From Deltaproteobacteria bacterium (GTDB taxonomy: Bacteria; Desulfobacterota; Binatia; DP-6): 37,666 nt of DNA. This document shows positions 1 to 37,666 of this stretch, piece after piece. The notes under the pieces are model-generated. The model had not been told where the DNA came from. It searched no databases and was given only the letters and a program-made list of their open reading frames with translations. The stretch's first letter is position 1. Every line of letters starts with the position of its first letter. A program made the position numbers and the translations under genes. The stretch covers positions 1 to 37,666 of the forward strand of contig VBKJ01000138.1 in assembly GCA_005879795.1 (NCBI GenBank), given 5' to 3'.

Positions 1-251
1 CGGCCGGCAGCGCCCGCCGGCGAGGCGATCGTCGCGGTGCCGCCAACCGAGCATCAACGCCTGCACTACTTCGGTCGCCGCCATCACCACCTCGTGCCCG
101 GCACCGTGACCATCAACGGCGCGACCTCGACGGCAAGCGCTTCGTCGACCGCGACGCCTTCGTGGCGCACCTCCGCACGGCGGGCGTCGCCGGCGCGCAT
201 GCCAGGCCTCCTCCTCGTGCGCGACGACCGCTCCACTTCGCGCGCGAGTAA
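1..251 (+). pseudogene. frameshifted remnant of an unidentified gene
   Basis: No single frame reads through, but three frames join into a protein-like string. Frame 1 gives a Tyr-Phe-Gly-Arg/His-rich stretch ending in VPGTVTIN near 117. Frame 3 then gives DLDGKRFVDRDAFVAHLRTA (about 123-182). Frame 1 returns with MPGLLLVRDDR (199-231), and another frame ends HFARE followed by TAA at 249-251. The switches suggest several small indels in a once-continuous gene that extends beyond the left edge. I do not recognise the family. Assembly error at the contig edge is the main alternative explanation. Confidence 0.3.
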
Positions 252-339
252 ATGGATCCAGCGTAGCAGCTAAGTTACTGATATCAATATGGTTTCCACA
301 CCCTCTTGCGGGCGGCGTGCCGCCGCCGTACGCTGCAGG

Positions 340-368
340 TTGACCGATGACGCAGTGCATAGTAGATA
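340..368 (+). promoter_or_regulatory. putative sigma70-type promoter of the phasin-like gene
   Basis: A TTGACC -35 box (340-345) is followed after 17 bases by TAGATA (363-368). The region is AT-richer than its surroundings and lies upstream of a strong GAGGAGGAG ribosome site (391-399) and the ATG at 407. The -10 match is weak (3 of 6), so this is tentative. Confidence 0.35.
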
Positions 369-406
369 GCTGGTTTCGATAGCAAGCCCCGAGGAGGAGT
401 CAGCCC

Positions 407-802
407 ATGGCAGAGTCCAGGGCCCGCATTTCGCTGAAGGACGTGCGGGCATCGGTGAAGCGCATGCAGACGGAGGGCGAGAAGCTGGTCACGCGTCTGC
501 GGCGCGACGCACGCGTGTTCGCGACGCGCAGTCGCCGGGAGACCGTGTCCAGCCTGCTGAGCGACGCGCGCAAGCTCCAGGCCGACCTGCGCAAGCGTGC
601 CCAGAAGACGATCGGGGAACTCGAGGCCCGGGGCGAGCGCATCGTCGCCACCCTCGAGGAGCGCGTGGCCGGTGTGGTCGAGGCGCTGGTGAGGACCCTG
701 AACGTCGCCACGCAGAAGGAGCTGGCGGACCTGCGCAAGCGGGTGGACGACCTCGAACGCCGGCTCAACGCCCGCTCCAAGGAGAAGGAGGCCGCCGCCT
801 GA
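407..802 (+). CDS. phasin-like coiled-coil protein
   Basis: A 131-residue, Arg/Lys/Glu-rich, fully helical protein with no signal peptide or membrane segment. The heptad-like C-terminal stretch from about residue 100 (ATQKELADLRKRVDDLERRL) resembles the end of phasin or polyhydroxyalkanoate granule-associated proteins, where it mediates oligomerisation. By family analogy it would coat storage granules or act as a small DNA- or membrane-associated coiled coil. No PHA synthase gene is in the window, so the granule role is inference. The ATG at 407 is fixed by a strong GAGGAGGAG site 7 bases upstream. The gene stands alone and converges on hyuB with only 3 bases between the stop codons. Confidence 0.7.
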   Translation: MAESRARISLKDVRASVKRMQTEGEKLVTRLRRDARVFATRSRRETVSSLLSDARKLQADLRKRAQKTIGELEARGERIVATLEERVAGVVEALVRTLNVATQKELADLRKRVDDLERRLNARSKEKEAAA

Positions 803-805
803 AGC

Positions 806-2356
806 TCACCGGCGCCCGGGGCGGCCGAAGCCGCCGCCCCCGGGCGTCTCGATCCGGAGGCGCGCGCCCGGTTCGGCGGCGAACGTAGTCTTCGCGGGGA
901 TGCGGCGGGCGCGCCCATCGCGTGCGATCCAGTCGCGACCCACGGCGCCCGGTCCGCCGCCTGCGAGCCCGTAAGGTGGCACGCGTCTCCGCTCGGCGAG
1001 GAGCGTCACCTCCGTCGGCACGAGGAGCTCGATCTCGCGCACCACGCCGTCGCCACCCCGGTGACGGCCGCGCCCGCCGGACCCGCGCCGCACGGCATAG
1101 CGCCGCACCCTGAGCGGATAGTACGCTTCGAGGGCCTCGACCGGCGTGTTCATGGTGTTCGTCATGTGGGTGTGCACTGCGGAGAGGCCCGGTCCGTGCG
1201 GGCCAGCGCCGGCGCCGCCCGCGAGCGTCTCGTAGTAGGCGAAGCCCAGGCCACCGAGCGCCAGGTTGTTCATCGAACCGGCGCTTGCGGCCGGGACGCG
1301 ATCGGGCGCGGCGCGCGCCAGGGCATGGAGCAGCACGTCGACGATGCGCTGCGAGGTCTCGACGTTGCCGCCCGCCACGGCGGCCGGAAAGCGCGCGTTC
1401 ACGATCGAGCCCTCGGGAGCAGCGATGGTGAGCGGGCGCGCGAGGCCGTCGTTCGGCGGCAGGCGCTCCTCGGCGAGCGCGGTGAACACGTAGAGGACCG
1501 CCGAGCGCGTGACCGCGAGGTTCGCGTTCACGGGGCCGCGGGTCTGAGGCGCGGAGCCGGCGAAGTCGACCCGGGCGCGGCCGCGGCCGATGGTGATCGC
1601 GACCGCGACCGGGAGCCGCGTCGCGCCGAGCCCGTCGTCGTCGAGGACGTCGGTCGCGCGGTAGGTTCCGGCCGGCAGGCGCGCGAGGCTCGCGCGCATG
1701 AGGGCGGCCGAGTACGCCTGCAGGGCCGCCATCTGCGCCGCCAGCCGGCGCACGCCGCCCGCCCTCGCCAGGGCCTGGAGCCGGTCGGCGCCCACGCGCA
1801 GCGCCGACCACTGCGCCATGAGGTCGCCCTCCCGCTCGGCGGGCACGCGCGTGTTGGCGAGAAAGAGCGCGAGCACGTCCGTGGCCACGCGCCCCGCGCT
1901 CACCAGCCGTACGGGAGGAAGCCGGAAGCCCTCCTGGAAGATCTCGGTCGCCAGCGGCATCGAGCCGGGCGACATGCCGCCCATGTCGGCATGGTGCGCG
2001 CGGTTGGCGACGTAAGCGAACGGGCGGCGCGCGCTGGGGAGGAAGGCAGGCGCCACCAGGGTCACGTCGGGCAGATGCGTGCCCCCGGCGAAGGGGTCGT
2101 TCAGGATCACGACGTCGCCCGGTCCCATGGCGACCCGCTCGAGGGCGGCGCGCACCGCGAGCGGCGTCGAGCCCAGGTGGACCGGGATGTGGGCCGCCTG
2201 CGCGGCGAGCGCGCCGCGCGCGTCGAACACCGCGCACGAGTAGTCGCGCCGCTCCTTGATGTTGGGCGAGAGGGCCGTCCGACCGAGCACAACGCCCATC
2301 TCCTCGGCGACCCCGGCCAGGCGATGGTGGGCGATCTCGAGCGCGACCGCGTCCAT
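806..2356 (-). CDS. hyuB: hydantoinase B / oxoprolinase subunit B family protein
   Basis: A 516-residue HyuB-family protein of usual length. Family hallmarks visible are NDPFAGGTHLPDVTLV near residue 85, the following RAHHADMGG segment, GGNVETSQR in the middle, and a Gly-rich end (TPGGGGFGRPGRR). HyuB works with HyuA in ATP-dependent opening of cyclic amides such as N-methylhydantoin or 5-oxoproline; the substrate cannot be told from sequence. Its ATG shares one base with the hyuA stop (TGATG), indicating translational coupling. It is the last gene of the maf-to-hyuB run. proC lies a few genes upstream, so a 5-oxoproline/glutamate/proline link is conceivable but only a guess. Confidence 0.92.
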   Translation of the reverse strand: MDAVALEIAHHRLAGVAEEMGVVLGRTALSPNIKERRDYSCAVFDARGALAAQAAHIPVHLGSTPLAVRAALERVAMGPGDVVILNDPFAGGTHLPDVTLVAPAFLPSARRPFAYVANRAHHADMGGMSPGSMPLATEIFQEGFRLPPVRLVSAGRVATDVLALFLANTRVPAEREGDLMAQWSALRVGADRLQALARAGGVRRLAAQMAALQAYSAALMRASLARLPAGTYRATDVLDDDGLGATRLPVAVAITIGRGRARVDFAGSAPQTRGPVNANLAVTRSAVLYVFTALAEERLPPNDGLARPLTIAAPEGSIVNARFPAAVAGGNVETSQRIVDVLLHALARAAPDRVPAASAGSMNNLALGGLGFAYYETLAGGAGAGPHGPGLSAVHTHMTNTMNTPVEALEAYYPLRVRRYAVRRGSGGRGRHRGGDGVVREIELLVPTEVTLLAERRRVPPYGLAGGGPGAVGRDWIARDGRARRIPAKTTFAAEPGARLRIETPGGGGFGRPGRR

Positions 2357-4305
2357 CAGGTCTCGAGCATGAGTCCGCCCAGCCGGTCGACGCTGGCGCG
2401 CCAGCCCGGCGGGACGAGCGTCGTCGCGCTGTACTCGCAGATCACGACCGGGCCGCGGAGCCGGCGGCCGGGCTCGAGATCGTCGCGCCGATGGACCGCC
2501 GCCCGGCGGGCCCCGCCCGCGAACACGACCGGCCGGGTCGCGAGCGGCGCCGCCCGGTTGCCGCGCGGCGCCCGCTCGGCCGGGAGCCCTGCCCGGCCCC
2601 CGCGCGCCCGCGCGCGCAGCGTCACCACCTCCACCGGGCGGCGGGGATCGGCATGCCCGAAGAGGCGCGCGTGCGCGCGATGGAAGGCACGCTCCCAGCC
2701 GGGCCCGTGGGGCACCAAGACCTCGTAAGCCTGCCCCGCGTAGCGCACCTCGAGGAGCCGCTCGATCGCCGCGGGACGCACGCCCTCGCGCCGGAGGTCG
2801 CGCTCGGCGTCCCGCACGAGCGCGCGGAAGCCCGCTTCGAGCACACCCGCGGGGGGCGCCACGGCGCGCAGCGTCCGGCCATGGTCCCGCACCACCTCGG
2901 CCGCGAGCACTCCCCACGCCGAGAGGAGCCCCGGCTGCCGCGGCACGTAGACGCGCCGGATGCCGAGCGCCTCGGCGAGCTCGGCGGCGTGCAGCGCGCC
3001 CGCGCCCCCGAACGCGACCAGCGTGAAGGCCCGGGGATCGTGCCCGCGCTCGACGGTGATGACGCGCAGCGCGCGCTCCATGGCCGCGTTCGCCACGCGC
3101 ACGATGCCGGCCGCGGCCGCCTCGACGGAGCCTCCGAGGCGGCGCGCAAGCGGCGCGATCGCCCGCACGGCGCGGGCGCGGTCGAGGCGCATCGCGCCGC
3201 CCAGGAACTCGGTCTCCACTAGTCGCCCGAGGACGAGATTTGCATCGGTCACGGTCGGCACGGTCCCGCGGCCGTAGCAGGCGGGCCCGGGATCGGCGCC
3301 CGCACTCTCCGGGCCGACGCGCAGCGCGCCGCCGCGATCGAGCCGCGCGAGCGACCCGCCGCCGGCGCCGACGGTGTGGATGTCGATCGCGGGCACGCGC
3401 ACCGGCAGCCCGTCGATGGACGTCTCGCTCCGGTAGGCGAGGGCGCCATCGACTAGGCTCACGTCGGCCGACGTGCCCCCCATGTCGAGCGTGATGACCC
3501 GCCGGTGCCCGGCGCGGCGGGCGCGCTCCGCCGCCCCGACGACGCCGCCCGCGGGGCCGGAGAGGATGGTGCGCACCGGCTCGGCGCACGCCGTCGGCGC
3601 GCCGATGAGCCCGCCGCCCGACTGCATGACGCGGAGCCGCCGTCCCGGGACCACCCCCGCCAGGGCGCGCAGGTGACGGGCCATGGCGGGGCCTACGTAG
3701 GCGTTCAGGGCCGTCGTCGCCACGCGCTCGTACTCGCGGTACTCGCGCAGGAGCCGGTGCGAGAGCGTCACGTGCAGGCCGCGTCCGGCGAGCGCCCGGC
3801 CGAGCCGGCGCTCGTGCGCGGGCTCGGCGTAGGCGTGGAGGAGGCAGACGCCCACGGCGGTCGCCCGGCTGCGCGCCACGGCGGCCACGGCGCGGGCCAC
3901 CTCGCGCGGAGCGAGCGGCGTCTCCACCGTCCCGTCGGCGAGCACGCGCTCGCGCACGCCGATGCGCCGCGCGCGCGGCACGAGCGGCGCCGGCCGGCGT
4001 GGCTCGAGCGCGTAGAGCTCGGGCCGCACCTGCCGGCCGATCTCGACCACGTCCTCGAAGCCTGCGGTGGTGAGGAGCACGACGCGCGCGCCGCGGCGCT
4101 CGAGGAGCGCGTTGGTTGCCACCGTCGAGCCGTAGTGGAGCCGCGCCGCGCCGCCCAGCGCGGCGAGCCCGGCACGCACCGCGACCGCCGGGTCGCGCGG
4201 CGTGGAGCGCACCTTCAAGACCCGCAGCCGCCGGCCGACCACGGCCACCAGGTCGGTGAAGGTGCCGCCGGTGTCGACGCCGACGAGGACGGGCGGGGGG
4301 GTCAG
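2356..4305 (-). CDS. hyuA: hydantoinase A / oxoprolinase subunit A family protein, probable CTG start
   Basis: ATPase-type subunit partner of HyuB, about 649 residues. It has the ASKHA-fold phosphate loops DTGGTFTD (residues 11-18) and DMGGTSADV (about 274-282), and a typical AFGGAGALHA segment. The first canonical in-frame start is GTG at 4248, which would cut off DTGGTFTD. The frame stays open upstream, but no ATG, GTG or TTG occurs in the stretch I read back through the fmdB 3' end. The best start seen is CTG at 4305-4303, overlapping the fmdB TGA as CTGA, the same geometry as the usual ATGA coupling. A weak GAGAAG lies about 8 bases before it. The function call is firm; the CTG start is inference. 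A lost ATG through sequencing error is the alternative. Confidence 0.9.
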   Translation of the reverse strand: MTPPPVLVGVDTGGTFTDLVAVVGRRLRVLKVRSTPRDPAVAVRAGLAALGGAARLHYGSTVATNALLERRGARVVLLTTAGFEDVVEIGRQVRPELYALEPRRPAPLVPRARRIGVRERVLADGTVETPLAPREVARAVAAVARSRATAVGVCLLHAYAEPAHERRLGRALAGRGLHVTLSHRLLREYREYERVATTALNAYVGPAMARHLRALAGVVPGRRLRVMQSGGGLIGAPTACAEPVRTILSGPAGGVVGAAERARRAGHRRVITLDMGGTSADVSLVDGALAYRSETSIDGLPVRVPAIDIHTVGAGGGSLARLDRGGALRVGPESAGADPGPACYGRGTVPTVTDANLVLGRLVETEFLGGAMRLDRARAVRAIAPLARRLGGSVEAAAAGIVRVANAAMERALRVITVERGHDPRAFTLVAFGGAGALHAAELAEALGIRRVYVPRQPGLLSAWGVLAAEVVRDHGRTLRAVAPPAGVLEAGFRALVRDAERDLRREGVRPAAIERLLEVRYAGQAYEVLVPHGPGWERAFHRAHARLFGHADPRRPVEVVTLRARARGGRAGLPAERAPRGNRAAPLATRPVVFAGGARRAAVHRRDDLEPGRRLRGPVVICEYSATTLVPPGWRASVDRLGGLMLET

Positions 4306-4607
4306 GAGGCCGACTTCTCGCTGGAGCTGCCGGGCTTGGTCTCGGATTTCGCCTCGGACTTGCCGTCCGCCTTGCTCTCGGCGGCGGCCGACTCCTTGCC
4401 GCCCTCCTTCTTGGCGCCGTTTCCGCTCCCGGCGCGCCCGTAGTCGGTGACGTACCAGCCGCTGCCCTTCAGCTGGAAGCTCGTGCTCGAGATGAGGCGC
4501 CGGACCTTGCGCTTGCAGCGAGGGCAGCGCGACAGCGGGGGGTCGGTGATGCGCTGCATCTCCTCGAAGTCCCCGCAGTGCTCGCAGCGGTACTCGTAGA
4601 TCGGCAT
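4302..4607 (-). CDS. FmdB-family zinc ribbon protein
   Basis: A 101-residue protein beginning MPIYEYRCEHCG, the signature of the FmdB/CxxC_CxxC_SSSS putative regulatory family. The zinc-binding pairs are CEHC and CPRC within the first 40 residues, followed by the family's SSTSF segment and a GWYVTDY motif. The last 40 residues are a low-complexity Lys/Glu/Ser/Ala tail, probably disordered. The molecular role of the family is poorly defined; FmdB was named from a putative regulator of formamidase/amide metabolism, which suits a neighbour of hyuAB. The start is 10 bases after DUF167, and the stop overlaps the proposed hyuA CTG start. Confidence 0.88.
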   Translation of the reverse strand: MPIYEYRCEHCGDFEEMQRITDPPLSRCPRCKRKVRRLISSTSFQLKGSGWYVTDYGRAGSGNGAKKEGGKESAAAESKADGKSEAKSETKPGSSSEKSAS

Positions 4608-4617
4608 CGTGAACGGT

Positions 4618-4950
4618 CTAACTACGCCCCTTCTCCCTGTCAACGGACGGCACCGCGCCCAGGCGCTCCCGCACCGTCTCGGCGGCAAGCCCGCGGACCC
4701 GCACCCGCTTCTCCCGTCCGTGCACCCCGCCCTCGAGCTCCAGGTCTCCCGGCCGGACGCCCAGCAGCCGGGCGAGGAGGCGGAGCAGCTCCCGGTTGGC
4801 CGCCCCCTCGACCGGCGGCGCCGCGACCCGCACGCGGAGCGCGTCGCCATGGAGACCCGCCACGCCCGCTCGCCCGGCGCCGGGGACGACGTGGACCCGC
4901 AGCACCGCGCCGTCCGAGGCGGCCCGGAGCCACGGGGGTGGGTCAGGCAA
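4618..4950 (-). CDS. DUF167 / YggU family protein
   Basis: A 110-residue basic protein with the DUF167 pattern: a hydrophobic strand LRVHVVPGAG, then LRVRVAAPPVEGAANRELL, which is the most conserved segment of the family, and a helix LLARLLGVRPGDLEL. The family has a small alpha/beta fold and no settled biochemical function. The order yggS-proC-yggT-DUF167 recurs in many bacteria, and that synteny supports the call. The start overlaps the end of yggT by 8 bases, consistent with coupled translation. Confidence 0.88.
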   Translation of the reverse strand: MPDPPPWLRAASDGAVLRVHVVPGAGRAGVAGLHGDALRVRVAAPPVEGAANRELLRLLARLLGVRPGDLELEGGVHGREKRVRVRGLAAETVRERLGAVPSVDREKGRS

Positions 4951-5272
4951 GAAACGCCTGCAGGGCGCTCATCTCGAAGGCCAGCCGGCGGAGGCTCTGC
5001 ACGATGACCGTCTGCGCGAACATGATCACGAGGATCACGACGATCGGGGAGAGGTCGAGCCCACCCACGATCACGAACGGCAGCCGCCGGCGCACCTGGT
5101 AGAGGACGGGCTCGGTCACGCCGTAGATGAAGCGCACGATGGGATTGCGCGGGTCGGGGTTGACCCAGGAGAGGACGGCCCCGATGATGATGAGCCAGAA
5201 GTAGAGTTGGAGGAGCATGTTGAGAGCTTGGGCAACGAAGAGGACGAACTGCCGGAGCACGAACTGCGGCAT
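4943..5272 (-). CDS. yggT: YggT family integral membrane protein
   Basis: A 109-residue YggT-family protein with one repeat unit and two main hydrophobic stretches, at about residues 13-37 and 72-92. Between them is the family motif SWVNPDPRNPIVRFIYGVTEPVL. Family members affect osmotic tolerance or membrane and septum organisation in several bacteria (YlmG in Gram-positives), but no biochemical activity is established. It starts 9 bases after the proC stop in the conserved yggS-proC-yggT order. Confidence 0.92.
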   Translation of the reverse strand: MPQFVLRQFVLFVAQALNMLLQLYFWLIIIGAVLSWVNPDPRNPIVRFIYGVTEPVLYQVRRRLPFVIVGGLDLSPIVVILVIMFAQTVIVQSLRRLAFEMSALQAFLA

Positions 5273-5281
5273 GCGTGACGC

Positions 5282-6091
5282 CTACGCGGCCGCCAGCTCC
5301 CGCGCGCGCCGCGTCGCCGCCTCGACGGCCGCGATGACGGCATCGCGGAAATGGAGGGAGTCGAGTGTGGTGAGCCCGGCCTGCGTCGTCCCCCCCGGCG
5401 ACACGACCATCTCGCGCAGCTCGCGTGACGAGAGTCCGCTCTCGGAGAGCATCGCAGCCGCGCCGCCGAGCGTCGCGTGCGCGAGCTGGGTGGCCAGGTT
5501 CTGCGGAAGTCCGCCGCGCACGCCGCCCTCGCTCAGGCACTCGGCGAAGAGGTAGACGAATGCGGGTCCGCTGCCCGAGAGCGCGGTCACGGCGTCGAGC
5601 AGGTCCTCCCCGGTGATCGAGACCGCCTCGCCCACCGCCTTGAAGAGCTTCAAGGTGTGCTTCAGGTCCGCCGGCGTCGCCTTCGCGCCGGGCACCGCCA
5701 CCGAGATGCCCCGCCCGACGAGCGCCGGGGTGTTGGGCATGACACGCACGACCCGCGCCTGGCCTCCCAGCCCGGCCTCGAGCCGGCGGAGCGGGAAGCC
5801 CGCCGCGATCGAGACGAAGAGCTTGCGCGGCGTGACCTCGGCGCGGATCTCCTCGAGCACGGTCGCCATGTTCTGGGGCTTCACCGCCAGAATGATGGTC
5901 TGCGAGCCCCGCACCAGCTGGCGGTTGTCGCGCGCCACCTCGATCCTGTGCGTCCGCTTGAGGCGCCGGAGCTGCACGTCGACCGGGTCGCTGGCCCAGA
6001 TGTCGTCCGCGTCGTGATGTCCGGCGCGGAGGAGCCCCCGGATCAAGGCCCCCGCCATGTTGCCGGCGCCGACGAAGCCGATCTTCTTCAT
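5282..6091 (-). CDS. proC: pyrroline-5-carboxylate reductase
   Basis: A 269-residue enzyme catalysing the last step of proline synthesis: NAD(P)H-dependent reduction of 1-pyrroline-5-carboxylate. The N-terminal Rossmann fold shows GFVGAGNMA (residues 5-13). The conserved C-terminal dimerisation/active-site region includes ALSGSGPAFVYLF and the motif VVSPGGTTQAGL, both characteristic of P5CR. Length matches the family. The ATG overlaps the yggS stop (ATGA), so translation is coupled. Confidence 0.96.
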   Translation of the reverse strand: MKKIGFVGAGNMAGALIRGLLRAGHHDADDIWASDPVDVQLRRLKRTHRIEVARDNRQLVRGSQTIILAVKPQNMATVLEEIRAEVTPRKLFVSIAAGFPLRRLEAGLGGQARVVRVMPNTPALVGRGISVAVPGAKATPADLKHTLKLFKAVGEAVSITGEDLLDAVTALSGSGPAFVYLFAECLSEGGVRGGLPQNLATQLAHATLGGAAAMLSESGLSSRELREMVVSPGGTTQAGLTTLDSLHFRDAVIAAVEAATRRARELAAA

Positions 6092-6819
6092 GAACCCTCT
6101 CCCCCTACGGAAGAGCCGGGCCGGCTCGCGCCGGGGCCACGACCTCCAAACAGCGCGCGTCCGAGTCGCAGCAGCGTCGCGCCTTCCTCGACCGCAACCG
6201 GAAAATCGTCACTCATTCCCATAGAGAGGTGGGGCAGTTCAACCCCGAGGCGGGTCTGGGCACGGTCCCGGAGCTCCCGCAGCACCCGGAAATGGGGCCG
6301 GGACGCCTCCGGGCGCTCCGGGGACGGGGGGATCGCCATCAGACCCTCGAGACGGAGCTCGGGGTGGCCGAGGATCGCCTTCGCCACCTCCTCCACCCGG
6401 TCGGGCGGCACCCCGCGCTTCGCCCGCTCGCCCGCGACGTTCACCTGCACGAGGACGGCCAGCGAGCGGCCGGCGCGCGCCGCCTCGGCCGCCAGGGCGT
6501 CCGCCAGAGGCGCCGAATCGACCGTGTGCACCCGGTCGAAGAGGCCGATCGCGGCGCGCACCTTGTTGCGCTGGAGGCCGCCGATGAGGTGCCAGGCCGC
6601 CGGCCCGGCGACAGCCGCCCGCTTGCCTCGGGCCTCCTGCACGTAGTTCTCGCCGATGTCGCTGAGCCCGGCGGCGAGGGCCGTCGTGATCGCCGCGGCC
6701 GGCAGGGTCTTGGTGACCGCCACGATGCGGACCGACGCCGGGTCGCGTCCCACCCGGCGGGCGGCATCCGCCACCGCCTGCCGCACCGCCGCGATGCGCG
6801 CGGCGATCTCATCGCGCAA
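6088..6819 (-). CDS. yggS: YggS-family pyridoxal phosphate homeostasis protein
   Basis: A 243-residue member of the PLP-binding alanine-racemase-like barrel family (YggS/PROSC), which buffers free PLP and has no catalytic turnover. The PLP lysine is in VAVTKTLP near residue 37. GENYVQEARGK, WHLIGGLQRNK and the C-terminal LSMGMSDDFPVAVEEGATLLRLGRALFG are the family signature. The start is TTG at 6819, supported by a GAGGAGG ribosome site 9 bases upstream inside the 3' end of maf, with which it overlaps by 11 bases. Confidence 0.95.
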   Translation of the reverse strand: MRDEIAARIAAVRQAVADAARRVGRDPASVRIVAVTKTLPAAAITTALAAGLSDIGENYVQEARGKRAAVAGPAAWHLIGGLQRNKVRAAIGLFDRVHTVDSAPLADALAAEAARAGRSLAVLVQVNVAGERAKRGVPPDRVEEVAKAILGHPELRLEGLMAIPPSPERPEASRPHFRVLRELRDRAQTRLGVELPHLSMGMSDDFPVAVEEGATLLRLGRALFGGRGPGASRPGSSVGGEGS

Positions 6820-7387
6820 GGAGCCCTGCCTCCTCGAGCGCCCGGCCCACCTCGATGAGCGGGAGCCCGATCACGTTGGTGAACGAGCCGTCGATGCGCT
6901 CGATCAGCCCGGCCCCGAGGCCCTGGACGGCGTAGGCGCCGGCCTTGTCGTCGCCTTCGCGGGTCGCCACGTAGCGCTCGATGGCGCGCACGTCGAGACG
7001 GCGGAAGCGGACACGCGTCAGCACCACGTTGGCGGCGTGCACGGCTCCACCCGGCTGGACGAGCGCGAAGCCGGTCGCCACGCGATGCTCGCGTCCCGCG
7101 AGCTGCGCGAGCATGCGTGCGGCGTCGCCGCCACGCGCGGGCTTGCCGAGCATGACGCCGTCGACCTCGACGATCGTGTCGGCGGCGAGGACCCAGTCGG
7201 AGGGCCGCCGCGCCACAACCGCCGCCGCCTTCGCGTGCGCGAGGCGCAGGACGAGGTCGACGGCCGCCTCGCCGGGGAGCGGGCGCTCGTCCACCTCCGC
7301 GGGCAGGACGTCGTAGGAGACGCCGAGCCAGGCGAGGAGCTGCTGGCGCCGCGGAGACCCCGAAGCGAGCACGAGCACCCGCCGCAT
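6809..7387 (-). CDS. maf: Maf-like nucleotide pyrophosphatase
   Basis: A 192-residue Maf/YhdE protein starting LVLASGSPRRQQLL, the family fingerprint. VLAADTIVEVDGVMLGKP carries the catalytic Asp region, and the C-terminal half has DKAGAYAVQGLGAGLIERIDGSFTNVIGLPL. Maf proteins hydrolyse dTTP, UTP or modified nucleoside triphosphates to monophosphates and have been linked to septum arrest. I chose ATG 7387, which sits directly at the family start; a TTG nine codons upstream (7414) is possible. It is the first gene of the maf-to-hyuB run. A perfect TTGACA lies just upstream (7413-7408), but no good -10 box follows it. Confidence 0.94.
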   Translation of the reverse strand: MRRVLVLASGSPRRQQLLAWLGVSYDVLPAEVDERPLPGEAAVDLVLRLAHAKAAAVVARRPSDWVLAADTIVEVDGVMLGKPARGGDAARMLAQLAGREHRVATGFALVQPGGAVHAANVVLTRVRFRRLDVRAIERYVATREGDDKAGAYAVQGLGAGLIERIDGSFTNVIGLPLIEVGRALEEAGLLAR

Positions 7388-7464
7388 GCTCCCGGGCGCG
7401 TCCGGAGCTGTCAAGTTGCCGGGGGTGTTCGCGGTGGCGCCGCCTGCGGCGGTCGTGTGTCACG

Positions 7465-7493
7465 TTGCGCTCGCCAAACAGTGATGCTATGGC
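7465..7493 (+). promoter_or_regulatory. putative promoter of the truncated secreted-protein gene
   Basis: TTGCGC (7465-7470), a 17-base spacer, then TATGGC (7488-7493), in a locally AT-richer stretch. It would serve the gene starting at 7551. Both boxes are only partial matches. Confidence 0.28.
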
Positions 7494-7550
7494 GCTGGAC
7501 AAACAGGAGTTTCCCGCGAATCTCGGCTCGTGGGCGTGTGGAGGTGGATG

Positions 7551-8114
7551 ATGGTGAGGAAAGTCGTGGTCGGGCTTGCCCTCCTGTGGGCGGCCGCCAA
7601 TGCCGAGGCGGCCGTGGTCTGCCAGAAGAAGTCGGGTGTGTTGTCCGTGAGGGAGACCGCGTGCCAGGAGCAGGAGACGCAGGTCGATGTCCCGTCGCTT
7701 CTCGGTGACCTGCCCACGCGTGTCGGCTCGGTGGAGACTGAAGTTACCCCGCTTCCGTGGACACCCGCTACCGTGGGCACCAGACCCCTTTCGGGAGATG
7801 AGGAGTCCACGACACCCACGTCCGATCCACCGTACCCGGCCGAGTTCGAGCAACGGCTCGTCGAGGTGGTGCGTGTGGGGCGAAACCCGGAGGAGCTCGA
7901 GCCGACGGCGCAGTCGATCCGGAACTGGGTTCGCCAAGCCGAGCGCGATGACGGGCGTCGCCAGGACGGCCTGACCACCGAGGAGCGCCAGGAGCTGCAC
8001 CGGCTCCGGCGCGAGAACGAGGTCCTTCGCGAGGAGCGGGAGATCCTGGAAAGAGCCGCGGCCTGGTTCGCTCGGGAGACCGGCTCGATTCCCCCGAAGG
8101 ATTCGGGTTTGTAA
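7551..8114 (+). CDS. chimeric ORF: exported-protein N-terminus joined to an IS3 OrfA remnant
   Basis: The ATG at 7551 has a GGAGG site 6 bases upstream. The first 20 or so residues (MVRKVVVGLALLWAAANAEA) form a signal peptide. A Cys-containing mature start follows (VVCQKKSGVLSVRETACQEQ), seen in small exported proteins of uncertain role. From about 7739 the sequence becomes an insertion element, and from about 7830 it is clear IS3-family OrfA: PPYPAEFEQRLVEVVRVGR, then TAQSIRNWVRQAERDDGRR, a heptad RLRRENEVLREEREILERAA and the family end AAWFARETGSIPPK. OrfA appears to lack about five residues after NPEEL. The host gene has therefore lost its own 3' end, and this continuous frame is probably accidental rather than a functional fusion. 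Confidence 0.5.
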   Translation: MVRKVVVGLALLWAAANAEAAVVCQKKSGVLSVRETACQEQETQVDVPSLLGDLPTRVGSVETEVTPLPWTPATVGTRPLSGDEESTTPTSDPPYPAEFEQRLVEVVRVGRNPEELEPTAQSIRNWVRQAERDDGRRQDGLTTEERQELHRLRRENEVLREEREILERAAAWFARETGSIPPKDSGL

Positions 8115-8270
8115 CAGCGCACCGGGCCGCGCACCCCGCTACAACGCTGTGCCGCATGCTGGACGTCTCTGCCAGCGGGTACTACGCGCGGTCTACGCGA
8201 CCGGCATCCGCGCGCGAGCGCTAGCCGACGCCCCGATGCTCATACCAACCTGATAACCAAGAGCCGGAAA
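7739..8270 (+). mobile_element. decayed IS3-family insertion sequence
   Basis: The left end appears to start at TGAAGTTACCCC (7739), followed by TTCCGTGGACACC, which resembles IS3-family left ends. The likely OrfA start (ATG 7799) lies in a different frame from the OrfA body. OrfA has a small deletion, and OrfB stops after about 40 codons. No copy of the left-end sequence in inverted orientation is visible before 8410, so the right end is lost; 8270 is a nominal boundary. The stretch to 8410 shows no other gene. The element inserted into a signal-peptide gene and is now immobile. Confidence 0.65.
8096..8224 (+). pseudogene. IS3-family transposase OrfB, N-terminal fragment
   Basis: The frame one base off OrfA reads GFVTAHRAAHPATTLCRMLD, then VSASGYYARSTRPASARER and a stop at 8222. 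This matches the usual start of IS3-type OrfB, where a helix with an HxxxHP...MCRxLGVSxSGYY pattern precedes the rve/DDE integrase domain. The entire DDE catalytic domain is missing. Shifting frame at the stop continues ADAPM for a few residues, so an indel and a deletion both contributed to loss. Confidence 0.6.
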
Positions 8271-8410
8271 CCACCCCGCACTCCGCGAGGGAGGCGACCC
8301 GTATTTCACATCGGAATTCACGGCTTACGCGTGGAGTTCGGCGGGGTTGGAGGCTGAAACGAACGTCAAGTTGCCGGGGCCTCGGCCGCGTGTTACGCGG
8401 GCCGCGCCTC

Positions 8411-10480
8411 ATGCGGCGCTCGGCGTGGTGGGTCGGCTGGATGGTGGTGACTGTCGCGTGTGCGGCGCCGCCGTTCGACTCGAGGCCGGAGACGGCGCCC
8501 GCGGCGGCCGGGCGCGCGTACGGGAGCCTGGAGCAGGCGACCAGGCTCGTCGCGGCCGCGGCCCGGCAGTATCCCGTGCTCGAAGACTACGTCCTCTACC
8601 TCGAGGCTCGCACCGCCCGCTCGGCGGGCCGTTCCACCGGGGCCCTGGAGCGCGCGCGCCGGCTGGTCGCGACCTGCCCGGAAAGCATCTGGGTCGGACC
8701 CGCGTGGCTGATGGCGGGCCAGCTCGAGCGCGCCGCGGGCGAGCTCGCCGCCGCCCGCGCCTCGCTCGCCGCGGCGCGCGCCGCCTTGCCGGGCGGGAGC
8801 AGCCGATGGCTGCGGGCCACGCTCGGCCTGGCCGATGTCCAGGGCGCCCTCGGAGAGCCGGCGGTGGCCCTCGAGCTGGCGCGCGAGCTGCGCCGCGCGC
8901 GCCCGCGGGGTCTCGCCGCCCGGCGCGCGCGGCGGCTCGCCGAGCGCATCCGCGCCGCCCACCCCGAGTTCCCGCTCGACCACGCCGACGAGGCGGAGGC
9001 GCGCCTCAGGGAAGGCGACGCCCGCGGGGCGCGGGAGCAGGCGGAGATGGCGCTGGCCGAGGCCGAGCCCATCGAGCGCGCCCGTGCCCTCTGGCTGCGC
9101 GCGCAGGCGGAGCACGCGGTCGGCCTCGGCGCGGCGGCCGAGACGACCTGCCTCGCCGTCGCCGCAGACAGCAGGGAGCCACTCGGGCCGCGCGCCCTCA
9201 CCGCGGCCGCCGGCTGGCGCTGGAACGCGGACGACGATGCGGGGGCGCTCGGTCTCTTCGCCGAGGTGCTCCGGCGCTTCCCCGACAGCCCGCAGGCGCC
9301 GGAGGCGCTCTACGCGAGCGGACGCATCGCGCAGGAGGCGAGGCGCTGGGCCGACGCGCGCGCGGCCTACGGGCGCCTCGCCGAGCGCTACCCGCACGCC
9401 GAGCTCGCCGCCGAGGCCCGCTGGCGCGCGGCGTTCGTCCGCTACCTCGCGGGCGAGATGGCCGCTGCCGCCGAGGCCTTCGGCCGGCTGGCGGGGCGGA
9501 GCACGGGAGCGGCGCGCGTCGCCGCGGAGTACTGGCAGGCGCGCGCGCTCACGCGCCTGGGGCGCGGCGCGGAGGCGCGCAACCTCCTCGTGCACGTGGC
9601 CGAGCGGCACCCGCGCTCTTACTACGCGGAGCTCGCCGAGGAGCGCCTCGGCCGGCGCGGGGCGGCGGGTGAGCGGCCGGCGATCGACCGGACGCCGCCC
9701 TTCCCGGGGGAGCTCGACGGGAGTCACGGCGAGCGGGCGCGCGTCCTCGCCCAGCTCGGCTTCGGTCGCTTCGCACGCCTCGAGCTCGACGCGATCCCGC
9801 CGGCCGGGGTGCCGCGCCGGCGGCTGCTGGAGGCGTACCGCGCCGTCGGGGCGGTGGGCGCGGCGCTCCGCCTCGCCCACGTGATGCGGCCGGCATCGCC
9901 GGGCGCGCTGCGCGAGTATCTCTACCCTCTCGGCTACTGGGAGACGGTGCGCGCGGCGGCACAGGCACGCGGCGTCGATCCGTTCTTCGTGCTGGCGCTG
10001 ATCCGCCAGGAGAGCCTCTTCGAGCCCGAGGCCACGTCGTCCGCCGGCGCGCGCGGCCTGATGCAGCTCCTGCCCGCCACCGCCCGGCACCTGGCGAGCG
10101 CCGACGGCACCTCCCCTCCCGCCGAGCTGGCGCTCGAGGACGTCGAGACCAACATCGACCTCGGGACGCGGCTCCTCGCGCGTCTCCTCCGGCAGTTCCG
10201 CGGCTCCCTCGTCAAGGCGCTCGCCGCTTACAACGGTGGCGAGGAGGCGGTCGCCAAGTGGGAGCGGCGCTACCCGGGGCGCGAGGCCGACGAGTTCGTC
10301 GAGCTGATCAGCTTCCGCGAGACACGTGACTACGTGAAGGCCGTGCTGCGCAACTACCGCGCGTACCGCCACCTCTACGCCGCGCCGACCCCGGCCACGA
10401 CGAGCGCCGGCAGCCCGCCGAAGGCGCCGTTCGACATGATGGCGATGACGTCACCAGCGCGCGTGGTGGCGACCAGGTAG
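8411..10480 (+). CDS. soluble lytic murein transglycosylase (Slt70-like)
   Basis: About 689 residues from ATG 8411 (a GTG at 8390 is also in frame). A hydrophobic N-terminal segment ending VTVAC suggests export, perhaps as a lipoprotein. Residues 40-480 are an Ala/Arg-rich helical repeat superhelix like the Slt70 U-domain. The C-terminal SLT domain begins near ARGVDPFFVLALIRQES, with catalytic Glu534, followed by SSAGARGLMQLLPATA and AYNGGEEAV. It cleaves the MurNAc-GlcNAc bond of peptidoglycan to give 1,6-anhydro muropeptides. The SLT fold ends near YRHLYA (about 10378). The remaining 34 residues are encoded entirely antisense to the 3' end of mpl, an unusual 106-base convergent overlap. Confidence 0.92.
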   Translation: MRRSAWWVGWMVVTVACAAPPFDSRPETAPAAAGRAYGSLEQATRLVAAAARQYPVLEDYVLYLEARTARSAGRSTGALERARRLVATCPESIWVGPAWLMAGQLERAAGELAAARASLAAARAALPGGSSRWLRATLGLADVQGALGEPAVALELARELRRARPRGLAARRARRLAERIRAAHPEFPLDHADEAEARLREGDARGAREQAEMALAEAEPIERARALWLRAQAEHAVGLGAAAETTCLAVAADSREPLGPRALTAAAGWRWNADDDAGALGLFAEVLRRFPDSPQAPEALYASGRIAQEARRWADARAAYGRLAERYPHAELAAEARWRAAFVRYLAGEMAAAAEAFGRLAGRSTGAARVAAEYWQARALTRLGRGAEARNLLVHVAERHPRSYYAELAEERLGRRGAAGERPAIDRTPPFPGELDGSHGERARVLAQLGFGRFARLELDAIPPAGVPRRRLLEAYRAVGAVGAALRLAHVMRPASPGALREYLYPLGYWETVRAAAQARGVDPFFVLALIRQESLFEPEATSSAGARGLMQLLPATARHLASADGTSPPAELALEDVETNIDLGTRLLARLLRQFRGSLVKALAAYNGGEEAVAKWERRYPGREADEFVELISFRETRDYVKAVLRNYRAYRHLYAAPTPATTSAGSPPKAPFDMMAMTSPARVVATR

Positions 10481-11769
10481 TCGCGGATCGCGGGCACGCC
10501 GTCGATCAGGCGCGCCGGCACGCCGCGCCGCTCGAGATCCGCGACGATCGTCTCCGGCGCGAGGCGCTCGGCGGGCGGGATCAGGTCGCTCGCCTTGGCG
10601 AACACGGCGGCGAGGACGGCCTCGTCGGCGGCGGCGAGCGCTGCCACGAACTCGTCCTGGAAGACCCGGCGCCGGCTCGTGTTCGAGCGCGGCTCGAACA
10701 CGGCCCGCAGCCGCCGGCCTGGGTAGCGCTGGCGGAGCGCGGCGAGCGTGCCGGCGACCGCCGTCGGATGGTGGGCGAAGTCGTCGATGACGGTCACACC
10801 GCCCACCGTGCCGACCACCTCCTGGCGCCGCCGCACACCGCGGAACTCCGCCAGCGCGGCCGCCCCCTCCTCCCAGCCGACGCCGACCTCGCGGGCGAGG
10901 AGGAGGACGCCGAGCGCGTTGCGCGCGTTGATCGCGCCGGGCGGCTGGAGCGTCAGCCGGCAGACCGCGCGGCCGGCCTCGCGCACGGTGAAGCGAGTGG
11001 CGCCGTCGTCGGCGAGGTCGGTCACGCGCCACTCGTTGACCTCGCCGAGGCCGAAGCGCCGCACCCGGGCGCGCGCGCCCGCGATCACGTCGAGGACGTG
11101 CGGGAAATCGCCGCACGCGACCAGGGGCGCGCCGGCGGGCAGGATGGCGAGCAGCTTCCGGAACGCGCTCTTCACGTGCTCCAGGTCGCGGTAGATGTCG
11201 GCGTGGTCGAACTCGATCGCGTTGAGCAGCAGCATAGCGGGACGGTAGTGGAGGAACTTCGCCTCCTTGTCGAAGTATGCCGCGTCGTACTCGTCGCCCT
11301 CGATCACGAACCACGGGGCGGCTCCGAGCGCGAAGCTCCGCTCGAGCCCGCGCGGCACGCCGCCCACGAGGAAGCCGGGATCGCGCCCGGTCCGCTCGAG
11401 CACCCAGGCGAGCATCGCCGCCGAGGTCGTCTTGCCGTGCGTGCCCGCCACCACGAGCGGCGAGCGGCCGGCGAGGAACATCTCCTCCACGGCCGCCGGC
11501 ATGGAGAGCATGCGGAGCCCGCCCGCCTCGGCCGCCTCGGCCTCGGGGTTCGTCCGCCCGACCGCGTTGCCGCACACGACCAGGTCGACGCCCCCGAGCC
11601 GCGCCGGGTCGTAGCCCTGAAGGACGGGAATGCCGAGCCCCTCGAGCAGGGTGCTGGCCGGCGGGTAGACGTGCTCGTCGGAGCCCGTCACGCTGTGGCC
11701 GGCGGCGCGCAGGAGCCCGGCGAGCGCGCTCATCCCGACCCCGCAGGCGGCGATCAGGTGGACCCTCAT
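10375..11769 (-). CDS. mpl: UDP-N-acetylmuramate:L-Ala-gamma-D-Glu-meso-DAP ligase
   Basis: A 464-residue Mur-ligase family enzyme. It attaches the recycled tripeptide L-Ala-gamma-D-Glu-meso-DAP to UDP-MurNAc in the cytoplasm. The start MRVHLIAACGVGMSALAGLL is the Mpl/MurC nucleotide fold, GTHGKTT at 109-115 is the ATP P-loop, and the middle has IEGDEYDAAYFDK and FDHADIYRD. The last domain has DDFAHHPTA and FEPRSNTSRR, which distinguish Mpl from MurC. Its ATG overlaps the preceding serine hydrolase stop (ATGA). With ldcA two genes upstream and a transglycosylase convergent, the context is murein recycling. Confidence 0.95.
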   Translation of the reverse strand: MRVHLIAACGVGMSALAGLLRAAGHSVTGSDEHVYPPASTLLEGLGIPVLQGYDPARLGGVDLVVCGNAVGRTNPEAEAAEAGGLRMLSMPAAVEEMFLAGRSPLVVAGTHGKTTSAAMLAWVLERTGRDPGFLVGGVPRGLERSFALGAAPWFVIEGDEYDAAYFDKEAKFLHYRPAMLLLNAIEFDHADIYRDLEHVKSAFRKLLAILPAGAPLVACGDFPHVLDVIAGARARVRRFGLGEVNEWRVTDLADDGATRFTVREAGRAVCRLTLQPPGAINARNALGVLLLAREVGVGWEEGAAALAEFRGVRRRQEVVGTVGGVTVIDDFAHHPTAVAGTLAALRQRYPGRRLRAVFEPRSNTSRRRVFQDEFVAALAAADEAVLAAVFAKASDLIPPAERLAPETIVADLERRGVPARLIDGVPAIRDYLVATTRAGDVIAIMSNGAFGGLPALVVAGVGAA

Positions 11770-12893
11770 GCGCCGAGCGCCTCCATGACCGCATCGTGGA
11801 CGCGCGGCCGCACCTCGCGGATGCCCTCGTTGTCGCGCTGGGGGTGCACGCGGTTGGTCAGGAAGACGACGCTCACCGCGCGCTCGAGGTCGATCCACAG
11901 CGAGGTGCCGGTGAAGCCGAGGTGGCCGACGGCGGTGCGCGACATCCGCGTCCCGGCGGCCGAGCCGCTGAGCGACGGTGTGTCCCAGCCGAGCGCCCAG
12001 GTCGCCTCGCGCACGGTGAGGTCGCGGGTCCAGAACTCGCGCACGATCTCGCGCGGGACGAAGTCGTCGTTGCCCCGCCAGCAGGCGAGGAGCCGGGCGG
12101 CCAGCGCGTCCACCTCGGCCGCGCTCGCGAACAGCCCCGCGTGCCCGGCCACGCCCCCCATGGCGTAGGCGTTGTCGTCGTGCACCTCGCCGCAGAGGAG
12201 GCGCTTGCGCCACGGGCAGCGCTCGGTGGGCGCAATCACGTCGGTCACCGGCGTGACCTTCCGGGTGCGCAGCGCGGTCACGTCGACGAAGGCGCTCGCC
12301 CGGAGCCCGAGCGGACGGAAGATGCGCTCATGGCAGAAGCGGTCGAGCGGCATGCGGGAGACCAGCTCGATCAGCTCGCCGAGCAGCATGAAGCCCAGGT
12401 CGCTGTACACGCTGCGCGCGCCGGTCTCGTACTCGGGCCGCTCGCGGTGGATCTGCTCGTAGACCCACTCCTTGGCGCCGCGGCTGGCGACGAAGTTGAG
12501 CCGTCCGTGGCGCTCGATGTCATCGATCTCGCGGTAGAAGGGCCGCCAGCCCGTGAGGCCCGAGCAGTGGGCGAGGAGGTGCCGGAAGGCGACGTGCGTC
12601 TTTCCGTGCACGCCGAAGTTGTGGAAGAAGCGCGTGACGCGATCGTCGAGCTGAACCTTCCGTTCCTTGGCGAGGAGCATGAAGGCGGTGGTGGTGGCGA
12701 GCGGCTTGGTGAGCGAGGAGAGGTCGAAGATCGTGTCGGGCCGCATCGGCGTGCGCGCGGGCTCGAGGCTCCGGCAGCCGAAGGCGGCGTGGTGGAGGAC
12801 GCGCCCCGCCTGGGAGACCAGGATCACCGCGCCCGGGAACGCGCCCGCAGCGACGGCGCCCTCGATCTCCTCGCCGACCCGCGCGAAGTCCAC
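11766..12893 (-). CDS. beta-lactamase-family serine hydrolase
   Basis: About 375 residues of the class C beta-lactamase/DD-peptidase fold. The catalytic SxxK is S60-L-T-K63 within FDLSSLTKPLATT, and the YxN equivalent is Y163-S-D165, followed by LGFMLLGELIE. No signal peptide is evident, so it probably acts in the cytoplasm. Between ldcA and mpl it could be a peptidase or esterase on recycled muropeptides, but substrate assignment is inference; many relatives are esterases. I chose GTG 12893, one base after the ldcA stop, because the family begins there. An ATG at 12941 would add 16 residues overlapping ldcA. Confidence 0.88.
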   Translation of the reverse strand: MDFARVGEEIEGAVAAGAFPGAVILVSQAGRVLHHAAFGCRSLEPARTPMRPDTIFDLSSLTKPLATTTAFMLLAKERKVQLDDRVTRFFHNFGVHGKTHVAFRHLLAHCSGLTGWRPFYREIDDIERHGRLNFVASRGAKEWVYEQIHRERPEYETGARSVYSDLGFMLLGELIELVSRMPLDRFCHERIFRPLGLRASAFVDVTALRTRKVTPVTDVIAPTERCPWRKRLLCGEVHDDNAYAMGGVAGHAGLFASAAEVDALAARLLACWRGNDDFVPREIVREFWTRDLTVREATWALGWDTPSLSGSAAGTRMSRTAVGHLGFTGTSLWIDLERAVSVVFLTNRVHPQRDNEGIREVRPRVHDAVMEALGA

Positions 12894-12894
12894 G

Positions 12895-13851
12895 TCAGGC
12901 GACCGCCGCCTCGAGCGCGACGAGGCGCCCGCGCTCGGCATCGAGCGCGACCTCGACGCCGAAGGGGAGCGCCACGTTCTCCGCGACCCCTCCGCTCGCG
13001 GCGTGCCCCGAGGGGAGCCCGAACGCGATCGGGCAGGGCAGGTCGCCCACGCACGCGCGCACGACGTCGAGCGGGCCCATGCCGTCGACCGGCGGGCATG
13101 CCGCCATGGTGCCGAAGACGATGCCCGCGACGCGCTCGAGCTTGCCCGCCTGGCGAAGCTGCGTGAGCAGGCGGTCGAGGCGGTAGGGCCGCTCGGCCAC
13201 GTCCTCGAGGAAGAGGATCGCCCCGTCGGTGTCGGGGGCCCAGCGCGTGCCGAGCGCCGCCGCCAGCACCGCGAGGCAGCCGCCGACGAGCCGCCCGCTG
13301 GCCGTGCCGGGCCGGATCGTGATCGGCGCCTCCGCCTCCCAGCGCCACCCGGGGTCGGCGAGCAGCGTGCGGAGGTGCGTGGCGGAGCGCTCCGAGAGGC
13401 CGCGCGCCATGTCGTCGGCGACCATCGGGCCGTGCACGGCCACGACGCCCGCCGCCACCGCCCCGCCGAGCAGCGCGGTCGCGTCGCTGTAGCCGATGAT
13501 CGGCTTCGGCTGGCGCGCGAGCCTCCCCAGGTCGAGGCGGGGGAGGAGCCGCTGGCTCCCGTAGCCGCCGCGTGCGCAGAAGATCGCCCGCACGCGGGGA
13601 TCGTCGATCATCTGCGCGAGGTCGGCGAGGCGCTCCTCGTCGCTTCCCGCCAGGTACGCCTGGCGCTGCAGCACCGCGCTCCCCACCTGGACGCTCAGCC
13701 CCCACCCCTCCAGCACCGCGACGCCCGCGCGCAGGCGCTCGCCGTCGACGGCTCCCGCGGGCGCGACCACACCGACCACGTCTCCCGGCCGGATCCGGGG
13801 AGGCTTGCGGATCGGCGCGCGGCTCAATTCGCGCCGAAATACCGGCTGCAC
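12895..13851 (-). CDS. ldcA: LD-carboxypeptidase (peptidase family S66)
   Basis: A 318-residue S66 serine peptidase that removes the terminal D-Ala from murein tetrapeptides in the cytoplasm, giving the tripeptide used by Mpl. The nucleophile is Ser122 in IIGYSDATALL; Glu216 (LEDVAERPYRLDR) and His283 (GLPSGHA) complete the Ser-His-Glu triad. The N-terminal VVAPAGAVDGERL and ARGGYGSQRLLP are further family marks. The start is GTG at 13851. It heads the ldcA-hydrolase-mpl operon and is divergent from the DUF507 pair with only 57 bases between. Confidence 0.93.
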   Translation of the reverse strand: MQPVFRRELSRAPIRKPPRIRPGDVVGVVAPAGAVDGERLRAGVAVLEGWGLSVQVGSAVLQRQAYLAGSDEERLADLAQMIDDPRVRAIFCARGGYGSQRLLPRLDLGRLARQPKPIIGYSDATALLGGAVAAGVVAVHGPMVADDMARGLSERSATHLRTLLADPGWRWEAEAPITIRPGTASGRLVGGCLAVLAAALGTRWAPDTDGAILFLEDVAERPYRLDRLLTQLRQAGKLERVAGIVFGTMAACPPVDGMGPLDVVRACVGDLPCPIAFGLPSGHAASGGVAENVALPFGVEVALDAERGRLVALEAAVA

Positions 13852-13872
13852 CGCGGCAAGTCAAATCGTTTC

Positions 13873-13901
13873 TTGCAAATCGAGCCCGGGCCGGCTTTAG
13901 T
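13873..13901 (+). promoter_or_regulatory. promoter of the DUF507 pair, probably leaderless
   Basis: TTGCAA (13873-13878), a 17-base spacer and TTTAGT (13896-13901). Only 7 bases separate the -10 box from the ATG at 13909 and there is no ribosome-binding sequence, so transcription should start at or next to the ATG. It lies in the short divergent gap shared with ldcA. Confidence 0.45.
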
Positions 13902-13908
13902 CTGCGCC

Positions 13909-14202
13909 ATGCGGCCGTCTCTCGCGCAGATCGAGCGGGTGGCCGAGAGCCTGGTCCGGCGGCTCGTGGAGGCCCAGCTGCTCGAGCCCGTCTCGCCCGA
14001 GGGGACGATCCGCGCGCGCTTCGCGACGATCCTCGGCCGCAACTTCGAGGAGGAGGCGGAGATCGAGCGCGAAGCGAGCGCCGAGGCGGAGCGCCTGGTG
14101 CGCAAGGGCGCGCCGGGCGTGCGCCGCGAGGACCTCGACCTGCGCAGGGTCGAGCAGCTCGTGAAGCAGCGCATCGCGCAGCAGCGGGGATTCGCGCTGT
14201 GA
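13909..14202 (+). CDS. DUF507 family protein, first copy
   Basis: A 97-residue, highly charged helical protein. The pattern (N-terminal helix IERVAESLVRRLVEAQLLE, then RARFATILGRNFEEEAEIEREA, and a basic C-terminal helix VEQLVKQRIAQQRGF) matches DUF507, a small family usually found as adjacent pairs in deltaproteobacteria, Aquificae and Nitrospirae. No function is established. It has no Shine-Dalgarno and sits 7 bases after a -10 box. The stop overlaps the GTG of the second copy (GTGA). Confidence 0.75.
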   Translation: MRPSLAQIERVAESLVRRLVEAQLLEPVSPEGTIRARFATILGRNFEEEAEIEREASAEAERLVRKGAPGVRREDLDLRRVEQLVKQRIAQQRGFAL

Positions 14203-14462
14203 CGCTCTCCGAGGCCCGTCTCTCCTACCTCTCCCACGCCCTGCTGAAGGCCATCACCGGCGAGCAGCTGGGCCGCGTGCGCAACGAGCGCCTCTTCCTG
14301 GCCGAGGCGAAGCGCGCGCTCACGGATGGCTTCTCGCCCGACGGCCGCCTCGACCAGCTGGCGCGCGCCCGCATGCCGAAGCGCGTGGTCCCCGGCAGCC
14401 GGGAGTGGGACGTCCTCTACCGCCGCTACTACGAGGAGGCCCGCCGCAAGCTGGGCGGGTAG
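14199..14462 (+). CDS. DUF507 family protein, second copy
   Basis: An 87-residue partner of the preceding gene, starting at GTG 14199 overlapping its stop. Key features are LSYLSHALLKAITGEQ near the start and the C-terminal PGSREWDVLYRRYYEEARRKLG, a typical DUF507 ending. The two halves resemble each other in helix layout but not closely in sequence, so they probably form a heteromeric pair. Function unknown. The gene is followed by a strong hairpin and then the groESL operon on the same strand. Confidence 0.75.
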   Translation: MTLSEARLSYLSHALLKAITGEQLGRVRNERLFLAEAKRALTDGFSPDGRLDQLARARMPKRVVPGSREWDVLYRRYYEEARRKLGG

Positions 14463-14468
14463 GCATAA

Positions 14469-14524
14469 GGGGGCATCGAGGAGCGGAGCGCGGCGGTAGC
14501 CGCGCGAGCACCGCACGGGCCCCC
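14469..14524. terminator. compound hairpin after the DUF507 pair
   Basis: An inner perfect 7-bp stem, GCGCGGC (14488-14494) and GCCGCGC (14499-14505), closes a GGTA loop. An outer GGGGGC (14469-14474) can pair with GCCCCC (14519-14524). No U-run follows, so it may pause polymerase, end transcription with help, or be a structured leader upstream of groES. Confidence 0.4.
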
Positions 14525-14532
14525 GGAATCTA

Positions 14533-14561
14533 TTGACGCTTGCGGAGCCGGTGGTTAGTTA
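14533..14561 (+). promoter_or_regulatory. putative promoter of groESL copy 1
   Basis: A good TTGACG -35 box (14533-14538) is followed after 17 bases by TAGTTA (14556-14561), a poor -10 match. About 100 bases of leader follow before groES. No CIRCE inverted repeat (TTAGCACTC/GAGTGCTAA) and no clear sigma32 box is visible, so the heat-shock control mode is unresolved. Confidence 0.35.
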
Positions 14562-14664
14562 GGGCCCCGGGCAGTTTTCCACGTCCCGGGGACACGCATT
14601 GGCAGCGGGGCCTGAGTTTCCAAATATTTCGAGGACTTAGGGCATCAGGAAAGGAGCGGCGGGC

Positions 14665-16600
<1,936 letters not shown>

Positions 16601-16628
16601 CGCGGCCGCTCGCTCGAGCGGCGCACGG

Positions 16629-16662
16629 CGTGGGCCTCCGCATGCAGCGGCGGGGGCCCACG
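16629..16662. terminator. hairpin after groEL copy 1
   Basis: A perfect 8-bp inverted repeat, CGTGGGCC (16629-16636) and GGCCCACG (16655-16662), with an 18-base loop. A shorter CCGCTCG-CT-CGAGCGG hairpin lies just upstream, right after the groEL stop. No T-run follows, as is common in such GC-rich genomes. Confidence 0.5.
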
Positions 16663-16737
16663 CGTTCGTGGCCCGCGCGCTGCGGGGACTCGCGTCTCGG
16701 CCGCCACCGGGGCGTGTATCCTTTCGTGCGTCCTTCC

Positions 16738-16767
16738 TTGACAGGCTTGGCATCGCTACAGTAGCCT
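16738..16767 (+). promoter_or_regulatory. promoter of the ffh-rplS operon
   Basis: A perfect TTGACA -35 box (16738-16743) with TAGCCT (16762-16767) after 18 bases; an alternative TACAGT (16757-16762) is closer than optimal. It lies 34 bases before the ffh ATG in the only AT-richer part of this gap. Confidence 0.5.
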
Positions 16768-16800
16768 CGCCCCTTCCGGAAACAGCGGCCACCTCCGGCG

Positions 16801-18141
16801 ATGTTCGAATCCCTCGGCGAGAAGTTCGACTCCCTGCTGCGCAAGCTCCGAGGGCACGGGAAGATCACCGAGCGGAACATCGAGGAGGCGCTGCACGACG
16901 TGCGGCTCGCCCTCCTCGAGGCCGACGTCAACCTGAACGTCGTCCGCGACTTCGTCGAGGCCGTCAAGCGCGACGCGCTCGGCGCCGAGGTGCTGCGCAG
17001 TCTCACGCCCGAGCAGCACTTCGTGAGGCTCGTGCACCGCGAGCTGACGCGGCTCCTCGGCGAGCGGCCCGCCGGGCTCGACCTCGGCGGGCCGACGCCC
17101 GTGATCATCATGCTGGTCGGTCTGAACGGCTCGGGGAAGACCACCACCACGGCGAAGCTCGCGCGCTGGCTCGCGACCGAGCGCGGGCGCACCCCGTACC
17201 TCGTCCCCGCCGACGTGTACCGGCCGGCTGCGGTCGCGCAGCTCGAGACGCTCGCGCGCGAGCTCGGGCTGCCGGTCCATCCGGCTACGGCCGGTGGCGA
17301 CGCGGTCGCGATTGCACGCGAGGGGGTCGCGGCCGCGCGCGCGCGCGGCCGCGACGCCGTCCTGGTCGACACCGCCGGGCGGCAGACGGTCGACGACGAG
17401 CTCATGGGCGAGCTCGAGCGCATGGTGGCGGCGCTCGCGCCGCACCAGGTGCTCCTCGTCGCCGACGCCATGACCGGGCAGGACGCGGTCGCGACGGCCG
17501 AGGGCTTCGCGCGGCGGCTCCCGGTCTCCGGCATCGTGCTCACCAAGATCGAGGGCGACGCGCGCGGCGGTGCGGCGCTCTCGCTGCGCGCCGTCACCGG
17601 CAAGCCGATCGTGTTCGCAGGCACGGGCGAGAAGCTGGACGCGCTCGAGCCCTTCTACCCGGAGCGCATCGCTTCGCGCATCCTCGGCATGGGCGACGTC
17701 CTCTCGCTCATCGAGCGCGCCGAGAAGGCCTACGAGCACTCGCAGGCCGAGGCGCTGCAGAAGAAGCTCCGCCGGAACGAGTTCGACCTGGAGGACTTCC
17801 GCGCGCAGCTGCGCGCCGTCAGGAAGATGGGCGCGGTGAGCGAGCTGCTCGGCATGATCCCGGGCGTGAAGAAGATGCTCCGCGGCGCGGACCTCTCGGG
17901 CGCCGAGGGCGAGCTCAAGCGCGTCGAGGCGATCATCGACTCGATGACGCGCGCCGAGCGGCGGAACGTCCAGCTCCTGAACGCCAGCCGCCGCAAGCGG
18001 ATCGCCCGCGGGAGCGGCACGTCGGTCGCCGACGTGAACCGGCTGGTCAAGCAGTTCACGCAGACGAAGAAGGTATTGAAGCGGCTCGGCTCGGGACCGA
18101 TGATGCCCGGGACCCCGGGGCTTCCGGGCCCGCTCCGCTGA
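16801..18141 (+). CDS. ffh: signal recognition particle protein Ffh (SRP54)
   Basis: A 446-residue SRP GTPase. It binds the signal sequence of nascent membrane proteins and 4.5S RNA and docks with FtsY. The N domain is residues 1-90. The G domain has GLNGSGKTTT (107-116), DTAGRQ, and TKIEGDARGG. The C-terminal M domain includes LGMIPG and the RNA-binding helix around RIARGSGTSVADVNRLVKQF. The end is a short Gly/Pro/Met-rich tail (GPMMPGTPGLPGPLR). It heads the usual ffh-rpsP-khpA-rimM-trmD-rplS order. Confidence 0.97.
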   Translation: MFESLGEKFDSLLRKLRGHGKITERNIEEALHDVRLALLEADVNLNVVRDFVEAVKRDALGAEVLRSLTPEQHFVRLVHRELTRLLGERPAGLDLGGPTPVIIMLVGLNGSGKTTTTAKLARWLATERGRTPYLVPADVYRPAAVAQLETLARELGLPVHPATAGGDAVAIAREGVAAARARGRDAVLVDTAGRQTVDDELMGELERMVAALAPHQVLLVADAMTGQDAVATAEGFARRLPVSGIVLTKIEGDARGGAALSLRAVTGKPIVFAGTGEKLDALEPFYPERIASRILGMGDVLSLIERAEKAYEHSQAEALQKKLRRNEFDLEDFRAQLRAVRKMGAVSELLGMIPGVKKMLRGADLSGAEGELKRVEAIIDSMTRAERRNVQLLNASRRKRIARGSGTSVADVNRLVKQFTQTKKVLKRLGSGPMMPGTPGLPGPLR

Positions 18142-18166
18142 CCTCTACCGGAAGGGAGTGTAGTGC

Positions 18167-18421
18167 ATGGCAGTGAAGATCCGACTCGCCCGCCACGGCG
18201 GCAGGAAGCGCCCCTTCTACCGCATCGTGGTCGCCAACGTGGAGTCGCCGCGCGACGGGCGGTACATCGAACAGGTCGGCGTGTACGACCCCGGCCGCTC
18301 CCCCAGCCTGATCCAGTTCCAGACCGAGAAGCTGGCCGCGTGGCTCAAGAAGGGAGCGCGGCCCACCCAGACCGTGGCGCAGCTCATTCGCAAGCACGAA
18401 GCAGCCGGCACCACCTCCTGA
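18167..18421 (+). CDS. rpsP: 30S ribosomal protein S16
   Basis: An 84-residue S16 with the family start MAVKIRLARHGGRKRPFYRI and the segment DGRYIEQVGVYDP. It binds 16S rRNA early in 30S assembly. A GGAAGGGAGTG site lies before the ATG. The gene is between ffh and khpA in the standard order. Confidence 0.97.
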   Translation: MAVKIRLARHGGRKRPFYRIVVANVESPRDGRYIEQVGVYDPGRSPSLIQFQTEKLAAWLKKGARPTQTVAQLIRKHEAAGTTS

Positions 18422-18451
18422 TGATGGCCGGTTCGAGGAGCGCTCACTTCC

Positions 18452-18688
18452 ATGAAAGATCTGGTGGAGTTTGTCGCCAAGCAACTCGTGAACCACCCGG
18501 AGGCGGTCGAGGTGAAGGAGACGCAGGGTGACACGGCCTCGGTCCTCGAGCTCAAGGTCGCGAAGGAGGATCTCGGCCGGGTCATCGGGAAGCAGGGTCG
18601 GACCGCGAAGTCGATCCGCACCATCTTGAATGCGGCCGCGTCTCGCACGAACCGCAAGGTCGTCCTCGAGATCGTCGAAGAGCGGTGA
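18452..18688 (+). CDS. khpA: KH-domain RNA-binding protein KhpA
   Basis: A 78-residue single-KH-domain protein (YlqC/KhpA). The GxxG RNA-binding loop is in LGRVIGKQGRTAKSI. The start LVEFVAKQLVNHPEAV matches the family. KhpA, often with KhpB/Jag, binds small RNAs and affects cell elongation and division in Gram-positives; its role elsewhere is less clear. It is found between rpsP and rimM in most genomes with this operon. Confidence 0.93.
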   Translation: MKDLVEFVAKQLVNHPEAVEVKETQGDTASVLELKVAKEDLGRVIGKQGRTAKSIRTILNAAASRTNRKVVLEIVEER

Positions 18689-19214
18689 GCCGGCACCGCC
18701 GGCGAGCGACGGGCTGGTCGCCGTGGGCGAGATCGTCGGTGCGCACGCCCTGCGGGGCTGGGTGCGCGTCCATGCCTACCAGCCGCCCGCGTCGAGCCTC
18801 GTCCCCGGCCGCCGCGTCCTGCTCGCGGGCACGGGCGCGGGCCGCGAGGCGGAGGTCCGGTCGGCAACCCCGCATGGCCGCGGCCTCGTGCTGCTCGCGC
18901 TCGCGGGCATCGAGGACCGCGGCGCGGCCGAGGCGCTGGTGGGCGCGCGCGTCCTGGTGCGGGCCGCCGACCTGCCGCCCGCGGCGGAGGACGAGTTCTA
19001 CTACCACGAGGTCATGGGCTTTCGCGTCGAGACGACGTGTGGCGCATCGCTCGGTGCCATCGCGGGGACCTTCACGACGGGGCTCAACGACGTGTGGGTG
19101 GTGCGCGGCGACGGCCGCGAGCACCTCGTCCCGGTCATCGCCGACGTCGTGCGCGTGATCGACCGCGGCACCCGCCGCGTTGTGATCGAGCCGCTCCCCG
19201 GGCTTCTCGAGTAG
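18630..19214 (+). CDS. rimM: 16S rRNA processing protein RimM, start uncertain
   Basis: A ribosome maturation factor that binds S19 and helps assemble the 30S head. The N-terminal RimM domain has [17 protein letters not shown], and the C-terminal PRC-barrel has [13 protein letters not shown] and [19 protein letters not shown]. Family similarity begins at about LVAVG (18714). ATG 18630 is the only canonical start that keeps this, but it overlaps khpA by 59 bases and adds about 28 residues foreign to the family. GTG 18723 cuts into the first strand. A CTG at 18714 would fit best and would be a second CTG start in this window. Confidence 0.9.
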
Positions 19215-19221
19215 CGCGGCC

Positions 19222-19950
19222 GTGCGCCTCCACGTCCTCGCCCTCTTCCCCGAGATGCTCGCCTCGCCGCTCGCCGTGGGCGTCCTCCGCCGCGCACGCG
19301 AGCGCGGCGTGGTCGAGGTCTTCCTCCACCAGCTGCGCGACTACGCGAGCGACAAGCACCTCCAGGTCGACGACGCCCCGTATGGCGGCGGCCCGGGGAT
19401 GGTGATGCGCCCGGAGCCGCTGGTGGCGGCGATCGAGCACGTCGCCGCCGCCGAGCGGCCGCGGCGCATCCTGCTCTCTCCGCGGGGCGTCCCGTTCAAT
19501 GACGAGCGGGCGCGCGCGCTCGCGTGCGAGCGCGCGCTGTTGTTGATCTGCCCGCGCTACGAGGGCGTGGACGAGCGCGTGGCCGCCTGGGTCGACGAGG
19601 AGGTCTCGATCGGCGACTACGTGCTCACGGGCGGCGAGATGGCCGCGCTGGTGGTGATGGACGCGGTGGTGCGGCTCCTCCCGGGCGCAGTCGGCAACGA
19701 GGCGTCGCCGCGCGAGGACTCCCACGCCGGGGGTCTGCTCGAACACCCGCAGTACACCCGGCCCGAGGAGTTCCGCGGCGCGCGCGTGCCGGCCGTGCTG
19801 CTCGGCGGGGACCACGCCGCGATCGCGCGCTGGCGGCGCGAGGAGTCGCTGCGGACGACGCTCGCGCGCCGCCCCGATCTCCTCGCGCGCGCGCCGCTCG
19901 GCGACGAGGACCGCGCCTTCCTCCGCCGCCTCGGGTGGCGCGATGGCTGA
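19222..19950 (+). CDS. trmD: tRNA (guanine-N1)-methyltransferase TrmD
   Basis: A 242-residue SPOUT-class enzyme that makes m1G37 in tRNAs, preventing +1 frameshifting. Family motifs are [41 protein letters not shown] and the trefoil-knot SAM site [16 protein letters not shown]. The start is GTG 19222, 7 bases after the rimM stop. It overlaps the next methyltransferase gene by 8 bases. Confidence 0.96.
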
Positions 19951-20503
19951 CCTCTACCTGGCGCTCCTCCATCACCCCGTCTACGACAAGAACGGCGCCG
20001 TGGTGACCACCGCCGTCACCAACATGGACGTCCACGACCTCGGGCGTCTCGCCCGCACCTACGAGGTGCGCGCCGTCTACGTCGCGACGCCGGTGCCGAC
20101 GCTCCGCCGCCTGGTCGACCGTATCATGCGCCACTGGGACACGGGACCGGGCGCGACCTACAACCACACGCGCAAGGAGGCGCTCGCGCTGGTGCGCCTC
20201 TCGACCGACCTCGACGCGGCGATCGCGGACATCGAGCGGGAGGCGGGCGTGCTCCCGCGCCTGATCGCGACCACGGCGCGCGAGGGCGGCCGGCGTCTCT
20301 CCTCCACCGAGTTCCGCCGGCGTCTGGCCGAGCCGGGCCGGCCCGAGCTACTGATCCTCGGCACCGGCTGGGGCCTCACCGAGGACGTGATCGGACGCGC
20401 CGACGACGTGCTCGAGCCGATCCGCGGGGTGTCGGGTTGGAACCACCTCTCGGTCCGCAGCGCCGCGGCCATCATCCTTGACCGTGCGCGTGGCGACCGC
20501 TAG
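19943..20503 (+). CDS. SPOUT-type RNA methyltransferase (TM1570-like)
   Basis: A 186-residue protein of the SAM-dependent RNA methyltransferase family (PF09936-like). It starts [20 protein letters not shown] and contains the [18 protein letters not shown] segment. The knot region is [15 protein letters not shown], followed by [20 protein letters not shown]. The family is commonly encoded directly after, or fused to, TrmD; the RNA target is not firmly known. The 8-base overlap with trmD supports joint expression. Confidence 0.88.
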
Positions 20504-20522
20504 AAGCAGGGCTCCCTCGCTC

Positions 20523-20861
20523 ATGAACCCCATCGACGGCATCGAAGCCGAGCAGCTCCGCAAGGTCCCCCCCTTCAAGCCGGGTGACACCGTGCGCGTG
20601 CACGTGCGCGTCGTCGAGGGCGACAAGGAGCGCATCCAGGTCTTCGAGGGCACGGTCATCGGCCGCAAGGGCGGCGCGAGCCGCGAGACGTTCACGGTGC
20701 GCAAGACGTCGTACGGGGTCGGGGTGGAGCGCATTTTCCCGGTGCACTCGCCGCGCATCGACCGCATCGAGGTCGTTGCCAAGGGCGCGGTGCGGCGCGC
20801 GAAGCTCTACTACCTGCGCGAGCGGGCCGGACGCGCCGCCCGGGTCACCGAAGAAGCCTAG
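20523..20861 (+). CDS. rplS: 50S ribosomal protein L19
   Basis: A 112-residue L19 with [28 protein letters not shown], then [22 protein letters not shown] and [15 protein letters not shown]. It lies at the 30S-50S interface. I chose ATG 20523, which matches the family length; an upstream start would add 15 foreign residues. The stop is 1 base from the stop of the convergent bactofilin gene, so both operons end back to back. Confidence 0.97.
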
Positions 20862-20862
20862 A

Positions 20863-21246
20863 CTAAGCCTCCGGCAGCTCCGCCGCCACGCCCAGCTCCC
20901 CGCCCATCCGGGACCGCCCCTCGAAGGTCGCGCCCTCCTGCACCACCAGGCACTTCGTCTCGATGTCGCCGAATAGCCGCCCGCCGGCGTAGATCTCGAT
21001 ACGGCTCGCGCCCTCGACCTGACCGCGGATCTCGCCCAGCACCACCAGCTTGTCGGCGTGCACGTTCGCCTGCACGACCGCCTGCGGACCGATGATGAGC
21101 AGGTCCGAGGCGCGCAGCTCGCCCTTCAGCTTCCCCTCGATGCGTGTCGGCGTTGCGAAGGAGAGCTTGCCCGTCACCTCGGCGTCCGGCCCGAGCGACA
21201 CCCGGACGTCCTGCCAGGCACCATTCGTCGGCTTCACATCGGCCAC
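20863..21246 (-). CDS. bactofilin-family polymer-forming protein
   Basis: A 127-residue DUF583/bactofilin. The core is a right-handed beta-helix of short repeats, seen as spaced Gly/Val strands (TGKLSFATPTRIEGKLKGEL, DLLIIGPQAVVQANV, KLVVLGEIRGQVE, RLFGDIETKCLVVQEGATF). Bactofilins polymerise without nucleotide and scaffold cell-shape, polarity or envelope proteins. The GTG at 21246 is chosen because AAAGGAG lies 5 bases upstream. It follows oppF by 2 bases and ends the ten-gene run from the zinc-ribbon gene. Confidence 0.9.
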   Translation of the reverse strand: MADVKPTNGAWQDVRVSLGPDAEVTGKLSFATPTRIEGKLKGELRASDLLIIGPQAVVQANVHADKLVVLGEIRGQVEGASRIEIYAGGRLFGDIETKCLVVQEGATFEGRSRMGGELGVAAELPEA

Positions 21247-21248
21247 GT

Positions 21249-22235
21249 TCACTCCTTTCCCGGCGGCTCGGCCGGAAACACATGGCAGGCGACCGCATGG
21301 CCGCCGCGACCCGCCACGAGCGGGGGCACAACCGTCCGGCAGACGTCCTCGGCGTGAGGACAGCGCGGATGGAAAGCGCACCCCGGCGGCGGCTCGACGG
21401 GGCTCGGCACGTCACCACCCAACACCATTCGTTGCCTCCGCTGCCGCGGGTCGGGAACCGGGACCGCGGAGAGAAGGGCGCGAGTATAGGGATGACGGGG
21501 GTCCGTGTAAATCGCCTCGCGGTGTGCCAGCTCGACGATCTTGCCCAGGTACATGACCGCCACCCGATCGCTCAGGTGCTCGATGATGCGGAGATCGTGC
21601 GCGATGAAGAGCATGGTGAGGCCGAGGCGGCGGCCCAGGTCCTGCAGCAGGTTCAGGATCTGCGCCTGGATCGAGACGTCGAGAGCCGAGACGGCCTCGT
21701 CGGCCACCACGAAGCGGGGCCCGACCGCGAGAGCCCGCGCGATGCCGATGCGCTGGCGCTGGCCGCCGCTGAACTCGTGCGGGTAGCGGCGCGCGGCCTC
21801 GGGCGGAAGACCCACCAGCTCGAGCAGCTCCCGGACCCGCTCCCGGCGCTGCGCGCGGATTCCCAGGGCGTGGATCGCGAGCCCTTCGCCGACGATGCTC
21901 TCCACGCGCATGTGCGGATCGAGCGAGCCGTAGGGGTCCTGGAAGATGATCTGCATCTGGCGGCGCAGCGCGCGCAGCTCGCGCGCCCCGAGCGCCAGGA
22001 GCGAGCGTCCCTCGAACAGCACCTCGCCCGAGGTGGGCTCGATGAGGCGGAGCATGAGACGCCCGAGGGTCGATTTGCCCGAGCCCGACTCGCCGACCAG
22101 GCCGAGGGTCTCGCCCGGCTGGATGGCGAGCGACACGCCGTCCACGGCCCGCACCCAGGCGCGCGGCCCGCCGAAGAGCCCGCCCCCGATCGGGAAGTGC
22201 TTGCGCACCTCGCGCACCTCGACCAGCGGCGTCAT
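21249..22235 (-). CDS. oligopeptide/dipeptide ABC transporter ATPase, OppF type
   Basis: A 328-residue ABC ATPase. Walker A is GESGSGKST, the signature is FSGGQRQR, and Walker B is [13 protein letters not shown]; the D-loop and H-loop are intact. The C-terminal oligo_HPY extension has [15 protein letters not shown], typical of OppD/F and DppD/F. It pairs with the upstream OppD-like ATPase through an ATGA overlap. No permease or binding-protein gene is present in the window, so the membrane partner must be elsewhere. Confidence 0.92.
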
Positions 22236-23188
22236 AGGCGGATGCACGCGGCGCGGTGGCCGGGCGCATGCTCCTCGAGCGGCGGCACGACGCCGGCGCA
22301 GTCGGCGATCACCTGCGGGCACCGGTCGCGGAAGGTGCACCCGCTCGGCAGGCGGAGGAGGTCGGGCACCTGCCCCGGGATGGCCTCGAGACGATCGTGA
22401 CGGCCGCCCATCCCGGGGATGGAGCGGAAGAGGCCCTGCGTGTAGGGGTGCAACGGGCGGTCGAAGATCTCCAGCACCGACGCCTGCTCCACGATCCGCC
22501 CCGCATACATGATCGCGACTTCGTCCGCCTGCTCGGCGACCACGCCGAGGTCGTGCGTGATCAAGAGGAGTGCCATCCCGCGCTGCTCGCGCAACGCGCG
22601 CAGCAGATCGAGGATCTCGGCCTGGATGGTCACGTCGAGCGCGGTGGTCGGCTCGTCGGCGATCAGCACGCGCGGCTCGCACGAGATCGCCATCGCGATC
22701 ATGACCCGCTGCCGCATGCCGCCGGAGAGGCGGTGGGGATAGTCGCGCGCGCGCCGCGCGGGCTCGGGGATGCCCACCTCGGCGAGGAGCGCGACGGCGC
22801 GCTCCCGGGCCTCGCGGCGCGACACCGGACGATGGAGCCGCACCGCCTCGGCGATCTGGCTCCCAACCGTGAACACCGGGTTGAGCGACGTCATCGGCTC
22901 CTGGAAGATCATGGCCAGGCCGGCGCCGCGCACGGCGCGCATGTCGCTTTCGGGGAGCAGGAGGAGGTCACGTCCGTCGAAGCGGACCTGACCGCCCACG
23001 ATGCGGCCCGGCGGCGGCACGAGGCGCATGAGCGAGAGGGCGGTGACGCTCTTGCCGCAACCCGACTCGCCGACCAGTCCGAGGACGCGGCCGGCGTCGA
23101 GCGCGAACGACACGCCATCCACGGCGCGTGCCTCGCCGCCCTCGAGAAAGAAGGACGTGCGCAGGTCGCGGACCTCGAGGAGCGGCAT
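22232..23188 (-). CDS. oligopeptide/dipeptide ABC transporter ATPase, OppD type
   Basis: A 318-residue ABC ATPase, partner of the following OppF-type gene. Walker A is GESGCGKSV, the signature is LSGGMRQRV, and Walker B is [28 protein letters not shown] is characteristic of OppD/DppD. The C-terminal Cys motif is [15 protein letters not shown]. It starts 25 bases after a lipoprotein gene rather than after permeases, an atypical setting for this transporter class. Confidence 0.92.
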
Positions 23189-23213
23189 CAGGAGTCTGTC
23201 CGGGTCGCCACGG

Positions 23214-23993
23214 TCACTCGGACAGTCCCCTGCGCCCCTCCGGCAGGGCCGCCGCCTCGAGCGGCAGCACGCGGGACGCGGGCGGCGGCGCGAACAGGGC
23301 CGGATCGACGGGCGCGTTCGGCTCGACCGCGTCGTACGCGAGGCGCGCGGCCGCCCCGCCCGCCACCGCGACCTCGACCAGATGCGGGAAGCCGTCGCGG
23401 TAGTCGTCGAACCCGACCCGCAGCGCGAGCGCCCCGTCGCGCGTCTCCTCGGCGCGCCGCACGCTGAGCGTGTCGCCCGCGAACCAGATGGTCTGCGCGC
23501 CCGCTGCGAGCGGCAGCGTCAGACGGTACTCGCCCGCGTGCGCGGCGAGCGCGGGCGGTCCGACCGCCACGCGGGCGGGCGGCAGGCCGAGCAGCACGTC
23601 GACCACGTCGCCCACCTCGACCGCCGCGCCGAGAAAGCGCCTCAAGTTGGCCGCCGAGGCCGGCCCCTCGTAGCGCGTCGACTCCGCGGGCGGGTAGGCC
23701 CACAGGATCGACCCCCGCACGCCGACCGCCAGCGCCAGCCCGAAGGGCGAGAACACGTCGATGCGCACGGCGTCCGGCCGGCGCACGAGGAGCGCCTCGC
23801 GCGTCCACAGCCCCGTGAGGCCGCTCCTCAAGCGCGCCTGTGCCCGCAACGAGGTGACTGCCGCGCGCCGCGCCGCGAGATCGCCCAACAGCTCCTCCAC
23901 CGTGACCGGCCGCAGGCCCCGCGGCCCGCGCCCCACACACCCACCGACCAGCGCGACTCCGACCAGACAGACGAGCAGGCGGCCGCGGCGCAC
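23214..23993 (-). CDS. DUF4292/LolB-like outer membrane lipoprotein
   Basis: A 259-residue protein with a short signal peptide and lipobox (LVGGC at about residues 15-19), so it should be lipidated. The mature part has an early helix [21 protein letters not shown] and then alternating strands ([33 protein letters not shown]) resembling the half-barrel of LolB, LolA and DUF4292 lipoproteins, which hold lipids or hydrophobic ligands. The start is GTG 23993, 7 bases after the TPR lipoprotein stop. A role in envelope lipid or lipoprotein handling is inferred from fold resemblance. Confidence 0.75.
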
Positions 23994-24000
23994 GCCCCGC

Positions 24001-25740
24001 CTACAGCCCCGTGCCCTCGCTGCGCGCCGCGGACTCCAGCGAGTGGACCTTACCCTTCAGGCGCGCCACCTGCGCCGCTTCCTTCGCCCGCGCGAGCGCG
24101 TCCTGGTAGAGGCGGAGCGCATCGCGCGGCTTGCCCGCGCGCCCGTACGCGTCACCCAGGTGCTCGGCGACGGTCGGATCGTCGCCCGCCAGCTCGACCG
24201 CCCGCTCGAGCTGCTCGACGGCGTGCCGGTAGTCGCCGCGCTGATAGTAGACCCAGCCGAGGCTGTCCACGTAGAAGCCGTCGTCCGGCTCGATCTCGAG
24301 CGCGCGGCGGATGAGCCGCTCGGCCTCGTCGAGCTCGATGCCCATCTCGGCGTAGGTGTAGCCGAGGTAGTTGAGCGCGGCCGCGTTCTTCGGGTTCAGC
24401 TCCACGGCGCGCTTCATCTGCTCGATGGTGCGCGTCTTGTCCTTGGCCTCGTCGTAGGCCGCGCCGAGCGTGAAGCGGTAGCGGTCGTTGTCCGGGTTGC
24501 GCTCGACCACGCGCTCGAGGAGCGCGATCGCCGACTTGAAGTCCTTGCGCTCGCGGTAGAGCGAGGCCAGGTAGCTCATCAGGTCGGCGTTGTCGGGCTT
24601 CGCCTTGAGGGCCCCCGCCACCTCCCGGACCGCGTCCGAGAGCCGGTCCGCCTTCTGCATCAGGTAGGCGCGCTGGATCCGCGCGTCGACGTAGAACTCG
24701 GAGGCGGCCGGAATCTTGCCGAACTCGTCGAGGGCGCGGTCGATCTCCTTCCGCTCTCCGTAGACCGAGCCCAGGTAGTAGCGCACCCGCCAGTTCTGCG
24801 GCTCCGCCGCCAGCACCAGGTTGAACTCCTGCGCTGCGCGGTCGGGATCGCCCTTCTCCAGGTAGATGAGCCCGATCTTGGTGCGCGCCTCGCGCGGATC
24901 GGTGTCGAGCTTCTCCATCTCCTGGAACTGCGAGAGCGCCTCGTCGAGCTTCTTCTGCCCGACGTAGAGGGCGCCCAGGCGGCGGCGCACGATCACGCTG
25001 TTCGGGTTGAGGGTCAGGATGCGCTCGTAGAGCTCGATCGCCTTGTCGGTGCGGCCCTGGAGCTCGTAGGCGAGGGCGAGGTCGGTGAGGATGAGCTCCG
25101 ACTGCGGGTTCAGCTTGAGCGCCTCCAGGTAGTAGTGCTCGGCCCGGTCGAGCTGGCGGGCGGCGGCGTGGACGCGGCCCAGATAGTAGTAACCGAGGAT
25201 CGAGCCGGGGTTCCTGGCGACGAGCCGCTTGAGCGTGGCGACCGCCTTGTCGGTCTCGCCCTTCTTGCTGTAGAGGGCGCCCAGGTAGAGGTAGGCGTCC
25301 TGGCTCTCGGGATCGAGCTTCAGCACGCGCTCGTAGGCGGCGGCGGCCTCGTCGTCGCGCCCGAGGGCAGAGAGGACGCCGGCCTGGAGTCCGAGTGCCT
25401 CCACGTTGGTCGGTTCGGCGGTCACGACCGCATTCACCTGCTCGAGGGCTCGATCGAGCTGACCGCTGCGCACGTAGAGCGGGGCAAGGCGGAGGCGCAG
25501 GAGGGGCGTGTCGGGGTCGGCCGCCACCGCCGCCTGGAAGGCGGCGAGCGCCGTCTCCGTGTCGTTCTGCGTGAGCGCGACCTCGCCCCGCAAGAAGCTG
25601 CCCATCGCCGCGGCATCCGGGGGCAGCTCCGCCGCCGGACCGAAGGCAGCCTCGCGCCCGAGGAGCATGCCATGGCGCAGCCCCGCGCACCCCGTCGCCA
25701 GGAACGCGAGCATCACGGCGGCGGAGCGGGAACGGTACAT
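24001..25740 (-). CDS. TPR-repeat lipoprotein
   Basis: About 579 residues. The signal peptide ends AFLATGC (Cys at about 18), suggesting lipidation. The rest is a long array of tetratricopeptide repeats, roughly fifteen, for example DEAAAAYERVLKLDPESQDAYLYLGALYSKKG by pattern and the consensus GxxYxxxG...AExxYxxALxLNP. Such arrays scaffold protein complexes; here it precedes another lipoprotein in the same run, so an envelope-assembly role is likely. AGGAG lies 12 bases before the ATG. The specific partner cannot be read from sequence. Confidence 0.88.
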   Translation of the reverse strand: MYRSRSAAVMLAFLATGCAGLRHGMLLGREAAFGPAAELPPDAAAMGSFLRGEVALTQNDTETALAAFQAAVAADPDTPLLRLRLAPLYVRSGQLDRALEQVNAVVTAEPTNVEALGLQAGVLSALGRDDEAAAAYERVLKLDPESQDAYLYLGALYSKKGETDKAVATLKRLVARNPGSILGYYYLGRVHAAARQLDRAEHYYLEALKLNPQSELILTDLALAYELQGRTDKAIELYERILTLNPNSVIVRRRLGALYVGQKKLDEALSQFQEMEKLDTDPREARTKIGLIYLEKGDPDRAAQEFNLVLAAEPQNWRVRYYLGSVYGERKEIDRALDEFGKIPAASEFYVDARIQRAYLMQKADRLSDAVREVAGALKAKPDNADLMSYLASLYRERKDFKSAIALLERVVERNPDNDRYRFTLGAAYDEAKDKTRTIEQMKRAVELNPKNAAALNYLGYTYAEMGIELDEAERLIRRALEIEPDDGFYVDSLGWVYYQRGDYRHAVEQLERAVELAGDDPTVAEHLGDAYGRAGKPRDALRLYQDALARAKEAAQVARLKGKVHSLESAARSEGTGL

Positions 25741-25799
25741 GAAGCTCGTGCTCCTACCATGGCGAAGGAGTGCCGGCAAAGCAAACCTGCCGCGGCCGC

Positions 25800-27839
25800 T
25801 CAGGATGCGGCGTCGCTCCGCCCGCGCACGACGAGCAGCGACGACGGGCACTCGGCGGCGAGCCGCTCGGAGCGCAGCCCGAAGACGTGCGGCTCGAGCT
25901 GCCACCCCTCGCCGACACCGAGCACGGTGAGGTCGTGCGCTGCCGCCTCGCCGATCACGGTGTCGATCGGCGAGGCGGACTCGATCACGCGCATCGCGGG
26001 CACGCCCTCCGGCAGGTCGACGGCGGGAGAAGCCCCCCCGGGACGTGCGACGCCGAGCACCGTGAGCGCGGCGCGGTGCCGGCGTGCGATGCGCGCGGCC
26101 AGGCGGAGTGCGGCCCGGTCCTGCACCGTGCCGGCGAACGGCACCAGCACGCGCCGGGGCGGCCAGGAGAGGCCGCGGTCGATGAGCACCGCCACGTCGG
26201 CGTCGGCCTCGCGCATCACCCCCTGCACGGTGCCGCCGAGGACGGTGCGGCTCCACACCGGCTTGTGCCAGCCCATGACCACGAGACCCGTGCCCTTGGC
26301 GCGCACCACGTCGCGGATGTCGTCGGCGGGATTGCGCGAGAGGAACTGGAGGGGGCGCACGGTGAGCCCGTGCGCCTGGGCGTGCGCGAGGGTCGCCGCG
26401 AGCGCCGTCGAGTTGCCGGCTGCCCCCGCCGTCCCCGCCCCGAGCGCGCCGCGCTCCGGGGGCCGCTCCAGGTGGAGGACGTAGAGCGGGCTCTCGGTGT
26501 GCTCGGCGAGGGCCGCGGCCACGTCGAGGAGGAGCGGGCCGGAGCTGGGCAGCGCCACCGCCGCGAGCGCGCCGCTCGCCGCCGCCGGCGCCGCCGCGAG
26601 CTCGGCACGGAAGCGCTCGGGAGGGTAGACGGCGGCGAGCACGGGGGTGGTGGCGAGCGTCGTCACGATCGCCATGAGCACCATCATCGCGAACAGCGCG
26701 GGCGAGAGGACACCCAGGTCGAAGCCGATGTTGAGGATGACGAGCTCCATCAGCCCGCGCGTGTTCATGAGCACGCCGAGCGCGCACGCCTCGCGCCATG
26801 GGAGCCCCGTCAAGCGTGCCGCGGCCGCCGAGCCGCCGAACTTGCCCAGGGTGGCGACGCCGACCACCAGGGCGCACTGCACCCAGAGGGTAGGGGTGTC
26901 GAGGAGTCCGATCTGCGTGCGGAGGCCCGTGAAGGCGAAGTAGATCGGCAGCAGGAACACGACCGCGAAGTCCTCGACCCTGTCGACCAGCTCGCGGGTG
27001 AAGAGCGCGTCCTTCGGCATGATCGCGCCCAGCATGAAGCCGCCGAAGATGGCGTGAATGCCGATCGCGTCGGTGATGAACGCGCTCGCGAGCACGAGCA
27101 GGAACACGATGGCGACCAGATTCTGGGAGAGCCGGCCGCTGCGATCGACCATGGCGGAGAACCGCCGGAGCAGCGGCCGCACGAGGACGAGCATGACGGC
27201 CACGTACCCGACCACCAGCGCAACGGTGCGCCCGGCCGCGCCGAGGTTCGCCGCACCGACCGCCGCCACGACGAAGGCGAGCAGGCACCACGCGGTCGCG
27301 TCGTCCACCGCCGCGCAGACGATCGTCACCGCTCCCACCTTCGTCTTCAGCAGGTCGCGCTCGATGAGGATGCGGGCCAGGACCGGAAAGGCGGTGATCG
27401 ACATCGACGCCCCCATGAAGAGGGCGAAGGACACGAAGCGCACGCCGTGGGGGGCGTGCTGTCCGTACAGCCAGGCGGCGAGCCCGACGCCGAGGGCGAA
27501 GGGCACGATGATGCTCGTGTGCGAGATCACGACCGCGGTATGTCCGCGGCCGCGCATCAGCGCCGGATCGAGCTCGAGCCCGACCAGGAACATGAAGAAG
27601 ACGATGCCGTACTCGCTCAGGACCTTGAGGTGGGGGACCACGGCCGGCGGGAAGAGCGCGGCGGAGACGCCCGGGGCCACCCACCCGAGGAGCGAGGGGC
27701 CGAGCAGGATGCCGCCCACCACCTCGCCCACCACCTGCGGCTGCCCGACGGCCCGGAGCGCGACGCCGAGCAGGCGCGATACGGTGAGGATGACGAGGAT
27801 GTCGACGGTGATGACGCTGAGCAGGCGCTCGGGGGACAT
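25800..27839 (-). CDS. cation:proton antiporter (CPA2) with C-terminal USP-like domains
   Basis: About 679 residues. Residues 1-420 form 12-13 membrane helices of the monovalent cation:proton antiporter-2/KefB-NapA fold. IVFFMFLVGLELDP, SMSITAFPVLARIL and the paired aspartates 179-180 in CAAVDDATAW are family marks; a DD pair is typical of electrogenic exchangers. Residues about 430-679 are two tandem domains resembling universal stress proteins (SPLYVLHLERP..., then RVLVPFAGTVQDRAALRLAARIA and SLLVVRG at the end), probably a cytoplasmic nucleotide-sensing regulator. The ATG shares one base with the moaE stop (TGATG). Transported ion (Na+ or K+) is not determinable. Confidence 0.92.
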   Translation of the reverse strand: MSPERLLSVITVDILVILTVSRLLGVALRAVGQPQVVGEVVGGILLGPSLLGWVAPGVSAALFPPAVVPHLKVLSEYGIVFFMFLVGLELDPALMRGRGHTAVVISHTSIIVPFALGVGLAAWLYGQHAPHGVRFVSFALFMGASMSITAFPVLARILIERDLLKTKVGAVTIVCAAVDDATAWCLLAFVVAAVGAANLGAAGRTVALVVGYVAVMLVLVRPLLRRFSAMVDRSGRLSQNLVAIVFLLVLASAFITDAIGIHAIFGGFMLGAIMPKDALFTRELVDRVEDFAVVFLLPIYFAFTGLRTQIGLLDTPTLWVQCALVVGVATLGKFGGSAAAARLTGLPWREACALGVLMNTRGLMELVILNIGFDLGVLSPALFAMMVLMAIVTTLATTPVLAAVYPPERFRAELAAAPAAASGALAAVALPSSGPLLLDVAAALAEHTESPLYVLHLERPPERGALGAGTAGAAGNSTALAATLAHAQAHGLTVRPLQFLSRNPADDIRDVVRAKGTGLVVMGWHKPVWSRTVLGGTVQGVMREADADVAVLIDRGLSWPPRRVLVPFAGTVQDRAALRLAARIARRHRAALTVLGVARPGGASPAVDLPEGVPAMRVIESASPIDTVIGEAAAHDLTVLGVGEGWQLEPHVFGLRSERLAAECPSSLLVVRGRSDAAS

Positions 27840-28294
27840 CAGCGGCTCGGGCGGCGCGCCGCGCGGGGGCGCCGGCTCGGGGTGCCGGACTGCGGTCCGA
27901 TCCACACCCGCCCGCCCCGGAAGTGCTCGCGCTTCCAGATCGGTACGATCGCCTTCAGGCGATCGATCAGCCAGCGGCAGGCGGCGAACGCCTCGGCGCG
28001 GTGCCCGGCCGAGACCGCGATCGCCACGCTCGCCTGGCCGATGGGCACGAGCCCGATCCGGTGCGCCATGGCGACCTTCCGGATGGGCCACCGCCGCTCG
28101 GCCTCCGCGGCGAGGCGGCGCATCTCGGCCGCCGCCATGCGGCCGTAGGCCTCGTACTCGAGGCGCACGACACGCCGGCCGGCGTTCCGGTTGCGCGTCG
28201 TCCCGAGGAAGACGACGACCGCGCCCGCGGCCGGGTCGCGCACGGCGCGCACCAGGCGCTCGAGCACGATCGGCGTGCGCACGATGCGGAACAT
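27839..28294 (-). CDS. moaE: molybdopterin synthase large subunit
   Basis: A 151-residue MoaE. It transfers sulfur from the MoaD thiocarboxylate to precursor Z (cPMP) to form molybdopterin. Family motifs are GAVVVFLGTTRNRN, LEYEAYGRMA, HRIGLVPIGQASVAIAVSAGHR and PIWKREHF, whose lysine is the catalytic residue. The last 15 residues are Arg/Pro-rich and beyond the usual end. It starts 3 bases after the moaD stop. Confidence 0.95.
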   Translation of the reverse strand: MFRIVRTPIVLERLVRAVRDPAAGAVVVFLGTTRNRNAGRRVVRLEYEAYGRMAAAEMRRLAAEAERRWPIRKVAMAHRIGLVPIGQASVAIAVSAGHRAEAFAACRWLIDRLKAIVPIWKREHFRGGRVWIGPQSGTPSRRPRAARRPSR

Positions 28295-28297
28295 CGC

Positions 28298-28549
28298 CTA
28301 GGAGGCCTCCCGGGCTCCCCCGCTCACGGGCGGGAAGAACGCCACCTCGTCACCGTCGGCCAGGCGGTGCCCCGGCTCGACGTACACCTCGTTCACCGCG
28401 AACCGCACGAGGATCCGGGCGAGCTCCGGCCGCTCCGCGACCAGCGCGCGCCAGAGCGCGCCGACGGTCGTCCCCGGCTCGACGCTCCGCTCGGCGCGCG
28501 CCCCCATCCGCTCGCGCAGCGCGGCGAAGAAGACGAGCCGCACGCGCAT
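28298..28549 (-). CDS. moaD: molybdopterin synthase sulfur-carrier subunit MoaD with a C-terminal extension
   Basis: An 83-residue beta-grasp protein with the MoaD pattern: VRLVFFAALRERMG, the middle helix ALWRALVAERPEL, FAVNEVYVEPGHRLADGDEVAFFPPVSGG. MoaD works through a thiocarboxylate on its very last glycine. Here Gly-Gly is at 77-78 but five residues follow (AREAS) before the stop. The protein would need trimming, or the sequence has a changed stop. Gaps of 3 bases to both moaB and moaE place it in one transcript with its partner. Confidence 0.92.
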   Translation of the reverse strand: MRVRLVFFAALRERMGARAERSVEPGTTVGALWRALVAERPELARILVRFAVNEVYVEPGHRLADGDEVAFFPPVSGGAREAS

Positions 28550-28552
28550 CGC

Positions 28553-29065
28553 TCAGCCGCGCACCAGGTGGACCATGTGGCCGAGCTCCGGGAGGAGGAG
28601 CTTCTGCATCGCGAGCTCGACCGCCGCCGGCGCGCCGGGGAGCGAGACGACGATCTTGCCGCGCGCCACGCCCGCCACCGCGCGCGACAGCATGGCCGCC
28701 GAGCCCACCTGCTGATACGAGAGCATGCGGAAGAGCTCGCCGAAGCCGTCGAGGCGCTTCTCGAGAAGACCCGTCACCGCCTCGTAGGTGGTGTCGCGCG
28801 GCGCGAGCCCCGTGCCCCCGTCGACGATCACGGCGTCCAGGCCGGGCACGCCGAAGAGCTCCTCGAGGTGGGCGCGGATGCGCCCCGGGTCGTCGGGCAG
28901 GATGGCATAGGAGAGGATGCGGTGTCCCCCTTCCTCGAGCAATGCGCGGATGCACACGCCGCTCGCGTCGCTCTCGGGCGTGCGTGTGTCGCTCACCGTG
29001 ACGATGGCGCACACGGCGTGCTGCGCCTTCGCCTGGTGATGCGGCCGATGCGGGGGCGCCCCCAT
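28553..29065 (-). CDS. moaB: molybdenum cofactor biosynthesis protein MoaB
   Basis: A 170-residue MoaB/MogA-family protein that adenylates molybdopterin before molybdate insertion. VTVSDTRTPESDASG, VIVDGGTGLAPRDTTYEAV and VSLPGAPAAVELAMQKLLLPELGHMV are family signatures. The first 15 residues are a His/Pro-rich leader not shared by the family. It lies 3 bases after the zinc-ribbon gene and 3 bases before moaD. moaA, moaC and moeA are not in the window. Confidence 0.94.
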   Translation of the reverse strand: MGAPPHRPHHQAKAQHAVCAIVTVSDTRTPESDASGVCIRALLEEGGHRILSYAILPDDPGRIRAHLEELFGVPGLDAVIVDGGTGLAPRDTTYEAVTGLLEKRLDGFGELFRMLSYQQVGSAAMLSRAVAGVARGKIVVSLPGAPAAVELAMQKLLLPELGHMVHLVRG

Positions 29066-29068
29066 CGC

Positions 29069-29284
29069 TCACCCCATCACGCGCGGCAGCGGCTCGATCT
29101 TGGACGCGCAGGGCGTTCCGCAACGCTGGCAGACGTACTCGTGCTTCTCGCCGTCGAGCAGCACGAGGAGGAGGCGCTTGCGGACCGGCATCGCCTGGCG
29201 GCAGCGGGGGCAGTGGAGCAGGCTCGCCTCGAGCGAGCCGTAACCTTCGGGCGCGCGCGGGCGGCGCGGGGGACCACCGAGCAT
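29069..29284 (-). CDS. small zinc-ribbon protein, hypothetical
   Basis: A 71-residue basic protein with two Cys pairs, CPRC and CQRC, about 24 residues apart, giving a four-Cys zinc ribbon. No family is recognised. It is first in the moaB-D-E run, so it might regulate or assist cofactor synthesis, but that is only positional. No ribosome site is visible; TAACGG lies 7 bases before the ATG, a possible leaderless start. It is divergent from miaB across 66 bases. Confidence 0.6.
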   Translation of the reverse strand: MLGGPPRRPRAPEGYGSLEASLLHCPRCRQAMPVRKRLLLVLLDGEKHEYVCQRCGTPCASKIEPLPRVMG

Positions 29285-29350
29285 CCCAAGACCGTTAGCC
29301 CGTCGGGCGCGCGGCTGCAACGGCGCTTGCCGCCCCCCGGACGCACGGCT

Positions 29351-30663
<1,313 letters not shown>

Positions 30664-30667
<4 letters not shown>

Positions 30668-31404
30668 CCCAGGTGACCGAGGTCGCACCGGACCTCTTCC
30701 GCATCTCGACCTTCGTCCCGGAGGCCGACCTCACGTTCAACCAGTTCCTCGTCCGTGACGACGAGCCGCTCCTCTTCCACACCGGGCTCCGCAAGACGTT
30801 CCCGGTGGTGCGCGCGGCGGTGGCGAGGGTCATCGATCCCGCACGTGTCCGTTGGATCGGCTTCAGCCACTTCGAAGCCGACGAATGCGGCGCGCTGAAC
30901 GACTGGCTCGCGCTCGCGCCGCGGGCCCAGGCGGCGTGCGGCGTCGTGGGTGCCGTCGTCAGCGTGGACGACGTCGCCGACCGGCCGGCGCGGCCGCTCT
31001 CGGACGGCGAGGTCATCGTGACGGGGCGGTACCGCTGGCGCTACTGCCGCACGCCGCACGTGCCCCACGGCTGGGACGCGGGCCTCCTCTTCGAGGCGAC
31101 CGAGCGCACGCTCCTCTGCTCGGATCTCCTGCAGCAGAACGGCGAGGTCGAGCCGATCACCGCCTCCGATGTGATCGGGCGCTTCCGCGACGCGCTCCTC
31201 GGCTACCAGGCCGGGCCGTTCGCGAACTACCTCCCCTACACCCCGATGACGGAAGGCATCCTCGCGAGCCTGGCGGCGCTCCAGCCGAAGACCCTCGCCG
31301 TCATGCACGGCTCGACCTTCGTGGGCGAGGGGGCGCGAGCGCTGCGCGAGTGCGCGGCCGTCTTCCGGGAAGTGATGGGCGGGGAGCACCATGGAGCCGC
31401 GTGA
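30664..31404 (+). CDS. flavodiiron-like metallo-beta-lactamase fold protein
   Basis: A 246-residue MBL-fold protein whose metal motif is not the hydrolase HxHxDH but H69-x-E71-x-D73, with H135, D154 and H215. Spacing D154 to H215 and H135 to D154 matches the diiron site of flavodiiron proteins, which reduce O2 or NO to water or N2O. The flavodoxin domain of true flavodiiron proteins is absent, so electrons must come from another carrier. It could scavenge oxygen near the oxygen-sensitive MiaB, with which it is translationally coupled, but the link is inference. Sensor proteins of the ODP family are an alternative. Confidence 0.85.
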
Positions 31405-32284
31405 GGTCACGCTCCACGGCCACCGGCTGAGCTACCGCGCGGGCGGCTCCGGCCCGCTGCTGGTCCTGATCCACGGCATCACGGCCAGCGCCGCCACCTG
31501 GGACGAGGTGCTGCCCTGGCTCGCCGAGCGCCACGCCGTCGTCGCCCCGGACCTGTTCGGCCACGGCCGCTCCGCCAAGCCGCGCGGCGACTACTCGCTC
31601 GGCGCCTACGCGAACGGCATCCGCGACCTCCTCGAGGTCCTCGGCCATCCGCGCGCCACGATCGTCGGGCACTCGCTCGGCGGCGGCATTGCCTTGCAGT
31701 TCGCCTACCAGTACCCGGAGCGCTGCGAGCGCCTGGTGCTGGTCTCGAGCGGCGGCCTCGGGCGCGAGGTACACGCGGGCCTCCGCGCCGCAGCCCTCCC
31801 GGGCTCCGAGTGGGTGCTGCCTCTCATCTGCACGCGCGGGCTGCTCGACGCGGTGGACGGGGTGGCGCGCTTCGTGGGGCGCGCCGGCCTCCGGGCCGCG
31901 CCCGACCTCGAGGAGATCTGGCGCGGCTACGCCTCGCTCGGCGACGCGGACTGCCGCCAGGCCTTCGTCCACACGCTGCGCACCATCATCGACCCGAGCG
32001 GCCAGCGCGTGAACGCCACCGATCGCCTCTACCTCGCCGCCGGGCTGCCGACGATGATCGTGTGGGGTGAGCAGGACCGGGTGATCCCGCCCGCGCACGC
32101 GCACGCCGCGCACGCGGCGATGCCCGGGAGCCGGCTCGAGCTCTTTCCCGACGCGGGCCACTTCCCGCACCGCTCGAACCCGCGGCGCTTCGTCGAGGTG
32201 CTGCTCGACTTCGTGCGTTCGACCGCGCCGGCGCGGCTGGACGACGCGCGCTTGCGCGAGCGGCTGCGCGGCGGGGCGGGCTGA
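31391..32284 (+). CDS. alpha/beta hydrolase
   Basis: A 297-residue alpha/beta-hydrolase-fold enzyme. The oxyanion strand is [15 protein letters not shown], the nucleophile is Ser95 in GHSLGGGI, the acid is Asp229 in [10 protein letters not shown], and the base is His257 in DAGHFPH. Resemblance to meta-cleavage hydrolases and haloalkane-dehalogenase-like esterases does not define the substrate. It overlaps the preceding gene by 14 bases and is last in the miaB run, followed by a strong hairpin. Confidence 0.9.
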
Positions 32285-32285
32285 A

Positions 32286-32317
32286 GGGCGCGGACCCAGC
32301 GCCGCAGGTCCGCGCCC
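32286..32317. terminator. bidirectional terminator hairpin
   Basis: A perfect 11-bp inverted repeat, GGGCGCGGACC (32286-32296) and GGTCCGCGCCC (32307-32317), with a 10-base loop. It fills the 41-base gap between the convergent alpha/beta hydrolase and groEL copy 2, and so can serve both strands. No U-run is present. Confidence 0.65.
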
Positions 32318-32325
32318 GCCGCGTC

Positions 32326-34314
<1,989 letters not shown>

Positions 34315-34372
34315 TCACATGGGTTGGACTCGACCGCGGCGGCGAAGGGCGCGCCGCCCGCCGCCGGGCGCA

Positions 34373-34400
34373 AAAGTAAAATCGCTCCTCGGAGAGTCAA
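34373..34400 (-). promoter_or_regulatory. promoter of groESL copy 2
   Basis: On the minus strand TTGACT (34400-34395), a 16-base spacer and TACTTT (34378-34373), in the only AT-rich island of the gap. A leader of roughly 100 bases precedes groES. No CIRCE repeat is seen here either. Confidence 0.55.
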
Positions 34401-34522
34401 CACCCCGGGCCTGGTCCCGCCCGGCGAGGGCCGATCCGGACCGAGCCCCGCGGGGTCGAGAAGGCGGCGCGGGTCCGGCGGCCGGCCCACCCCGGGCCGG
34501 GACGCCCGCGACCGTTCGCTGC

Positions 34523-34528
34523 TAGAGT
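34523..34528 (+). promoter_or_regulatory. -10 box of a probable leaderless promoter for the DUF309 gene
   Basis: TAGAGT (4 of 6 to consensus) followed by exactly 7 bases and the GTG at 34536. No ribosome site is present. No convincing -35 box is seen. Confidence 0.35.
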
Positions 34529-34535
34529 GGCGGGC

Positions 34536-34928
34536 GTGCCCCCGGACCGATTTCCGCCGGGCTTCGGGGCGGGCGTGCGGCTCTTCAACGCGGGCGCCTT
34601 CTTCGCTGCCCACGAGGCCTTCGAGGAACTCCTCGACGTGACCGAGGACAACGACTGCTGGGAGTGCCTGGTGGCGCTCATCCAGGTCGCCGTCGGCTAT
34701 CACAAGTGCGTCTCGGGCCATCCCGGCGCGGCGCGAATGCTCGGCCTCGGAGCCGCCAAGCTGGCGCCCTTTCCGGCCGTCTTTCGCCGCGTGGCGGTCG
34801 GCCGGCTCCGCCGCCGGGTGGCCGACGACCTGGCCACCCTGCAGGCCGGCGGCTCGCTGGCCGCCGGCATCGAGGCCTCGCCGCCGCGCATCGAGATGAG
34901 CCGTGAGCCGGCGCGCCCGGCTGAGTGA
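34536..34928 (+). CDS. DUF309 family protein
   Basis: A 130-residue helical protein. The family motif is [17 protein letters not shown] (usual form NxGxFFxAHExLExxW), followed by the conserved helix [13 protein letters not shown]. The His/Glu pattern suggests a metal or catalytic site, but no function has been established. The start could be GTG 34536 or, 3 codons upstream, GTG 34527; I favour 34536 because a -10-like TAGAGT ends 7 bases before it. The gene stands alone. The 186-base gap after it (34929-35114) shows only a short CCGGCC-GA-GGCCGG palindrome. Confidence 0.82.
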
Positions 34929-35114
34929 CCCTCCCCCAGCGAGTCGGGCCGAGCTCACCGATTTCCGTCGGACGGGCTCGCGCGTTGCCGGCCGAGGCCG
35001 GGCTTCGTGACGCCGCCCCTGCCGCCCGCGGCGCCGATCGACTCGGCCCCGGCGGCGCAGTGTGACCTACGACGCCGCCCACGCAGTAGGCCGGCGGCCG
35101 AGCGGGGGCGGGCG

Positions 35115-36188
35115 CTACGCCGGCGTGCCCACGACGTGCGTGGAGCCGTTGCCGGTGCCGTTGATCGTCGGGCGCGGCGGGAGCGCGGTCGGCTCGATCA
35201 CCCCGCGCTTCACCAGGTCGGCGAGCGCCATGTCGAGCGTCTGCATGCCGACGCGCTGGCCGGTCTGCATCATCGACGGGATCTGGTGGAGCTTGGCCTC
35301 GCGGATCAGGTTACGCACGGCCGGCACGCCGATCAGGATCTCGCACGCCGCCACGCGCCCGCCGCCGCCCTTCTTCTTGAGAAGCGTCTGCGCGACCACC
35401 GCCTCGAGCGATTCCGAGAGCATCGTCCGGATCTGGGCCTGCTGCCCGGCGGGGAAGACGTCGATGATGCGGTCGATGGTCTTGGGCGCGCTCGAGGTGT
35501 GCAGAGTCCCGAAGACCAGGTGCCCGGTCTCGGCCGCGGTGAGTGCGAGTGAGATGGTCTCCAGGTCGCGCATCTCGCCGATCAGGATCACGTCGGGGTC
35601 TTCGCGCAGCGCGCTGCGCAGCGCGTTGCTGAACGACTCGGTGTGCGGGCCGACCTCGCGCTGGTTCACGAGGCAGCGCTTCGGCGGGTGCACGAACTCG
35701 ATCGGATCCTCGACCGTCAGGATGTGCGCGTCCCAGGTCTGGTTGATGACGTCGACCATCGCGGCGAGGGTGGTCGACTTGCCGGAGCCCGTCGGCCCGG
35801 TCACCAGGATGAGTCCGCGCTCGCGGGTGCAGAGATCCTTCAACACCGGCGGCATGTTGAGCGAGTCGAGCGAGGGGATCTGGGTCGGGATGGTGCGCAG
35901 CACCGCGCCCGGCCCGCGGCTGTGCAGGAAGACGTTGACGCGGAAGCGGCCCTTGCCGGGCAGCTCGCACGCGAAGTCGACCTCGTGCTCGCGGTCGAAG
36001 CGCGCGCGCTGTGGCTCGTTCATGATGGCGTTGACGAGCTCGTTCACGCTCTCCGGCGTGAGCGTGGGGTGCTCGGTGCGCACGAGGTCGCCGTGGACAC
36101 GAAGCATCGGCGGCTCGCCGCAGCTCAGGTGCAGGTCCGAGGCGCCCTTCTCGGCGGCCTCGCGGAGCAGCGTTTCCATGGTCGGCAT
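35115..36188 (-). CDS. pilT: type IV pilus retraction ATPase PilT
   Basis: A 357-residue hexameric ATPase powering pilus retraction and twitching. The N-terminal PAS-like domain starts LREAAEKGASDLHLSCGEPPMLRVHG. Walker A is GPTGSGKST (131-139), the Asp box is TVEDPIEFVH, Walker B is DVILIGEMRD (199-208), the His box is GHLVFGTLHTSSAPKTIDR, and the PilT-specific AIRNLIRE motif appears as AVRNLIREAK. GGAGG lies 9 bases before the ATG. No other pilus gene is in the window, which is common for pilT paralogs. Confidence 0.96.
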   Translation of the reverse strand: MPTMETLLREAAEKGASDLHLSCGEPPMLRVHGDLVRTEHPTLTPESVNELVNAIMNEPQRARFDREHEVDFACELPGKGRFRVNVFLHSRGPGAVLRTIPTQIPSLDSLNMPPVLKDLCTRERGLILVTGPTGSGKSTTLAAMVDVINQTWDAHILTVEDPIEFVHPPKRCLVNQREVGPHTESFSNALRSALREDPDVILIGEMRDLETISLALTAAETGHLVFGTLHTSSAPKTIDRIIDVFPAGQQAQIRTMLSESLEAVVAQTLLKKKGGGGRVAACEILIGVPAVRNLIREAKLHQIPSMMQTGQRVGMQTLDMALADLVKRGVIEPTALPPRPTINGTGNGSTHVVGTPA

Positions 36189-36316
36189 GGGTCTCGTCCT
36201 CCAGCGGGGATGGGACCGTGCTCCGCTGCAAGAGCCGGGCCAGGCAGCGACCGGGCTGTGCGGGGCCCATGCGCGGGCGAAGCGGCGCCCGCGTGACGCT
36301 CAGCGTCCAGATCCGA

Positions 36317-36724
36317 TCAGGCGAGGGCGGCCTTCCGCCGGGTGAGGAGCAGGGCGGTGCCGCTCGACACCCCGACGGCCACGAGCGCGTAGACGACGCT
36401 GAAGATGACGTATCCCGCGCCCGGCTCGTGTTCGCCGCGCACGGTGAACGCGATCAGGTTGACGACCACGTATGCGGCGTAGGCGTACGCCATCGGCAGC
36501 GCGAAGCGGCGCAGCCGCCAGATGCCGGCGGCGTAGACGAGCAGGTAGATGCCGAAGAGCGGCCCGAGGATCGCGTTGGCCGTGCCGCTCGTGCGCTGGC
36601 CGAAGAAGACGAAGCCGGTGCGCGCGCCGCCCAGCTGGAGGGGCTTCAGCAGGTTCGAGACCGCGACCATCCCGAGCAGGATCGCGAACGTGGTGAGCGC
36701 GGGGCCCCGTCGCGCGGACGCCAT
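36317..36724 (-). CDS. small four-helix membrane protein, hypothetical
   Basis: A 135-residue protein with four hydrophobic segments at about residues 9-25, 50-66, 73-92 and 101-125, and no recognised domain. Short basic loops (WRLRRF, LLTRRKAALA) suggest cytoplasmic positions. The ATG at 36724 has no ribosome site; TAGCGT lies 8 bases upstream, a possible leaderless start. The 127-base gap to pilT holds nothing clear. Function unknown. Confidence 0.65.
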   Translation of the reverse strand: MASARRGPALTTFAILLGMVAVSNLLKPLQLGGARTGFVFFGQRTSGTANAILGPLFGIYLLVYAAGIWRLRRFALPMAYAYAAYVVVNLIAFTVRGEHEPGAGYVIFSVVYALVAVGVSSGTALLLTRRKAALA

Positions 36725-36822
36725 CGGGCGCGACGCTAGAGGATGCGCACCGCCCGTGTCAACGCGCGGCACTCATGGTGAGCGGAAAGCGACATCGAGC
36801 ATGCGGCGCGAGCTTACCCGCG

Positions 36823-37368
36823 TCACGGGAGCGCATCGAGGCACGCCCAGATGCGTTCGTCCGGCGGATGATCAGCGGGATGCTCGTTGCGGTGCGCGAA
36901 GCGCACGATCCCCTCCCGGTCGATCACGAACGCGCCGGACATCTGGTACACGTTACCGGACCTGGGCAGCGAGACCTCGCGCAGGCGTGTCAGCACGGTC
37001 CACAGCCCCGTCACCAGGCTCGGCCCGAAGAGCTGCCGGAGGCCCACCTTCTGGAGCCCGAAGGCCGCGTATGCGGGCTCGCCCGGGTAGTCGACGAGGC
37101 ACGTGAACGGGACCTCGTGCGCCGCGCAGAACTCGCGCGAATGCTCGGGCGTGCCCGTCGTCACCGCAAAGCAGCGCACGGGCCTCTGCTCGTAGCCCGC
37201 GCGCGCGCGGCGCAACTGCGCCACGTGATCGTGGCAGGCGATTCAGCCGTAGTGGCGGAGGAAGAAGAGGACAGCCGGCTGCCCGGCGGCGAGCGCACGC
37301 AGCTTCGCGGCGGTGCCGTCAGTGTGGAGTAGCTTCACGTCCGGTGCGGGCGCGCCGACCGCGACCAT
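36823..37368 (-). CDS. peroxiredoxin-like (AhpC/TSA_2) protein, candidate selenoprotein with in-frame UGA
   Basis: Read from ATG 37368, the frame gives a thioredoxin-fold start (VGAPAPDVKLLHTDGT, then PAVLFFLRHYG), an in-frame TGA at codon 42 (37245-37243), then IACHDHVAQLRRARAGYEQ and a complete C-terminal part of the AhpC/TSA_2 family (FAVTTGTPEHSREFCAAHEV, GAFVIDREGIVRFAHRN, ADHPPDE). The TGA sits at the position of the catalytic Cys in the family's CxxC motif, giving UxxC (U42, C45). The total would be 181 residues, a normal family length. A candidate SECIS stem follows. If UGA is not decoded, only a useless fragment from GTG 37224 would remain. A TGC-to-TGA sequencing error or nonsense mutation is the alternative. 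Confidence 0.8.
37206..37225 (-). promoter_or_regulatory. candidate bacterial SECIS stem-loop
   Basis: On the minus strand CGTGGCGC (37225-37218) pairs with GCGCCGCG (37213-37206), 8 bp including one G-U pair, around the tetraloop AGUU. The loop begins 25 bases after the UGA, within the 16-37 base window expected of bacterial SECIS elements, and has a G in its second position as the model requires. It lies inside coding sequence, as bacterial SECIS elements do. SelB binding is not shown. Confidence 0.5.
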
Positions 37369-37375
37369 CGCGGTG

Positions 37376-37381
37376 ATTGTA
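37376..37381 (-). promoter_or_regulatory. -10 box before the candidate selenoprotein gene
   Basis: On the minus strand TACAAT (37381-37376), 5 of 6 to TATAAT, with 7 bases to the ATG at 37368. There is no ribosome site and no clear -35 box at 17 bases. Transcription would begin at the ATG. Confidence 0.45.
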
Positions 37382-37401
37382 TAGCGCTGCCGCCGCGGGT
37401 C

Positions 37402-37666
37402 TTACAAGGTGCGCAGAGCGACCAGCCACGAGCCGGCGACGGCCGCCAGCGCGCCGCAGGCGAGCACCCACTGCGCGGGCCGCCCGGGCGGGCGCACGAC
37501 CAGCAGCGCCGCCGCCACGCCGAGCATGCCACCGACGAGGAGCCCGAAGAGGTGCGCCACGATGTCCGCCTCGCGATCCGACCCGAGCATCGCGAGGAGC
37601 GCCAGGCTGCCGGCGACGGGCAGCCACGCGCCGCGACGCCGGCGCTTGCGCCCGAACTGCAGCCCG
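37402..37666 (-). CDS. rhomboid-family protein, C-terminal part (cut by window edge)
   Basis: An open frame enters from the right edge and ends TAA at 37404-37402. It reads a basic loop (GRKRRRRGAWLPVAG), then a helix SLALLAML, the segment SDREADIVAHLFGLLVGGMLG and two more hydrophobic stretches. The AHLFGLLVG motif carries the catalytic His of rhomboid intramembrane serine proteases; the Ser-bearing GxSG part lies beyond the window. The stop is 33 bases before the peroxiredoxin-like gene on the same strand, so co-transcription is possible. Confidence 0.75.
   Translation of the reverse strand, partial: GLQFGRKRRRRGAWLPVAGSLALLAMLGSDREADIVAHLFGLLVGGMLGVAAALLVVRPPGRPAQWVLACGALAAVAGSWLVALRTL

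Follow-up and report, generated by a model that had tools for sequence, protein, structure and literature searches.

A SelL-related, peroxiredoxin-like gene whose in-frame UGA almost certainly encodes selenocysteine, from a genome assembly in which selA, selB and selD were not found

Does the TGA that interrupts a protein-like reading frame on the minus strand of the window (the whole stretch of DNA that was analysed, 37,666 nucleotides) end translation, or does it encode selenocysteine (Sec), as a sequence-only reading of this DNA had proposed? Our analysis favours the latter: the UGA almost certainly encodes Sec in a redox active site, as judged from the conserved TGA column, the Cys homologues, a SECIS-like hairpin, the tRNA-Sec of this genome (G000) and selA, selB and selD in its relatives. 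With high confidence, we predict the product to be a thioredoxin-fold oxidoreductase of the SelL-related/PRXL2-like group, with a UxxC active site whose first residue is Sec. The features on which this reading turns are the following:

36823..37368, minus strand: predicted CDS of a 181-residue SelL-related/peroxiredoxin-like selenoprotein, terminal stop included, from frame and homology
37243..37245, minus strand: in-frame TGA, residue 42, predicted to be read as selenocysteine; the column is TGA in 27 distinct loci and Cys in 82 others
37234..37236, minus strand: TGC codon for Cys45, second half of UxxC, at the place that the peroxidatic Cys takes in aligned PrxQ-type enzymes
37206..37225, minus strand: bacterial-SECIS-like stem-loop CGTGGCGC-AGTT-GCGCCGCG, fitting the bSECIS model of PMC13188914

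The frame begins with an ATG at 37368-37366 and ends with a terminal TGA at 36825-36823, and its read-through translation (MVAVGAPAPDVKLLHTDG...VLFFLRHYG-U-IACHDHVAQL...LDALP) has 181 residues and a single internal TGA. PF00578 matches this protein over residues 4-157 at 62.7 bits (gathering threshold 26), so that homology runs across the TGA, and PF13911 matches it at 50.9 bits; the proposed fit to an AhpC/TSA-type family is thus upheld. If the TGA is not recoded, no in-frame ORF is longer than the 133 aa from the GTG at 37224, and plain annotation would indeed miss the first 48 residues, as had been anticipated.

Across 193 related genomes searched for homologues, a TGA aligns with residue 42 in 27 distinct loci (counting the query), always in a context of the type F-x-R-H-x-[GA]-U-x-x-C, save for one locus in which the second Cys is missing, and the other TGA-form loci share 26 to 55% identity with the query. 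The same column holds Cys (TGC or TGT) in 82 loci from many phyla. Among the loci covering it, no residue besides Cys or Sec occurs at this column, which is invariant for the pair in both alignments made; the Cys set was, however, mostly picked by a contig scan with Cys codon patterns, which returns Cys forms only, and its uniformity is therefore no evidence by itself. What does count as evidence is that TGA and Cys fall on precisely the same column. Two expectations of the sequence-only reading, that homologues would carry Cys or Sec at this position and that the UGA falls precisely on the first position of a CxxC to give UxxC, are borne out, the latter with exact coordinates.

The closest homologue (G060, 55% identity) shares 21/41 residues with the query upstream of the TGA and 78/139 downstream, i.e. 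conservation is equal on either side, and codon position 3 is the most variable on both flanks. Together with the PF00578 match, this confirms that the frame is protein-like on both sides. The recurrence of TGA at this column in 27 distinct loci shows that the internal TGA is not there by chance, and with 26 loci besides the query carrying it, a one-off sequencing error does not account for it. The TGA-form homologues also vary: one (L036) is without the second Cys (UxxA), another (L039, G005:C143) has an apparent frameshift past the active site, and two (L024 and L037) extend into a C-terminal short-chain-dehydrogenase-like domain, in an apparent fusion of ~500 residues in total.

The hairpin that follows the UGA has an 8 bp stem and a 4 nt loop, AGTT, with the apical loop at 37217-37214, 25 nt after the UGA, and a G at loop position 2. 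The bSECIS model calls for a 4-16 bp stem, a 3-9 nt loop, 16-37 nt from UGA to loop and a G within the first two loop positions (PMC13188914), and the query hairpin agrees with it in every respect. Taken alone, this hairpin is not significant, with a shuffle z of -1.24, and 5.9% of synonymous recodings match it, which is likewise not significant for a single gene; the case for a SECIS element consequently rests on conservation across homologues. A hairpin whose first two loop positions include a G is found in 27/27 TGA forms vs 40/82 Cys forms (Fisher P about 1e-7, from a test that took 28 TGA rows, with the G060 locus entered twice). Moreover, in 26/27 TGA forms the loop has one of two registers, starting at nucleotide 25 or 29 when numbered from the U of UGA. 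Cys forms are slightly less GC-rich (57% vs 62% in TGA forms), and this partly explains the difference in hairpin stability, but it leaves the fixed place of the loop unexplained. In each of the 12 AGTT-class members, the loop codons are CAG TTG; TTG makes up 3/98 Leu codons in three window genes, the query gene among them.

Is the genome equipped to read such a codon? The sequence-only reading had tied its case to selA, selB, selC and selD, and here the outcome is divided. A tRNA-Sec with anticodon UCA is present (C162:23266-23356, 81.4 bits, more than in any other genome listed), adjoining neither selA nor selB, whereas profile searches of the assembly, rated 99.56% complete, returned no selA, selB or selD above cut-off. 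The selB candidates, none over cut-off, have the appearance of other translation GTPases: an EF-Tu-sized frame on C127 beside an EF-G-sized one, LepA-like frames on C200 and an IF-2-sized frame. The selD model matched a ThiL-like ORF and a PurL-sized ORF, both under cut-off.

Relatives offer an explanation. selA is found in 24/27 TGA-form genomes (the exceptions are G000, G068 and G126), and genomes of the same family have all three genes: selA-selB-selD form one operon in G003, G005 and G006, and a contig of G002 begins inside selD; in a further member of the family, G001, selA and selB were also not found. G003 carries, in this order, leucyl aminopeptidase, CCA-transferase-like and alcohol-dehydrogenase-like genes followed by selA, selB and selD, the flanking genes being what we take them to be from their sequences. 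Contig C157 of G000 carries the leucyl aminopeptidase gene (L163) and the three preceding genes in the relatives' order, and it ends at base 30159 within that gene, the match reaching residue 354/490 at base 30155. The CCA-transferase gene has no match at all in G000, and for the alcohol dehydrogenase gene a close orthologue was not found there, only distant paralogues. Considering that the contig is cut at leucyl aminopeptidase and that both intervening orthologues are missing as well, the simplest reading of this synteny is that the sel operon likely lies in an assembly gap past the end of C157, which explains its absence better than loss would. A PPIase match on the same contig, flagged with a TGA, is an ordinary ORF end.

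Elsewhere, G060 has selA and selD, with no clear tRNA-Sec in its assembly, which is 87% complete (the best candidate has 84 nt and scores 48.5 bits). The selD genes L064, L065 and L067 (of G032, G034 and G005) carry an internal TGA, so that selenophosphate synthetase is itself apparently a selenoprotein in these genomes.

A search of G000 with PF02627 brought up three AhpD/CMD-like genes in which an in-frame TGA takes the place of the second Cys of CxxC:

G000:C195:4737-4979: AhpD-like TGA gene (L169), PF02627
G000:C222:5034-5228: AhpD-like TGA gene (L170), PF02627
G000:C97:6346-6540: AhpD-like TGA gene (L172), PF02627

Their motifs read DCHY-U, GCVF-U and QCFY-U, respectively, the motif Cys being the second letter in each. 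Judging by these motifs, the three CxxU genes are probably further selenoproteins, and CMD-like CxxU proteins stand in published lists of selenoproteins.

How, then, do other accounts of the locus fare? One could argue that the Sec machinery has truly been lost in this lineage and that the gene is a recent relic in which UGA now terminates translation, as the missing selA, selB and selD would suggest, all the more so with selA and selB missing from G001 too. We consider this quite unlikely: the tRNA-Sec is intact and top-scoring, the three CxxU genes are open except for their TGA, both halves of the query gene are equally conserved, and the neighbourhood of the sel operon is cut by a contig end, with its other genes gone as well. 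That an organism without SelA, SelB and SelD should keep its tRNA-Sec functional, along with four or more UGA genes of the Sec type, and have Sec inserted by other proteins, strikes us as extremely improbable.

That an ordinary Cys gene has suffered a nonsense mutation or was misread in sequencing is hardly more credible; MAG assemblies do contain errors, and Cys homologues with TGC/TGT exist, but the recurrence of TGA at the identical column in 26 other loci of related genomes refutes this in practice. An open frame by itself cannot separate Sec from another residue, and UGA might accordingly be decoded as some other amino acid through suppression or an altered code; yet TGA also terminates the query gene, the column always holds Cys where it does not hold TGA, and a tRNA-Sec with the matching anticodon is present, making this an even fainter prospect. 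Least probable of all is that the true product is the 133-residue protein, which has in its favour that it is the longest ORF obtainable without recoding; it would be without its first beta strands and its active site, and homology and equal conservation reach across the TGA to residue 1.

If the UGA is indeed read as Sec, SelB bound to the hairpin would deliver Sec-tRNA to it. From what is known of the family, the U42 selenolate, situated at the N-terminus of the active-site helix, would then attack a peroxide or disulfide substrate, Cys45 would resolve the intermediate as a Se-S bond, and a thioredoxin-type partner would reduce that bond. The predicted substrate may thus be a peroxide, a disulfide or another hydroperoxide. 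None of the genes neighbouring the query in the window was found beside its homologues at the loci examined.

The locus offers a selenoprotein with good support, one cut short by plain gene calling, in an organism that appears to be a Sec user despite an assembly without selA, selB and selD, and which surveys of Sec use by presence or absence would mis-score. In this sense the selenoprotein is hidden, as had been claimed; the family and its Sec forms, on the other hand, are already catalogued. The query is a valid new example of an already known type of selenoprotein, and since the family itself is known, the understanding of selenoproteins is unchanged.

Placing the protein among its relatives, the best-fitting named family is NF040769 (NCBIfam, SelL-related redox protein), which matches residues 7-176 at 136.8 bits (cut-off 120). 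The model also picks up each of the 23 homologues aligned (E <= 0.001), and several relatives, the closest included (113.3 bits), fall just below the cut-off; no mention of NF040769 was found in the literature searched. The AlphaFold2 model (pLDDT 91.1), in which residue 42 directly precedes helix 43-54, finds its best fold matches in peroxiredoxins and prostamide synthase. It is on this fold, NF040769 and the CxxC alignment with prostamide synthase that the reading as a UxxC thiol:disulfide or peroxide oxidoreductase is based.

Calling the protein peroxiredoxin-like is right only in a broad sense, as U42 occupies the first position of a thioredoxin-type CxxC. PrxQ/BCP and AhpE peroxiredoxins share the fold (Foldseek E down to 2e-10), and the classical peroxiredoxin signature is TxxC (PxxxTxxC), in which Thr precedes the peroxidatic Cys by three residues. 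In PrxQ-type enzymes, the Cys of TxxC aligns with Cys45 of the query and the Thr with U42; position 42 here being Sec or Cys, and not Thr, the Sec does not coincide with the classical peroxidatic Cys, which is a correction to the sequence-only reading. Among solved structures, the best sequence match (3.1e-19) is human prostamide/prostaglandin F synthase (PDB 9us9), which has the same fold and a CxxC that aligns with U42 and C45; it carries Cys, not Sec, and at ~20% identity the substrate need not be common. Fish SelL has two Sec close together (PMC3316567), in contrast to the single Sec of the query. Prx-like thiol:disulfide oxidoreductase selenoproteins with PF00578, UxxC and many Cys homologues have been described (PMC13188914), and Prx-like 1 belongs to the Global Ocean Sampling selenoprotein set (PMC2398784); published lists further include redoxin PF08534 UxxC, cd02970 and AhpD-like CxxU selenoproteins. 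Sec in place of a redox Cys in peroxiredoxin-like proteins is thus a known pattern, as had been stated, and, compared by description, the query shares PF00578, UxxC and many Cys homologues with the published Prx-like selenoproteins.
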